Shown here piece by piece: positions 1 to 54,259 of a stretch of DNA of 54,259 bases (its first letter is position 1; each line of letters starts with the position of its first letter). Source of the stretch: Desulfobacterium sp. (GTDB lineage Bacteria; Desulfobacterota; Desulfobacteria; Desulfobacterales; Desulfobacteraceae); assembly GCA_016342325.1 (NCBI GenBank), contig JAEINR010000035.1, forward strand, positions 1 to 54,259, in the 5' to 3' direction. The translations under genes were made by a program, and so were the position numbers. The notes beneath the pieces are model-generated. The model ran no database searches, was not told where the DNA came from, and saw only the letters and a program-made list of their open reading frames with translations.

Positions 1-63
1 AGAAAAAACCACGATATTTAACCAAGAGCTTTTCCTACACATTAGCAATTTTACCCACATGAA

Positions 64-654
64 ATGGAAAGGAGCCAGGAATGTGTGTGCAAAAAGGAAG
101 CACACATCCTGGGGAATGGCTGCAACAAGCCTCGGGAGAGCTGCCTTGGCATAGCCCCTGTACCGGATGGTTTTAAGGATTCCAACTGGGGACGTCCCAT
201 CAGTAAAAAGGAAGCCTATGAAATTATCGAAAAAGCGGAAGCTTTCGGACTCGTCCACATGATCTATAATTCACAGCAAGACCATTATTTTATCTGCAAC
301 TGCTGTGGATGCTGCTGTAACGTGCTGCGGGGAATCAATAAATTAAACATCCCGGCAGGGTGGGTTGTCAGCTCGAACTACTACGCTGCAATTGATATGG
401 CCGAGTGTTCGGAATGCGGAATCTGTACCGATGAGCGGTGTCAGGTCGCTGCCATCGAAAAAGATCACGAAGCCTACCGGGTGGTGGTGGAAAAATGCAT
501 TGGGTGCGGGCTTTGTGTAACCACCTGTCCTTCGGATGCCATTTGCCTGGTGCGTAAAAATGAAACAGATTGCGAAATTCCGCCAAAGGATGAAGAAGAG
601 TGGTTTAAGATGCGTGGGGTCAACCGGGGTGTCGAGTTCAGCCGTTATACGTAA
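64..654 (+). CDS. 4Fe-4S ferredoxin-like protein, N-terminally truncated
   Basis: Encodes the C-terminal part of a larger iron-sulfur protein common in sulfate reducers. Cysteine motifs seen in order: CVCKKE...GNGC near the start, CNCCGCCC around residue 80, CSECGICTDERC, then a classical CIGCGLCVTTCP cluster motif. The last two form a two-cluster ferredoxin domain, so electron transfer is likely. Related proteins carry a long N-terminal region before the first Cys motif; here it is absent. An in-frame TAG lies at 43-45, and the ATG at 64 has no Shine-Dalgarno sequence, so the reading frame looks like a remnant cut off at its 5' end. The window edge prevents seeing what replaced the missing part. 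It converges with the next operon over a hairpin at 721-749. Family assignment is firm; expression is doubtful. Confidence 0.7.
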   Translation: MERSQECVCKKEAHILGNGCNKPRESCLGIAPVPDGFKDSNWGRPISKKEAYEIIEKAEAFGLVHMIYNSQQDHYFICNCCGCCCNVLRGINKLNIPAGWVVSSNYYAAIDMAECSECGICTDERCQVAAIEKDHEAYRVVVEKCIGCGLCVTTCPSDAICLVRKNETDCEIPPKDEEEWFKMRGVNRGVEFSRYT

Positions 655-720
655 AATCCGGTGAATATAATGCACTCCTGCCCCAAAATATACCGGAGGC
701 GGCTCAACTCTGCCTTCATC

Positions 721-749
721 GACGCCCCTTTTTGTATGCCAGGGGCGTC
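721..749. terminator. Hairpin between convergent genes
   Basis: Perfect 9-bp arms GACGCCCCT and AGGGGCGTC enclose an 11-nt loop between two genes that end toward each other. Neither side has a strong T-tract, so it is only a probable shared transcription end or 3' stabiliser. Confidence 0.5.
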
Positions 750-762
750 TTCACGACTTCCT

Positions 763-1716
763 TCAGAATTCTGATGCTGTAAATGCACAACGTTCCAGAG
801 CTGTTTCGAATTGGGGGCCTGCATTTGTTTCGAGCACTTTTTCTATACGGTCAATCCTTGATTGAAGCCCCACTCCGCTTGCAATCTGTATGGCAAGCCC
901 TGGCCTGGCATTCAATTCAAGTATCTGGGGGCCTTTCTCCGCGTCCAGTACGATGTCCACGCCAAGGTATCCAAGGCCGGTTATTTCATAACACCTGGAG
1001 GCAAGTTCCGTAAATCGGTTCCATTCCGGAACTGAAAAACCGGTAAGGTCTTTTCCTGTATCCGGGTGGTTAAGAACAGGTCTTCCATATTGAATCGCCC
1101 TGAGAGAGTCGCCTGACGTAATGTCGATTCCAACGCCCACCGCCCCCTGGTGAAGGTTTGCCTTGCCGTCGGATACTTTTGTGGACAGGCGGGTCATGGC
1201 AAGGATTGGGAACCCTTTATAAACGATGATCCGTATGTCCGGAATACCCTGGTAGGAGTATCCGTCAAAATGATCGGAAAAATTAACCATCTCTTCGAGC
1301 ATTACAACATCATTATTGCCGCCCAGGCTGAAAAGACCGCTCAGGGTATTTGAGGCATGGCGCTTTATATCGGTTGAGGTGATAATCGATCCGCTTGATT
1401 TTATGAACTGCTTTCCTGTTCTCTTCTTTATGACAAGAATCCCTTTTCCGCCGCTTCCTTTGGCGGGTTTCATTACAAACGCGTTATGGTGGGAGAGAAA
1501 GGATTCAAGTTCTCTGATATGTGCCTGGCTATGTATTGATCCAAGAAGGCTTGGTGTGGCTATTCCTGCTTTTTCAAGAAGTTCTTTGGTCTTAAGTTTG
1601 TTGTCCGCAAGCGGGTAGAGCCTGCGTGGGTTGTTTTGTGCGATCAGTACAACGTTCCGTTGGTTCATTCCGACAATTCCGGATTTACGAAGACGGAAGG
1701 GGCTTGCAATAAACAT
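763..1716 (-). CDS. Alpha-L-glutamate ligase-like ATP-grasp protein
   Basis: ATP-grasp ligase related to RimK, of the type known as 'alpha-L-glutamate ligase-related' (TIGR02291-like). It probably forms an amide bond between an amino acid and a carboxylate on a protein or peptide; the substrate is unknown. Seen: an N-terminal GIVGMNQRN signature and NPRRLYPLADNK, a nucleotide-binding VMKPAKGSGGKGI segment near residue 100, and the metal-binding ILELNARPG near residue 270. The length of 317 aa is normal for the family. It is the last gene of a three-gene operon and starts 3 nt after the stop of the membrane protein gene, preceded by AGGAAA. The fixed partnership with a 7TM/inactive-transglutaminase protein and a retropepsin-like protein is known from other proteobacteria and suggests a shared envelope-associated modification task. 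Confidence 0.88.
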   Translation of the reverse strand: MFIASPFRLRKSGIVGMNQRNVVLIAQNNPRRLYPLADNKLKTKELLEKAGIATPSLLGSIHSQAHIRELESFLSHHNAFVMKPAKGSGGKGILVIKKRTGKQFIKSSGSIITSTDIKRHASNTLSGLFSLGGNNDVVMLEEMVNFSDHFDGYSYQGIPDIRIIVYKGFPILAMTRLSTKVSDGKANLHQGAVGVGIDITSGDSLRAIQYGRPVLNHPDTGKDLTGFSVPEWNRFTELASRCYEITGLGYLGVDIVLDAEKGPQILELNARPGLAIQIASGVGLQSRIDRIEKVLETNAGPQFETALERCAFTASEF

Positions 1717-1719
1717 GGC

Positions 1720-3231
1720 TTATTTCCTTATCATTGGTTCAAAACGACGGAGTTCCGTGAGCCGAAATCCAGAGTAACTTCCGATCAGGATTATTACGGC
1801 AAGAACAACGAGCAGAAGCTCGGGAAACGAGTAGGTCAGGTGTCCAATATATTTGTTCTCCATTGCCATACAGATGATTGTTGCGGCAAACAATGTGCCG
1901 CCGCTCTGGATGAAGACATCCCGTGGCCCCTCTTCTTCCCAGATGATCGACATTCTTTCGATGGTCCAGGAGATGATGATCATTGGGAAAAACGTGACCT
2001 GCAACCCTTGCTTAAAGCCTGTTTTTATGCTGATTACGCTGATGGCCACATAGATGATGATCACAAAAACAAGCACTGCGGAAATACGCGGAACCAGCAG
2101 AAGGTTCAGGTGGCTCAGGTAGGATCGAACGACAAGACCGAGGCTGACCACGATAACAAAAAGTGTAACCCCGGGCAGGAGCTTTGTATGTAGAAACACC
2201 AAAGCGATGAGAACAGGCATGAAGGTTCCGGTGGTGGTGATTCCTACAAGATTACGGAGAACCACGATTATGAATGCCCCTATGGGAATTAGCAGAAGCA
2301 GTTTGAACGTGTTCTGGGCGGAAACGGGCAGGCTGTATATGGAAAAATCCACAAGCATCGCTTTTTCCCTTTTTGCATTGGCAATAATTGATTTTCTGGA
2401 GGGAACGATTTCTGCGAGGGTGGAAAAGGATATTTCACTTCCGGATCCTCCGGTGACCTCAAGCAGGGATTCGTCCCCCTGTTGCCATATGAGAAAAATG
2501 TCCAATTTTTCCGGCGTTGAGGTCCTCGGATTCAGGAGGACCTGATTGTCCCGGTCCATGATGACAATATAGCCGTCAAGTTTTTTGTTGTGCCTGTCCG
2601 AGTCAATAAACAGGCCTTTGACAACCTGTGCCTGAATCCCTGAAAAAAGGAGAAGATCACGGGCCAGGTAAACAGCGCCTCCGCGGTCTTTGGCATTGGC
2701 CATGAGAAGGGCTGCTTCTCCGCCATTGTTGTGGGTAAGCTTTTTCAGGAGAGCAACTGCCGACTCGGTTGCCGTCGTCAGACCGGGTGCAGTTGTTTTG
2801 GTTATGTTGGTCGCAGCCGCTTTTAAAGCGCCTTCAAACAGGGGCTCAACAGTTTTGAACGGACCTGCTAGGGTTGTCGAATCCGAGCGGTTTTTCCTGA
2901 AAACCTTTGTGCTGTAGAAAATTTCCTGTAATCCCTTTGCATTGTCCTTTTTCCAGGTGAATCGTCCATTTTTTATCCTGCTTTCATAACCGGGTGAAAT
3001 ATTGCTGACAGATACGGCGCACAGTTCTTTGCTGTTGCTCGGCAGGTTGAGTGACACGGATACGGGACCGCCGTCTGCTTTGAATGTGATTTTTGTTTCA
3101 ATGGTCCATACGGTATCTTTTTTTTCAGGAATAAAGGAAAATCCAAGCATCTGATTCTTGTATATGGCGGCGCCGAATCCTGCCGATGCAAGTAACAGCA
3201 CGATAAGGGCAAGCTGAATGTTATTTTTCAT
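1720..3231 (-). CDS. Inactive transglutaminase / 7TM membrane protein
   Basis: Inner-membrane protein of about 503 aa. An N-terminal signal anchor (residues 7-24) is followed by a periplasmic transglutaminase-like domain (about 35-300) of the kind described as inactive. A C-terminal block of about seven hydrophobic helices (about 305-495) contains the hallmark GITTTGTFMPVLIALVF. This matches the transglut_i_TM and 7TM_transglut families, which almost always sit beside a RimK-like ligase. I infer a membrane scaffold or sensor that presents the substrate to the cytoplasmic ligase encoded immediately downstream. The start overlaps the end of the upstream lipoprotein gene by 11 bases, indicating translational coupling. 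Confidence 0.87.
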   Translation of the reverse strand: MKNNIQLALIVLLLASAGFGAAIYKNQMLGFSFIPEKKDTVWTIETKITFKADGGPVSVSLNLPSNSKELCAVSVSNISPGYESRIKNGRFTWKKDNAKGLQEIFYSTKVFRKNRSDSTTLAGPFKTVEPLFEGALKAAATNITKTTAPGLTTATESAVALLKKLTHNNGGEAALLMANAKDRGGAVYLARDLLLFSGIQAQVVKGLFIDSDRHNKKLDGYIVIMDRDNQVLLNPRTSTPEKLDIFLIWQQGDESLLEVTGGSGSEISFSTLAEIVPSRKSIIANAKREKAMLVDFSIYSLPVSAQNTFKLLLLIPIGAFIIVVLRNLVGITTTGTFMPVLIALVFLHTKLLPGVTLFVIVVSLGLVVRSYLSHLNLLLVPRISAVLVFVIIIYVAISVISIKTGFKQGLQVTFFPMIIISWTIERMSIIWEEEGPRDVFIQSGGTLFAATIICMAMENKYIGHLTYSFPELLLVVLAVIILIGSYSGFRLTELRRFEPMIRK

Positions 3232-3940
3232 TGTTTTGCTTCTCGCTGAAGGGGGATGTGGAATTTTTGAGACTTACGTCGACAAGAAAGATGCCATCCA
3301 GAAAATTACGTCCGATCAGGACGGGGTATTTGAAATTTGATCTGTCGGTAAGTGTAAAATCACGGACCTGTTCAATGTGTCCCAGTACGGTTCTGAGCTT
3401 CACTACATATTGAGATCGGCTTTTACTAACATGGGTTTTGATTCTTACTGTTCGGGAGACGGGTCTTTTCATCTGTTTTATTTTGCTTGAATCGGATGAT
3501 TTGACGGTGAAACTCACCCATTTTTTACCATCTCTTTCATAGGGGGTGATATCAGCGGCAGACAGGGAAGATGTCGTGGCTCCGGTGTCGATACGTGCGG
3601 GAAGTGTGAATCCCGCTTGTTTTATCATAACCGGTTCCACCTCTCCGATGATATACCGGCGGCCATGGATTTCAGGTGATGGTTTGGGACGCTTCTTTTT
3701 TGTCTGTTTCTTTTTCGCCTGTTTTTTTATCACTGGAACAGGTGTTTTCTCCTTTGCTTTCAGAATTTCCACAGGAGTGTGCTGGCCTGATGGTTTGGGA
3801 GCAGGTTCAAGGTGGGTACATCCACCTGACAGGATTGCCAAAGAAAATAGCAGAATGGTGAGTGCAACGGCGGTAAAACCTGCTCCGAAAGCGCGTGTTT
3901 GTTTAAAATAAATACGACAGTACTGTCTGTTTTGAAACAT
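3221..3940 (-). CDS. Retropepsin-like aspartic protease lipoprotein
   Basis: Exported protein of about 239 aa of the family once called 'putative ATP-dependent zinc protease' (PF05618-like), now regarded as having a retropepsin fold. An N-terminal hydrophobic segment (about 20-40) ends in the lipobox LSGGC, so it is probably a lipoprotein. A Lys/Pro-rich linker follows, including a run of KKQ/KKR residues. The catalytic core ARIDTGATTSSLSA (around residue 118) carries the Asp-Thr-Gly triad, and NFLDGIFLVDVS is near the end. It is the first gene of the operon with the 7TM protein and the ligase. Role inferred: periplasmic processing of a peptide or protein that is linked to the ligase reaction. 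The true cleavage target is unknown. Confidence 0.85.
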   Translation of the reverse strand: MFQNRQYCRIYFKQTRAFGAGFTAVALTILLFSLAILSGGCTHLEPAPKPSGQHTPVEILKAKEKTPVPVIKKQAKKKQTKKKRPKPSPEIHGRRYIIGEVEPVMIKQAGFTLPARIDTGATTSSLSAADITPYERDGKKWVSFTVKSSDSSKIKQMKRPVSRTVRIKTHVSKSRSQYVVKLRTVLGHIEQVRDFTLTDRSNFKYPVLIGRNFLDGIFLVDVSLKNSTSPFSEKQNNEK

Positions 3941-3941
3941 T

Positions 3942-4061
3942 ATATCCTCTGGAATATTGAAGCCTGGGTGGGAAGACGTTTTTTAAAATACCTTTGCCTG
4001 TCAGGTAATTTGCGACAGCATTGGCCCGCCCCATGGAAAGGCCCTTGTCATAATTAAAGCG
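3942..4061 (-). pseudogene. OmpA-like C-terminal domain remnant
   Basis: In one minus-strand frame this segment reads NYDKGLSMGRANAVANY followed by LTGKGI, then a GY-containing tail PPRLQYSRGYNVS. The spacing of N-Y, L-S, R-A, A-V, Y-L and G-I, then R-L and G-Y, is that of the peptidoglycan-binding OmpA/MotB domain. A TGA stops the frame five codons upstream and the rest of the domain is missing, so this is a decayed fragment. It abuts the start of the retropepsin-like gene. Confidence 0.5.
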
Positions 4062-4490
4062 TTCCAATACGATTCAATAAAGATTTTTGGTTCATTTTTT
4101 TCCTCTTATGCCACCATTCTTGTGGCAATATCTGAATAAATCAGGTTAATACCTATCGTAAAAAAGGTCCCCCGAAGCCGGATACTGCATCCATGACGCC
4201 ACGGGTGATATCGTTTGATAGCAATCTGTGTGCCATGGTTGTAAGTGCTTGAATTGTAAGAGATGATTTAAAAGAAGGGGAGGGCGGTCGGTATTTGAGT
4301 TACGATATTTGCATCTCTGGTTACGATTCTTGCACACGAAATTATTCCGGAAAACGGCTGGGGACTCGAATGTATTAAAAGATGTTTTTCATTTCAATAG
4401 GATTTGGATCAAGCCCGGTACACGCACAACAGGGTGTGTTTGTGCCGGGCTTGGTATACGTTTGTTGATAAAAAATAACGTCCTATCTTG
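4062..4490. other. Non-coding gap with two hairpins
   Basis: No credible gene. A long imperfect hairpin lies at 4411-4452 (outer arms AAGCCCGG and CCGGGCTT). A shorter one at about 4465-4491 (AATAAC and GTTATT, followed on the minus strand by T residues) lies just past the stop of the flavin oxidoreductase gene and may end its transcript. The remainder is A+T-rich with no motif I could identify. Confidence 0.45.
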
Positions 4491-6419
4491 TTATTCTGCC
4501 CGGCCGGCCTCTTCCGCCTCAGACACGCAGTACATGAGGTGGCGGGGACTCTTGGCATCCCCGATGAGGTGGAAAACGGCGCGGGTCTGTTTTTCCAGTT
4601 TTTTAGCCTCCCGTACCGACAGATGTTTTTCAGATATAACAACCGTCTCAAAACCGGTCAGGGAAAAGGCATCTCCATTGGCGGTAAATTCAACCCCCCC
4701 ATCAGTGAACTGCTGAATGGCCACCTCCTTATACAATTTGACCTTCCCCTTTTTCAGGCGTTCCCGCAAATAATACCGGTCATTGGAGGACATTTCTTCG
4801 GCAAAGCTCTTTTTCCGGTTCAGGACCACCACTTCTCTGCCCTGTTCAGCCAGGGCGTCGGCCGTAATCAACCCGGTCATACCGCCCCCGAGAACAATTA
4901 CTTTTTTACCCGGAACCTCCTCCCCGCTGAACACATCCACATTGGTGACCAGGTCCATTGCACTCTTGAACAGCCCTTTGATAACCGGCATATCCGGCAT
5001 GGAGCCTGTGGCCATAATCACGTGGTCCGGGGAAAATTCATCCAGAATTTTTTTGGACAGGGGGGTATTGTATTGAACCGCCACACCCAGACGGACCAGC
5101 TCTTCCCTGAAAAATCTGAGGATATCCCCCAGCTCCCCCCGGCCCGGCGCCTTTGATGCCAGGGCGAGAAGACCGCCCTGTTGCTCACCCTTTTCGCAGA
5201 CCCGCACCTCATGCCCCCTCAGGGCAAACATCCGGGCCGCAGCCAGGCCCGAGGGACCGGCACCGGCCACCAGGACCTTGAGTTTCTCTTTTGCCGCCTC
5301 TTCCTGGGCCAGTTTATACTCCCGGCCCACATCGGGATTGACCACGCAGGAACCCGGCTCTTTGGCCAGGACCGCATGGATACAGCCCAGGCAGCAGCCC
5401 ACACAGGGACGGATATTGGAAATCAGACCGGCTTTGGCCTTATTGGGGTATTCAGGGTCTGCGATGATGGACCGGCCCAGGGCCACCATATCGGCTTTGC
5501 CCTCTTTGATGATGGCATTGGCCATGGCCGGGTCCTTGATCCGGCCCACCGTAATCACGGGGACCTTGTCCACCACCTTTTTTACGGCCTCGGCCAGATG
5601 GATAAAACAGCCCTGGGGGGTATACATGGAGGGGATGGTCAACTCGGTGGATCCGTATACCCCGCCTGAAATATGAAGATAGGCGACTCCCACTTTTTCC
5701 AGAAGCGGGGCCAGGCGGACCGTATCCTTGAGCTCCCATCCGTTCTTAATATAATCGTTGCCGTTGATGCGAATGCCCACGGGATATTCCGGTCCGGCGA
5801 TTTCCTTAATGGCCTCTATAATTTCAAATAAAAACCGTGTTCTGTTTTCAAAATTGCCCCCGTATTCGTCTGTCCGTATATTGCAATTGGGCGCCATGAA
5901 CTGATTGATGAGATATCCGTGGGCCCCGTGGAGTTCTATGAAATCAAAGCCCGCCTCCTTACACCGCCGGGCCGACTGGGCAAAACAGTCCACCAGCTCT
6001 TTTATTTCATCAATCTCCAGGGCCCTCACCTCACCCTTGACCACAGCCGGGGCGGGAATGGCCGAGGGTGCCACCTTCTCAGGAAGATAGGACTGGCGGC
6101 CCCCATGCATGAGCTGGACCCCGAAGCAGATATCATATTTTTTTACCCGTTCCACCATGACCTTAAGGGAGGGGATACAGGCGTCATTGTACATCTGGGG
6201 CAGGTCCGGCAGTTCCTGTCCTCCGGGGTGAACGGATCCCCCTCCTACCAGCATCATTCCCACTCCGCCCTTGGCCCTTGCCACAAAATACTCAATGAGC
6301 TGGTCCGTGACATGGCATTGGTCATCCACACCAAAATTAATACTCATGGCAGACATGAGCAGACGATTTTTAACCTCCATATTTCCGATCCGGATGGGAC
6401 TGAAGAGATCTGGCAGCAT
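4491..6419 (-). CDS. Fe-S flavin enoate reductase (OYE/FadH family)
   Basis: NADH:flavin oxidoreductase of the 2,4-dienoyl-CoA reductase/2-enoate reductase type, about 642 aa. The order is an FMN TIM barrel beginning LPDLFSPIRIGNMEVKNRL, with the OYE active-site segment LHGAHGYLINQFMAP and a C-terminal GRSIIADPEYPNK. A 4Fe-4S site follows with Cys in PCVGCCLGCIH and CVVNP. Last comes an FAD/NAD(P) Rossmann part starting VLVAGAGPSGLAAARMF, with a second VLGGGMTG motif. It reduces an activated carbon-carbon double bond with electrons passed NADH-FAD-FeS-FMN in the cytoplasm. The start at 6419 is chosen because the frame upstream has no homology and a GGGAG lies 8 nt before this ATG. It is monocistronic. 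The natural substrate cannot be told. Confidence 0.9.
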   Translation of the reverse strand: MLPDLFSPIRIGNMEVKNRLLMSAMSINFGVDDQCHVTDQLIEYFVARAKGGVGMMLVGGGSVHPGGQELPDLPQMYNDACIPSLKVMVERVKKYDICFGVQLMHGGRQSYLPEKVAPSAIPAPAVVKGEVRALEIDEIKELVDCFAQSARRCKEAGFDFIELHGAHGYLINQFMAPNCNIRTDEYGGNFENRTRFLFEIIEAIKEIAGPEYPVGIRINGNDYIKNGWELKDTVRLAPLLEKVGVAYLHISGGVYGSTELTIPSMYTPQGCFIHLAEAVKKVVDKVPVITVGRIKDPAMANAIIKEGKADMVALGRSIIADPEYPNKAKAGLISNIRPCVGCCLGCIHAVLAKEPGSCVVNPDVGREYKLAQEEAAKEKLKVLVAGAGPSGLAAARMFALRGHEVRVCEKGEQQGGLLALASKAPGRGELGDILRFFREELVRLGVAVQYNTPLSKKILDEFSPDHVIMATGSMPDMPVIKGLFKSAMDLVTNVDVFSGEEVPGKKVIVLGGGMTGLITADALAEQGREVVVLNRKKSFAEEMSSNDRYYLRERLKKGKVKLYKEVAIQQFTDGGVEFTANGDAFSLTGFETVVISEKHLSVREAKKLEKQTRAVFHLIGDAKSPRHLMYCVSEAEEAGRAE

Positions 6420-7045
6420 AAACGAACTCCCGTATGAGTGATGGTTGAGAAACCTGACTATCATTTGTACGCTAAATTTAATGGGAGTTACAAGTTTTTT
6501 CTGGGAGGTCCTTTGCTTAATACGGCTCGAATCCGATGGCCACGGCAATCTGACCGGGTCAAGTAAAAGGGGACACGTTTGTTAAGCCGCTTTTTCGGAA
6601 AGCCACAGAATTTCAAATCCTTTAGGGTTCACATGGCCCAGATAAGAACGACGCCAAATGGCCATTGGCAAGGCATCCATGGTCAGTGTTGGGGGTGTCC
6701 TGCTTTTCAGGACTAAAGGGTTTTTAACTGGGTGGGAGTCTTCATTTTCAGGACTATTTCCTGATAATCCCATAATCGCTTTTTTTATATTATGGCTAAA
6801 ACCCAGGTGAAAATTGGACCATTTATGTTGTCCGGTTTACTCGTGAAACCTGGTTGAGGAGCGCTTTATGCCAGGATCCCGTTCTTATTCCGCCGGAGAT
6901 ATATGAATTGCATGGGGAGACTCCAAAAAAGATGGCACTATTTTTGCTGAACAAGCGGGGGGTATGTTGGGGGGTAGAGAGTGGTTAAGCCAGTTCATCA
7001 CCAAAAAACTTGAACATCGCGTTTTAGTATTAGGAGAATCTGAAA
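6420..7045. other. Gap of about 620 bases, probable gene remnants
   Basis: No intact gene. A minus-strand frame at 6582-6773 and a plus-strand frame at about 6868-6987 (reading DPVLIPPEIYELHGETP) look protein-like but lack starts and recognisable domains. The phrase AAGTAAAAGGGGACACG near 6560 resembles junction sequence often found beside decayed insertion elements; this is an impression, not a match. The right end supplies the ribosome site of the chemoreceptor gene. Confidence 0.35.
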
Positions 7046-9424
7046 ATGTTTACTCGAATCGGTTTGAAAGTAAAACTTATTACTGGATTTGCACTGGTTT
7101 TGTTCATTTCCGCTGTGGTCGGAACGACGGGTTACGTAAGTTTGGGTACGGTGATTGAGGTTACAGATACAGAGGTTGTGGCCATGGATCTGGAAATGGA
7201 ACTCTTGAAAGTATTGACGCTCCAGGAACGATACAAACACAGCGGCGCCCGGGATGACTACGATGCCATACAAGAGACCGTTTCTGGTATCGGTGGTAAA
7301 ATTGATACTTTAAAGCGGGCTGCTAAGGGCAATGTCAATGTTGACCCCCTTTATGATGGTAAGGAACAATATTTTAAGATCGTTTCTCAACTGATGGAGG
7401 TCACCGATCAGAACAAGTTGCTGCTTAAAGACCTGAAGACCCATGCCACCCTCATGACTCAAATTTCAAATACGGAGACCTTAAAGGCAGAGGAGAGAAT
7501 CCGAGAAGCCATTTTAGTCGACAGCGAGAAGAATTTAAAAGCGTTCTCCAACGATGCCCTGGCCGACATCGTAAATATAGCCCTGGATACCATCCGATTC
7601 TATCATAAGACTGGAAAGACAGAGGCAGAGGCCCTGGAAGCTGTCCGAAATCTCCATTTTTCCGGGGGTAATTATTTCTTTGCTGTTAAAAGCAATTACA
7701 CGCTTGTGGCCCATGGATCCAGGCAGGAGCTGGAGGGCATGGATTTCAGCAAAATAAAGGATAAAAAAACCGGCGCAACCTTTATGAAATGGGTTGTGGA
7801 CGGTGCGGTTCGGGACGGCCTGTCTACCACTGAATACTATTGGACCAAACCGAACATGGGGGGTGCTGTTTTTCCCAAGGTCACCATTGGCCAATATTTC
7901 AAGCCCTGGGACCTGATCATCTGTGCGGGTGTTTACATTGAGGATATTGAAAAAGCCGGGGAAGCCATGGACGCCATCGTCCAAAAGGGCCTGGATTCGT
8001 TAAAAGATATCGGCCAGGTTGAAAAATTTCTGATGAGAGCCCGCTTGAGTTCCCTTTACCACATGCACTTTAAAACCGGCGCCCAGGAAACCCTGGAACA
8101 GCTGAACCAGGTTTTGGGATTGGCTTCCGCCACGGACGGTATTAAAAACGCTGCCACCAATTATATAAGTAGCTGGACCGCCTATGCAGAGAATCTGGCG
8201 GCCGCAGAAAACTATGCCAAAGCGGCCGGTACCACGGTTGAGACTGCCAATCGTCTGATGCACACGATTTCGTCTGAAACGAAAAGCCGCCTTAACAGCG
8301 CGACCGGAAACGGAAAGCGCATGATCCTTTTGTTTATTCTGGCGGGTTTTGTGCTGGGAATAGCCGCCTCTTTCTTTTTGATTCGTTCCATTACATCCCC
8401 CATCAAAGCGACCAGTTCCATGTTAAAGGACATTGCAGAGGGGGAAGGGGATCTGACCCAGCGCCTGAATGTTGTTACAAACGATGAGCTTGGGGAACTT
8501 GCCGGATGGTTCAACACCTTTATGGACAAGCTCCAGAATATCATCGGGGAGATTGCCAAAAATTCCAAAACACTGGGTGGCTCGGCCCAGGATTTAATAC
8601 GCCTTGCAAGCCAGATGTCAAAGGGGGCCGGAGAGACCTCTGACCTATCCGACTCTGTGTCGGCAGCTGCAGAGGAGATGAGTACGAATATGACCTCTGT
8701 TGTGGCGGCAACTGAGCAGTCCTCAACCAATGTCAACACCATGGCCACTGCCACGGATGAGATGACGTCGACCATCAATGAAATTGCCGTAAATTCAGAG
8801 AAAGCCAGATCCATTTCGTCTGATGCCGTTCAAAAGTCCCAGAGTGCCTCCGAAAAAATCAATGCCCTTGGAAAGGCGGCAACACAGATCGGTAAGGTGA
8901 CAGAGATCATTGCCGATATTTCAAAACAGACCAACCTCCTGGCGCTTAATGCCACCATAGAGGCCGCAAGGGCCGGGGAGGCGGGCAAAGGTTTTGCAGT
9001 AGTCGCCGAAGAGATTAAAACCCTGGCCAATCAGACGGCCTTATCGACCCAGGCGATAACAGAGAGCATTGAAGTGGTTCAAAACTCAACCAAAGAAAGT
9101 GTTGTCGAAATTGAGGTGATTACCGGGGTCATCGGCACGGTAAATCAGGTTGTTGAAACCATTGCCGCAGCCATTGAAGAGCAGTCGGCAACCACAAGGG
9201 AGATTGCCAGCAACATTTCCCAGGCATCCATGGGTATCCAGGAGGTTAATGACAAAGTCGCCCAGAGCTCTGATGTGGCAGGCCTCATTGCCAAGGATCT
9301 TGCCGATGTGAATCACACGGCAGGCGATATGACTTCTGCCAGTGACAAGGTGAATACCAACGCCAGGGAGCTGGCGGATCTTGCCAGCCAGTTAAAAGGT
9401 CTGGTGGGAACATTTAAAATTTAA
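7046..9424 (+). CDS. Methyl-accepting chemotaxis protein, single Cache type
   Basis: Chemoreceptor of 792 aa. TM1 lies at about 10-32. The periplasmic region includes a single Cache domain at about 155-315, with the typical ending [21 protein letters not shown]2 is at about 424-446 and HAMP at about 447-500. The signalling domain runs to the end, with the conserved hairpin tip around [20 protein letters not shown] (about 625-644). No C-terminal CheR-docking pentapeptide is present. It should sense a small periplasmic ligand (Cache domains often bind organic acids or amino acids) and control a CheA kinase encoded elsewhere. A good TAGGAG precedes the ATG. The gene stands alone, convergent with an HD-GYP regulator. 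Confidence 0.93.
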
Positions 9425-9481
9425 CGATTCAAAACCAAGCGCATATTGCATTGGAAATCATTTTGAAGGGATGGAAGGGGC

Positions 9482-9505
9482 CAGGGAGGACATGCATCCT
9501 CCCTG
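9482..9505. terminator. Bidirectional terminator-like hairpin
   Basis: A perfect 9-bp stem, CAGGGAGGA pairing with TCCTCCCTG around a CATGCA loop, lies between the convergent chemoreceptor and response regulator genes. No long T-run follows. Confidence 0.5.
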
Positions 9506-9515
9506 ACGTTTACGC

Positions 9516-11099
9516 TTAAATCAGTTCAGGGGCTAATCTCTGTATGGTTTCATCCACATAGATAGACGGAAAGTGCCCGCCCCGGTAGTATAGAAGCGCT
9601 CTGGGAAGACAGTTTAAAAAGGCTTGGGCCACTTCAGGGTCAAAATGACTGCCGGAATCTTTTTTCAGGATGGAAATTACCCGATCCAGGGGCATGGGTT
9701 CACATGACATGATTTCTTCGGAATCATATTTGGGATAATCTCTTCTCGAGGTCAGGGCATCAAACACATCGGCAACGGCAAGGATTTTCGAGCCCAGGTG
9801 CATTTCATCACCTGTTAATCCGTCGGGATAGCCTTCCCCATTGACTTTCTCATGGTGATGGGCGGCAATGCCTGGTACTTCTGTTAATTTGTTTGGGAAG
9901 TGAAATTTGTCTAGAATTGACTTTGTTTTTACCGTGTGAGAATTCATTTCTTCCCTGTCTTCATCTGTAAAACGTCCGTCTTTCAATAACACCTTATCAC
10001 GGATGCCGATTTTACCGATATCATGCAGAAGGGCAGAATATTTGAGAATTTCCATCTCTTTTTTAGTCAGCTTCATTTCCCTTGCGATCATTAGTGCGTA
10101 TTGGGTAACCCGTTCCGAATGGCCCGCAGTAAAGGGGTGTCTTGCATCAACAATGGCCGAGAGGGTCGTGATGGAGCTGTCAAATGACAATTTGATCTCT
10201 TCGTGGAGAAAGGAATTTTCAAGGGATATGGCCACCTGGGATGCAAGGCCTTTCAGGAAGAGTTCATCCTCCCGGGTAAACCGGGGATAGTTCTTTTTGT
10301 TGATGATCTGGAGCACGCCGATTTTCTTCCCGGTCTTGTTTGTAATTGGAATGCACAGGACAGATCTTGTCCGGAACTTGTTTTTTTGATCAAAGGTCCG
10401 GTTAAAATAGGGGAGATCCCAGGCATCTTCCACATTCACCAACTCACCCGTCACAGCCACATGTCCGCAGATGCCCTGGTCCATGGGAAGGCGGATCTGC
10501 TCTACTCCTTCCGAGACTTCAGTCCAGAGTTCCCTTTTTGACCAGTCGATAACATAGAGACTGCTCCTTTCAGCAGACATTATCTGGGTTACCTTCCCAA
10601 TGATCAGGGGGAATAATTTTTTATAGTCCAGTTCGGAAGTGAGAGCATGGGACACATCAATCAACTCGGACAAGCGCTTATTGAGATTGGCCTGTTCCTG
10701 CTGCAGTGAGTTGTTTTTTTCGATTAAAGACTTCTCATTGAGGAAACGGACCAATTTGATGTTAAACTCATCTGTGGTCACCGGTTTTCTGATAAAAGCT
10801 TTTGCCCCGCCGCCGATAATCCGCTTATAGGAATAATCTGTACTATACCCGGTCATTATAAAATCAGGGGGGTCGGGTTCTTCTTCAATAATATCTTCCA
10901 TAAGGCTTATTCCGTCCATGCCGGGCGCATTGATATCTGCAATGACAATATCAAAGGCGTTCGTACGTGTCAGATGGCAGGCCTCACTTCCGCTGGAAGT
11001 CACCTGGGGTTTTTGATGTCCAAGGGATTGGATCACCATGGACATCATTTTAGAAACTGCGGGTTCGCCTTCAACGATGAGAAAAGATATTGATGCCAT
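9516..11099 (-). CDS. REC-GAF-HD-GYP response regulator
   Basis: Two-component response regulator of 527 aa predicted to hydrolyse cyclic di-GMP. The receiver domain is at about 1-120 with phospho-acceptor Asp55 (IADIN) and Lys105 (RKP). A coiled linker at about 121-150 and a GAF domain at about 155-300 follow. The HD-GYP domain at about 305-500 has LLHDIGK (His359-Asp360), then HHEKVNGEGYP, both intact. The N-terminal acidic pocket, normally D-D/E-E, reads E-G-E (10-12), so one metal-binding acid is a glycine and phosphorylation may be altered. AGGA precedes the ATG. No cognate kinase is adjacent. Output would lower c-di-GMP and favour motility. Confidence 0.9.
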   Translation of the reverse strand: MASISFLIVEGEPAVSKMMSMVIQSLGHQKPQVTSSGSEACHLTRTNAFDIVIADINAPGMDGISLMEDIIEEEPDPPDFIMTGYSTDYSYKRIIGGGAKAFIRKPVTTDEFNIKLVRFLNEKSLIEKNNSLQQEQANLNKRLSELIDVSHALTSELDYKKLFPLIIGKVTQIMSAERSSLYVIDWSKRELWTEVSEGVEQIRLPMDQGICGHVAVTGELVNVEDAWDLPYFNRTFDQKNKFRTRSVLCIPITNKTGKKIGVLQIINKKNYPRFTREDELFLKGLASQVAISLENSFLHEEIKLSFDSSITTLSAIVDARHPFTAGHSERVTQYALMIAREMKLTKKEMEILKYSALLHDIGKIGIRDKVLLKDGRFTDEDREEMNSHTVKTKSILDKFHFPNKLTEVPGIAAHHHEKVNGEGYPDGLTGDEMHLGSKILAVADVFDALTSRRDYPKYDSEEIMSCEPMPLDRVISILKKDSGSHFDPEVAQAFLNCLPRALLYYRGGHFPSIYVDETIQRLAPELI

Positions 11100-11455
11100 A
11101 TCATCCTGAAACTGTTAAGTTTAATTTTCTTGAATAATAAATTCAACCACTGCTTTTTCGGTCATTGATAATGCTATAATATAACCGTTATATTTTCAAT
11201 ACATCATTCATTGCGGCTTTGAAAAGAACCATGCAATGGCCGGATTTCTATCTGTCGGGTGTGTTATGCCCCAGAACCGGAACCCTGCAAGGACAGAATC
11301 ATCGTTTGGGTTGATGTTGCCTGAGCGCGTCATCAAATGCCCTAGGGCTGTTCCTCCCCCATGGTCTTTGACGATTGTATTGCCGGAAATAGTGTGGCAT
11401 AGTATGGGTCTATGGAGGTTTAAATCCAGGTAACCATGATAGAGGAAAGGGTGCC
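11100..11455. other. Upstream gap, about 356 bases
   Basis: Separates the divergent HD-GYP regulator and DUF4388 genes and so should hold both promoters. The left 120 bases are A+T-rich. The right part contains short open frames on both strands without start signals or homology that I recognise. No clear sigma-54 or sigma-70 hexamer pair was found. Confidence 0.35.
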
Positions 11456-12685
11456 ATGAATTTACAAGGAGATTTTGAAGGGTTAACACTTGCCAGTATT
11501 CTTCAACTGCTGTGTAATGATCAGAAAACCGGAATCCTGACCGTTACCCGGGAGAGTGTTGAAAGCCGGGTATTTTTTGACCAGGGAACCATTGTCTATG
11601 CTTCTGCTTCTCTTAAGCAGTCGAGGCTGGGGTTTTTAATGCGTGCAGATGGCATCATCTCTGCCCAGCAGCTTCAAAAATGTCTTGCCTTTGCCAAAGA
11701 AGAAAAAATCCATCTGGGTAAAATCCTGGTTGAAAAAGGGTATATTTCCTTGGAAACCCTGAAAAAATACAATACCAAACAGGTGGAGACCATCCTGTAT
11801 GACCTTCTTTTCTGGGAAAAAGGAAAATTTGAGTATAAAGATGCCCGGTTGAACCTGAAAAACATGATTGTTACCCAGCTCAATCCCATGAAGTTGATCC
11901 TTGAAGCCTCAAGGAGAATCGACGAATTATCCGTCTTGAAAAAAGTGATACCCAGTGACAAACTGGTATTTAAAATGTCAGGAAAGGTTCAAACCAAAGA
12001 AGAAATTAAACTCAATGCCAATGAATGGCGGGTGCTTTCCCTGATTGACGGATCCCGGTCTGTGCGGCAGGTGATCACGGAAAGCGGCTACGATGAATTT
12101 GCCGTTTATAAAATATTCTTCTCTGTGATATCATCGGGGCTGATCGAGCAAAAAGAAGAGATCCAGCTCAATAACGGGGAAACCGGCAACGGGTTGTCCG
12201 CCATTCTCACGGTTTTCAACGACATACTTCAGACCATTAAAAAAAACATTGCCGACGAGTTGGGGGAAAGAACCCATTCGCTTTTCCAGGAAAGCAAATC
12301 CGAACTTGGGACCCCAATCAAGAAAATATTTGAAAGTTTTCATCCGGACAATACAAAAAATGAGAATCTCCAGGCCATTGAGACCACCTTAAAGTCCATG
12401 GACGAAATTAAAAACCAGAAAGAGTTGATCATCTCAGGCTTTATCGCGTATTGTGAGCAGGTGCTGATACGGGTGGGCAAGATTCTAGGCGCCCAGCCAC
12501 TGACGAAAACCCTGAATGATATTGAAAAAGTTTTGGGATATGTTCAGAAGTATCAAACCGGATCAAAAGAAAAGGATAGAATCGTCATTGACATGAAAAC
12601 CGCCATGGACGGTATCCGTTCACAGTTTAATATAGGCAAAAAACAGGACAAGCCCAGAAAGGGGTTCCTCTCCCTTTTCACCTGA
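11456..12685 (+). CDS. DUF4388 domain protein
   Basis: Cytoplasmic protein of 409 aa. The N-terminal DUF4388 (PATAN-like) domain covers about 1-150: it begins GDFEGLTLASILQLLCNDQKTGILTV and continues with VFFDQGTIVYA, FLMRADGIIS and LLFWEKGKFEY. A winged-helix-like segment with LNANEWRVLSLIDGSRSV lies near 180-240, and a helical, coiled C-terminal half follows. DUF4388 proteins commonly accompany two-component and Ras-like GTPase systems and act as effectors or adaptors. This gene ends 11 bases from the end of the convergent GTPase/roadblock operon, which supports a shared pathway. AGGAAAGGG before the ATG sets the start. Function beyond signalling adaptor is inference. Confidence 0.75.
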   Translation: MNLQGDFEGLTLASILQLLCNDQKTGILTVTRESVESRVFFDQGTIVYASASLKQSRLGFLMRADGIISAQQLQKCLAFAKEEKIHLGKILVEKGYISLETLKKYNTKQVETILYDLLFWEKGKFEYKDARLNLKNMIVTQLNPMKLILEASRRIDELSVLKKVIPSDKLVFKMSGKVQTKEEIKLNANEWRVLSLIDGSRSVRQVITESGYDEFAVYKIFFSVISSGLIEQKEEIQLNNGETGNGLSAILTVFNDILQTIKKNIADELGERTHSLFQESKSELGTPIKKIFESFHPDNTKNENLQAIETTLKSMDEIKNQKELIISGFIAYCEQVLIRVGKILGAQPLTKTLNDIEKVLGYVQKYQTGSKEKDRIVIDMKTAMDGIRSQFNIGKKQDKPRKGFLSLFT

Positions 12686-12696
12686 TCCTCCCACGC

Positions 12697-12972
12697 CTAG
12701 GAATCTGACAGTTTTCCCCCCCCGTAGGCCAGGAAGGAGAGGGCAGCGGTTCGGAAAAGGGCACGGATAATATCCAACACCTCTTTGTCCACAAACGGAT
12801 TAAGAATCGCAACATAATCGGCAACAAACAAAAGGCAGACCGTGACCAGGATCAAATTAATCACCTTCCCGACTTTTCCACCGGCGTACTTGACCCGGCC
12901 CTTGTTAAAGACAAAAATAATAATTAAATAGATTACCAGAGTAAAAACCGATATGATCATTTGTGCGGTCAT
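12697..12972 (-). CDS. Small two-to-three-helix membrane protein
   Basis: 91-aa integral membrane protein of unknown function. Hydrophobic segments are seen at about 4-24 and 38-58, with a weaker one near 68-85. The short loop KGRVKYAGGKVGK between the first two is basic and probably cytoplasmic. GGAGG lies four bases before the ATG. It is the last gene of the GTPase/roadblock operon, 12 bases after its neighbour, and could anchor that system at the membrane. No family recognised. Confidence 0.6.
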   Translation of the reverse strand: MTAQMIISVFTLVIYLIIIFVFNKGRVKYAGGKVGKVINLILVTVCLLFVADYVAILNPFVDKEVLDIIRALFRTAALSFLAYGGGKLSDS

Positions 12973-12984
12973 TGATCCTCCATT

Positions 12985-13317
12985 TTAGCCTTTTTTATCA
13001 AGATGCGTATTGAGAAATTCCATAACGGCGTCTGCCACTTCAACGGTCACGAAACCCTTTTGTTCTACCACTCCAAGATAGTACTTGCCAACAGGAAAAA
13101 TTAAAAAATTATTTTTGTCTTTCCTTAAAAATACGACATATTTAAAATTTTTCTTTCCCAGGACCGACAGACGCTGGCCGCAGGACCATACCACTCCAGC
13201 GACGTTTTCGAATTCTGTCATATCATGAATTACGATATTTCCCCTGTCATCCACCAGAACGTACTGATCAACGCCCCTGATCCGGCCAATATCCGAACAC
13301 CGATCCATGAACGCCAT
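12985..13317 (-). CDS. Roadblock/LC7-like protein
   Basis: About 110 aa, predicted alpha/beta protein resembling the roadblock/longin fold: a GVDQYVLVDDRGNIV strand pair, a helix, FKYVVFLRKDKNNFLIFPVG, then LGVVEQ and a C-terminal helix. Such proteins bind or regulate small Ras-like GTPases such as MglA, whose gene lies upstream in the same operon. An ATG four codons further upstream has no ribosome site, whereas GGAGG sits five bases before the chosen ATG at 13317. The fold call rests on pattern, not on a conserved motif, so it is moderately sure. Confidence 0.65.
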   Translation of the reverse strand: MAFMDRCSDIGRIRGVDQYVLVDDRGNIVIHDMTEFENVAGVVWSCGQRLSVLGKKNFKYVVFLRKDKNNFLIFPVGKYYLGVVEQKGFVTVEVADAVMEFLNTHLDKKG

Positions 13318-13331
13318 CGATTCCTCCATTT

Positions 13332-13796
13332 TTATGCAAGGTCGAGGATGAATTTATGGACATCATCCGGCAGGGAAGGTGTCCGGGTGACAATGACAAC
13401 CCACAGGTTGTCCTGCACCCTGTGAATCATGAAATACTTATCCGCAATCCGGATGTACATGCCTAGGATATCCGGATAGGCGGATTGGCCGCTGGTATAG
13501 CTGTGGGAGAACGCCCTGCCAAGGGTTTCAATATCTGCCCGGGTTAAACTCGTCGGCATTCGGGTCTCTCTGACCCCATTTTTCGTATCGTATAAAAATC
13601 CGCCGATAACTTCAGAAAAACAGCAGATGGATTTCAGTATCCTGTCTTTTTTCCGGTGGCGTTCCTTTTCCTGGGGGCAAAAAAAATAGGCATTACGATA
13701 ACCGCATGCATGGCACTTAAAGACGGCTTTCCCATTTGAAAAAGCGGATCCTTCCAGATCGTTTTTTTCCCCGCAGTCTTCACAAAAAAAAATCAT
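13332..13796 (-). CDS. Zinc-ribbon / roadblock-like protein
   Basis: 154 aa. The N-terminal zinc ribbon has CEDCG at about residues 5-9 and CHACGY at about 28-33, four cysteines suited to one zinc ion. The C-terminal part (about 60-150: IGGFLYDTKNGVRETRMP, later YFMIHRVQDNLWVVIVTRT) has the strand-helix-strand pattern of a roadblock/longin-type domain. The stop of the upstream gene and the start of this one are separated by one base, so translation is probably coupled. It is the second of two roadblock-like proteins encoded in a row here, besides the one at 16096-16491. Confidence 0.6.
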   Translation of the reverse strand: MIFFCEDCGEKNDLEGSAFSNGKAVFKCHACGYRNAYFFCPQEKERHRKKDRILKSICCFSEVIGGFLYDTKNGVRETRMPTSLTRADIETLGRAFSHSYTSGQSAYPDILGMYIRIADKYFMIHRVQDNLWVVIVTRTPSLPDDVHKFILDLA

Positions 13797-13797
13797 A

Positions 13798-15411
13798 TCA
13801 GCAAGGGAACAGTGATTTTATTTTGGCCCAAACCCCTCCTGGGGAAGGTTTTACCGATTCCGTCGCCTTCTCTTCTGCCACTGTTTCCATTTGGCTTTCA
13901 GGATCCGACCGGGGGGCCAGAAGGTCTCCCTTTTTCGGGGCATGGCTGTATCGGGCAAGGGAGGCCAGCAGTTCTAAGAGTGAGATCTTATCCGGATCAT
14001 CCCGCCATTCCGCTTTTAAAAGGGACACATCTGCAGTAAACGCCGTGAAAACCGTTTTCGCTGTTAACCCGCCCGGGTTTTTCAGGCAAGTCCTTAACCT
14101 TTCCAGGAGACGCGACGCCTGATCTTCTTCCTCTTCCATAAAGGATTCATCTTCATACTGAAAAGGGACAATGGCATCCTGGTCATCAGGCGGGTCATTC
14201 TCCACCCCACTGGTGGACCGGTCATTCTCCATGCGTTGGTCCGGGTTTATGGAAGGCTCCTTTATTTTCTTTTCCGAAACATCCAGGTTGAAAAATGCAT
14301 CAAGGCTACTTTCGATTTCCGGTATGGGTTCCTTGTTCATTCGTTGGGGAGTAAAATTCTGAACCCCTTCTTTCTGATCCTTTTCTTCTGCCGCTCCGAA
14401 CGCCTCCATGCCATATTCCTGTTCGGGTCCGTGAATTTCAGCCAGGTGGATGGCATCCAGCAGCTTATCTGCAGGAGACTCTTTGGCCATGAAAAGGTCA
14501 TCTAGCATATCCCTTGAATCAGAGACTTTTTTTCTATTATCGACTAGGGCCGGGGGGATGTCATCATCGGCTCGGCCGGACCCGGACAAAGAGATGTCCT
14601 TCTCCGGTAGTCTGCTCAGGGGAACCGAATGTCCGGTTGAGGGTGCGGATTTAATATGCGACAGGGCCGGTGCCACCTCTTCATCCGCTGGATCCTGGAC
14701 TGGCTTGGAACTTGCGGGTCGGGCAATTTTACGCTTAAACTCTTGAAATGCACGGATATCCGCTTCAAGCATCTGTTTTTGATCCGCAGCCGTCAGATCC
14801 GGATGCTGGACCATCCGTTCAAAATTTTGAAAAACAGACTGCAAAAGCACCAGGGAGTCCTTATGGGCATCGGCCTTATTCCGGGCGACATATTCCCCGA
14901 TACTGTGCATGATTTTCAAAAATGAATGATGAATTTTATGGGACTTCATTTTTGAAGTCAGCGGTTTAATCACAGCGTTAAAGCTTTTCAGGGTGATGTC
15001 TGAGATTTCCCAGTCGATGGAAAGGATCACGGCCTTGAGCGCCTCTAGGTCCTTTGGGGACACCAGGGGGGCTTCAGCTATTCCGACCTTGAGGCGTTTA
15101 AAGGATTGGATTCCCCAGGCCAGCATTTCATCGGCTTTCCCGGGGTTTTCCCGGGGAAGGTGAACGAGACTGTCCAGGAGTTCTACCAACTCACGGAGGA
15201 CCGGCAGGGTGTCTTTATGGGCGTTATTTATTTCAGATGCCAGGTATTTGCCAATGGCGTGCAGCATTTTCGCAAAAGAGGCTGCGGGGGCATTGCCCCT
15301 GACCTGGGTTTCAAGGTCTGCGACCTGTCTTTCAAATTCATTAACATCATCAACCGTTACGCCCGATTCCATGGAATCAATGATCTGTTTGATGTTCGCA
15401 AGGGAATTCAA
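13798..15411 (-). CDS. Repeat-containing acidic adaptor protein
   Basis: 537 aa, no family recognised. The N-terminal region is an internal duplication. Around residues 45-105, FAKMLHAIGKYLASEINNA and HKDTLPVLRELVELL are followed by FKRLKVGIA; around 165-225, FLKIMHSIGEYVARNKADA and HKDSLVLLQSVFQNF are followed by FKRKIARP. Each unit is helical. A long acidic, proline- and serine-rich, probably disordered stretch follows (about 230-440), then a short helical C-terminus. The gene starts at TTG (15411) behind a perfect AAGGAGG with a 5-base spacer. It lies 10 bases after the GTPase gene and is probably an effector or scaffold for it. Confidence 0.65.
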   Translation of the reverse strand: MNSLANIKQIIDSMESGVTVDDVNEFERQVADLETQVRGNAPAASFAKMLHAIGKYLASEINNAHKDTLPVLRELVELLDSLVHLPRENPGKADEMLAWGIQSFKRLKVGIAEAPLVSPKDLEALKAVILSIDWEISDITLKSFNAVIKPLTSKMKSHKIHHSFLKIMHSIGEYVARNKADAHKDSLVLLQSVFQNFERMVQHPDLTAADQKQMLEADIRAFQEFKRKIARPASSKPVQDPADEEVAPALSHIKSAPSTGHSVPLSRLPEKDISLSGSGRADDDIPPALVDNRKKVSDSRDMLDDLFMAKESPADKLLDAIHLAEIHGPEQEYGMEAFGAAEEKDQKEGVQNFTPQRMNKEPIPEIESSLDAFFNLDVSEKKIKEPSINPDQRMENDRSTSGVENDPPDDQDAIVPFQYEDESFMEEEEDQASRLLERLRTCLKNPGGLTAKTVFTAFTADVSLLKAEWRDDPDKISLLELLASLARYSHAPKKGDLLAPRSDPESQMETVAEEKATESVKPSPGGVWAKIKSLFPC

Positions 15412-15421
15412 AACAACCTCC

Positions 15422-16027
15422 TTAGAATAGATGCTCCTGGATGGATGCCAGTGTAATGGATATGATCTTTTTCAATGTGGGAATCACGTTCCCTCCGTTT
15501 AAAGCGCTTGCCTCAAATGCAGGAACATTTAAAAGGCCGTTCAGGTCCTTTTGCAGGGTTTGTGAGGAGAGGGTGGGAATATCGGTTTTATTTAAATCAA
15601 TTTTATTATATTGCATAACCAGTGGGATGTTAAACAGATCAAGCTTATAGGTTTTCAGGTTTTCATATAATTGATTTAAAGACTCAATATTTTTTTTCCG
15701 CTGGGATTGCTGAACGTCGGCCACAAAAACAATACCGTCTACCCCCCTCAGCACCAGCTTGCGGGTGGCATTGTACTTTACCTGACCGGGAACGGTGTAC
15801 AATTGGATGGCCACATCAAATCCCTTTATCTGTCCCACGTCAAAGGGCAGAAAATCAAAAAAGAGGGTTCGGTCGTCATGGGTTTTAAGACTGACCATTT
15901 CAGTCTTGATCTGCTCCCGGTAGGTCCGGTTGAGATACTCAAGGTTTGTTGTTTTTCCCCCCCTTCCCGGACCATAGTAGACAATTTTGATCTGTACTTC
16001 CTTGGTCTTTACATTGATGAGCGCCAA
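15422..16027 (-). CDS. MglA-type small Ras-like GTPase
   Basis: 201-aa bacterial Ras-superfamily GTPase of the MglA group. Seen: the N-terminal INVKTKEVQIKIVYYG typical of MglA, P-loop GPGRGGKTT at about 19-27, the switch-II region YTVPGQVKYNATRK (around 75-90), LRGVDGIVFVADVQ, and the base-recognition motif NKID. MglA proteins set cell polarity or switch motility machinery and are turned off by roadblock-type GAPs. The start is TTG at 16027 with AAGGGGGA 5-6 bases upstream; it fits the family's N-terminus exactly. A roadblock gene precedes it and a repeat protein follows it, so it is the switch of this operon. The pathway it controls is not visible. Confidence 0.9.
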   Translation of the reverse strand: MALINVKTKEVQIKIVYYGPGRGGKTTNLEYLNRTYREQIKTEMVSLKTHDDRTLFFDFLPFDVGQIKGFDVAIQLYTVPGQVKYNATRKLVLRGVDGIVFVADVQQSQRKKNIESLNQLYENLKTYKLDLFNIPLVMQYNKIDLNKTDIPTLSSQTLQKDLNGLLNVPAFEASALNGGNVIPTLKKIISITLASIQEHLF

Positions 16028-16095
16028 ATTTTCCCCCTTAAGGTTCCGGGTTTGGTAAACCGGTTTTGCCCTGGATGATTCCTTGTCTCAATATT

Positions 16096-16491
16096 TCATG
16101 GGATATCCGGGTCGGCCAGCACCTGAATTATTTCCTTGATGGCCACAGCTACTTTCAGTCTCACAATGCCAAGTGAAATATCCTTGTTGAACATGGAAAC
16201 AAGCAGGGTGTCATTGCTGACCTTGCTGAAATGGATGCTTAATTTTTCGCCCTTATGAAACAACAGGGAAAATTCGGATTCACCCACCAGTTTGGCCATG
16301 GCATCTACGGCTGCGAAATTGCCTGCTGCCAGGGCTGCAAAGGCCGTTGAATCCAGGCGGGTCTTTCCATTGTCATGCTTGGCAATGGTGTTTCCGCTCA
16401 TTTCCATGTAGATCACATGATCAATTCCGGCGGCGATTAAATGGGTTTCAATCGCATGGTCTATGGCATCAAGTTGGTTTTGATTTAACAT
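16096..16491 (-). CDS. Roadblock/LC7 (MglB-like) protein
   Basis: 131-aa roadblock/LC7 family protein. The sequence has the typical layout: an N-terminal helix, a strand pair HVIYMEMSGNTIAKH, the helical FAALAAGNFAAVDAMAKLVG, a strand GESEFSLLFHKGEKLSIHF, then LLVSMFNKDISLGIVRLKV and a last helix. MglB-type proteins of this fold are GTPase-activating partners of MglA, encoded 68 bases downstream. It is the first gene of the six-gene operon. The start codon lacks an obvious Shine-Dalgarno sequence. Confidence 0.8.
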   Translation of the reverse strand: MLNQNQLDAIDHAIETHLIAAGIDHVIYMEMSGNTIAKHDNGKTRLDSTAFAALAAGNFAAVDAMAKLVGESEFSLLFHKGEKLSIHFSKVSNDTLLVSMFNKDISLGIVRLKVAVAIKEIIQVLADPDIP

Positions 16492-16566
16492 GTTGGGATG
16501 TTATCCCATATCTGGGAAATGTGCAATATACCAACCCCATATTTCTCAGGTATTATTTCCGATGCG

Positions 16567-19500
16567 TCATGGCTTTTGGATCAATCTTTCGATCAGATTT
16601 TCGATGATTTTAGGCAGGTCGTTCATTTTTTTCTCTATATTTGTAATATCAAAGAGGTCGGCATAGCCGGTCAAATCATCGCTGAATGCCGCAAGCTGTG
16701 GTACATGATGTTTATCAGCCAGTTGCTGCAATGTTATTGAGAAATCCTTTATCTGCCCGATAATCATGGAGTTTTTATGTAATAGGCAGGATGGAAGAAT
16801 TTCATTTTTTAATTTTATAATAAGGTCGGAAGGATTCAAGACGTCCGACCTTACAATCGTGTGAAGTGATTGCGCCTGTTTTTTCTTTTGTTTATCAAAA
16901 TGTGCCTCACCTATATATTTATATAGTTCATTTATCAGTTCTCCAATTTTGACCGGTTTGGTAATATAACTGTCATATCCTTTTTCAAAAGCGCTTGTTT
17001 TGGTCTTTGCCACCACATCGCCGGTAAAAGCGATAATGGGGATGTTTTTTGTATCCGGGGCTGACTTGAGTATCTCCGTGACCTGATTCCCGTCCAGCTC
17101 CGGCATCCGGATATCCATAATAATGATATCCGGTTTGTTTTCCCTTGCCATGGTCAGTGCTTCCTGGCCGTTGCAGGCCTCAAGGACATCCTGGTTGAAT
17201 CTGATTAAAAGTTCTTTCAGCATAAAACGATTGGATTCAATATCATCGACAATGAGTATTTTCTTTTTTTCAAAACAAGGCAAACCACTTTGGGTTCCAG
17301 GGGATTGCTTTTCCACAGTTCTGGTTTCATCTGATAAAATGCTCACATTTTTTAAGCAGATTGTAAATGTGCTGCCGACATCTTTTTGGCTGGTAACGCC
17401 TATCTGACCACCCATTGCCTCTGTAAGTCTTTTGCAAATTGCAAGCCCAAGACCTGTCCCGCCATACCTTCTGTTTATTTGTCCATCCGCCTGCTTGAAA
17501 GATTCAAAGATTGAATGCAATTGGTTTTTTTCAATCCCAAGCCCTGTATCCTCGACCTTGATGATCAGATCAATCATGTTCAAGGTTTGATTCTCTTTTT
17601 TTTCTGCTGTTAATTTAATGGATCCTTTTTCAGTGAATTTTACTGCATTGCCCACAAGGTTTAAGAGGATCTGCCTTGCACGGCTTTCATCAAGATTCAA
17701 TAAGGGCGGAATGTCACTGGCTATATCCACAGCAAGGCTGATACCCTTATTGCAGATTTTATCCTTAAAAATAAATTCGATTTCTAAAAATAAAAGTTTC
17801 AAATTCACCGGTTCATAGTTAAAGACTATTTTGTCGGCTTCAATTTTTGAAAGATCCAGGATATCATTAATTAATGTAAGAAGGCTTTTTCCGGCAGCCC
17901 TCATTGCCACAATATAGCTTTCCTGCTTAGGATCATTTAAATCAACGGACAACAATTCGCTGAACCCGAGTAATACGTTTAATGGCGTGCGTATTTCATG
18001 GCTCATATTTGCTATAAACTCAGATTTTGCATTGTTTGCGGCCTTGGCAGCTTTCCACTCTCTTTGGGCTTTTTGTTTTTCTCTGCCCTCGGTAATATCA
18101 ATGACAAATCCTTCATAATAATCCCCAGGACTTCCTTCATCATGTATTTTATTGACAGAAATAGAGCTCCAGAACCAGCTACCGTCTTTTTTTAAAAGAC
18201 GTGTTTCATATGCAACGATTCTTCCTTCTGTCTCCAATAAATGTGTGATTTTTAGACTATCCTTTTTTGAGACGGGGAATTTTTTTTCTTTTTTGCCGGC
18301 AAACATCTCCTCCACTGAATTATATCCCAGTATTTTGGAAAAAGAGGGGTTTGCATTGAGAATTACACCATCAAGCGTTGTTTGAAAGATTCCTTCCACG
18401 GCATTTTCAAAAATTCCTCTGTATTTTTGCTCAGCTATTCTCAGTTCAGAGGTTCGTTGGTCAACTCTTAATTCAAGATCGTCCTTGGCTTTTTCAAGGA
18501 GAATATTTTGCCGTTTAATTCTTAAATCTGAGATTTCAAGATTTTGGGCCATTCCATTCAGTGCATGACCGATTTCGCCGATTTCATCCCTGTTTTTTAT
18601 GTTGAGACGAAAATTCAAATGCCCTGCGCCCATTTTTTTAAGCCCTGAAACCACTTCCTGAATCGGACGGGATAAAGAATTCGTAATAATAAAGATCACC
18701 AGGCCAACGATCAAAGCGACGACAACCGTGAACATACCGTTCAGGCGGCCCAGGTTTTTGATTGAAAAAAAAATTTCATCTTTAAAGGCGGTAACCACAA
18801 TTGTTCCATTTATTCGGGGAAGCTTTTTAAAGGAAGCAATCATTTCTTTACCATTCAACTCACACTCGAGGAGCCCGTTTTGAATCTGCAGCATCGTTTG
18901 GCCAAAGCAAAAATCCTTAATGTTACGCCCGTATTTTTTAAGGTCCTCCCGATTGGAAACAATTAAACCATCATTTAAAAACATATAGGCATAACCGGTC
19001 TTTCCGATCCTGATCGGATCAACAAATTTCTTTACAAGGGTATTCAAGTCAAACACAGCAAAAAGAACGCCCACAACTTTTTCTTTATCTTTTACCGGAG
19101 CTGAAATCATGAATATTGAATTACCACGGGCCCGGCTTTTAAATATCTGGTTTGACACATAAATGTCGCCCTTTAATGCGTTTATAAAATATTCTCTGTC
19201 CCCCACATTAAATTTGCCTACGACATCCGGATCAGAGTTGGCCACAATCTCACCCGATAGGTTTGCCACTACGATATCATCATAGAATCCATAATCCTGC
19301 TTTATCTGTTTTAATTGCTCATTGGCAAAGGTCCTGGCAGTTAATCCCAAAAATGAATTCAGCAAAGCCTTTTTATAAACCCCTTGTTTACTCCAGTTGC
19401 CAATATCAATCTTACGATGATCAATCCACGAAGACATGGACAAGGCAGTTGTATGGGTCATATTCTCAATTTCATCAACGATCACTTTTGTCAGGGCATT

Positions 19501-19659
19501 TTTTGCCTTAATATGCGAAACAACAGAAACGATTCCCATGCCGGCAATGAGCAGGAACACCGCTGGGATAAGAAATTTGTATTTTATACTGATTCGCAAA
19601 AGAGAGCCTTTACTTGAATATTCTTCATTTCCAGGCGATTCATTGGGTGACCGCAACAA
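16567..19659 (-). CDS. Hybrid sensor histidine kinase with Cache and PAS
   Basis: Membrane hybrid kinase of about 1030 aa. TM1 is at about 27-48, a periplasmic double Cache-like domain at about 50-300, TM2 at about 306-328 and HAMP at about 329-382. PAS is at about 408-522 and the dimerisation domain carries phospho-acceptor His554 (MSHEIRTPL). An ATPase domain with NLVGNAVKFTEKG and DTGLGIE is followed by a receiver with Asp849 (IIIMDIRMP) and Lys at about 901. An HPt-like helical end (about 930-1025) lacks a histidine in the usual setting. It senses a periplasmic ligand and relays phosphate to an unknown regulator. The N-terminus is uncertain: 19659 is a TTG without a good ribosome site, and a TTG at about 19596 follows AAAGG. 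It lies 161 bases downstream of the ATP-grasp gene and may share its transcript. Confidence 0.9.
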   Translation of the reverse strand: MLRSPNESPGNEEYSSKGSLLRISIKYKFLIPAVFLLIAGMGIVSVVSHIKAKNALTKVIVDEIENMTHTTALSMSSWIDHRKIDIGNWSKQGVYKKALLNSFLGLTARTFANEQLKQIKQDYGFYDDIVVANLSGEIVANSDPDVVGKFNVGDREYFINALKGDIYVSNQIFKSRARGNSIFMISAPVKDKEKVVGVLFAVFDLNTLVKKFVDPIRIGKTGYAYMFLNDGLIVSNREDLKKYGRNIKDFCFGQTMLQIQNGLLECELNGKEMIASFKKLPRINGTIVVTAFKDEIFFSIKNLGRLNGMFTVVVALIVGLVIFIITNSLSRPIQEVVSGLKKMGAGHLNFRLNIKNRDEIGEIGHALNGMAQNLEISDLRIKRQNILLEKAKDDLELRVDQRTSELRIAEQKYRGIFENAVEGIFQTTLDGVILNANPSFSKILGYNSVEEMFAGKKEKKFPVSKKDSLKITHLLETEGRIVAYETRLLKKDGSWFWSSISVNKIHDEGSPGDYYEGFVIDITEGREKQKAQREWKAAKAANNAKSEFIANMSHEIRTPLNVLLGFSELLSVDLNDPKQESYIVAMRAAGKSLLTLINDILDLSKIEADKIVFNYEPVNLKLLFLEIEFIFKDKICNKGISLAVDIASDIPPLLNLDESRARQILLNLVGNAVKFTEKGSIKLTAEKKENQTLNMIDLIIKVEDTGLGIEKNQLHSIFESFKQADGQINRRYGGTGLGLAICKRLTEAMGGQIGVTSQKDVGSTFTICLKNVSILSDETRTVEKQSPGTQSGLPCFEKKKILIVDDIESNRFMLKELLIRFNQDVLEACNGQEALTMARENKPDIIIMDIRMPELDGNQVTEILKSAPDTKNIPIIAFTGDVVAKTKTSAFEKGYDSYITKPVKIGELINELYKYIGEAHFDKQKKKQAQSLHTIVRSDVLNPSDLIIKLKNEILPSCLLHKNSMIIGQIKDFSITLQQLADKHHVPQLAAFSDDLTGYADLFDITNIEKKMNDLPKIIENLIERLIQKP

Positions 19660-19820
19660 ACCAAGACCGAATTATTTTCTTTAAGCATAACGGCAACCCT
19701 TATTTGACTTGTTTTCATTAATACGAGTAACACTATCAAATCTTGAAATGGCTGTCTATAAAATCATTGGGACAAATAGACTAAAGCTGGACAGATACAA
19801 TGGCGCAATGAAAAAGGGGG

Positions 19821-21092
19821 TTATTCAATCCCCATGGCATTCAAAATTAGTTCTAACTCAGCTAATCGTTCTATATCCGGGCCCATTAGAATCACAGCAA
19901 AAGCACCTGTTTTATCCAGATTGTCGCAATTATAGGGAAATACGGATTCTGACAGTTGGCCATTAAAAAGGATGGGGCGCAACCGCTTTGAGAGCATATT
20001 AAATGAACACGGTTTTGTTTTTACTTTTATAAATTTCCAACAGGGAACGATGCCTGTCAACGCCTCAATGTTATTTACGATGAGACTGACATAGGAGGAT
20101 CCGTTAAAACGGGCATTGTTTTCAACGGGGTAAATTCCTGAATCTGTAACAATATAATCAATGCCAATGACACCCACATACCCTTGGTCTGCCATATCAT
20201 TAACAAGGCTGAGAGACGTTTTTTTTATATATTGCAATTCAGTTGAATCCGGTTCTCGCTGTTTAATTGTCGCAATATGACAGGTTCCATTTTTACAAAT
20301 CTGATCCCGTTTACCGAGATGCCGGATTTTCTTCTCCCTGGTAATGATCCACTGGTCATTTGGAGACGAAGTGACATTCAGGAAGGGTTCAATGATTATC
20401 TTTGTTACGCCAAGTTTCAAGATTTGATTGTACAGAACATGGATATCATCTCCGCTTGTTTTAAATACAAGCGACCTCCCTGTGTTATCCAAGGTTCCGC
20501 GTATCAGAACTGTAGAGGTGTCAGGCAGGTATGATTGAATGATTTCATCCATTTCAAGAACGTTTTTTTTCTCTTCCGGGTGCAAAAAAAAAACGGTATC
20601 ATCAACCATTGGAATATCCAATTGCCGGCAAACGTTTTTAAAAATTGATTTCTCGTTATATTTCCAAGTCAAAGTGGCAGGGGCGCCAAAAAGGTCAGCC
20701 CCAATTGATATAGCAGCCATTTCTTCTGCCTCACTTGAAAACCATGGGACATATACGGGTTTTTTATTCATGGCTTGAATGATTCGTTGAACCGGTTCAG
20801 GATTTTCCACAATCACCTGGGAAAGTGTTTTTTTTCTGGATGATTCACCATACGCTAGGATATGGTCGGTTCCAAGCCCCAAGGAACGTAACCAGCTCTG
20901 GTACTCCTGATCCAGATTTCCTCGCAATACCACGACATCATTTGATCGTGCAGCGGGAAGTGCCCGGTCACATTTTGAAGCAATCAGACCATTCGCCAAT
21001 GTGAATTGTGATAAATTGTCCGTGCCATATACGAGACACTCATTGTCATCATCTGATATGCATTCTCTGAACAAATTAAGCCTGTTTCTCAT
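19821..21092 (-). CDS. ATP-grasp ligase with pre-ATP-grasp domain
   Basis: 423-aa ATP-grasp enzyme. The first ~150 residues form a Rossmann-like pre-ATP-grasp part (VYGTDNLSQFTLANGLIAS, later VYVPWFSSEAEEMAAISIG). The ATP-grasp fold follows, with TWKYNEKSIFKNVCRQLDIP, the lid strand IIIEPFLNV and the metal-binding DSGIYPVENNARFNGSSY (Glu and Asn of E-N-N-A-R). The C-terminal ~60 residues resemble the tail of PGM1-like peptide ligases. It should couple a carboxylate to an amine with ATP; substrates are unknown. It starts 3 bases after the stop of the binding-protein gene, so the two are cotranscribed. No precursor peptide gene was found beside it. Confidence 0.8.
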   Translation of the reverse strand: MRNRLNLFRECISDDDNECLVYGTDNLSQFTLANGLIASKCDRALPAARSNDVVVLRGNLDQEYQSWLRSLGLGTDHILAYGESSRKKTLSQVIVENPEPVQRIIQAMNKKPVYVPWFSSEAEEMAAISIGADLFGAPATLTWKYNEKSIFKNVCRQLDIPMVDDTVFFLHPEEKKNVLEMDEIIQSYLPDTSTVLIRGTLDNTGRSLVFKTSGDDIHVLYNQILKLGVTKIIIEPFLNVTSSPNDQWIITREKKIRHLGKRDQICKNGTCHIATIKQREPDSTELQYIKKTSLSLVNDMADQGYVGVIGIDYIVTDSGIYPVENNARFNGSSYVSLIVNNIEALTGIVPCWKFIKVKTKPCSFNMLSKRLRPILFNGQLSESVFPYNCDNLDKTGAFAVILMGPDIERLAELELILNAMGIE

Positions 21093-21095
21093 TCT

Positions 21096-23108
21096 TTACT
21101 TAAAACTCCACTGGTCTGCCCTGTAGGGATATGCATAGCCAAAAGTATAGGCATTGTTCTTCCATTGGGGAATATTATCTAATTTGTTGGATATCACGGT
21201 TATCAATGGCACTTCGGCCAAGGTGCTTATGACGGACAGGTTTTCCAGGTTGATGCGGACAATCTCTTTTCCAATGGCGTTGTACCAGTCAGATCCCGGC
21301 ACCAGTGTGATAAATTCATCTCCTAATTCCCAGAGGTTCTTTACCCATACCGGGGGTTCTTCCCCCCTTTGTCCGTTGCTGTTTTTCCACTGCCACCAGG
21401 TTATGCCGGTTGTTGGATAGGCCGTGCCATAGGGCGGCATGAACGTGGTGGGAGAAGCAAAAAGAGTGTGTTCAAAAGGATTGAAGTGTGAATTTGAGAT
21501 ATCAAGGTCATTGGCAATCTGTTTTGCCCGGGATACTTTGGTGGTGACCTCTTTTAAAATTACCCGGATGCCGATTTCATCCCAGTATCCGGCAATCATT
21601 TCAGGTAGTTCATGGGACCATACGAATTGTAACGTATATTCCCAGTTAATAATAAATGGCTTGCCGTCCGGCCGCAGCCTATAGCCGTCCGAACCTCTTT
21701 TCAACCCGAGTCCATCTAAATATTTATTGGCCCTTGCAGGATCATACTGGACCATAAAGTCCTTGTCCGCGTCTGTTGCAAAAGGAATGTTGATTGGGAT
21801 AGCCTGCTGGATCTTGCAAAGATTTAGGAACAGTCTTTCGTTGATTTGTGCCCGGTTAATGGCCAGGGAAACGGCCCAGTTGAATTCCGGGGTTGCATAG
21901 ATCTTTTTTATGACCTGATCTTTATGGGTTTTGTTAAAATGGATGGCCGGTCCAAATCCTGAAATGGGCATTTGAAGGTAATAATCGCCCTTTGCCTGGT
22001 TTTTTTTGAGCAGGGGATAAGATTCCAGGGGCATGTTCTGGGATTTCTGGTCAACCCTGGCTGCAATGATTTCTTTGACCCATTCTTTTTTTTCAAAGAA
22101 CCGCTCGAGGTGATAATTAATATAGGGCAACTGATTCCCCGCCGTATCAATTTTAAAATAGTATGGGTTGGCCACAAAGACCCTCTGTTCAGGAGTGGGA
22201 GACTCTTTTAAAATGTGACTTTCAAGGGTCGGGACATCAAGCCCTGATGGCTTGTTTACAACTGCGTCCTTCCATCGGTCCCAGTAATTGCGAAATTGGG
22301 CAACCCAGTTGTCAAACCCCCGGGCTTTCGCCTGCTTGTCCGCATCAGGATTATATTTGATGTGAAACTGTTTTAAAAAATGCCCAGGTGCAAAAGAATC
22401 ATAATAGGAGCCGGTCCCACCCAGATAAAAAAGCAGTGATGTAAACGGCTTATCAAAAACGAATTGAACCGCGGTGGCATCAATTTTATGAACCCTGGGG
22501 TTAAAAGCCTTCCAGGGGTCGGGTGTGTCGGGATGAATGTCTTTGTTTAAGATAATATCATTGAGGTAGAAAAGGATGTCATCTGCGGTAAAAGGGACAC
22601 CGTCTGACCATCGGTGCCCTTTACGCAGGTAAAAAGTGATCTTGGAGCGATCCTGGTTCCATTTCCAAGATTTGGCCACATTGGGGACAATGGTCCTATT
22701 GTCCTTACTGAATCGTACAAGATTTGCCTGGCGCCATGATAGAATTTCAGACGTCCCTGATTCATATGAGAGCGCAATCCCCCTAAGCGTTCCCCCGTAC
22801 TTTCCAATTACTTTTTCAGGTATCACCACCAGGGGCTCTGCTGGGAGGCGGTCTTGAACCGACGGAAGAATTCCTTGGGTCACCTTTTCATTGAACAAAG
22901 GATTTCCCATAAACCCTATTTTTTCACCCAATACCTTTTCATAGATTGCAAGCTCCAGCTGCTGGGGAAACGTTGTCACAAGGCCGTTCATGGATTGGCT
23001 TGTGGGGTACGCTTTGGCTCCGGCCTGGGACGGCTGGCCTAAAAAGAAAGAAACAAACAGGATCAGCAAAAAACCCGAGATGACAGGGTTATCGTTTATT
23101 TTTTTCAT
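21096..23108 (-). CDS. ABC-type family 5 substrate-binding protein
   Basis: Periplasmic solute-binding protein of about 670 aa (SBP_bac_5/oligopeptide-binding group). Signal peptide MKKINDNPVISGFLLILFVS with a cleavable GQPSQAGA end, then FYLRKGHRWSDGVPFTADDI, the family signature, near residue 180. The long form (with PYINYHLERFF and a C-terminal aromatic end) resembles SBPs for large ligands. No permease or ATPase gene is nearby, so it is an orphan that may serve a distant transporter or a sensor. The ATG at 23108 gives a complete signal peptide; its ribosome site is the homopolymer G10 at 23111-23120, two bases upstream. A TTG 57 bases further upstream is in frame across that tract. It heads an operon with the ATP-grasp gene and perhaps the kinase. 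Confidence 0.88.
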   Translation of the reverse strand: MKKINDNPVISGFLLILFVSFFLGQPSQAGAKAYPTSQSMNGLVTTFPQQLELAIYEKVLGEKIGFMGNPLFNEKVTQGILPSVQDRLPAEPLVVIPEKVIGKYGGTLRGIALSYESGTSEILSWRQANLVRFSKDNRTIVPNVAKSWKWNQDRSKITFYLRKGHRWSDGVPFTADDILFYLNDIILNKDIHPDTPDPWKAFNPRVHKIDATAVQFVFDKPFTSLLFYLGGTGSYYDSFAPGHFLKQFHIKYNPDADKQAKARGFDNWVAQFRNYWDRWKDAVVNKPSGLDVPTLESHILKESPTPEQRVFVANPYYFKIDTAGNQLPYINYHLERFFEKKEWVKEIIAARVDQKSQNMPLESYPLLKKNQAKGDYYLQMPISGFGPAIHFNKTHKDQVIKKIYATPEFNWAVSLAINRAQINERLFLNLCKIQQAIPINIPFATDADKDFMVQYDPARANKYLDGLGLKRGSDGYRLRPDGKPFIINWEYTLQFVWSHELPEMIAGYWDEIGIRVILKEVTTKVSRAKQIANDLDISNSHFNPFEHTLFASPTTFMPPYGTAYPTTGITWWQWKNSNGQRGEEPPVWVKNLWELGDEFITLVPGSDWYNAIGKEIVRINLENLSVISTLAEVPLITVISNKLDNIPQWKNNAYTFGYAYPYRADQWSFK

Positions 23109-23110
23109 CA

Positions 23111-23120
23111 CCCCCCCCCC
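23111..23120 (-). repeat. G10 homopolymer at the binding-protein start
   Basis: Ten C on the plus strand, ten G in the mRNA, preceded by six A, ending two bases before the ATG of the binding-protein gene. It occupies the Shine-Dalgarno position. Tracts of this length are prone to slipped-strand changes. Confidence 0.8.
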
Positions 23121-23465
23121 TTTTTTGCGATAAAATGGAACCAAGACATCCCTATCAGATGCCAAAGCCCATTCCTGACTAAATGATTTTTAATAATTAT
23201 ACAAGTTTTTATTGAAACAAATACATCGGTTTCACGTTTATATCTCTATCTCGATGATGGTGTCTTTTTTTTTAGTATCCAGGATACAGTTTAACGTTAT
23301 TTGTAATAATATTAAAATCATTTCTATCTTTTTTGAAAATAAATTCCCAGGGCCAATATTCAAGACAACCCTTTTAAAATATGTTATAGAGCCTTTCTAA
23401 CGTTTCAAATGAAGATCAAATCGGCAATTCTAATATGTTTGATTTCAAAATAGAGGAGATGCTCC
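23121..23465. other. Divergent promoter region
   Basis: A+T-rich stretch between the binding-protein gene and the methyltransferase gene. It should contain promoters for both. I could not pick a convincing -35/-10 or sigma-54 pair. The GAGGAG ribosome site of the methyltransferase is at its right end. Confidence 0.4.
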
Positions 23466-24206
23466 ATGAGAACTGACCACGCAACCGATTTGGAAATAAC
23501 GATGGAGAACCCTGTGTTAAGGGGGGATCTGTCATTTGAAGATTACCATGAAATTCTTTCTTCGGAACCGCGAACAATCTCTGTCTCCTATCAAGACCGG
23601 CATCTTTTTGAAATTACCATTCCCCCTTCCGTTTTCAATCCAATTATCTCCCGTTCGGCACAAGCCCTGATCGATATTATTTTAAAAGGAGATATTCCCG
23701 TGGCAGGGAGTCGGTTTGTGGATCTTGGATGTGGCTGCGGCATTATCGGATTGGCTGCTGCAGAGAAGTCATCAAAATCGGTTTTATATACTGATATTAA
23801 TCCTAATATTGATTTTTTACAGTCACACCCCAAATTCAGACCCGATATCGATCGGGTGATGACGCAATCTTTTTGCGAGAAAGAGAAAGAAAATTCAGCT
23901 GATATTGTCGTCTTTTCATTACCGTCCCGGATCAGAGATCAAAAGCCAAGTGATGAAAGTGTTAAAGCAGCCTATTTAAGAGACCTTGATTTTATCCCGA
24001 CCATGATTAAAAAAATATCCCATGTGCTGGTTTCAGGGGGGCGCTTTGTTTTTTGGTATGGTATTCATCCCAATCAAATGCATTACTTTTCTCAATTTAT
24101 AATTGAATTAAGCGAATTTTTTGATCGCAATTCTTTGGCGTGTCTATTAGAGTATCAGTTCGAAGACGGATATACGTCAACCATATATTCCATAGTAAAA
24201 AAATAA
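23466..24206 (+). CDS. SAM-dependent methyltransferase
   Basis: 246-aa class I methyltransferase. Motif I is VDLGCGCGIIGLAA (about 86-99), followed by an acidic residue in LYTDIN. The motif IV position reads VVFSLPSRIRD, where HemK/RsmC-like enzymes have NPPY, so it probably belongs to that broader 'MTS' group but with a changed catalytic loop. The substrate is unknown. GAGGAG stands 6 bases before the ATG. It is transcribed away from the binding-protein/ATP-grasp operon and could modify the same compound; that link is inference from position only. Confidence 0.75.
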   Translation: MRTDHATDLEITMENPVLRGDLSFEDYHEILSSEPRTISVSYQDRHLFEITIPPSVFNPIISRSAQALIDIILKGDIPVAGSRFVDLGCGCGIIGLAAAEKSSKSVLYTDINPNIDFLQSHPKFRPDIDRVMTQSFCEKEKENSADIVVFSLPSRIRDQKPSDESVKAAYLRDLDFIPTMIKKISHVLVSGGRFVFWYGIHPNQMHYFSQFIIELSEFFDRNSLACLLEYQFEDGYTSTIYSIVKK

Positions 24207-24502
24207 AAAGGATATTAAACGGGTTGAAAAAACGTGGGCCATCCTCCGGAAAAAATGGATGCATAATTTTCGCAGTTCTTAACAACTGGTGGATTCAGGG
24301 ATAATATTTGTTGACAAAATCTCGTTACTATTTTATTTCATAAAATAATTCCTGTAATCGCAATTGGCTAAATAGTGTGATTGTGATCCATATTGATAGA
24401 ATCGCTTGATCTCGTATACCTTTAAAACACGCAAAAATCTCCGGACAGGAATAAAATTCGCTATTTTCAACCAGATAGGAACAATTTCAAGAGGTTTTTT
24501 TC
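24207..24502. other. Intergenic region before exported-protein operon
   Basis: No gene. Contains the candidate sigma-70 promoter at 24311-24339 and an AGAGG ribosome site for the next gene. Confidence 0.4.
24311..24339 (+). promoter_or_regulatory. Candidate sigma-70 promoter
   Basis: A perfect TTGACA at 24311-24316 is followed after 17 bases by TATTTC (three of six consensus bases). It is about 165 bases upstream of the exported dockerin-like protein gene and points toward it. Confidence 0.35.
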
Positions 24503-25561
24503 ATGATAAAGATCAAAGCCAGACGCTTGTTGCAACTTATTATCTTTTCGTCATTCTTTATCGCTACATGTCAGATGGCCTGGTCATGGGAGTTTTGCCA
24601 TTCTGATACGGATTATGATCAGGACGTGGATGGGGGCGATATTTATCAAGTTTCCCGGGATTTCATTTCCCAGGCAAATAGTGAAGCATTGGGACATCTG
24701 GCAAAGGAACTTGGACGCTGTGGCTGTGGTGCTTCACCTATAACGATAACTTCTCCATCGGACGGGGAAATAATTAATGCAAGATGGATTATGGTTGAAG
24801 GTACCATTGTCTTACCTTCTGATGGTGAGGCAGGAATCACCATAAACGGTGCTCCGGCAATGACTTTCAATGATCGTTTCGTGCTTAATCAATTACCTTT
24901 AAGCCAGGGAAACAATATTGTTACGGTCCGGGCGGCAAATGTGACTGGAGAGACGATAACGCGTTCAATCTCCGTAAATGCCGCATGGCCGGAGCATTAT
25001 GTCCGACTTGATGCGGATGTGGACTCCGGTCTTTCTCCTTTCGTATCGAAATTATATGTTAACACGGATTTTGATTTTTCAAGTGCAGCTGTTATCACGC
25101 CCAGTGGTCCGGGACCGGTCACCTTCCTTGAAAACGATAAAGATCGTTTCAAAATTGAAATGACAACACCGGGCGTTTATTATCTCACAGCGTCTGCTCC
25201 AGGTCCGCAAAGCACGACTTATTCTGATACCCTGTGCATGATCGCAATGGATGAAACGGCTCTGGATACTTTACTCAGAGCCAAATGGCAGAAAATGCTG
25301 GGAAGTCTGAGTGCCGGAGATACAGGAACTGCCGCTGCCTGTATTGCATCGGGTGTCAGGGGTACATATCAATACAATTTTGATCTATTAAGCAGCCATT
25401 TAGGTGCTTTTGCGGACAGCTTTCATGATATGCAGTTGATTCGCATTGCCGGATCAAAAGCAGAATATAATGTCCAGGGAAATCAATCGGGTACAATGTA
25501 TTCCTTTTATGTGGTTTTTATAAAAGATAATGATGGTATTTGGCGGATAAGTTTTTTTTGA
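24503..25561 (+). CDS. Exported protein with calcium-type loop and Ig-like domain
   Basis: 352 aa, secreted. The signal peptide covers about 1-28 (ends CQMAWSW). Residues 35-50, DTDYDQDVDGGDIYQV, form an Asp-rich loop like a dockerin/EF-hand calcium site. Residues about 79-160 resemble the glucodextranase-B beta domain: ITSPSDGEIINARWIMVEG then ITINGAPA and GNNIVTVRA. A second beta region lies at about 165-250, and the C-terminal ~100 residues (KWQKMLGSLSAGDT to IWRISFF) look like a small SnoaL/NTF2-type fold. No enzyme motif was found. It is followed within about 20 bases by a lipoprotein gene, then a phospholipase C-like gene, so all three probably act at the cell surface. Confidence 0.7.
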   Translation: MIKIKARRLLQLIIFSSFFIATCQMAWSWEFCHSDTDYDQDVDGGDIYQVSRDFISQANSEALGHLAKELGRCGCGASPITITSPSDGEIINARWIMVEGTIVLPSDGEAGITINGAPAMTFNDRFVLNQLPLSQGNNIVTVRAANVTGETITRSISVNAAWPEHYVRLDADVDSGLSPFVSKLYVNTDFDFSSAAVITPSGPGPVTFLENDKDRFKIEMTTPGVYYLTASAPGPQSTTYSDTLCMIAMDETALDTLLRAKWQKMLGSLSAGDTGTAAACIASGVRGTYQYNFDLLSSHLGAFADSFHDMQLIRIAGSKAEYNVQGNQSGTMYSFYVVFIKDNDGIWRISFF

Positions 25562-25583
25562 AGATTTAAATTGAGGTGTTCAT

Positions 25584-26168
25584 ATAAAAAAAACTCTATC
25601 AAATCTTGTCTGCTTTTGTTTCCTTTTAACCAGTTTTCTTATGCTTGGGTGTGGCGTTAAGCAGATGGTTAAAGGTATAGTTATAGATGCAAAAACAAAA
25701 ATGCCTTTGTCAGGTGCTGCTGTCGGTATTCAGTGGACGCATTATAAAATAGGACCTCCGGGTTTGCCAACTCCCAAGGATATTATAGACACCGCACAAC
25801 GTTTAACAGATTCCAGGGGTTCTTTTGAAGTCCCCAAATATTATGGCCTTGGCCGCAGCTATGATATGGGTATTTATAAAGAAGGGTATATTTGCTGGAG
25901 CAGTTATGAAATCTTCAATCCTGAGGGTGAAACCTATGAAGCGATGTATAAAGAAAGAGCTAAATATCCTTTGAATGATGGAATGATCATTGAACTACAA
26001 CCCATCGAGGGGCCCATTCCTTTGTTTGAACATGCAAATTTTATTGGCGTGGTGGGAACAAGGGTGACCTTGGGATCAAAATTTGGTCCATTTGATCAAG
26101 CGATACAGCCGGAAAAAGAAAGATTTAGAAGGATGCAAAGACAAAGAAAGAAAAATAGGGAAAAATGA
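25584..26168 (+). CDS. Lipoprotein with carboxypeptidase-regulatory-like domain
   Basis: About 195 aa. From codon ATA at 25584 the frame reads IKKTLSNLVCFCFLLTSF then LMLGC, a textbook lipoprotein signal peptide with its lipobox Cys. No ATG, GTG or TTG lies between the in-frame TGA at 25572 and the internal ATG at 25641, and the latter would cut the signal peptide away. GAGG stands 7 bases before the ATA, so an AUA start (or a recent ATG-to-ATA change) is the best reading. The mature part begins VKGIVIDAKTKMPLSGAAV and contains DSRGSFEVPKYY, the carboxypeptidase regulatory-like beta-sandwich pattern. The C-terminus is basic. The next gene starts two bases after the stop. Confidence 0.7.
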   Translation: MKKTLSNLVCFCFLLTSFLMLGCGVKQMVKGIVIDAKTKMPLSGAAVGIQWTHYKIGPPGLPTPKDIIDTAQRLTDSRGSFEVPKYYGLGRSYDMGIYKEGYICWSSYEIFNPEGETYEAMYKERAKYPLNDGMIIELQPIEGPIPLFEHANFIGVVGTRVTLGSKFGPFDQAIQPEKERFRRMQRQRKKNREK

Positions 26169-26169
26169 T

Positions 26170-28419
26170 ATGCAACTTAAAAATTTTCTCACATTGTTTA
26201 TACTCTTTTTCTTAACATGCAATGTCTGGGCATGGAATGATACTCTGACTCATCCTGAAATTACTGAAAAGGCAATTGATGAATCCGGAATTGATGCGTA
26301 TTTGAAAAATAATTTAAACCTTGAAGATGGTGTCAATGAGCAATTCAATGGGTTGTCTGTCACACGTATCATGAAGCGGGGCTCAAAGCTTGAAGATGAA
26401 CCCAATTGCCGGGCAGCCAATCATTTTCATAATCCTCATTTGGACTGGAACAAGGCTGGATTGACCGACACCCTGTGGTTCGTTAACCTTTACTGCCTTT
26501 TATTCAGCGACTATGATCCGGATTCGGTTGTTTCAAATTTAACATGGGGAACCGGATTTATTTCAGCTGAACCAAATGGAAATGAATGGACCTTTCAATA
26601 CGATGAAAAGATAAAAAGTATCAATGAAAATGACTGGGCGAGCGGACGGGAATACTATCATGCTTTTTTAACAGGAACAGATTTCCAAGGATCAGCTGTG
26701 GCGCCTGATGAACAAAGCCGTAAATTTTATATGACAAAGGTATTACAATCCCTGGGCCAGGTCACGCACCTGTTGCAGGATACTTCTGTTCCGGCACATG
26801 TAAGAAATGATTTTGCCCAGGGACATACAATGGTTGTGCCGTCGTCCCAGGATTGGCCGTGGAATTGGACGGGTAACGGCTTTGAAATATTTATGAAAGG
26901 CAAAGAAAACAAATCCTGGTTTATTGATTCGTCCAAGTATGTCAGAATCAATAAAACAGATCTGAAATTATCAGATCTGTGGGATACAAATGATTTTACA
27001 GGCGACACTCCCGGCGTTGCCCAGAATGCACTGGGTTTATCCGAGTTCACAAGTACTAATTTTTTAAGTGAATATAAGATGTTCACCCCTGGGTCTCCCT
27101 ATCCCAAAGAAACCCATTGCCAGGTTGTGCTGAAAACGCCTTTAGATCTCACCGGGCCGAATCTGGATCGACAATATATTTCCAGTACAAACGGTCATCC
27201 TGGAACCCAGTTGGATCATCTTGCTGTGATCAGTTCCATGAAATATTTCAGAGATGTTTATTTCCCCAACATTAGCAGTGACCCCTTACCCCTGGGAATG
27301 GATAGAAATTGCTATGAAGAATACGGCTCATATATAATTCCCCGGGCGATTGGATATTCTGCCGATTTAATAGATTACTTTTTCCGGGGGGGGATGGACG
27401 TCTCTGCAACACCCTTCTTTTTTGATAATTATGGGACTGATCCCAATGCGCTTTACAATATCATTGTAAAGGTGAAAAATGTAACTCCCGGAGAAAAAAT
27501 GAAGGATGGTTTTTTTACGCTTCATTATCGTTTGGATGATAACGGCACAATTATTTATGGGGATGCCCTATGCGGTACGAGACAATGCACTGCCCCATGC
27601 ATTAGCAGCATTGCCAGTGGTGAAATAGAAGAAAACCAGGAAGTGGTCATTCAGTTTTATTTGCCAAGCGACAGCCCGATCACTACGGATAATTTTGAAC
27701 AGGTTCAGTGGTCTTTGGTTTTCAAAGGGACCCTGGGGAATGAAGAAAATGCTGTGGTCGGAAAAATCTTTCCAACCACGGAACAACAAAATGATAATTG
27801 GGGTACACTCCTGTTCAACGAAGAGTGGGAAACATTGGGTGGCTATCCTGAAAATAATTGGGGCCATGGAAGCTGCTGGAAAAGTGCGGGCCTGCAGGGG
27901 CATCACATGTTGGATACCTCTTCCGGTTGTCTTCGTAATTATTTAGTTAGAGTTGCAGACTGGTCGCCGGAGTCCGTTTCATGTGCAACCGTGGCGCAAC
28001 CCAATATCCCAGTGTCCCCCAATACCTGGATCCAGTTTCTTTTGCACACGAGTCAGGAAAATCCAATTCGGTTAACGGGTAAAGATATGCAATGCCAATA
28101 TATGGAACTGGAATTTTCTAACGGGGTAAGTCTCTATTTTTATGATGGGGATTTGAATTATTGGCCCAATGATTTGCCCCTGGACCCGAATCACCTTTTT
28201 GTGCCCATATATTCCGGAGCCCTTGCAATTGAGAATATCCATGCATTATTGGAAAAGAATGGTTTTACAATTTCCGGGCCTTTGTCTCTGGATAAAATTA
28301 TGTTCAGCCAGGAGATGATAGAATTACCCAATAAACCCAGCGCCACCCAGACCCTGAATATGTGGATCAATTCCCTTCGGTTTGTGAATACGGACCCTGA
28401 TTTCAGTATCTGTCAATAG
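26170..28419 (+). CDS. Zinc phospholipase C/P1 nuclease-like exported protein
   Basis: About 749 aa. The signal peptide MQLKNFLTLFILFFLTCNVWA would leave a mature protein beginning WNDTLTHPEIT. An N-terminal Trp is a zinc ligand in phospholipase C and P1 nuclease. Further candidate ligands: NHFHNPH (about 105), GQVTHLLQDTSVPAHVRND (about 200) and GTQLDHLAV (about 345). The C-terminal half (about 430-749) is beta-rich, with two sandwich-like regions and possible disulfides. I infer a secreted metal-dependent hydrolase with binding modules; phospholipid versus nucleic acid substrate cannot be decided. The start at 26170 follows the lipoprotein stop by one base and uses GGGA upstream; a longer frame upstream overlaps the lipoprotein gene and has no signal peptide. 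Confidence 0.7.
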   Translation: MQLKNFLTLFILFFLTCNVWAWNDTLTHPEITEKAIDESGIDAYLKNNLNLEDGVNEQFNGLSVTRIMKRGSKLEDEPNCRAANHFHNPHLDWNKAGLTDTLWFVNLYCLLFSDYDPDSVVSNLTWGTGFISAEPNGNEWTFQYDEKIKSINENDWASGREYYHAFLTGTDFQGSAVAPDEQSRKFYMTKVLQSLGQVTHLLQDTSVPAHVRNDFAQGHTMVVPSSQDWPWNWTGNGFEIFMKGKENKSWFIDSSKYVRINKTDLKLSDLWDTNDFTGDTPGVAQNALGLSEFTSTNFLSEYKMFTPGSPYPKETHCQVVLKTPLDLTGPNLDRQYISSTNGHPGTQLDHLAVISSMKYFRDVYFPNISSDPLPLGMDRNCYEEYGSYIIPRAIGYSADLIDYFFRGGMDVSATPFFFDNYGTDPNALYNIIVKVKNVTPGEKMKDGFFTLHYRLDDNGTIIYGDALCGTRQCTAPCISSIASGEIEENQEVVIQFYLPSDSPITTDNFEQVQWSLVFKGTLGNEENAVVGKIFPTTEQQNDNWGTLLFNEEWETLGGYPENNWGHGSCWKSAGLQGHHMLDTSSGCLRNYLVRVADWSPESVSCATVAQPNIPVSPNTWIQFLLHTSQENPIRLTGKDMQCQYMELEFSNGVSLYFYDGDLNYWPNDLPLDPNHLFVPIYSGALAIENIHALLEKNGFTISGPLSLDKIMFSQEMIELPNKPSATQTLNMWINSLRFVNTDPDFSICQ

Positions 28420-28434
28420 CAGGCACTGGCATAC

Positions 28435-28749
28435 ATGCTAATACTACTCGCATATACCTTATGTGCATCATTTTTTATATCAACAGGAACTCATTTTCTT
28501 ATCAAATGCTATATTTGTATAAAAAAAGAAATAGTATCTAATACCGTTCGTGATTTTTCATTGTTAGGAGTATATATTTTATGGCTTTTGATCTGTATAA
28601 TTTTGCCATTCTTTATATATTATTACCTGGCGAACGGCCTAATGAAAGATGAAGTAAATCTGAATGTCTCAATAAATGCTATACTTAATATCATAATGTT
28701 GATTCCTGCTATTGTTTATAGCCTGTCTATAAAAAATCCATTCAAATAA
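28435..28749 (+). CDS. Small three-helix membrane protein
   Basis: 104 aa with hydrophobic segments at about 2-22, 42-66 and 80-97, separated by a Lys-rich loop near residue 30. No family recognised. It begins 15 bases after the phospholipase-like gene and has only a weak AGG upstream. The amphipathic layout suggests a real membrane protein, but it could be a chance frame. Confidence 0.45.
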   Translation: MLILLAYTLCASFFISTGTHFLIKCYICIKKEIVSNTVRDFSLLGVYILWLLICIILPFFIYYYLANGLMKDEVNLNVSINAILNIIMLIPAIVYSLSIKNPFK

Positions 28750-28924
28750 AAAGCAAGCGTCCTTGGGGGCGATATTTTTCATTTGCGTTGAACCGTTGCG
28801 GACGGATTTAAGGCGGCGCTTGCCGAAGTGTCTATTTTACTTTGTTACAAGGACCGTCAGTGGTACACTCGAAGAAGGTCGGCCTTTGAGGTGGGATCTG
28901 ACATCGTAACAAAAGGGGGCAGCC

Positions 28925-29080
28925 ATGGAGAAACATAATACCGTATCCCCAATGCCGGGAGAAACAAAAGAAATGAATAAAGTAAGCACAAAGAAACAGG
29001 GATTTGTTGCAAGATTCTTTGCCTGGATTGCCAAGGGGGCTGAAAAGGCCAAAAAGGCAGGCACACTCTGCGGCAAGTGA
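28925..29080 (+). CDS. Small basic protein, 51 aa
   Basis: Short gene with a strong AAAGGGGG six bases before the ATG. The product is Lys-rich: an N-terminal MEKHNTVSPMPGETKE, then GFVARFFAWIAKGAEKAKKA, an amphipathic helix, ending TLCGK. Similar tiny Lys-rich proteins occur beside DUF134/DUF5320 genes in sulfate reducers; that comparison is from memory. The function is unknown; a membrane-associated helix is plausible. It is convergent with the DUF5320 gene across two hairpins. Confidence 0.6.
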   Translation: MEKHNTVSPMPGETKEMNKVSTKKQGFVARFFAWIAKGAEKAKKAGTLCGK

Positions 29081-29096
29081 GGCGGATAATAGAACA

Positions 29097-29114
29097 GCCT
29101 GCCGGTCGGCAGGC
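29097..29114. terminator. Short hairpin after the 51-aa gene
   Basis: GCCTGCC and GGCAGGC, 7-bp arms around GGTC, begin 16 bases past the stop of the small gene. G+C-rich, no T-run. Confidence 0.4.
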
Positions 29115-29125
29115 ATGCACAGGGG

Positions 29126-29160
29126 TTATCAGCAGCAGATGGTTTTTCTGCTGCTGATAA
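29126..29160. terminator. Long perfect hairpin between convergent genes
   Basis: A perfect 13-bp stem, TTATCAGCAGCAG and its complement, with a 9-base loop, lies midway between the converging small-protein and DUF5320 genes. Its symmetry fits a bidirectional transcript end, although no U-tract follows on either strand. Confidence 0.5.
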
Positions 29161-29186
29161 ACAACGATTAAGGTTAACCCACGGCG

Positions 29187-29537
29187 CTAGGAAACCGAGA
29201 GGTTGGCCAGTTCTTCTTTAACGGCGTTAAGTTCGGTTTCCAGTCGATCTGCCCGTTGCTCCAGCGTCTTCCTGGTGACGGGTGGGGGAGGGGCCGCGCT
29301 TTCCCGGGCATAATCCCTTTCCCAGTCTTGCCCTTGGCAGAATCCTCTGCCTCGTCTGAATCCTGATCCAGCTCCTCTGGATTCGAACCCAGTCCCTCTA
29401 TTTCCGAACCCGGGGCCCCTGGATCGTCCACTTCCAAACCCGGCTGAACCTGGCATTGGGCCATTGGCGCAACTGCCCCGGCGTCCTCCTGTCATGGGTC
29501 CCTGGTTCATGGGGCCTTGCTGATTAAATCCCGGCAT
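29187..29537 (-). CDS. DUF5320 family protein
   Basis: 116 aa. The N-terminus PGFNQQGPMNQGPMTGGRRG is the hallmark of DUF5320 proteins. A Gly/Arg/Phe-rich low-complexity middle (GFGSGRSRGPGFGNRG...) follows, and the C-terminal ~35 residues form a coiled coil (TLEQRADRLETELNAVKEEL). These proteins occur beside DUF134 regulators and iron-molybdenum-cofactor-type NifX/NifB proteins; the role is not established. A perfect AAGGAGG sets the start at 29537. It lies 37 bases downstream of the DUF134 gene in the same operon. Confidence 0.8.
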   Translation of the reverse strand: MPGFNQQGPMNQGPMTGGRRGSCANGPMPGSAGFGSGRSRGPGFGNRGTGFESRGAGSGFRRGRGFCQGQDWERDYARESAAPPPPVTRKTLEQRADRLETELNAVKEELANLSVS

Positions 29538-29574
29538 AGTATTCCTCCTTGACTGATCATTGGTTTGTATTGGG

Positions 29575-30093
29575 TCAGCGGTTGCCTCGTTTGCAACCGC
29601 CGGCTCCCTGGCCCTGACCTCTGCCTTGGCCTTGACCTCTGCCTTGGCCTTGACCTCTGCCTTGGCCTTGACCTCTACCTTGGCCTTGGCCTTGTTCGGT
29701 AGCGGTTTCGGTATTTCGGACATTTTCGCTGTTTGCTGCCTGTTCCTGGATCATGGTCTCCTCCCCAATCTGTTTGTTGTGTGCGCCCCGTCTTCTGCGG
29801 CCTCTCCCCTGCATTTCATAGCATCCGCCGGTGACCCTGAGGCGCTTGCCGGTCACCAGGGCTTCGGAGAGGTTGTACCTGGCCTGCTTTAGAATCCGTC
29901 CAAAGGTCTGCCTTGAGACATTCATCTGTTCGGCTGCCCCGGACTGGTCAAGCCCCAGATAGTCGCTGAGTCTGATGGCTTCGAACTCTTCAAACGGGAG
30001 AATCGTCTCGCCGTTGTGGGGGATCCCGTCCGGGGTGAAGCCTTTGATGTCTGGATGGGATTCGATGAATCTGGGTCGTTTCGGCCTTGGCAT
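29575..30093 (-). CDS. DUF134 DNA-binding protein with repeat tail
   Basis: About 172 aa. The DUF134 domain fills residues 1-95: MPRPKRPRFIESHPDIKGF, then an HTH with FEAIRLSDYLGLDQSGAAEQ and MNVSRQTFGRILKQARYNL, then GKRLRVTGGCYEM. A basic segment GRGRRRRGAHN follows. The C-terminus is a low-complexity (GQGQGR)n array ending GGCKRGNR. It is likely a transcription regulator of the neighbouring genes. AAGGAG lies 5 bases before the ATG at 30093; 78 bases of open frame further upstream show no homology. It is divergent from the DUF89 gene. Confidence 0.85.
   Translation of the reverse strand: MPRPKRPRFIESHPDIKGFTPDGIPHNGETILPFEEFEAIRLSDYLGLDQSGAAEQMNVSRQTFGRILKQARYNLSEALVTGKRLRVTGGCYEMQGRGRRRRGAHNKQIGEETMIQEQAANSENVRNTETATEQGQGQGRGQGQGRGQGQGRGQGQGRGQGQGAGGCKRGNR
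29606..29695 (-). repeat. 18-bp tandem repeat in the DUF134 gene
   Basis: Five units of an 18-bp sequence, three of them identical except for one base (29624, 29642, 29660) with diverged ends. Plus-strand unit CCTTGGCCTTGACCTCTG. Each unit encodes GQGQGR on the minus strand and keeps the frame whatever the copy number. Confidence 0.85.
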
Positions 30094-30214
30094 GGTCTCT
30101 CCTTGGGTTCTGATGCAAAATAGATATGAGCATTTGATTATAATTATAGGCGTGGTATGATTCCTTGTCAAGCATAATAATGGTCATATGATCAAAATGA
30201 ATGGAGAAGTGATG

Positions 30215-31063
30215 ATGAAGACATACAACGACTGTATTCCCTGCCTTGTGCGCCAGGCACTTGGGGCGGCAAGACTCGTGACCGACAATGGGGAGGACCA
30301 GAGCAAGGTACTTAAAAAGACCCTGGCCGCCATGGCTGTCATGGACATGAACCAGTCACCTCCGATGATGGCCCGGCATATCCAGGACATCATCGCCGAA
30401 GTGACCGGCAACACGGATCCCTACAAGGCGCTCAAACAGCAATTCAACCGATTCTCCCTGGAGATCTACCCGGATCTTGAGGCCAGGGTCGGGGAATCCT
30501 CCGTTCCCCTTGAGACGGCTGTTCGACTTGCCATTGCCGGAAACATCATCGACTTTGGTGCACTTTCAAACCTGGACAAGGATACGGTGTTTGCCACCAT
30601 TGACCATGCCGTGACCCACGATGTCAAGGGGGATTTGAGCGGTCTGATCCAGGCCTTTGCTTCAGCCGAGCGCATTCTCTGGATCGCCGATAATGCCGGT
30701 GAAATCGTGTTCGACCGACTGGTATTGGAGCGGATCGACCCCACACGGGTGACCTTTGTGGTCAGGGGAGGGGCTGTGCTCAACGATGCGACCTTTGAGG
30801 ATGCCGTTGAGACCGGTATCAGCGATCTTGTGACCACCATGGACTCCGGAGCCGCCATCCCGGGAACCGTCCTTGATGAGTGCTCAGACGCCTTGGTGCA
30901 GGCCTTTGACCGGGCCGACCTGATCATTGCCAAGGGCCAGGGCAATTACGAGACCCTGCCCCATGACGACAACCGGATCTTTTTTCTGTTTAAGGCAAAA
31001 TGCCCGGTTGTGGCAGCATCTGCAGGAGTGGAGTTGGGAGACATGGTTGTTCACAATTTCTGA
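30215..31063 (+). CDS. DUF89 family damage-control phosphatase-like protein
   Basis: About 282 aa. The N-terminus MKTYNDCIPCLVRQAL is that of the archaeal/deltaproteobacterial DUF89 branch, with a CxxC pair. The metal-site region WIADNAGEIVFDRL (about 170-183) is intact, as is AKGQGNYETL near 245. DUF89 enzymes are metal-dependent phosphatases proposed to clear damaged sugar phosphates or cofactors. GGAG ends 8 bases before the ATG at 30215 (the adjacent ATG at 30212 is also possible). It is divergent from the DUF134/DUF5320 operon and probably under its control. Confidence 0.85.
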   Translation: MKTYNDCIPCLVRQALGAARLVTDNGEDQSKVLKKTLAAMAVMDMNQSPPMMARHIQDIIAEVTGNTDPYKALKQQFNRFSLEIYPDLEARVGESSVPLETAVRLAIAGNIIDFGALSNLDKDTVFATIDHAVTHDVKGDLSGLIQAFASAERILWIADNAGEIVFDRLVLERIDPTRVTFVVRGGAVLNDATFEDAVETGISDLVTTMDSGAAIPGTVLDECSDALVQAFDRADLIIAKGQGNYETLPHDDNRIFFLFKAKCPVVAASAGVELGDMVVHNF

Positions 31064-31124
31064 AATACCCAGGTAAGAAATATTTCATCGAGGTGAAAAG
31101 ATGTGTACTTCTGATCGTCCGGGC

Positions 31125-31763
31125 TTATACGGTTTCTTTTTTTGAGGGGCAGATTTCCTGCAAAGGACAGTTGCCGCATTTGGGGCGTTGGGCGTTACAG
31201 AACTCACGGCCCAGATAGATCATCTGCAAACACAAATCGTTCCAGGACGTTTTGGGAATGATCTCCATGAGGTCGAATTCGACCTTGGCCGGATGTTTAT
31301 TATTACTCAGGCCCAGCCGCCGAGAGACCCGTTGAACATGGGTATCCACCACAATGGTGTCCATGCCGAAGGAAACAGACCTGACCAGGTTGGCGGTCTT
31401 CCGCCCCACACCGGGCAGATGGGTCAATTCGGTCATGGATGTGGGGACAATGCTGCCATGAACGTTTTGAATTTCTTGGGCACAGGCCTTGATATTTTTA
31501 GCCTTGTTGTTGTAAAACCCGGTGGAAAAAATGATGGATTTGATTTCATCCAGGTGAGCCCGGGCCAGTTTTTCAGGGGTTGGAAAACGGTCAAATAACA
31601 CCGGCGTTACCCGGTTGACCTGGATATCTGTACATTGGGCAGACAGGATCGTGGCAATGAGCAGTTGAAAAGGGGTCTTGTGCGTCAACTGGGTCTTGAC
31701 CACCGGGTATTGCCCTTGTAATGTCAGGAGTATGGTCTTGATGTATGCGGCCTTTATTTCCAT
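31125..31763 (-). CDS. nth: Endonuclease III
   Basis: 212-aa DNA glycosylase/AP lyase that removes oxidised pyrimidines in base-excision repair. The helix-hairpin-helix LPGVGRKTA (about 113-121) is followed by catalytic Asp in VDTHVQRVSRRLGL (about 137). The C-terminal 4Fe-4S loop C-X6-C-X2-C-X5-C is in CNAQRPKCGNCPLQEIC. The catalytic Lys lies in the LSAQCTD region context and the HhH as usual. It converges with the DUF89 gene and is apparently monocistronic. Confidence 0.95.
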   Translation of the reverse strand: MEIKAAYIKTILLTLQGQYPVVKTQLTHKTPFQLLIATILSAQCTDIQVNRVTPVLFDRFPTPEKLARAHLDEIKSIIFSTGFYNNKAKNIKACAQEIQNVHGSIVPTSMTELTHLPGVGRKTANLVRSVSFGMDTIVVDTHVQRVSRRLGLSNNKHPAKVEFDLMEIIPKTSWNDLCLQMIYLGREFCNAQRPKCGNCPLQEICPSKKETV

Positions 31764-31921
31764 GGAAATTTGTATACATCAACCAAGAAAAAACCACAAG
31801 ATTTCCCCCTGTAAATCCCCGGAACGCTTTCCCAAGACGACAACCGGATCCTTTGTTAAGGGTTCGCATTATCGGTTTCCACTTTCGGTTTCCTGCCACT
31901 GTTTTTCATCACCTGAAATAT

Positions 31922-32953
31922 TCAGGTCAGCAGGATTTCATCGAGGTTGGCAGGATGGATCAGTCGGTCTCCCGCTTCGATCTCCTTGATCATTCGGTGG
32001 ATCTGGCTGTTGACCGGGGTGCTCATGTTGTGTCTTTCACCATTACCTGTGATATAGCCGGTAAGGAAATCGATTTCGGTTGGCTGCCGGCGTTCAAGGG
32101 ATTGAAGGGTGGAGGATTTGAGTTTCCTGAACTTGAACCCGAGAATCCTGAGGAACAGGGTGCGCTTGATATCGGAAAAGATTCCTTTATTTTCAAGGAA
32201 GCGGTAGTAATCCAGCTTTCCCCCATAAATCTCCACGGTGATGCCCATGGCCTGGGCCACATCCATGGCCTCCTCCATGACCTTAAAGAAGATATTGCGA
32301 ACCTGTTTCAGCTTGAGCATCTCTCCGAGGTAGAGGCCGCAGACGCCCCCCACCGAGGTGATGCAGGAGTTGATGATCAATTTTGAGTAGAGGCTTCCTT
32401 TGATGTTGCTGGAAATTTCGCAGGGAACCACGCAGCTCAATATCTCCTTGACTGCATTGAGGCGGGGATCGGGCTGGTTTTCCAGGTTGCCGATGACAAA
32501 TTCCCCGGTGGAGGTCATCTCAAGCGCAAGGGGAGCGTGGAGGGTGGCGCCCCATCCGGTAACGCATCCAAGGACCCGTTCCTTGCCGAATATCTCTGCC
32601 AGGGCCTCTTCGCAAAGCCCGTTCTGGAGGGAGACGACAGCGGTGCCTTTGTTGATAAGGGGAACCAGTCGTTTTGCTGCTTCGATCATGTCCGTGGCCT
32701 TAACGGCAAAAAGGACGATGTCCGGTGCAGGCGTTATCTGTTCAATGGCGGCAACGGCGGGCATGGTAACCTTGAACTCCCCTCGGATGCCGGTGATATG
32801 GATCCCTTTGGAACGGATCGCCTCTGCCTGTTCCTTGTTCCTGCACACGGCCTGGACATCAAACCCTGCTTTTTTGATGAATCCCGCACAGATGCCTCCA
32901 ATGGCTCCGGCTCCCACGACAACGATTTTGTTTGCTTTGGCTTCTGCCTGCAT
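31922..32953 (-). CDS. 2-dehydropantoate 2-reductase family protein
   Basis: About 343 aa, ApbA/PanE-like NADP-dependent reductase. Rossmann motif VVVGAGAIGGICAGFIKKAG at about 10-29, VVSLQNGLCEEALAEIFG near 105, and the C-terminal catalytic helix domain with SKLIINSCITSVGG (Lys around 190). The standard reaction is ketopantoate to pantoate in CoA synthesis, but the family also reduces other 2-oxo acids, and no pantothenate gene is nearby. GGAGG sets the start at 32953. The stop overlaps a short palindrome at 31911-31927. Confidence 0.85.
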   Translation of the reverse strand: MQAEAKANKIVVVGAGAIGGICAGFIKKAGFDVQAVCRNKEQAEAIRSKGIHITGIRGEFKVTMPAVAAIEQITPAPDIVLFAVKATDMIEAAKRLVPLINKGTAVVSLQNGLCEEALAEIFGKERVLGCVTGWGATLHAPLALEMTSTGEFVIGNLENQPDPRLNAVKEILSCVVPCEISSNIKGSLYSKLIINSCITSVGGVCGLYLGEMLKLKQVRNIFFKVMEEAMDVAQAMGITVEIYGGKLDYYRFLENKGIFSDIKRTLFLRILGFKFRKLKSSTLQSLERRQPTEIDFLTGYITGNGERHNMSTPVNSQIHRMIKEIEAGDRLIHPANLDEILLT

Positions 32954-33139
32954 GGTTCCTCCGTTTGTGTTGACTTGTCGGTTGATATTTATCGCATTCC
33001 CTGTCCGTGACGGGATGCTATCCATATAAGCCTACATCCGTCGCCGAGTCAATCGTTGGGGAAATCTTTTGCTGCATCAGGAGATGGACGGGGGGGGGTG
33101 ACGCCATGGGAAAACAGCCCGCCCCGAACGTATCGTTCC

Positions 33140-35206
33140 CTAGGTCCTGAACCTGTTCACCATGGCTTTTAAATTCTCAGACTGGTCAAACACGGCTTCG
33201 GAATCCCTGTTCACCTGGCTGCACAGGTGGGAAATTTCATTCATGGAGGTGCTTGATACGGAGACATTTCCTGAGATGTCCCGGGTGGTCCGGGATGTGC
33301 GGGTCACCTCCCGGGAAACCGCGTGTATTCCTTCAAAAACCGTTGAGAGGTTGCCTGTAATTTCATTGGTGGTTGCGGACTGTTCTTCCACAGCGGCGGC
33401 AATTTCCCCCACCAGGGCGTCGACATCCTTGATCACCAGGGACACCTCCCCCACGGTGGAGATGGTTGTATCCATGGCCGCTTTTACGCTCTGAACCTGG
33501 TTGCGAATGTTGAGGGTCGCCTCCTGGGTCTGGGTGGCAAGGTCCTTGATTTCATTGGCCACAACGGCAAACCCTTTTCCTGCATCTCCGGCCCGGGCCG
33601 CCTCAATGGTTGCGTTCAGGGCAAGAAGATTGGTCTGCTCCGAGATATCCCGGATGGTTCCGGTGATGCCGTTTATCCGTTCTGCAACGGTTTTAAAGGT
33701 GGCCAGTTCCATGGTTACATGGGAGACCTTGGTCACGGCCTGGTTGGAAATGGCCGTGGTTTTGCCAGCGTTTTCGGCGATCTCTTTTATGGTGGCCGAC
33801 ATCTCCCGGGTGGCAGTTTCAATGATTCCAACGCTTTGGTTGGTGCTGTTCATCTGGGTTGCGACCGAATCCATGGCAAGGGTCATTTTGCTGACATTGG
33901 TGGATACGTCGCATGCCAATTCCGATGTGTCTGTGGCTTTTTTGTCCATTTCCCGGGTTACCCGGGTGATGCCGGAGGAGGATCGGTTCAATACGGCAGT
34001 GTTTTCGGCCACCTCTTTTATGATCACCTGAATTTTTTCAATAAAGATGTTGAACCACCGGGAGAGTTCGCCGATTTCGTCCCTGCTTTGGACATCCAGG
34101 CGAACCCGGAGATCCCCGTCACCTTCGGCAATGTCCATGAGGGTGGTTACCACGGCATTGACCGGGGTGATGATGGACCGGGTGATAAGGAATCCGATAA
34201 CCGCTATGAGGCTGACGCTGACAAGGCAGATGACGACGATGTTCAATTTGAGGCTGAAGATCGCACCCAGGGCTTCACGCTTTTCTACCCTTGATACGAT
34301 GCCCCAGCCGAGTCCCGTAAGGGTTAATCCGTCAAAGACCACGATGCTGCCGTCCCTGTCCGGTGTGATCAATTTTCCGGACTCTCCTTTGATGGCCTGC
34401 TTTACCCAGGGGGTGTCTGCAGGATCCCCAACGGTTGCCCCTGTTGTGATGCGGTCACTTCGAAGGGTGGGGTTGGCTGGGGAACCGTTGGAACCCGCCA
34501 GAAATGTTTCGCCGGTTTCACCCATTCCGTTTCGTTTGTTGACAATCAGGTCCACGGCTTTAGGAGAGATGCGCAGAACAATCACGGCGATCAGTTCATC
34601 AAACGCGTCGTAACAGGGTGCACCGGCAAAGAGCGCCATGGCACCCTTATCCAGGGCATAGGGTGCAAAATCGGTCATGGCGCTCGTCCCTGTTTCAACC
34701 ACCCGCCGCCATAGTGCTGCAAGGGAGTTGGTTTCATGGGCGCCCTTGGCCAGGTTGATCCCTGAATCCGCCCCTTGGACTGCGGTAAAAATTACATGGC
34801 CTGAGTCCGGTGTGATCATCATCAGGTCGTGGTAACCGTAGTTGTTCCTGAAATTTAAGAGATAGGTGCCGCTGTCTTTCCAGATCTTTTGGAACTCGCT
34901 CTTTTCAATTGCGAGATCTTCGGTCTCTCCAGGGCTCTCGGAATTGATAAACATCTCCATGGTGTCAACATAATCGGTCACGGCGGTTGTCGTTGACAGG
35001 GTTTCAATATCGATGTTGACCCGCTTGAAAAACGCCTCAACTTCCTCTTTTTTTATTGCCTGAACTGCGGTGAGTTTCTCCAGGGCCTGTTCTTCCAGCC
35101 CTTGGCCTGCGACTTTGACGCTGATGATGCTGAGAACGACGATGGGAAGAATGCCCACAAGGAAAAAAGCCAGTAGTAATTTGATTTTTATGGTCAGATG
35201 GTTCAT
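33140..35206 (-). CDS. Methyl-accepting chemotaxis protein, double Cache type
   Basis: About 688 aa. TM1 is at about 7-30, with a large periplasmic double Cache-like domain at about 35-310 ([21 protein letters not shown] and [19 protein letters not shown]). TM2 is at about 316-340, then HAMP ([20 protein letters not shown]) and the signalling domain with [20 protein letters not shown]. No C-terminal CheR-docking pentapeptide. The ATG at 35206 starts right at the signal anchor; the 168 bases of open frame upstream come from a different, dctM-derived sequence. It lies next to a TRAP transporter operon and may sense the same kind of ligand, which is a guess. Confidence 0.9.
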
Positions 35207-35310
35207 TGCCCTGCCTGGTAAATGATTGCATGGTTTGTCAACGGTATCGGGACGGGTCGCCAGGGGTGAGATTGAATGGCGATCCGTCCCGATCTTTGGA
35301 TGCCCGGGTG

Positions 35311-35382
35311 TTAGCCGTATACCGAGGCCGGTGGCCAGACAACGACCTGGGGCCGGATGGCGATGGGCAGCCATCCGGTGTT
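35311..35382 (-). pseudogene. Duplicated 3' end of dctM
   Basis: Reading the minus strand, this stretch encodes [15 protein letters not shown] followed by WPPASVYG and a stop. The true end of the adjacent dctM gene (35393 onward) reads ITGLLLIAIWPQIVV, WLPAYVYG and a stop. It is a diverged leftover of a second dctM copy or a local tandem duplication, lying 10 bases beyond the intact stop. Confidence 0.75.
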
Positions 35383-35392
35383 TTTGCTGGTG

Positions 35393-36778
35393 TTAGCCGT
35401 AGACATAGGCTGGCAGCCAGACAACGATCTGGGGCCAGATGGCGATGAGTAAAAGTCCGGTGATCTGGAGGATGATAAAGGGAATTACCCCCTTGTAGAT
35501 GTCGATCAGTTCAATTTCCGGTGGGCACACGCCCTTGAGGTAGAATAGGGCAAACCCCACCGGCGGGGTGAGAAACGAGGTCTGCAGGGTGACGGCGATG
35601 AGGACCACGAACCACAGGAGGGTGGGGTCGGTGATAACCCCGTACCCGTTGATATTAAATCCCAGGGAAGAGATGACCGGTGCGATCAGGGGCAGGACGA
35701 TGAGGGTGATCTCGATCCAGTCCAGGAAAAAGCCGAGGAGAAACACGCATCCCAGGACCACGGCCATGATGCCGTAGGGGCCGAAGGGAAGGCCCGTGAT
35801 GATGCCTTCGATGAACTCGTCCCCGCCGAGCATTCTCAGCACCAGGGCAAAGGTGGTGGCACCAAGGAAAATGGCGAATATATAGGCGGTGGTGTTGTAG
35901 CAATCCTTCAATACCGTGACGACCACCTTAAAATTCAGCTTCCTGTTCACGCCGGCAAGGATGGTTGCGCCAAGGGCGCCGACACCGCTTGCCTCGGTGG
36001 GGGTGGTGATACCGGCAAAGATGGAGCCCAGCACCGCCAGGATCAGGAGGGCAGGGGGCAGGATCGTTTTGAACACATCCAGCACCATCCTGAACTCGAT
36101 GGGGCGGCGGTTGGGATCAACCGGGGCCGCAGCGGGATTGAAAAAACAGTAGATAAAGATGTAGGAGATGTAGAGGAATCCCAGGAGCAGGCCCGGTCCC
36201 ACGGCACCCATGAACAGGTCGCCAACCGAGAGGCCCAACTGGTCGGCCATGATCACCAGCATGATACTCGGGGGAATGAGAATCCCCAGGGTTCCCGAGC
36301 TTGCAATGGTGCCGAGGGCCAAGGTCTTTGAATAGCCCTGGGCCATCATGGCGGGCAGGGAGAGAAGCCCCAGGAGCACCACCGAGGCACCGATGATGCC
36401 GGTGGATGCGGCCAGGATGATGCCGATGAGGGTCACGGTAACGGCAAGGCCGCCGTGGACCTTCCCGAACAGTTCCTGCATGGAGCGCATCATTTTTTCG
36501 GCAAGGCCGGAATGGTCCAGCATCAGCCCCATGAAGATGAACATGGGCAGGGCCACCAGCACCCAGTTGTCCATGTATTTGTAGATCCGGTTGACCGCCA
36601 TGCCGAGGGTGACGTAGTCGAGGCCGATCATGGTATTGAAAAAAGTGTCTGAAATCGTGGCGATGAAGGTGTAGAGAACGGCAACACCGCCCAGCACCCA
36701 GGCCACGGGAAAACCGGTGAACAAAAACCCCACAAAGGTCAAGAACATTGCAATGACAAAATAATTATTGATTTCCAT
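35393..36778 (-). CDS. dctM: TRAP transporter large permease (DctM)
   Basis: 461-aa inner-membrane protein with about 12 hydrophobic helices; DctM is the transporting subunit that couples sodium entry to uptake of a carboxylate. Family marks seen: FTGFPVAWVLGGVAVL, LVALPMFIFMGLMLDHSG, GIIGASVVLLGLLSLPAM, SGTLGILIPPSIMLVIMA and SFLTPPVGFALFYLKG. It starts 3 bases after the stop of dctQ, as the last gene of an SDR-P-Q-M operon. Substrate not predictable; the context suggests an organic acid. Confidence 0.95.
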   Translation of the reverse strand: MEINNYFVIAMFLTFVGFLFTGFPVAWVLGGVAVLYTFIATISDTFFNTMIGLDYVTLGMAVNRIYKYMDNWVLVALPMFIFMGLMLDHSGLAEKMMRSMQELFGKVHGGLAVTVTLIGIILAASTGIIGASVVLLGLLSLPAMMAQGYSKTLALGTIASSGTLGILIPPSIMLVIMADQLGLSVGDLFMGAVGPGLLLGFLYISYIFIYCFFNPAAAPVDPNRRPIEFRMVLDVFKTILPPALLILAVLGSIFAGITTPTEASGVGALGATILAGVNRKLNFKVVVTVLKDCYNTTAYIFAIFLGATTFALVLRMLGGDEFIEGIITGLPFGPYGIMAVVLGCVFLLGFFLDWIEITLIVLPLIAPVISSLGFNINGYGVITDPTLLWFVVLIAVTLQTSFLTPPVGFALFYLKGVCPPEIELIDIYKGVIPFIILQITGLLLIAIWPQIVVWLPAYVYG

Positions 36779-36781
36779 AAC

Positions 36782-37303
36782 CTATCCTTTCCTCAGTGAG
36801 ATCCAGATGCGAACGGCACGGGATACGGTTGCGGCGATGAGTAGTCCGAAGGAGACCGGGAGCACCCCTTTGATGGCCCAGCGGCAGGGCAGGCCCAGGG
36901 GGGCCACGGAGCTTTCGCTTACCCGCCAGGATTCGTGGACAAAGCCTAAACTCTGGTGAAAGATGACGATGAGAAACGGAAGCAGGAGAAAGATGATGCC
37001 AAAGAGATCCCATCGTTTTTGCCAGGTCGGGGAGAGCCGTGTGTGGATGATATCGACCCGGATGTGGGAGTCCTTGACCTGGGCATAGGAGGCTCCGAAC
37101 ATGATCCCGATTCCGTAAAGATGCCATTGCAGTTCTTCAAGTGTTACCATTCCCTTGCCAAAACCGTAGCGCAGGACCACTTGGATAATGATGGCCGCAA
37201 TCAGGAGAATGCTGCCCCACATGATAACATGGCCGATACCGAGAATGGCCCTGTCCACGGTGTCGCAGAATCGGTTCGGAACCTCGTGTTTTTCAGACGT
37301 CAT
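36782..37303 (-). CDS. dctQ: TRAP transporter small permease (DctQ)
   Basis: About 173 aa, four hydrophobic helices. It carries the family features: VVLRYGFGKGMVTLEELQWH (helix II-III with paired Glu), YAQVKDSHIRVDII in the loop, and a C-terminal helix before LRKG. DctQ bridges the binding protein and the large permease. AAGGA lies 9 bases before the ATG at 37303; a TTG 21 bases upstream is less likely. It lies between dctP (88 bases away, with a hairpin in the gap) and dctM. Confidence 0.92.
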   Translation of the reverse strand: MTSEKHEVPNRFCDTVDRAILGIGHVIMWGSILLIAAIIIQVVLRYGFGKGMVTLEELQWHLYGIGIMFGASYAQVKDSHIRVDIIHTRLSPTWQKRWDLFGIIFLLLPFLIVIFHQSLGFVHESWRVSESSVAPLGLPCRWAIKGVLPVSFGLLIAATVSRAVRIWISLRKG

Positions 37304-37357
37304 GTTGATTGTCCTTACATTCAAAAGTTACAAATAAAACAGCGATTAAATCAGCAG

Positions 37358-37381
37358 GCACGGAAGGGGCTCCCCCCGTGC
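37358..37381 (-). promoter_or_regulatory. Hairpin between dctP and dctQ
   Basis: GCACGG pairs with CCGTGC, and an inner GGGG pairs with CCCC around a short loop, 10 bases after the dctP stop. A structure at this place could stabilise the dctP part of the mRNA and lower permease output. Confidence 0.45.
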
Positions 37382-37391
37382 CCGGGAAGTG

Positions 37392-38483
37392 TTATTTGTT
37401 CAGGCCCCTGGGGAGGAAGGCGTAGTCTTCCCAGAGATCATAGGTCTTGCGGAAGGCCGACAGATCGTCCCAGGCTTCCTTGAACATAGGGCTTGTTGTC
37501 GACAGTTCGTCGGCCACCTCGAGCCATGCCTGTTTAAATGCCTTGAGAAGTTCCTTGTTGTAGTACTCGTTATTGACACCGTGTTTTTCGGCATTTTCCT
37601 TCATGACCTTGGCCTGGAGGGACTCGGTGTAGGCAAAGGCATCGCAGGTGGCGGCCTTGCAGATCACCTCGAGGATCATCTGCTGGCTTTCGCTCATGCT
37701 GTTCCAGGTGTCCTTGTTGATCAGGAGCTCAAAAAAGGTGGCTTGCTGGTGCCATCCGGGAAAGTAGTTGTATTTTGCGATTTTGTAGAACCCAAGTTTA
37801 GTGTCGATGGCGGGCATGGAGAATTCGGTTCCCTCGATGGCGTTCTTCTCAAGGGCGGGGAAGATCTCGCCGCCGGGGATCAGGCTGACCGAGGCGCCGA
37901 GTTTCTGGAGCACCTTGCCGCCCAGGCCGTAGTAGCGGATCTTGAGTCCGTTGATATCTTCCAGGGTGTCGATGGGTTTTTTGAACCAGCCGCCGGTTTC
38001 AGGTGCGATGATACCGCAGGGAATCACATGGACATTGTAACCGCCCTTGTCGTACATCTCCTGGTAGAGTTTCCTGCCGTTGCCGTAGTACATCCAGGCC
38101 AGGAACTCACCGGCTTCAGGACCAAAGGGTACGGTGGAAAAAATAGAGGATCCCGGCATTTTGCCTTCCCAGTATCCGGAGATGCTGTAGCCGGCGTTTA
38201 CCTTACCGTTGGAGACGGCATCGAGGATTTCAAAGGGAGCAATGAGTTTGCCCGGTTCATACACCTTCATCTTCAGGGAGCCGTTGCTTACGATGTGAAG
38301 CCGTTCTGCCACCCAGGTGGTGGTGGTGCCAAGGCCCGGAAGGGCTGAGGCATAGGTGCTCGGTACCTTGAGAAGAATCGGTTTCTGCTTTTTAGCAAAG
38401 GCTGAACCCGAGGTCGATACAACAACGAAAGACAATACAACCAAACCAATCAAAAATCGAATCAGTGTTCTTTTCTTGTTCAT
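37392..38483 (-). CDS. dctP: TRAP transporter substrate-binding protein (DctP)
   Basis: About 363 aa. Signal peptide MNKKRTLIRFLIGLVVLSFV ending SGSAFA, then a DctP fold with SNGSLKMKVYEPGKLIAPFE, VSNGKVNAGYSISGYW, LEDINGLKIRYYGLGGKVLQ (with the Arg that pairs with the carboxylate of the ligand) and YFPGWHQQATFFELLINKDTW. It binds an organic anion in the periplasm and hands it to DctQM. AAGGA sets the start at 38483; 243 bases of open frame upstream run into the SDR gene and are not part of it. Paralogue of the protein at 47839-48918, but clearly diverged. Confidence 0.93.
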   Translation of the reverse strand: MNKKRTLIRFLIGLVVLSFVVVSTSGSAFAKKQKPILLKVPSTYASALPGLGTTTTWVAERLHIVSNGSLKMKVYEPGKLIAPFEILDAVSNGKVNAGYSISGYWEGKMPGSSIFSTVPFGPEAGEFLAWMYYGNGRKLYQEMYDKGGYNVHVIPCGIIAPETGGWFKKPIDTLEDINGLKIRYYGLGGKVLQKLGASVSLIPGGEIFPALEKNAIEGTEFSMPAIDTKLGFYKIAKYNYFPGWHQQATFFELLINKDTWNSMSESQQMILEVICKAATCDAFAYTESLQAKVMKENAEKHGVNNEYYNKELLKAFKQAWLEVADELSTTSPMFKEAWDDLSAFRKTYDLWEDYAFLPRGLNK

Positions 38484-38574
38484 GATTTTTTCCTTTTTGT
38501 GTGTTGTTATTTCTAAAGCATTGACGATCAACAGTCCGGGACGGGTGGGCAATTGCCCCAATCCCCCGGTCTGA

Positions 38575-39345
38575 TCATAGCTCTCCTCCCTTGAAATTGA
38601 CTGCAAACCTGGAAAATCCAAAGATAAACATGTTTGCAATGTCCAGATAGTGGTGCCTGCTCCTCCCCGGCAGGCATTGATGTGAAGATTCTCTGTTAAG
38701 GGGGTTATCAGCGTTGTTTGAACCACAGGTTTCGTCCGATGCCGGGTTAAACAGGCTGTAATTACTTGTTATGGTAAAGTCGCGGATGTTGGTGTGCGCC
38801 CGGGTGCCGAAGGTCACGATCCCCGGACTGCCCGGTAACTGAAGGGTTTCCGGGGCTGGGAGTTTCCATTGGATGTTGCCGATGACGGCGGTTTTGTCAT
38901 GCTGGGTCATCATATGGCGAAGGATCCGCCGGCTCAGGAAAAAGGGCATCCGCATCATCAACTTGTATTTGTAGTCGTACTCTTTCAGGGACATTATTTC
39001 GGAACCGTGGGGCTCGGGCATGGGGGTGATGTTGGCAAGGTATCGGATGGCACCCATCTTGGCCGCCTCGTTCACCGCAAATTCGAGTTGTTGGTCGCTG
39101 CAATAGTCAACCTTGATGAATATGGTCTGACCGCCCATCTCCCTTGCGATTCTCTGGGTCTCTTTCCCTCCGGCTTCGTCCATATCAATGCCGACGGTCA
39201 TGAGGTTGTTGGCCGCGGCCGCAATGGTGATCGCCCTGCCGGCCCCGGATGCCGACCCCGTGACGATGCAGACATTATCCGGGTTAAAGGAATCATCATT
39301 AATGAAGAGTATTTCCTGCTTCTCGATCCCAGGCGCAACTTCCAT
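38575..39345 (-). CDS. Degenerate short-chain dehydrogenase
   Basis: About 256 aa, paralogous to the intact SDR at 50897-51745: MEVAPGIEKQEILF against MEIREPEIKKQEIHF, and DIANMFIFGFSRFA against EVANLFVFGFSRFA. The NAD motif TGSASGAG is kept. The region that holds catalytic Ser, Tyr and Lys (S161, Y174, K178 in the paralogue) is replaced by unrelated-looking sequence (IQWKLPAPETLQLPG...), and the last ~15 residues after GGEL are lost. It cannot be a normal SDR enzyme and is probably decaying, though the frame is open. First gene of the minus TRAP operon, behind a sigma-54 promoter. The start at 39345 is chosen by alignment with the paralogue; ATG 39360 is also possible. Confidence 0.75.
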   Translation of the reverse strand: MEVAPGIEKQEILFINDDSFNPDNVCIVTGSASGAGRAITIAAAANNLMTVGIDMDEAGGKETQRIAREMGGQTIFIKVDYCSDQQLEFAVNEAAKMGAIRYLANITPMPEPHGSEIMSLKEYDYKYKLMMRMPFFLSRRILRHMMTQHDKTAVIGNIQWKLPAPETLQLPGSPGIVTFGTRAHTNIRDFTITSNYSLFNPASDETCGSNNADNPLNRESSHQCLPGRSRHHYLDIANMFIFGFSRFAVNFKGGEL

Positions 39346-39413
39346 TATTTTTCTTTCCATTTAATCGATTCCCTGTTATTTCCTGTTAATCATTGCTTGC
39401 GAGTAATTGCTGA

Positions 39414-39429
39414 AGCAACATCAATGCCA
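39414..39429 (-). promoter_or_regulatory. Sigma-54 promoter of the SDR/TRAP operon
   Basis: Minus strand TGGCATTGATGTTGCT: GG and GC separated by exactly 10 bases, with one deviation from TGGCAC-N5-TTGCW. It lies about 70 bases upstream of the SDR start and about 130-180 bases downstream of the dyads at 39559-39594, the usual distance for an activator site. Confidence 0.75.
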
Positions 39430-39558
39430 AACCGGGTTGAATATCAGTTCTATAGCGTCAAACCCCTTAATTGAAGGGAAAAAGTATGATTGAAAGAACG
39501 CTGTTTACGTTTTGGTGTAACCAATCACGAAAGAACCATTGGTTTTAGGATGAGAAAG

Positions 39559-39576
39559 TGTAGTAAAAAGTCAACA
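39559..39576. promoter_or_regulatory. 18-bp dyad, candidate activator site 1
   Basis: TGTAGTAAAAAGTCAACA. It shares its first ten bases with the copies at 41253 and 47683; the right half-site is AACA instead of TACA. It directly abuts a second copy. Confidence 0.5.
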
Positions 39577-39594
39577 TGTAGACAAAATGGTACA
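39577..39594. promoter_or_regulatory. 18-bp dyad, candidate activator site 2
   Basis: TGTAGACAAAATGGTACA, a TGTA-N10-TACA dyad joined to site 1 without a gap and ending at the Shine-Dalgarno sequence of the regulator gene. It is placed to serve both autoregulation and activation of the divergent TRAP operon. Confidence 0.55.
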
Positions 39595-39605
39595 GGGGGA
39601 TGGGG

Positions 39606-41069
39606 ATGGACGGAACCGGGGAGTTGGTCAAAAAAAAGAGAAAAGTCGTACAAGGTAAAGGGACAGCGTTAAAACCCGGGGTAAAGGAGATGACCCATCG
39701 CCTGGACGTATTCGGCCGAATCCTTGACAGCATCCACGACGGTGTCATGGTCATCGATGCTGACGGTTTGATCACCCATTTTAATCGCCATTACTATAAG
39801 TTCCTGGATCTCCCAGAGGGATCCGTCATTGGGAAGCACTGCACGGAAATCGTTGAAAACTCACGGCTTCACATCGTTGCAAAGACCGGTATTCCTGAGA
39901 TAAACCGTACCCACCAGATCAAGGGCCAGGAGATGATTGTCCAGCGGATACCCATCCGGGAAAAGGGCAAGATCGTTGCCGTCTATGGCCAGATCATCTT
40001 CAAAAATGTCAAGGATATCAAAAAGCTTGCCTCAAAACTTTCCCAGCTTGAGTCCAAGGTCAAGCTCTACGAACAGGAACTCATCAACCTGCGGTCCACC
40101 CGGTATACCATGGCGAGTATCATTGGCGAGAGCCGGGTCGTACAAGGGCTTAAAAAGGAGGCGCTCAAGGCCACATCAAACAAATTTTCCGTGCTGATCA
40201 CCGGAGAGTCGGGAACGGGCAAGGAGCTGTTTGCCCAGGCCATTCACCATGCAAGCCCCCGTAAATTGCATCCCTTTGTGCGCATCAACTGTGCCGCCAT
40301 TCCGGCCCAGTTGCTTGAATCAGAGCTGTTCGGCTATGAGAAAGGCGCGTTTACCGGGGCCAAGCCCGGGGGGAAACCGGGGAAGTTTGAGCTTGCTGAC
40401 CGGGGATCGATCTTTTTGGATGAGATTGGGGAGCTTCCCCTTGAAATGCAGCCCAAGCTGCTACGGGTGCTTGAGGAGAAAGAGTTTGAACGGGTGGGGG
40501 GGAACCGGATTATCCGATCGGATTTCAGGCTTATTGCCGCAACCAACCGGGATCTTGAGGAGATGATGAAAAAGGGGGAATTCCGGCGGGATCTTTTTTA
40601 CCGACTGAACGTGATCTCCCTTCATATTCCGCCCTTGAGGGAGCGCAGGGATGATATTCTTCCCCTTGCCGGCCATTTGCTTAAGAACATGGCCTATGAC
40701 GTCTCCTTTGATAATATTGAGGTGTCCAAAGAGGCGGAACGGGTGCTGGAAAACTATGACTGGCCGGGAAACGTCAGGGAGCTTACCAACGTCCTTGAGA
40801 GAATTATCTCGTCAATGGAGGGCGATGGGATCAGGCTTGAGGATCTGCCGTTCTATTTGCAGAAAATTAAGGCCAGACGACCGAAAAATCCGCTGTCCAC
40901 ATTGAAGCAGGCCCAGGTGCGGGCTGAAATAGACGTCATTACCAGGGCCCTTGCCAAGGTCGGCTACAACAAGACCCGGGCGTCAGACATATTGGGAATT
41001 CACAGGACCCTTCTTTATAAAAAAATGGAAAAATACGGCATTCCCCTTGAACCGGAGCCGCAGATATAG
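39606..41069 (+). CDS. PAS-domain sigma-54 activator
   Basis: About 487 aa enhancer-binding protein. A PAS domain (about 30-140: ILDSIHDGVMVIDADGLITH, VIGKHCTEIVENSRLHIV) is followed by a short coiled coil and the AAA+ domain. The AAA+ domain has Walker A GESGTGKE, the sigma-54 contact loop GAFTGA, Walker B IFLDEIGELP, sensor I IAATNRDLEE and the arginine-finger segment FRRDLFYRLN. A C-terminal Fis-type HTH (NKTRASDILGIHRTLLYKKM) ends the protein. It probably senses a small ligand through PAS and activates sigma-54 promoters of the island. The start at 39606 has AGGGGG six bases upstream; the ATG at 39600 touches that sequence. Two dyads lie directly upstream, so it may control itself. Full-length paralogue of the deleted protein at 46909-47670. 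Confidence 0.92.
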   Translation: MDGTGELVKKKRKVVQGKGTALKPGVKEMTHRLDVFGRILDSIHDGVMVIDADGLITHFNRHYYKFLDLPEGSVIGKHCTEIVENSRLHIVAKTGIPEINRTHQIKGQEMIVQRIPIREKGKIVAVYGQIIFKNVKDIKKLASKLSQLESKVKLYEQELINLRSTRYTMASIIGESRVVQGLKKEALKATSNKFSVLITGESGTGKELFAQAIHHASPRKLHPFVRINCAAIPAQLLESELFGYEKGAFTGAKPGGKPGKFELADRGSIFLDEIGELPLEMQPKLLRVLEEKEFERVGGNRIIRSDFRLIAATNRDLEEMMKKGEFRRDLFYRLNVISLHIPPLRERRDDILPLAGHLLKNMAYDVSFDNIEVSKEAERVLENYDWPGNVRELTNVLERIISSMEGDGIRLEDLPFYLQKIKARRPKNPLSTLKQAQVRAEIDVITRALAKVGYNKTRASDILGIHRTLLYKKMEKYGIPLEPEPQI

Positions 41070-41120
41070 CAAAAAGAAATACGTGTTCTCTCTGGTGCAT
41101 GTCCCCATGGCATTCCTATC

Positions 41121-41138
41121 TGTATCTGTTTTTCTACA
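41121..41138. promoter_or_regulatory. 18-bp dyad, candidate activator site 3
   Basis: TGTATCTGTTTTTCTACA; its reverse complement differs from the copy at 41253 by one base in 18. Confidence 0.55.
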
Positions 41139-41252
41139 TCTTGACCGGGTGGGATAGGCAATGGCCGGATAAACGGTGGGGAAGGATGACTGTTTTTGAC
41201 GAACCAGGTATAAATGGCTTGGCGATGCATGGGAAAAGTCCTAGGAAAACAC

Positions 41253-41270
41253 TGTAGTAAAACAGATACA
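41253..41270. promoter_or_regulatory. 18-bp dyad, candidate activator site 4
   Basis: TGTAGTAAAACAGATACA, in opposite orientation to site 3, 114 bases away. Confidence 0.55.
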
Positions 41271-41295
41271 TTGGGTTGTCTCCGGATGCTGTCCA

Positions 41296-41313
41296 TGTAT
41301 TGTTTCTGCTACA
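41296..41313. promoter_or_regulatory. 18-bp dyad, candidate activator site 5
   Basis: TGTATTGTTTCTGCTACA, same orientation as site 3, more diverged in the core but with both TGTA/TACA ends. Confidence 0.45.
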
Positions 41314-41380
41314 CCTTGTATGCTTCGTAATTATGAATGTTGTCAATAAACCGTGGAGAAAAAGTCCGGGGGGGCGGCCA

Positions 41381-41405
41381 GGCCGGCAGTAAAAATCTGC
41401 CGGCC
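41381..41405. terminator. Terminator-like hairpin after the CoA-transferase
   Basis: A perfect 9-bp stem, GGCCGGCAG with CTGCCGGCC, around a TAAAAAT loop. It lies about 50 bases past the CoA-transferase stop; on that strand a T5 run appears about 20 bases later. Confidence 0.45.
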
Positions 41406-41457
41406 CGGCATTAAAGGGGGGAACTCCCAAAGGGCGGATCAAATGGTCGGGTTATGC

Positions 41458-43047
41458 TCAAGCGGTCTGATACGGGTGGTCGTGGCGGATTTCCATGGGT
41501 TCGAGCTGGAAGATCCTTGGGTCCATTAAGCGGGGCGGGGTCTCCATGGTCGGCTTAAACTCCATGTGGGCAAGGATATCGGTTTCAATATCTATTCCCG
41601 GGGCAACTTCAATGAGTTCCATTCCCTGCTGGGTGAGTTCGAAAACGCATCGTTCCGTGATGTAGAGCACCTTTTGGCCGTTTTTTCGGGCATATTTCCC
41701 ACTGAAGGTGACATGCTCCACATGGGTCAGGAATTTGATGAATTTTCCTTCCTGGTCAATGGAAAGTCGTCCCTGGTTGATGGAGACCTTTAATCCCCCT
41801 GTGGTAAAGGTGCCCATGAAGATCACCCGTTTTGCGTTCTGGGTGATGTCGATGAAGCCGCCGGCTCCGGCAAGCCTGGGTCCGAATTTACTCACATTGA
41901 GATTGCCCAGGCTGTCTGCCTGGGCAAGGCCGAGAAAGGCGATATCCAGGCCGCCGCCATGGTAGAAATCAAACTGGGCGGGCTGGCCGATGATGGCCTG
42001 GGTGTTGGTGGCCGTACCAAAGTTGAGCCCCCCTGCAGGAAGTCCGCCGATCACGCCGGGTTCTGCCGTGAGGGTGATGCGCTCAAGCAGCCGCTCTTCA
42101 AAGGCCACCGGCGCCACCCCCTCGGCCATGCCGATGCCAAGGTTGACGATGTCGCCTTGTTGGAGCTCAAATGCGGCCCGTCGGGCCACGATTTTTCGTT
42201 CGGTCATCTCCATGGGGGAGAGGGTATTCATGGGCACCCTGACTTCACCGCTAAAGGAGGGGTTGTACTCCACGGCAAAGGTCTGCCAGTGGTTCTCCGG
42301 TTTTGAGACCACCACATAATCCACCAGTACCCCCGGAATTTTGACCTGTTTGGGATTCAATGTGCCGCTCTGGGCGATCCGTTCCACGGCGACAATGACG
42401 ATGCCCCCGGAATTGTGGGCGGCCGTGGCAATTTCAAGGGATTCCAGGGTCAGGGCCTCTTTTTCGCAGCTGATGTTGCCGTTTTCATCGGCCGTGGTTC
42501 CCCTGAGAATGCCGACATTGATGGGAAGGGTTTTATAGGAAAGGTACTCCTTCCCGTCGATCTCCACCAGTTCAACGATCTCCTCGGTGGTGATGTCGTT
42601 GATTTTCCCCCCGGCATCCCTTGGATCCACAAAGGTGCCCAGGCCCACATGGCTGACGGTTCGGGGTTTGTGGGCCGCGATGTCCCGGTACATGTGGGAG
42701 ATGATTCCCTGGGGAAGATTGTAGCCGATCACCTTGTTTTCCATGGCAAGCTTTGCAAGGTTGGGGGCAAGGCCCCAATGGCCGCCGATCACCCGTTTCA
42801 CCAGGCCTTCATGGCCGAAGTGGTTGAGCCCCCGCTTGTCGCTGTCCCCCTGTCCCGCCGCATACATGATGGTGAGATCCCGGGGGCGGTTTTCATTGAC
42901 AAAGGCCGTTTCAATGGCCTCGAAAATCTCCTCGGGAATCCCCGTTGCAACGAATCCGCCAAAGGCGATGGTGGCTCCATCCTGGATCTGGTTAACGGCT
43001 TCTTGCGCCGAAACAATCTTTCCTTTGGTGACATTGGTTTGCGCCAT
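41458..43047 (-). CDS. Acyl-CoA:carboxylate CoA-transferase
   Basis: About 529 aa, the length and layout of propionate/acetate CoA-transferases of the YdiF type (fused alpha and beta parts). N-terminal IVSAQEAVNQIQDGATIAFG with GGFVATG, the middle GIISHMYRDIAAHKPRT, then the beta part with NLGIGMAEGV and the catalytic Glu at about 329 in LTAEPGVIGGLP. It moves CoA from a donor such as acetyl-CoA onto an incoming acid, forming a covalent glutamyl-CoA intermediate. In this island it probably activates the acid brought in by the TRAP carrier. AAGGAG about 12 bases before the ATG at 43047. Single gene, divergent from the SDR-thiolase-MFS operon. Confidence 0.92.
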   Translation of the reverse strand: MAQTNVTKGKIVSAQEAVNQIQDGATIAFGGFVATGIPEEIFEAIETAFVNENRPRDLTIMYAAGQGDSDKRGLNHFGHEGLVKRVIGGHWGLAPNLAKLAMENKVIGYNLPQGIISHMYRDIAAHKPRTVSHVGLGTFVDPRDAGGKINDITTEEIVELVEIDGKEYLSYKTLPINVGILRGTTADENGNISCEKEALTLESLEIATAAHNSGGIVIVAVERIAQSGTLNPKQVKIPGVLVDYVVVSKPENHWQTFAVEYNPSFSGEVRVPMNTLSPMEMTERKIVARRAAFELQQGDIVNLGIGMAEGVAPVAFEERLLERITLTAEPGVIGGLPAGGLNFGTATNTQAIIGQPAQFDFYHGGGLDIAFLGLAQADSLGNLNVSKFGPRLAGAGGFIDITQNAKRVIFMGTFTTGGLKVSINQGRLSIDQEGKFIKFLTHVEHVTFSGKYARKNGQKVLYITERCVFELTQQGMELIEVAPGIDIETDILAHMEFKPTMETPPRLMDPRIFQLEPMEIRHDHPYQTA

Positions 43048-43204
43048 GATAATACTACTCCTTTCTCTGGTGATGGGTCTTCGTGGATAAACACTATCGA
43101 CAATATGGGGCAAACCTTTCAAGTTCCATGCCATGGGGGGTAACGCCGTTGTTCCATGGCGGTAATTCTCTCATCAATGATTTTTTACTCTTATGGGAAA
43201 GTAA

Positions 43205-43220
43205 TGGTTCGCTATTTGCA
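43205..43220 (+). promoter_or_regulatory. Sigma-54 promoter of the SDR-thiolase-MFS operon
   Basis: TGGTTCGCTATTTGCA: GG and GC with 10-base spacing, TTGCA perfect. The same element, with two base changes, stands before the paralogous SDR at 51759-51774. Confidence 0.65.
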
Positions 43221-43282
43221 ATGGGGTCAACGGCAGAATGCGGTTGAATCCGGAAACCATAACCAGATAAGGAGACGATATC

Positions 43283-44068
43283 ATGTTGGAAATTAAGAAT
43301 AGTGTCGCTGTGATAACCGGCGGCAGCGGCGGCATCGGCTTTGCCCTTGCAGAGTACTGGACATCCCGGGGGGGCAAGGTGGTGCTGGCCGACATCGCAA
43401 AAGACGCCCTTGAAGAAGCAAAACAACGGCTGACCGGGGATGTTCTGGCCGTTGAGTGTAATGTCACGGATGAAAACGACTGTGCCATGCTGGCGGACAC
43501 CGCCATTGGAACCTTTGGTAAAATTAACCTGGTGGCTCCCTTTGCCGGCATCATCATGGACGGACTCATGGTGTCCCCGGACCGGGACACGGGCAAGGTG
43601 GTCAAAAAGATGTCCCTTGGGACCTTTCAAAAGGTTGTGGACATCAATCTCACCGGGGTGTTTCTCACTGTTCGTGAATGCTCGGAGCGGATGATCAATA
43701 ACAACTGCAAGGGGCTCATCTGTCTCATTTCTTCCACGGGGTCCCTTGGCACTGCGGGCCAGATCAATTACGCTTCCACAAAGGCTGCCATGTCGGTTAT
43801 GCCAAAGGTCATCACCGCTGAATTCTTTCGCCGGGGCCTGTCCGACCGTATCCGCTGTGCCGCAGTGGCGCCCGGCTATGTGGGAACCCCCATGGTCAAG
43901 GACATGAGCCAGAAGGCCTTGGATAAGATCCTCTCCGATGTCCCCATAAAAAGGCTCATCGACCCGGAAGAGGTGGTCTCCCTGGTGGGAGAGATTTATC
44001 GGAACGAGGCGCTGGCAGGGGATACCTATTTCATCCATGGCGGACTGAGGCTCGGATCAAGGGGATAA
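43283..44068 (+). CDS. Short-chain dehydrogenase, copy 1
   Basis: 261-aa classical SDR of the FabG/3-hydroxyacyl-CoA dehydrogenase kind. NAD motif TGGSGGIG at about 12-19, Asp37 after the second strand (VVLADI) favouring NAD, structural Asn122 (DINLTG), Ser150, Tyr163 and Lys167 in YASTK, all intact. It probably oxidises a hydroxyacyl intermediate to the keto form that the thiolase then cleaves. Almost the same protein is encoded at 51807-52592. An AAGGAG ribosome site is present, and a sigma-54 promoter lies 60 bases upstream. First gene of an operon with thiolase and MFS genes. Confidence 0.92.
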   Translation: MLEIKNSVAVITGGSGGIGFALAEYWTSRGGKVVLADIAKDALEEAKQRLTGDVLAVECNVTDENDCAMLADTAIGTFGKINLVAPFAGIIMDGLMVSPDRDTGKVVKKMSLGTFQKVVDINLTGVFLTVRECSERMINNNCKGLICLISSTGSLGTAGQINYASTKAAMSVMPKVITAEFFRRGLSDRIRCAAVAPGYVGTPMVKDMSQKALDKILSDVPIKRLIDPEEVVSLVGEIYRNEALAGDTYFIHGGLRLGSRG

Positions 44069-44094
44069 CACCCCATTACAAGGGAGAACGGACT

Positions 44095-45384
44095 ATGAAA
44101 GAGGCAGTGATCGTAAGCGGCGCCAGGACAGCCATCGGCGCCTTTGGAGGCGGGTTAAAAACAGTGTCTGCAAGGGACCTTGGGGCACTCGTCATCAAGG
44201 AGGCCATTCAACGGGCAGGGGTCAGGCCCGGTATTGATGGAAGGGTCGGCGCCCTTGGGCCGGAAAAGCTGAAGGGTCAGGAGCAGCTTGGCATCGAGGC
44301 CCCCCTGGCGGCGTGGCCTGATGCATCGCCGTCCCTGTATATCGACGAGGTGATCATGGGAAATGTGCTCCAGGCAGGCCAGGGCCAGAACCCGGCGCGC
44401 CAGGCCATGATTCGGGCGGGTGTGCCAAAGGAGACCCCGGCTGTGACCGTGAACAAGATCTGCGGCTCCGGCCTCAAGGCCATTGCCATGGGGGCGGCCT
44501 CGATCATGGCGGGCCAGGCCGATGTGATCGTTGCAGGGGGCCAGGAGAGCATGAGCATGGCGCCCATGGCCCTTCCCAAGGCCCGGTGGGGCCACCGGAT
44601 GGAGCTAACCGGCACGGGGGAGGTCCGGGATCTCATGGTGTTTGACGGGCTCTATGAAATCTTTTACGGGTATCACATGGGCGTTACCGCGGAAAATATT
44701 GCACACCTCTACGGCATCGGCCGCAGGGAGCAGGATGAGCTTGGGGTGCTGAGCCACCAACGCGCAAGACGGGCCATCCAAGAGGGGCTGTTCCAGGAGG
44801 AGATCGTGCCTGTCACCATTTCTTCCAGGCGGGGGGACGTGATTTTTGATACCGACGAGCGGCCCATGGATACCACGGTGGAAAAGATGGGAAAGCTGAG
44901 GCCTGTGTTTAAGAAGGAGGGTACGGTCACTGCGGGAAATGCCTCAGGACTCAATGATGCGGCTGCAGCCGTGCTCATGATGAGTCGGGACCGGGCCAGA
45001 GACCTTGGGCTTGAACCCATTGTGACGATCAAGGGCTTTGCCGCAGGCGGGCTTGATCCGGCCTACATGGGGCTGGGTCCGGTGCCTGCGGTGAAACGGG
45101 TGCTTGCGGCCACCAACATGACCATTGATGACATGGATATGATTGAGCTCAACGAGGCCTTTGCCTCCCAGGCCATCGGCTGTATGCGGGAGCTTGGCAT
45201 TGAAACGGACAAGCCCAACGCGCTTGGATCCGGCATCTCCCTTGGCCACCCCATCGGCTGCACCGGCGCCCGGCAGATGGTGACTGGTATGCAACAGATG
45301 AAGCGAAAGGGGTATTCCACAGGCTTGTTCACCATGTGCATCGGCGGGGGCATGGGCATGGCAATGGTTGTTGAACGCAATTGA
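44095..45384 (+). CDS. Thiolase (acetyl-CoA C-acyltransferase)
   Basis: 429 aa. Nucleophile Cys123 in NKICGSGLKA, NEAF near 350, the His loop GSGISLGHPIGCTGARQ, and the second Cys in MCIGGGMGM, all present. It cleaves a 3-ketoacyl-CoA with CoA to acetyl-CoA and a shortened acyl-CoA. Compared with ordinary thiolases (about 393 aa), residues about 45-81 are an insertion (RPGIDGRVGALGPEKLKGQE...) placed before IDEVIMGNVLQAGQGQNPA. It lies 26 bases after the SDR and 33 before the MFS gene. There is no counterpart in the second module copy. Confidence 0.94.
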   Translation: MKEAVIVSGARTAIGAFGGGLKTVSARDLGALVIKEAIQRAGVRPGIDGRVGALGPEKLKGQEQLGIEAPLAAWPDASPSLYIDEVIMGNVLQAGQGQNPARQAMIRAGVPKETPAVTVNKICGSGLKAIAMGAASIMAGQADVIVAGGQESMSMAPMALPKARWGHRMELTGTGEVRDLMVFDGLYEIFYGYHMGVTAENIAHLYGIGRREQDELGVLSHQRARRAIQEGLFQEEIVPVTISSRRGDVIFDTDERPMDTTVEKMGKLRPVFKKEGTVTAGNASGLNDAAAAVLMMSRDRARDLGLEPIVTIKGFAAGGLDPAYMGLGPVPAVKRVLAATNMTIDDMDMIELNEAFASQAIGCMRELGIETDKPNALGSGISLGHPIGCTGARQMVTGMQQMKRKGYSTGLFTMCIGGGMGMAMVVERN

Positions 45385-45417
45385 AAAAATAGTTTCAAAC
45401 CCACAGGAGATCGCTCC

Positions 45418-46734
45418 ATGACCGCGTTTTCATCCAGGCGTTTTGAGTTCACCAGATGGCTCATTTTTATCATATTGGTACTGTCGTACATCCTGGTTTA
45501 TTTCCATCGCATGTCTCCGGGCATCATGGCCGATGAGCTCATGGCCGCCTTTGATGCCGACGGGGTTACTCTCGGGTCCCTTGCTGCCACCTACTTTGTT
45601 GTTTATGCCATGATGCAGATCCCTTCCGGCGTGCTGGCCGACACCCTTGGCACCCGGAGTGCCATCATCCTCGGCAACACCCTGGCAGGCGTCGGCTCCA
45701 TCCTTTTCGGCCTTGCGACCTCGTTTTCAATTGCAAGCTGTGGCAGGCTTATGGTGGGGCTGGGGGTTTCGGTTGTGTTTGTGAGCATCATGAAAAGCAA
45801 CGCCATGTGGTTCAGTGAGCGGCGTTACGGGGTCATGGCCGGCCTGACGCTCTTCGTGGGGAACATGGGGTCCGTGCTGGCCGCAGGTCCCCTGGCGGCC
45901 ATCCTTGATCTTATGTTGTGGCGAACCGTTTTTATCACCATGGGAGGGGTGTCCCTCTGCCTTGCCGCAGCCGGCGTTCTCTTTGTCCGGAATCGGCCCG
46001 AAGATCTGGGGTTTCCCTCCATCCGGGAGATGGAGGGGAATCCTCCCATGGCCAAAAGCGAACAGCACTGGATCAGGGATCTTGTGGGGGTGGTTACCGT
46101 TCCCAGGCTTTGGCCCGGATTCGGAGTCCAGTTCGGGATGATCGGCGGCCTCTACGCCTTCATGGGACTCTGGGCCATCCCCTATCTCCGGGACATGTAC
46201 AGCCTGGACCGGGGGGAGGCCGCCCGGTTTCTCACCTTGATGCTGGTCGCCTTTGCCCTGGGCTCCCTGGTGCTTGGCGGGTTGTCGGATCGCATGGGAC
46301 GGCGTAAACCCATCCTTGTCTGGGGTGCCATTGTCTACACCCTTGTCTGGGGGGCCATGATCGCCTTTCCCTGGTCCCCCCGGCCGGTGATCTACCTCTG
46401 GTTTTTTATGCTCGGTTTTTCCGGATCGTCCCTGGTGCTCACCTTTGCCTGTGCCAAGGAGATCATCAATCCCCATCTTTCCGGTATGGCGGTGAGCGTC
46501 GTAAATACCGGGGCTTTCATCGGTACAAGCCTGATGCAGCCTTTGTTCGGGTTTGTCCTGGACAGGGGGTGGGACGGCAGCCTGGTCAACAACGCCCGGG
46601 TCTACGCCCCGTCCGACTACCGGAACGCCCTGGTCATGATGCTTTTTTTCGGTATCATCGGGGTGGTGGGGGCCGTGGGCATCACCGAAACCCATTGCAG
46701 GAATATTTCAACAGTTCCATCGCAGATGGAATAA
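45418..46734 (+). CDS. MFS transporter, copy 1
   Basis: 438 aa with 12 predicted helices. MFS marks: the loop 2-3 motif GVLADTLGTRSAIILGN, RLMVGLGVSVVFVSIMKSNA in helix 4-5, a central hydrophilic loop around 200-220 (FPSIREMEGNPPMAKSE), and GGLSDRMGRRKPIL in loop 8-9. It is probably an organic acid or product carrier at the inner membrane; direction unknown. AGGAG lies before the ATG. Last gene of the SDR-thiolase-MFS operon, about 85% alike by eye to the protein at 52858-54231 and different at the C-terminus. Confidence 0.9.
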   Translation: MTAFSSRRFEFTRWLIFIILVLSYILVYFHRMSPGIMADELMAAFDADGVTLGSLAATYFVVYAMMQIPSGVLADTLGTRSAIILGNTLAGVGSILFGLATSFSIASCGRLMVGLGVSVVFVSIMKSNAMWFSERRYGVMAGLTLFVGNMGSVLAAGPLAAILDLMLWRTVFITMGGVSLCLAAAGVLFVRNRPEDLGFPSIREMEGNPPMAKSEQHWIRDLVGVVTVPRLWPGFGVQFGMIGGLYAFMGLWAIPYLRDMYSLDRGEAARFLTLMLVAFALGSLVLGGLSDRMGRRKPILVWGAIVYTLVWGAMIAFPWSPRPVIYLWFFMLGFSGSSLVLTFACAKEIINPHLSGMAVSVVNTGAFIGTSLMQPLFGFVLDRGWDGSLVNNARVYAPSDYRNALVMMLFFGIIGVVGAVGITETHCRNISTVPSQME

Positions 46735-46841
46735 TGACGGTGGGTAAATCTTAATCGTTTCTTTTTGTTTTTCGTGTAAATTATAGTGAATAGCTGGATT
46801 GTTCTTTGTTCAATAAAGCGGGTAAGAGTTTTTTCTTGATT

Positions 46842-46901
46842 TTTCGTCAGGATAATGGTTAAGGAGAATGTAGCAACTCATTAACCATTATCCTGACGAA
46901 A
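46842..46901. repeat. Perfect 21-bp inverted repeat
   Basis: Arms 46842-46862 and 46881-46901 are exact reverse complements (outer end TTTCGTCAGG) around an 18-base loop that contains GGAGA. It lies between the MFS gene and the deleted activator gene, ending 7 bases before the latter's start. It can form a very stable RNA hairpin or DNA cruciform. Confidence 0.85.
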
Positions 46902-46908
46902 TGATACA

Positions 46909-47670
46909 GTGACGCGTGCGATGACTGAGAAAAAACAGACCGAGGTCGTTTTGGATCAGATTACTGTTCTTAAAGATCAGGTCGAGCTCTATCTTCAGAT
47001 CTTCGACAGTATTCAGAACGGCATCATCATAACGGACCCAAGCGGTTATATCACCTACCTGAACCGTTCCTACGGCAGGTTCCTCAATCTCGATCCCGAC
47101 GAGCAGATCGGCAAGCATTGCTCAGCGGTCATTGAGAACAGCAGGATGCATATCGTGGGGAAGACGGGCCGGGCTGAGCTCAATCAGATCCAGCGGCTCA
47201 GGGGGGTGAATATCGTTGTGGAGGGAATTCCTGTAAGAAAAGCAGGTCGGGTGATTGCCGTGTTTGGCCGGGTGATGTTCGACGATGTCCGGGTCATCGC
47301 AGCCACCAATAGAAACCTTGAAACCATGATGCACGAAAAAACCTTTAGAAGCGATCTCTTCTACAGGCTCAATGTGATTCCCCTCCATGTTCCCCCATTG
47401 CGAGAGAGAAATAGTGATATTTTGCTTTTGTCCGATGCCCTTCTTGCAAAAATCGCTGGGCAGACCAATAAACTCGATATAAAGCTCGGTAAAAAAGCGG
47501 GGAAATCCTTGTCCGGTTATCACTGGCCCGGCAACATCAGGGAACTTGCCAATATAATCCAAAGAGCCGTTGCCAATCTGGATGGGGATACCATCCATGC
47601 CCGGAATCTTGGTATCCACCGATCCATGCTTTACAGGAAACTCAAAAAGTACAACATCCTCCCGGCCTAG
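46909..47670 (+). CDS. PAS/sigma-54 activator with two internal deletions
   Basis: 253 aa, related to the activator at 39606-41069. The PAS domain is intact (about 25-125: IFDSIQNGIIITDPSGYITY, IGKHCSAVIENSRMHIVGKT). The sequence then jumps from GRVMFDDV straight to RVIAATNRNLETMMHEK, so Walker A, GAFTGA and Walker B (about 170 residues) are gone. The end of the AAA+ domain follows (FRSDLFYRLNVIPLHVPPLR, YHWPGNIRELANI). A second jump from DTIHARNL to GIHRSMLYRKLKKYNI removes the linker and first HTH helix. Both junctions keep the frame. It cannot hydrolyse ATP or remodel sigma-54 polymerase. Start GTG 46909 or ATG 46921; neither has a close ribosome site. It may be a pseudogene or a ligand-binding inhibitor. 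Confidence 0.75.
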   Translation: MTRAMTEKKQTEVVLDQITVLKDQVELYLQIFDSIQNGIIITDPSGYITYLNRSYGRFLNLDPDEQIGKHCSAVIENSRMHIVGKTGRAELNQIQRLRGVNIVVEGIPVRKAGRVIAVFGRVMFDDVRVIAATNRNLETMMHEKTFRSDLFYRLNVIPLHVPPLRERNSDILLLSDALLAKIAGQTNKLDIKLGKKAGKSLSGYHWPGNIRELANIIQRAVANLDGDTIHARNLGIHRSMLYRKLKKYNILPA

Positions 47671-47682
47671 AATAAGGGGAGG

Positions 47683-47700
47683 TGTAGTAAAACGACTACA
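47683..47700. promoter_or_regulatory. 18-bp dyad, candidate activator site 6
   Basis: TGTAGTAAAACGACTACA, the most symmetric copy (TGTAGT and ACTACA halves). It lies 138 bases upstream of dctP of the second TRAP operon. Confidence 0.6.
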
Positions 47701-47753
47701 CGTTCAGGCTTCGGCGCGACGGCGCGACATTGCCTTGTTCATATCTAAAACCG

Positions 47754-47766
47754 TGGTTCTGCTTGC
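47754..47766 (+). promoter_or_regulatory. Sigma-54-like element with short spacer
   Basis: TGGTTCTGCTTGC has the TGGTTC and TTGC halves of the island's other sigma-54 promoters, but GG and GC are 8 bases apart, not 10. It lies between the dyad and dctP; the two-base loss should abolish sigma-54 recognition. Confidence 0.3.
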
Positions 47767-47838
47767 CCCTCTCCAGGGGGTGATCCGAACCTGCAAGCCA
47801 TGTTCACTTGTTGTTAACTTAAAAATGGAGGCTTTGGA

Positions 47839-48918
47839 ATGAAACGAAATGGATTGCTGTTCATCTTGGCTCTTGTGGTTGGTATCTCTTTTTCTGTCAC
47901 GGCAAATGCAAAGGTGATCAGATGGCGGATGACCTCTACCTGGCCACCGTCGATTTCACTGATTGAAGCGGATCAGGCCTTTGTGAAAGCGGTCAACCAT
48001 CTGTGTAAAGGCAAATTGAAGATTCAGTTTTTTTCAGGCGGAACCTTGATGCCGTCCTATGAGGTGTTCGATGCCGTGAGCAAGGGCACGATCCAGGCCT
48101 CCGGGGACTGGCCCAACTACTGGGCGGGAAAGGACAGGGTGTTTGATTCCCTGGGATCCTATCCCATGGGGTTGACCCCCATGGATTACCTGTTGTGGAT
48201 TTACAGTGCAAACGGCCTGGATATCTATCAGGAAGCCTATGGGAAATTTGGGATGCACTATCTTGTTACCGGCATAACTCCCATGGAGTGCGGCATTAGA
48301 AGCAATAAACCCATCAAGCGCCTGGACGACCTTAAGGGAATGAAGATAAGGATGTCCGGCAAGACCCAGGGCCATCTTTTAAAGGATCTTGAAGCGGCCC
48401 AGGTGGCCATGGCCGGCCAGGAGATCTACCAGGCCATGCAAAAGGGTACCATTGATGCCTGTGAGTTCAGCAGCCCTTCATCGGACTGGGGCATGGGATT
48501 TGGGGAAGTCACCAAATTCTGGGCGGTGCCGGGCTGGCATCAGCCAGCCTCCGTCATGGGCGTGATGATCAATAAAAAAGCGTGGGAAGCGCTGGATCCC
48601 GAGCTCCAGCAGACCATTCGGTATGCCGCCAAGGTGGCCACCCTGGAGTTTTTGAGCAAGCAGTATTATGATGTGATTGAATATACGGATAAATTTGTTG
48701 ATAAGGGCATTGAAATCAACAGCTACCCTGCCGAGGACCTTGACAGGGTTCAGACCCTTATTAACAAGCATACCGAAGAGATCGCCAAAAAAGAACCCCT
48801 GTTTAAAAAATCGATCCAGTCCCAGATAGAGTTCAGAAAGAAGTTTGCGAAATGGCGTGAAATGGAAGGGCCTTTTGGATTTGGTTACAATCCCAAAACC
48901 TATCCTAACCTGGATTAA
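47839..48918 (+). CDS. dctP: TRAP transporter substrate-binding protein (DctP), second copy
   Basis: 359 aa. The signal peptide ends VTANA, and the mature part begins KVIRWRMTSTWPPSISLIEA. Family features: LKIQFFSGGTLMPSYEVFDA, VSKGTIQASGDWPNYWAGKD, LDDLKGMKIRMSGKTQGHLL (Arg for the ligand carboxylate) and FWAVPGWHQPASVMGVMINK. GGAGG stands before the ATG. It heads a P-Q-M-SDR operon. Sequence and ligand-lining parts differ from the other DctP, so the two systems may take related but distinct acids. Confidence 0.93.
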   Translation: MKRNGLLFILALVVGISFSVTANAKVIRWRMTSTWPPSISLIEADQAFVKAVNHLCKGKLKIQFFSGGTLMPSYEVFDAVSKGTIQASGDWPNYWAGKDRVFDSLGSYPMGLTPMDYLLWIYSANGLDIYQEAYGKFGMHYLVTGITPMECGIRSNKPIKRLDDLKGMKIRMSGKTQGHLLKDLEAAQVAMAGQEIYQAMQKGTIDACEFSSPSSDWGMGFGEVTKFWAVPGWHQPASVMGVMINKKAWEALDPELQQTIRYAAKVATLEFLSKQYYDVIEYTDKFVDKGIEINSYPAEDLDRVQTLINKHTEEIAKKEPLFKKSIQSQIEFRKKFAKWREMEGPFGFGYNPKTYPNLD

Positions 48919-48935
48919 TGATAATGTGATTCTTC

Positions 48936-48993
48936 CCATGGGCAAGGGAATTACAAAGGGAAACGTTACTTTTGTAATTTCCCTTTGCCATGG
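48936..48993 (+). promoter_or_regulatory. Long hairpin between dctP and dctQ
   Basis: Arms 48936-48957 (starts CCATGGGCAAGGG) and 48971-48993 (ends CCCTTTGCCATGG) pair over about 21 bases with one mismatch and a bulge, around a 13-base loop. The 3' arm ends two bases before the GGAGG of dctQ, so folding could both protect dctP mRNA and limit dctQM translation. Confidence 0.7.
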
Positions 48994-49007
48994 ATGGAGG
49001 CCTTGTG

Positions 49008-49520
49008 ATGAAATTCCTATTGAGAACAGGCAAACTCTTCGATGCCATCAACGACTGGATCGGTCGTGTGCTGTGCTGGCTGATAGTTCCCCTTGTGCTT
49101 CTTACCGTGATGGAGGTGATACTGCGGAGATGCTTTGGTGCGCCCACCATCTGGAGTTTTGAGGTCCTGAAACAGATTTATGCGGTGCATTTTATGACGG
49201 TTGCAGGCTATGGGCTGCTTCATCATTCCCATGTTTCCGTTGATATCTTCACACAATTATTAAGTCCCAAAAAAAAAGCGTTCATGGAGATCCTCGGGTA
49301 TGTGATCTTCTTTTTTCCATTCTGTATCATCTGTGTCTGGCAGGGATTTATTTTTGCCAAAACCTCATGGCAGATGCTGGAGCACACCTGGAGTGTTTTT
49401 GCGCCTCCCCTCTATCCCATTAAGACAATCCTCGTCATCACCTTTATTCTGCTTACGCTCCAGGGAATCAGTGAAGTGATAAAAAAAGTCTTTATAATCA
49501 AGGATTGGAAATATGATTGA
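49008..49520 (+). CDS. dctQ: TRAP transporter small permease (DctQ), second copy
   Basis: 170 aa with four hydrophobic helices (WLIVPLVLLTVMEVILRR, FMTVAGYGLLHHSHVSVDIF, GYVIFFFPFCIICVWQGFIF and IKTILVITFILLTLQGISEV). It has the DctQ features WSFEVLKQIYAVHF and HSHVSVDI. The ATG at 49008 has GGAGG seven bases upstream; the in-frame ATG at 48990 lies inside the hairpin arm and lacks a ribosome site. It overlaps dctM by 8 bases. Confidence 0.92.
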   Translation: MKFLLRTGKLFDAINDWIGRVLCWLIVPLVLLTVMEVILRRCFGAPTIWSFEVLKQIYAVHFMTVAGYGLLHHSHVSVDIFTQLLSPKKKAFMEILGYVIFFFPFCIICVWQGFIFAKTSWQMLEHTWSVFAPPLYPIKTILVITFILLTLQGISEVIKKVFIIKDWKYD

Positions 49521-50844
49521 TATTAGCCCTGAATTGCTGACGATACTGATGTTCTCCGGCCTTTTGGTGGGTCTGTTCATGGGCCATCCCCTTGCGTTCG
49601 TGCTTGGCGGTCTTGCCGTTGTTTTCGGGTTGCTCGGCTGGGGCCCCTCCATCTTTTACCTGTTTATGAATCGCATCTGGGGCGTGATGGATAACTATGT
49701 GCTCCTGGCCATCCCCTTGTTTGTCTTCATGGCCCAGCTGTTGGATTCGTCCGGGGTTGCAGGGGGGCTTTTCAAGGCCATGCGCTATCTTCTGGGACCC
49801 ATGCCCGGCGGCATCGGCTTGACCGTGGTGATCGTGTCGACCCTGTTTGCCGCCTGTACCGGGATTGTGGGGGCATCGGTGGTGACAATGGGACTTTTGG
49901 CCCTGCCCATGATGTTGCAATACGGTTATCAAAAAGAGCTGAGCTGCGGCGCTATCTCGGCGTCCGGCACCCTTGGCATCCTGATCCCTCCCAGCATCAT
50001 GCTGGTTGTCATGGCAAACCAGGCAACCATATCCGTTGGTAAATTGTTTGCCGGCGCTGTTTTTCCCGGTGTGATCCTCTCCGTTCTTTATCTGGTCTAT
50101 ATCCTTATCCGCTGCTTCATAAATCCGGAGCTTGGGCCTGCCATAAGCAAGGAAGAGCTTGCCGGGGTCACCTATACCCAGATCTTTATGATGGTGATGA
50201 AGTCCCTGGTGCCGCCGATGATTCTTGTACTGGGGGTTCTCGGCAGCATATTTACGGGCATTGCCACACCCACGGAAGCCTCGGGTGTGGGCGCGTTCCT
50301 TGCTTTTTTAATGGTGATCGCCTATGGAAAGTTTTCCTGGGCCATCTTGAAAAAAGCCGCCTTAAACACCGCTAGAATAAATACAATGGTCATTTTCCTT
50401 TTATGCGGCGCCACCTGCTTTACGGGTGTCTTTCTCGGCATTGGCGGCGGAGAGGTCGTGACCGGATTTGTGCTGGGCCTGGGCTTTGGGAAATGGGGCA
50501 TCTTCTGGGTGATGATGGCCATTGTCTTTATCCTGGGAATGTTCATTGACTGGATTGGAATTGTTTTGATCTGCTTTCCCCTGTTCCTGCCCATTGCCAA
50601 AGAGCTGGGGTTTGATCCTGTCTGGTTTGTGGTGATGATCGCGGTGAATCTCCAGGCCTCGTTTCTTACCCCGCCTTTTGGATATGCACTCTTTTATATC
50701 AAGGGGGTGGCTCCCCAGGAGGTGACCCTCATGGACATCTATCGCGGTATCGTGCCCTTTGTTCTCTTGATGCTCCTGGGACTTATCCTGTGCGCTGTTT
50801 TCCCGGAGGCGGTCCTGTGGCTGCCATCCATGCTTGTTAATTGA
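49513..50844 (+). CDS. dctM: TRAP transporter large permease (DctM), second copy
   Basis: 443 aa, about 12 hydrophobic helices. DctM marks as in the first copy: MGHPLAFVLGGLAVVFGLLG, LLAIPLFVFMAQLLDSSGVA, GIVGASVVTMGLLALPMMLQ, SGTLGILIPPSIMLVVMANQ, SFLTPPFGYALFYIKG. The start overlaps the dctQ stop (ATGATTGA), a translational-coupling arrangement. 52 bases separate it from the SDR gene behind it. Confidence 0.95.
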   Translation: MIDISPELLTILMFSGLLVGLFMGHPLAFVLGGLAVVFGLLGWGPSIFYLFMNRIWGVMDNYVLLAIPLFVFMAQLLDSSGVAGGLFKAMRYLLGPMPGGIGLTVVIVSTLFAACTGIVGASVVTMGLLALPMMLQYGYQKELSCGAISASGTLGILIPPSIMLVVMANQATISVGKLFAGAVFPGVILSVLYLVYILIRCFINPELGPAISKEELAGVTYTQIFMMVMKSLVPPMILVLGVLGSIFTGIATPTEASGVGAFLAFLMVIAYGKFSWAILKKAALNTARINTMVIFLLCGATCFTGVFLGIGGGEVVTGFVLGLGFGKWGIFWVMMAIVFILGMFIDWIGIVLICFPLFLPIAKELGFDPVWFVVMIAVNLQASFLTPPFGYALFYIKGVAPQEVTLMDIYRGIVPFVLLMLLGLILCAVFPEAVLWLPSMLVN

Positions 50845-50896
50845 TAGTTTGCAGATATGGACCGTTTAAAACAACATGTAACTAAGGAGGTTTGAA

Positions 50897-51745
50897 ATGG
50901 AAATCAGGGAGCCTGAAATAAAAAAACAGGAGATCCATTTTGTGACTGACGATAACTTCAATCCCGGTAACGTTTGTATCGTAACCGGTGCGGGAAGCGG
51001 GATCGGAAGGGCAACGGCCATTGCTGTGGCTGCAAACGATCTCACGGTGGTGGGGGTTGATATCAGCGAAGAAAATGGAGAGATGACCCGGAAGATGGTT
51101 GGGGACATGGGGGGAAAGATGCGGTTTATCAGGGCGGATCTCACCCGGGACAGTGATATGGACGCGGTCGTGGCCGAGGCGGCCACCATGGGAAGCGTCA
51201 AGTATCTGGCCAACATTGCCGGGATTCAGCACATTGATTCCATTGAAAATTTTCCCATGGAAAAATATGACTACATGCAACGGCTCATGGTCCGTGCCCC
51301 CCTCTATATGTCCAAGCTCACCATGCCCCACATGAAAAACAGCAGCGACGGCACCGGGGTTATCGGGAACATGGCCTCGGTCCATGCCCACATCTGCACC
51401 CTTAACAAAGTCTCCTATAACGTTGCCAAGTTCGGGCTTCGTGGGCTGACCCAATCCATATCGGCCGAAGGAAAAGGCCGGATCAGAGGGTTTTCCGTGA
51501 GCACGGGCTTTGTCAAGACCGGCCTTGCGTTAAAGCAGATCCCGGCCCAGGCACAACAACTGGGGATCACCCAGGAGCAGGTGGTGACCGATGTGATGAT
51601 GGGGTTTTCACGGAAAAAAGAGATGATGGCCCCCATTGAGGTGGCCAATCTATTTGTGTTTGGTTTTTCGCGGTTTGCAAACTATCTCGTGGGTGGTGAC
51701 CTTCTCTTTGACGGAGGGATGGTGCCAACCTATGCGGATGATTAA
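50897..51745 (+). CDS. Short-chain dehydrogenase, intact form of the TRAP-linked SDR
   Basis: 282 aa. An N-terminal extension of about 24 residues (KKQEIHFVTDDNFNPGNV) precedes the NAD motif TGAGSGIG at about 30-37; Asp55 follows in VVGVDIS. Ser161, Tyr174 and Lys178 (SYNVAK) form the catalytic set, and the C-terminus LVGGDLLFDGG is normal. It probably oxidises a hydroxy acid or hydroxyacyl-CoA entering through the adjacent TRAP carrier. AAGGAGG lies six bases before the ATG. Intact paralogue of the degenerate gene at 38575-39345. Confidence 0.9.
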   Translation: MEIREPEIKKQEIHFVTDDNFNPGNVCIVTGAGSGIGRATAIAVAANDLTVVGVDISEENGEMTRKMVGDMGGKMRFIRADLTRDSDMDAVVAEAATMGSVKYLANIAGIQHIDSIENFPMEKYDYMQRLMVRAPLYMSKLTMPHMKNSSDGTGVIGNMASVHAHICTLNKVSYNVAKFGLRGLTQSISAEGKGRIRGFSVSTGFVKTGLALKQIPAQAQQLGITQEQVVTDVMMGFSRKKEMMAPIEVANLFVFGFSRFANYLVGGDLLFDGGMVPTYADD

Positions 51746-51758
51746 CGGATGATGTCCA

Positions 51759-51774
51759 TGGTTCGATATTTGCT
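51759..51774 (+). promoter_or_regulatory. Sigma-54 promoter before SDR copy 2
   Basis: TGGTTCGATATTTGCT, GG and GC spaced 10 bases, ending 32 bases before the ATG. It matches the element at 43205-43220 in 14 of 16 positions. Confidence 0.65.
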
Positions 51775-51806
51775 GTTCAATCCCATAACATATAGGAGAC
51801 GATACC

Positions 51807-52592
51807 ATGTTGGAAATTAAGGATAGTGTGGCGGTGATCACAGGCGGCAGCGGCGGCATCGGGTATGCCCTTGCAGAGTACTGGATCGCCCGGGGGGGAA
51901 AGGTGGTCCTGGCCGACATTCAGACCGAGGCCCTTGAAAACGCGAAACATCAGCTCAAGGGGGATGTTCTCACGGTTGAGTGCAATGTAACGGATGAAAA
52001 CGACTGTGCTGCGCTGGCGGACACGGCCATTAACACCTTTGGAAAGATCAACCTTGTGGCTCCCTTTGCCGGAATCATCATGGACGGACTCATGGTGGCC
52101 CCGGACCGGGACACGGGAAAGGTTGTGAAAAAGATGTCCCTTGGGGCGTTCCAAAAGGTGGTCGACATCAACCTCACCGGGGTGTTTCTCACCGTCCGGG
52201 AGTGCTCGGAGCGGATGATCAACAACAACTGCAAGGGCCTGATCTGCCTTGTCTCGTCCACGGGCTCCCTTGGTACGGCCGGCCAGATCAACTACTCCTC
52301 CACCAAGGCTGCCATGTCTGTGATGCCCAAGGTGATCACGGCGGAGTTCTTCCGCCGGAATCTTGCCCATCGCATCCGGTGTGTTGCCATTGCTCCCGGA
52401 TATGTGGGCACCCCCATGGTCAAGGATATGAACCAGAAGGCCCTTGACAAGATACTCAGCAATGTTCCCATCAAACGGCTCATCGAACCGGAAGAGGTTT
52501 CCTCCCTGGTGGGGGAGATCTATCGAAATGAGGCCCTGGCCGGGGATACGTTCTTCATCCACGGCGGCCTCCGGCTCGGATCCCGGGGATAG
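51807..52592 (+). CDS. Short-chain dehydrogenase, copy 2
   Basis: 261 aa, near-identical to the SDR at 43283-44068 over its whole length; changes cluster in surface stretches such as QTEALENAKHQLKGD. TGGSGGIG, Asn122, Ser150, Tyr163 and Lys167 (YSSTK) are kept. Same proposed role, hydroxyacyl oxidation. An AGGAG ribosome site and sigma-54 promoter are duplicated with it. The thiolase gene that follows copy 1 is missing here; a 265-base gap leads to the MFS gene. Confidence 0.92.
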   Translation: MLEIKDSVAVITGGSGGIGYALAEYWIARGGKVVLADIQTEALENAKHQLKGDVLTVECNVTDENDCAALADTAINTFGKINLVAPFAGIIMDGLMVAPDRDTGKVVKKMSLGAFQKVVDINLTGVFLTVRECSERMINNNCKGLICLVSSTGSLGTAGQINYSSTKAAMSVMPKVITAEFFRRNLAHRIRCVAIAPGYVGTPMVKDMNQKALDKILSNVPIKRLIEPEEVSSLVGEIYRNEALAGDTFFIHGGLRLGSRG

Positions 52593-52857
52593 CAATTATA
52601 GCTTCTCGCCCATGAACCGATCCCATTTCTTATTACAATGGGTGATCCGGTATCCGTTGGAGTGCAAACATCTATAGGGCTGTTGTTTGTGTGGCGGTTG
52701 ATCCTGGGAGGGTGATATGATATTTGATACCCCCAAAGGTGGAGGCAGGTACAGTTATGGATGTTCGCACTTGGGCGGGTACTCGCTTTTCCTTTGTTAG
52801 TAAGAAATGATATCAATTCATATGCGAGACCTATAAAACCAAGCAGGAGACCGTTGC
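52593..52857. other. Gap where copy 1 has a thiolase gene
   Basis: 265 bases without a gene or readable thiolase remnant. The last 30 bases (AACCAAGCAGGAGACCG) resemble the sequence before the first MFS gene. A weak GG-N10-GC element at 52772-52787 was not accepted as a promoter. Confidence 0.5.
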
Positions 52858-54231
52858 ATGACCCCGTTTTCGTCCAGGCGTTTTGAATTCACACGATGGC
52901 TTATCTTTCTCATCCTCGTATTGTCGTATATTCTGGTTTATTTTCACCGCATGTCGCCGGGCACCATGGCAGATGAGCTCATGGCCGCCTTTGATGCCGA
53001 CGGGGTGACCCTTGGGTATCTTGCCGCCACCTATTTTGCCGTCTATGCCGTGATGCAGATCCCTTCCGGGGTGCTGGCCGACACCCTTGGCACCCGGACC
53101 GCCATTATCCTGGGCAACACCCTGGCCGGGGTAGGCTCCATCCTCTTTGGCATGGCCCCGACCTTTGCAATGGCAAGCTGCGGCAGGCTTCTTGTGGGAC
53201 TGGGGGTGTCTGTTGTGTTTGTGAGCATCATGAAGAGCAACGCCATGTGGTTCAGCGAACGGCGCTACGGAATCATGAGCGGGCTGACGCTCTTTGTGGG
53301 TAACATGGGGTCGGTCCTGGCGGCGGGCCCCCTGGCTTCCCTCCTTGATCTCTTTTTGTGGCGGACGGTGTTTGTCACCCTGGGGGGGGGCTCCCTTGTC
53401 CTTGCCGGTGCCGGATTTTTATTTGTCCGGAACCGGCCCGAGGACCTTGGATTTCCTTCCATCCGGGAGATGGAGGGAGGCAGATCCATGGCCCGGCGAA
53501 AGCAGCACTGGATCAGGGAGTTGATGGGGGTTATAACCGTTCCCAGGCTCTGGTCCGGCTTCTGGGTTCAGTTCGGGATGATCGGCGGACTCTACGCCTT
53601 CATGGGGCTATGGGCCATCCCCTACCTGCGGGATATGTACTATTTTGACCGGGTGTGGGCCGCCCGCTACCTTAGCCTGATGCTGGTGGCCTTTGCCGTG
53701 GGTTCCCTGGTCCTTGGCTGGTTGTCGGACCGCATGGGCCGGCGCAAACCCATCCTTGTTTGCGGCACCATTGTTTACACCCTTGTCCTCGGTGCCATGA
53801 TCGCCTTTCCCTGGTCCGGCCCGTCCATGGTCTACCTCTACTTTTTTCTGCTCGGTTTTTCCGGGTCTTCCCTGGTGCTCACCTTTGCCTGTGCCAAGGA
53901 GGTGATCGATCCCCATCTTTCCGGTATGGCGGTGAGTGTCGTAAATACAGGGGCTTTCATCGGCACAAGCCTGATGCAGCCCCTGTTCGGTTTTGTCCTG
54001 GACACGGGTTGGGACGGCAAGTTGGTCAACAACGCCCGGGTCTATTCCCTGCCTGACTACCAGAACGCCCTGTTCATGATGCTCTTTTTTGGTATCATCG
54101 GTATCATGGGCGCCTTGGGCACCACCGAAACCCATTGCCGGAATATCTCAAACGGTGACACCCGTCATCCCCCTGTTACTCCTGGTTGGACGAAGCCGCT
54201 ACGCGGCGGAAAAAGCAAAAATAGTGTATAA
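52858..54231 (+). CDS. MFS transporter, copy 2
   Basis: 457 aa, 12 predicted helices, closely similar to the protein at 45418-46734 (FSSRRFEFTRWLIF start, GVLADTLGTRTAIILGN, GWLSDRMGRRKPIL). The two agree until HCRNIS near residue 431; this copy then runs 26 residues further (GDTRHPPVTPGWTKPLRG...) through G+C-rich sequence that can form a small hairpin (GCCGC-TAC-GCGGC). The tail looks like read-through into non-coding DNA after loss of the original stop. AGGAG precedes the ATG. Probable acid or product carrier. Confidence 0.9.
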   Translation: MTPFSSRRFEFTRWLIFLILVLSYILVYFHRMSPGTMADELMAAFDADGVTLGYLAATYFAVYAVMQIPSGVLADTLGTRTAIILGNTLAGVGSILFGMAPTFAMASCGRLLVGLGVSVVFVSIMKSNAMWFSERRYGIMSGLTLFVGNMGSVLAAGPLASLLDLFLWRTVFVTLGGGSLVLAGAGFLFVRNRPEDLGFPSIREMEGGRSMARRKQHWIRELMGVITVPRLWSGFWVQFGMIGGLYAFMGLWAIPYLRDMYYFDRVWAARYLSLMLVAFAVGSLVLGWLSDRMGRRKPILVCGTIVYTLVLGAMIAFPWSGPSMVYLYFFLLGFSGSSLVLTFACAKEVIDPHLSGMAVSVVNTGAFIGTSLMQPLFGFVLDTGWDGKLVNNARVYSLPDYQNALFMMLFFGIIGIMGALGTTETHCRNISNGDTRHPPVTPGWTKPLRGGKSKNSV

Positions 54232-54259
54232 CTCCTATACTTGCCCAATACCGGGTAAT

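Follow-up and report, generated by a model that had tools for sequence, protein, structure and literature searches.

The locus examined here, at positions 11456 to 16491 of the window (the whole analysed stretch of 54,259 nucleotides from Desulfobacterium sp.), is a composite: a core made up of the genes for MglB, MglA, a scaffold and a zinc-ribbon protein is combined with an extra pair of roadblock proteins and with a pair consisting of a small membrane protein and a DUF4388 protein. In our main reading, to which we assign a probability of roughly 0.5, it encodes an MglA switch for polarity or motility, to which an accessory roadblock pair is docked by means of the zinc ribbon and which possesses a membrane-linked DUF4388 output. 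To our knowledge, almost all that is understood of MglA polarity comes from Myxococcus, in whose genome the parts lie scattered. In the window, the partner set forms a single compact locus, which is conserved in the cultured relatives Desulfospira joergensenii and Desulfocicer vacuolatum, and can therefore be tested by joint expression.

Composition and conservation of the locus

All seven ORFs are present in the window; as the initial annotation had described, six of them form a minus-strand run with operon-like spacing, which faces a plus-strand ORF. The gaps along the run are 68, 10, 1, 2 and 12 bases; the value of 2 replaces an earlier 14, which resulted from taking an internal start at 13317 for the small-roadblock ORF. 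The membrane gene at the end of the run and the DUF4388 gene stand tail to tail, their ends being 11 bases apart. A hybrid histidine kinase is located 75 bases upstream of the operon, and a kinase call ends just before MglB in some loci only. HD-GYP and histidine kinase neighbours were rejected as parts of the module, as their position is inconsistent across the gene map of 46 named loci.

These 46 loci (L002-L047) were fetched by MglA similarity. The order MglB, MglA, scaffold, zinc ribbon, small roadblock, membrane protein, with DUF4388 facing, recurs in 15 of them (L002-L008, L010, L011, L013, L017, L020, L037, L040, L045; the scaffold of L020 consists of two ORFs); the computed synteny thus extends beyond the source genome, and the gene set is more than a chance arrangement. 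A search of 35 family genomes (G000-G034, own genome included) with six of the genes located MglA, scaffold, zinc-ribbon protein, small roadblock, membrane protein and DUF4388 together on a single contig in 14 cases; among the sampled genomes, the zinc ribbon and the small roadblock are fused to one ORF in G018, and one stop lies inside the small-roadblock match of G024. The named loci overlap other sampled genomes (L018 and L176, for example, have an identical zinc-ribbon sequence); therefore, the counts are not independent. According to searches of the own genome, its sole MglA, its sole Pfam-detectable roadblock and its sole DUF4388 are all inside the locus.

The GTPase core and its scaffold

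MglA (201 residues; 15422..16027, minus strand) aligned over its full length to solved MglA structures (3t12_A, E 1.4e-52; 6h17_A, E 6.6e-51). Its sequence reads GPGRGGKT in the P-loop, R53, and T78-V-P-G-Q82. Group 1 MglA proteins are recognised by an arginine in G2 and TVPGQ in G3 (PMC4316618); judged by its sequence, the window protein carries this signature through R53, T78 and Q82. The MglB-type roadblock protein (131 residues; 16096..16491, minus strand) scored 27.6 bits with Robl_LC7 (Pfam cut-off 23), and its best PDB matches are MglB proteins (E 1.4e-15); the NCBIfam MglB equivalog model gave 58.4 bits, which is below its cut-off of 200. The protein is probably the GAP of MglA, and as such would drive GTP hydrolysis. 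The identities originally proposed for these two genes, and for the DUF4388 gene discussed below, were thus borne out by PDB alignment (MglA), Robl_LC7 (MglB) and the DUF4388 model.

The scaffold (537 residues; 13798..15411, minus strand) has no match in Pfam or NCBIfam and none that is significant in the PDB. Its AlphaFold model shows two five-helix domains in tandem, followed by a disordered linker and a third half-repeat. Repeat 1 (residues 1-115; 15067..15411, minus strand) and repeat 2 (residues 119-231; 14719..15057, minus strand) are related according to hhalign (P 9.7e-25), and so is the C-terminal half repeat of three helices (residues 431-490; 13942..14121, minus strand; P 1e-5 versus repeat 1, 5.7e-6 versus repeat 2). 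Repeat 2 is the part that short scaffolds of other families have as well. Within the linker, residues 302-326 (the MLDDLFMAKESPADKLLDAIHLAEI region; 14434..14508, minus strand) contain invariant columns in alignment A3 and were modelled as a helix within a low-confidence region, which makes this motif a candidate docking peptide. The scaffold may hold the other parts by means of its tandem helical domains and the conserved peptides of its disordered linker. It had been put up for structure prediction alongside the two roadblock-like proteins; the helical model rules out a roadblock. A role in phosphotransfer was likewise considered: CheA P1 domains appeared in the Foldseek search at E 0.33-3.0 (TM by target 0.36-0.68). 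This role was dropped because no Foldseek match reached E 0.001 or better and the histidine of the corresponding helix is not conserved in alignment A3.

In the loci L021-L033, a group delimited by record titles and list position, the MglB-MglA-scaffold unit is kept and none of nine has a zinc ribbon (0/9). The extra parts are therefore dispensable for this unit.

A constant zinc ribbon with exchangeable partners

The zinc-ribbon protein (154 residues; 13332..13796, minus strand) begins with a ribbon of the type CxxC...CxxC (residues 1-38; 13683..13796, minus strand), whose cysteines C5, C8, C28 and C31 are invariant in 19/19 aligned members. Eighteen of these 19 matched Zn_ribbon_4 weakly (best 1.4e-5); the window protein gave 14.3 bits, below the Pfam cut-off of 30.3. 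The second half (residues 41-153; 13338..13676, minus strand) is a predicted roadblock fold: the AlphaFold model (pLDDT 85.7, pTM 0.63) has the order helix-strand-strand-helix-strand-strand-strand-helix, and Foldseek ranked roadblock proteins at the top (an archaeal one with the best E, 3e-5), with MglB as well as Ragulator and Rag entries also among the matches. For this protein, the roadblock assignment of the initial annotation was upheld. The likeness stems from structure only, since Robl_LC7 is absent from the listed Pfam family matches and a profile comparison with MglB detected no relation (P 0.11 and 0.13).

The ribbon follows the scaffold within 1 kb in 38 of 46 loci of the Desulfobacterales type, or in 39 if L037, which the strict positional rule missed, is included; the remaining 879 kb of these loci contain 12 further zinc ribbons. 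L014, L035, L036, L038, L043 and L196 lack a ribbon within 1 kb of the scaffold, and the called ORF of L007 lacks the first CxxC. What varies by lineage is the attached part: it is a roadblock in the window clade, of the small-roadblock type in L015 and L016, an FHA domain in L210 and a HAMP sensor in L203, and there is nothing attached in L172-L174. In this computed exchange of partners, the domains of L203 and L210 were assigned by Pfam, that of L034 by eye, and all others by length, position and similarity. The zinc ribbon may act as a constant plug that docks the roadblock pair to the scaffold or to MglA, its cargo being swapped between lineages. A constant ribbon with changing partner domains suggests a way of connecting a single GTPase core to varied inputs.

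An N-terminal four-cysteine zinc ribbon is also found in GltJ/AgmX of M. xanthus and in ZitP of Caulobacter. With a profile built from the zinc ribbons of HAMP-type neighbours, AgmX, ZitP and the window ribbon each scored above 1000/1000 cysteine-preserving shuffles; the profile of the window clade is weaker, AgmX being beaten by 34/1000 and ZitP by 4/1000 shuffles. The zinc finger region of GltJ is reported, in a paper of 2024, to respond to MglA and to recruit MglB. The ZnR of ZitP targets the pole (PMC5182065). Unlike in these proteins, the ribbon of the window is part of a soluble roadblock protein without a membrane segment. Our findings tie the GltJ/AgmX zinc finger to a wider pattern.

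The extra roadblock pair

The small protein (114 residues; 12985..13329, minus strand) is probably roadblock-like, as sub-threshold profile matches suggest. In its family, 6/21 members match Robl_LC7 (best E 0.0013, all below the Pfam cut-off), and a distant relative in L214 does so at 8.6e-4, also below the cut-off; for the window protein, Pfam yielded no match up to E 1, and NCBIfam added no information for it. Dynein or archaeal roadblocks account for 11 of the 15 PDB matches of the family profile (E 0.063-0.96), the best single match being a thiol-disulfide oxidoreductase (E 0.022). Comparison with the MglB profile by hhalign gave P 4.6e-4 and a probability of 32.9%; for the roadblock of the zinc-ribbon protein, the probability was 8.9%. 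The proposal of three roadblock proteins in the locus therefore holds for MglB and the zinc-ribbon protein and is probable for the third. Neither of the outcomes that the initial annotation had named as refuting it came about. The accompanying statement that MglA modules usually have one roadblock partner needs to be changed: M. xanthus has MglC beside MglB (PMC7949163), and L198, L206 and L210 contain an MglB-MglA-MglB arrangement.

In 8/10 other loci fetched with the second half of the zinc-ribbon protein, the two extra roadblocks are adjacent. Seven of these eight pair loci (L187-L190, L212, L214, L216) have the pair beside DUF4388-profile ORFs and no MglA in the fetched stretch, the DUF4388 labels stemming from an in-house profile with some hits as weak as E 2e-3; in L188, DUF4388 is fused to a response regulator. 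The pair is thus independent of MglA by computation, and both observations would fit a pair that has no part in MglA turnover and constitutes a separate signalling unit serving DUF4388, merely co-transcribed with MglBA. We consider this unlikely, if deserving of serious weight: in the window clade, the pair is part of the MglBA operon and follows the scaffold immediately, with gaps of 1-2 bases, and the zinc ribbon is still found behind the scaffold where the roadblocks were lost. In our main reading, the roadblock of the zinc-ribbon protein and the small one would instead act together as an accessory pair, joined most likely in a heterodimer, and would bind MglA or the MglA-MglB complex; we infer this heterodimer, as we do all physical contacts and the cellular role of the locus products.

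Two further proposals draw on Ragulator (LAMTOR) and the Rag GTPases, with which the locus shares several roadblocks, a partly disordered scaffold, a candidate membrane anchor and a small GTPase; the GTPase family is a different one, and no sequence relation was found between the window scaffold and p18. On a Ragulator-like platform, the conserved linker peptides of the scaffold would wrap the roadblock heterodimer, which, anchored to the membrane and DUF4388, would load and position MglA-GTP, and MglB would switch MglA off. The zinc ribbon would plug into MglA-scaffold units universally, and its swapped cargo (roadblock, FHA, Cache/HAMP sensor) would rewire which signal meets the same GTPase. 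This scheme appears to us decidedly unlikely. Still more improbable, in our estimate, is that the pair is the exchange factor of the window MglA and replaces RomR/RomX of Myxococcus, MglB opposing it as the GAP. Roadblock assemblies can be exchange factors for Rag GTPases (PMC9481161), Ragulator and Rag entries are among the Foldseek matches, and a GTPase flanked by two roadblock units would be subject to opposing activities; but MglA persists in L018, L172-L174 and further loci that lack the small roadblock, which is therefore not generally needed.

The membrane protein and DUF4388

The membrane protein (91 residues; 12697..12972, minus strand) shows three hydrophobic stretches by eye and belongs to no known family of Pfam or NCBIfam. 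The facing DUF4388 (PATAN) protein (409 residues; 11456..12685, plus strand) scored 116.5 bits with DUF4388 (Pfam cut-off 25); a Pfam search identified no receiver domain. The two genes are also paired without MglA nearby, twice tail to tail as in the window (the membrane ORFs of L220 and L227 had been removed from the gene list by an overlap filter and were placed by a separate search). They are, by this computation, a separate and widespread pair and not private to the GTPase operon; the distinct membrane-linked switch that had been suggested is therefore a deduction from synteny. In our main reading, the DUF4388 protein would be tethered at the inner membrane together with the membrane protein and represent the output, whose target would probably be envelope machinery at the pole, for instance type IV pili.

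Among 58 relatives, PilT was above the cut-off in 54, including 15/17 without MglA. The co-occurrence thus shows no tie to type IV pili, because PilT does not track MglA. This distribution would suit a module whose target is not motility and lies, for example, in envelope assembly, secretion or filament growth; moreover, gliding is not known from the closest named relatives. Such a target is nevertheless improbable in our view, as the characterised MglA proteins serve polarity, motility or predation (PMC4316618) and cyanobacterial DUF4388/PATAN proteins act on pilus motors (PMC7690835).

Residues 57-109 of the DUF4388 protein (53 residues; 11624..11782, plus strand) form an MshEN-like double repeat (NF053729, 38.1 bits, cut-off 38). 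In the c-di-GMP receptor MshEN, a spacer of 5 residues separates two motifs of 24 residues each (RLG...G...L...; PMC5013675), and this two-motif pattern is found here. In the DUF4388 proteins, motif 1 has the arginine in 25/25 and the glutamine in 0/25 cases, motif 2 the arginine in 0/25 and the glutamine in 25/25. A working c-di-GMP receptor was therefore rejected; as one key residue is altered in each half, these sequences make binding of c-di-GMP doubtful.

Relation to known MglA and PATAN systems

The locus resembles the M. xanthus module, to which MglC, RomR/RomX and RomY also belong, with respect to the intrinsic arginine and glutamine of MglA, the position of T78, the roadblock GAP MglB and the presence of more than one roadblock protein. 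In contrast to M. xanthus, whose mglA is not close to the genes of its partners (PMC4316618), the window has a single locus in which a scaffold and two extra roadblocks are combined with a zinc ribbon, DUF4388 and a membrane protein. The Streptomyces conservons (CvnA-D) likewise combine a GTPase of the MglA family with a roadblock in one gene cassette (PMC4316618); they contain a Group 2 GTPase, a dedicated histidine kinase and CvnC, whereas the window has the Group 1 signature, three roadblocks (the third a probable one) and a scaffold. The DUF4388/PATAN domain is shared with the cyanobacterial PATAN-REC regulators PixE, PixG and LsiR, of which PixE binds the pilus motor PilB1 (PMC7690835, PMC9090330). 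Unlike these regulators, the window protein lacks a receiver domain and forms a pair with a membrane protein; PATAN proteins are thereby joined to MglA and a membrane partner outside the cyanobacteria. Nine other loci have a DUF4388 gene, labelled by the in-house profile, at a distance of 10-50 bases from an MglA of a second type.

Gene layout and the MglA-MglB core

The arrangement proposed in the initial annotation, six minus-strand ORFs facing a DUF4388 ORF, was borne out by the ORF check. The gaps of 68, 10, 1, 14 and 12 bases were likewise confirmed, the fourth being 14 when the small roadblock gene is read from the later of its two starts and 2 otherwise. The membrane gene (12697-12972, minus strand) and the DUF4388 gene (11456-12685, plus strand) converge, their ends lying 11 bases apart. 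Among named relatives, a Desulfobacterium MAG (locus L002) comes closest in MglA, with 95% identity. The MglB product (16096-16491) matches Robl_LC7 above the Pfam cut-off, and its best solved relatives are MglB proteins (E 1.4e-15). The MglA product (15422-16027) aligns over its full length with solved MglA (E 1.4e-52) and contains R53, T78 and Q82.

Composition of the locus

Given the spread of the core unit, the roadblock pair and the membrane/DUF4388 pair in the fetched loci of relatives (L002-L230), the window locus is composite: it looks like an MglB-MglA-scaffold-zinc ribbon unit that has recruited a pair of roadblocks and lies beside a membrane/DUF4388 pair.

The most widespread unit of the locus is MglB-MglA-scaffold. 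It occurs, with long scaffolds, in L021-L033 (Desulfobulbaceae, Desulforhopalus, Desulfofustis and unplaced titles), where none of the nine loci having at least 1 kb downstream holds a zinc ribbon. Of the 46 other, Desulfobacterales-type loci, 38 (39 counting L037) have a zinc-ribbon ORF starting at most 1 kb downstream of the scaffold; elsewhere in those same loci there are 12 zinc-ribbon ORFs in 879 kb. The partner of the ribbon is a roadblock in the window clade and a small-roadblock domain in L015, L016 and the family genome G018. Pfam identifies it as an FHA domain in L210 (1.3e-13) and as a HAMP sensor in L203; L034 was read by eye as FHA, and L192, L195, L201, L205, L207, L039 and L042 were assigned to the HAMP type from their position and similarity. 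In L172-L174 nothing is attached. L018 has kept the zinc-ribbon roadblock and lacks the small one.

The pairing of the two extra roadblocks is old. Ten loci (L187-L190, L211-L216) were fetched as encoding relatives of the second half of the zinc-ribbon protein; a small-roadblock relative adjoins in eight of them, and in seven of these eight a DUF4388-profile ORF lies beside the pair. No MglA was found in the fetched stretches; the genomes of L187-L190 carry one elsewhere. The DUF4388 protein of L188 bears a receiver domain, and HAMP proteins, which are membrane proteins, are located near the pair in L212 and L187.

The 91-residue membrane protein goes together with DUF4388 and is present in 24 of 58 relatives and in 15 of 297 genomes of the phylum, its own included. 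In 13 of the 14 other phylum loci (L217-L230; L229 ends at a contig edge) a DUF4388-profile ORF lies beside it, and no MglA was found in these stretches. Five further pairs (L180-L184) include two from genomes without any MglA (G008, G016). The tail-to-tail arrangement of the two genes in the window recurs in L222 and L223, at distances of 55 and 60 bases. A DUF4388-profile ORF is also directly beside a second MglA type in nine loci of the order (L191, L193, L197, L199, L200, L202, L204, L205 and L208); the proximity of certain MglA genes to PATAN genes has been described before (PMC4316618).

Judged by identity to the window in the family genomes G002, G010 and G033, the GTPase (84, 86, 84%), membrane (93, 86, 74%) and DUF4388 (81, 81, 71%) parts stay fixed, and the adaptor parts change fast: scaffold 53, 48, 39%, zinc-ribbon protein 57, 45, 35%, small roadblock 57, 45, 33%.

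Two further variants deserve mention. DUF4388 gene, roadblock, roadblock forms a separate conserved cassette in distant families of the phylum (L187-L190, L212, L214, L216), and in L198, L206 and L210 two MglB genes flank one MglA (MglB-MglA-MglB-scaffold-zinc ribbon).

Zinc-ribbon protein and probable small roadblock

In the zinc-ribbon protein (13332-13796), four cysteines are invariant in 19/19 aligned members. Zn_ribbon_4 is matched by 18 of the 19 (best 1.4e-5), the window protein staying below the cut-off. The candidate roadblock fold of the initial annotation is supported by structure prediction: the second half was modelled as helix-strand-strand-helix-three strands-helix (mean pLDDT 85.7), and Foldseek gave 71 matches at E <= 0.001, the top one being an archaeal roadblock (E 3e-5). 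The titles of the best 50 of these 71 name roadblock, MglB, Ragulator/Rag, dynein or axonemal proteins, with one "human heteroheptameric complex" as the sole exception.

A HAMP-type ribbon profile, built from 11 zinc ribbons of MglBA neighbourhoods, scored AgmX (GltJ) at 30.8, the window ribbon at 26.2 and ZitP at 22.6 bits; each outscored 1000/1000 cysteine-preserving shuffles. With a profile of the window clade alone the signal is weaker: 34/1000 shuffles beat AgmX and 4/1000 beat ZitP. The GltJ zinc finger region reportedly works with MglA and MglB. The ZitP ribbon is described as directing proteins to the pole, and a passage of the same paper describes the AgmX ribbon in Caulobacter as not polar (PMC5182065).

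The small protein (12985-13329) is a probable roadblock, with some doubt, as judged from profile comparisons. It has no Robl_LC7 match itself at E up to 1; six of 21 family members match (best 0.0013), as does the distant relative in L214 (8.6e-4). In the PDB profile search, dynein or archaeal roadblocks make up 11 of 15 matches (E 0.063-0.96), the best single match being a thiol-disulfide oxidoreductase (E 0.022). The hhalign probabilities are low both against MglB (P 4.6e-4, 32.9%) and against the zinc-ribbon roadblock (P 3.7e-3, 8.9%).

Scaffold

The scaffold (13798-15411) matches no known family in Pfam or NCBIfam, and a PDB sequence search gave nothing of value (best E 0.004, a lectin stalk region). 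In its model (mean pLDDT 66.7, pTM 0.33), two five-helix domains of good confidence are followed by a linker, disordered from about 234 to 428, in which the conserved motifs 302-326 and 364-374 form short helices; the C-terminal part consists of three helices. According to hhalign, repeat 1 is homologous to repeat 2 (P 9.7e-25), and each aligns with the C-terminal part (P 1e-5 for repeat 1, 5.7e-6 for repeat 2), a third half repeat. Foldseek found no match at E up to 0.001; its weak list includes designed repeat proteins and CheA P1 domains.

A protein of about 156 residues, read by eye as winged-helix-like at the N-terminus with a "GPIAE" domain at the C-terminus, lies between scaffold and zinc-ribbon sensor in L192, L194, L195, L201, L203, L205, L207, L208, L036, L038, L039 and L035. 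The "GPIAE" domain seems, by eye, also to end roadblock proteins of L188, L190, L212 and L214.

DUF4388 repeat and possible mechanism

The DUF4388 domain contains an MshEN-like double repeat of 53 residues (11624-11782, plus strand; NF053729, 38.1 bits versus a cut-off of 38), whose motif and spacing fit the c-di-GMP motif as published (PMC5013675). Each half has one of its key residues for c-di-GMP changed: of the four, a Gln and an Arg are replaced in 25/25 orthologues. The repeat is probably a relative that has lost binding, or binds otherwise.

We propose that MglB would act as GAP, that the zinc-ribbon and small roadblocks would form an accessory dimer docked by the ribbon to the scaffold or MglA, and that the scaffold would bring the components together; DUF4388 and the membrane protein would jointly signal to envelope machinery which state MglA is in. 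All contacts between the products, and the cellular role, are inferred. Pili are a fair guess as target by analogy, because cyanobacterial PATAN proteins are described to bind the pilus motor PilB1 (PMC7690835, PMC9090330). PilT, however, does not track MglA, being over the cut-off in 54 of 58 relatives, including 15 of 17 without MglA.

MglA with more than a single roadblock is already described (PMC4316618), MglC being a further case (PMC7949163), and RomY is described as helping MglB GAP activity (PMC9481161). In the open-licence literature, MglA, roadblock and zinc ribbon were not found together, DUF4388 was found only in connection with nitrite reductase, and papers on MglA, GTPase and Desulfo included none on the present subject, by title.

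Neighbouring genes

In L230 (5074-6429) the membrane protein forms the N-terminus of a 451-residue protein, and a DUF4388 gene adjoins. Divergent from the window's DUF4388 gene is a response regulator-GAF-HD-GYP gene (9516-11099, minus strand), a probable c-di-GMP phosphodiesterase that has no consistent place across related loci. On the same strand as MglB and 75 bases upstream of it lies a large hybrid histidine kinase (16567-19659, minus strand; dCache, HAMP, PAS, HisKA, receiver); the next gene upstream (19821-21092, minus strand) has weak pre-ATP-grasp/ATP-grasp matches below the cut-off. The kinase also precedes MglB in the close relative L002, there as two ORFs.
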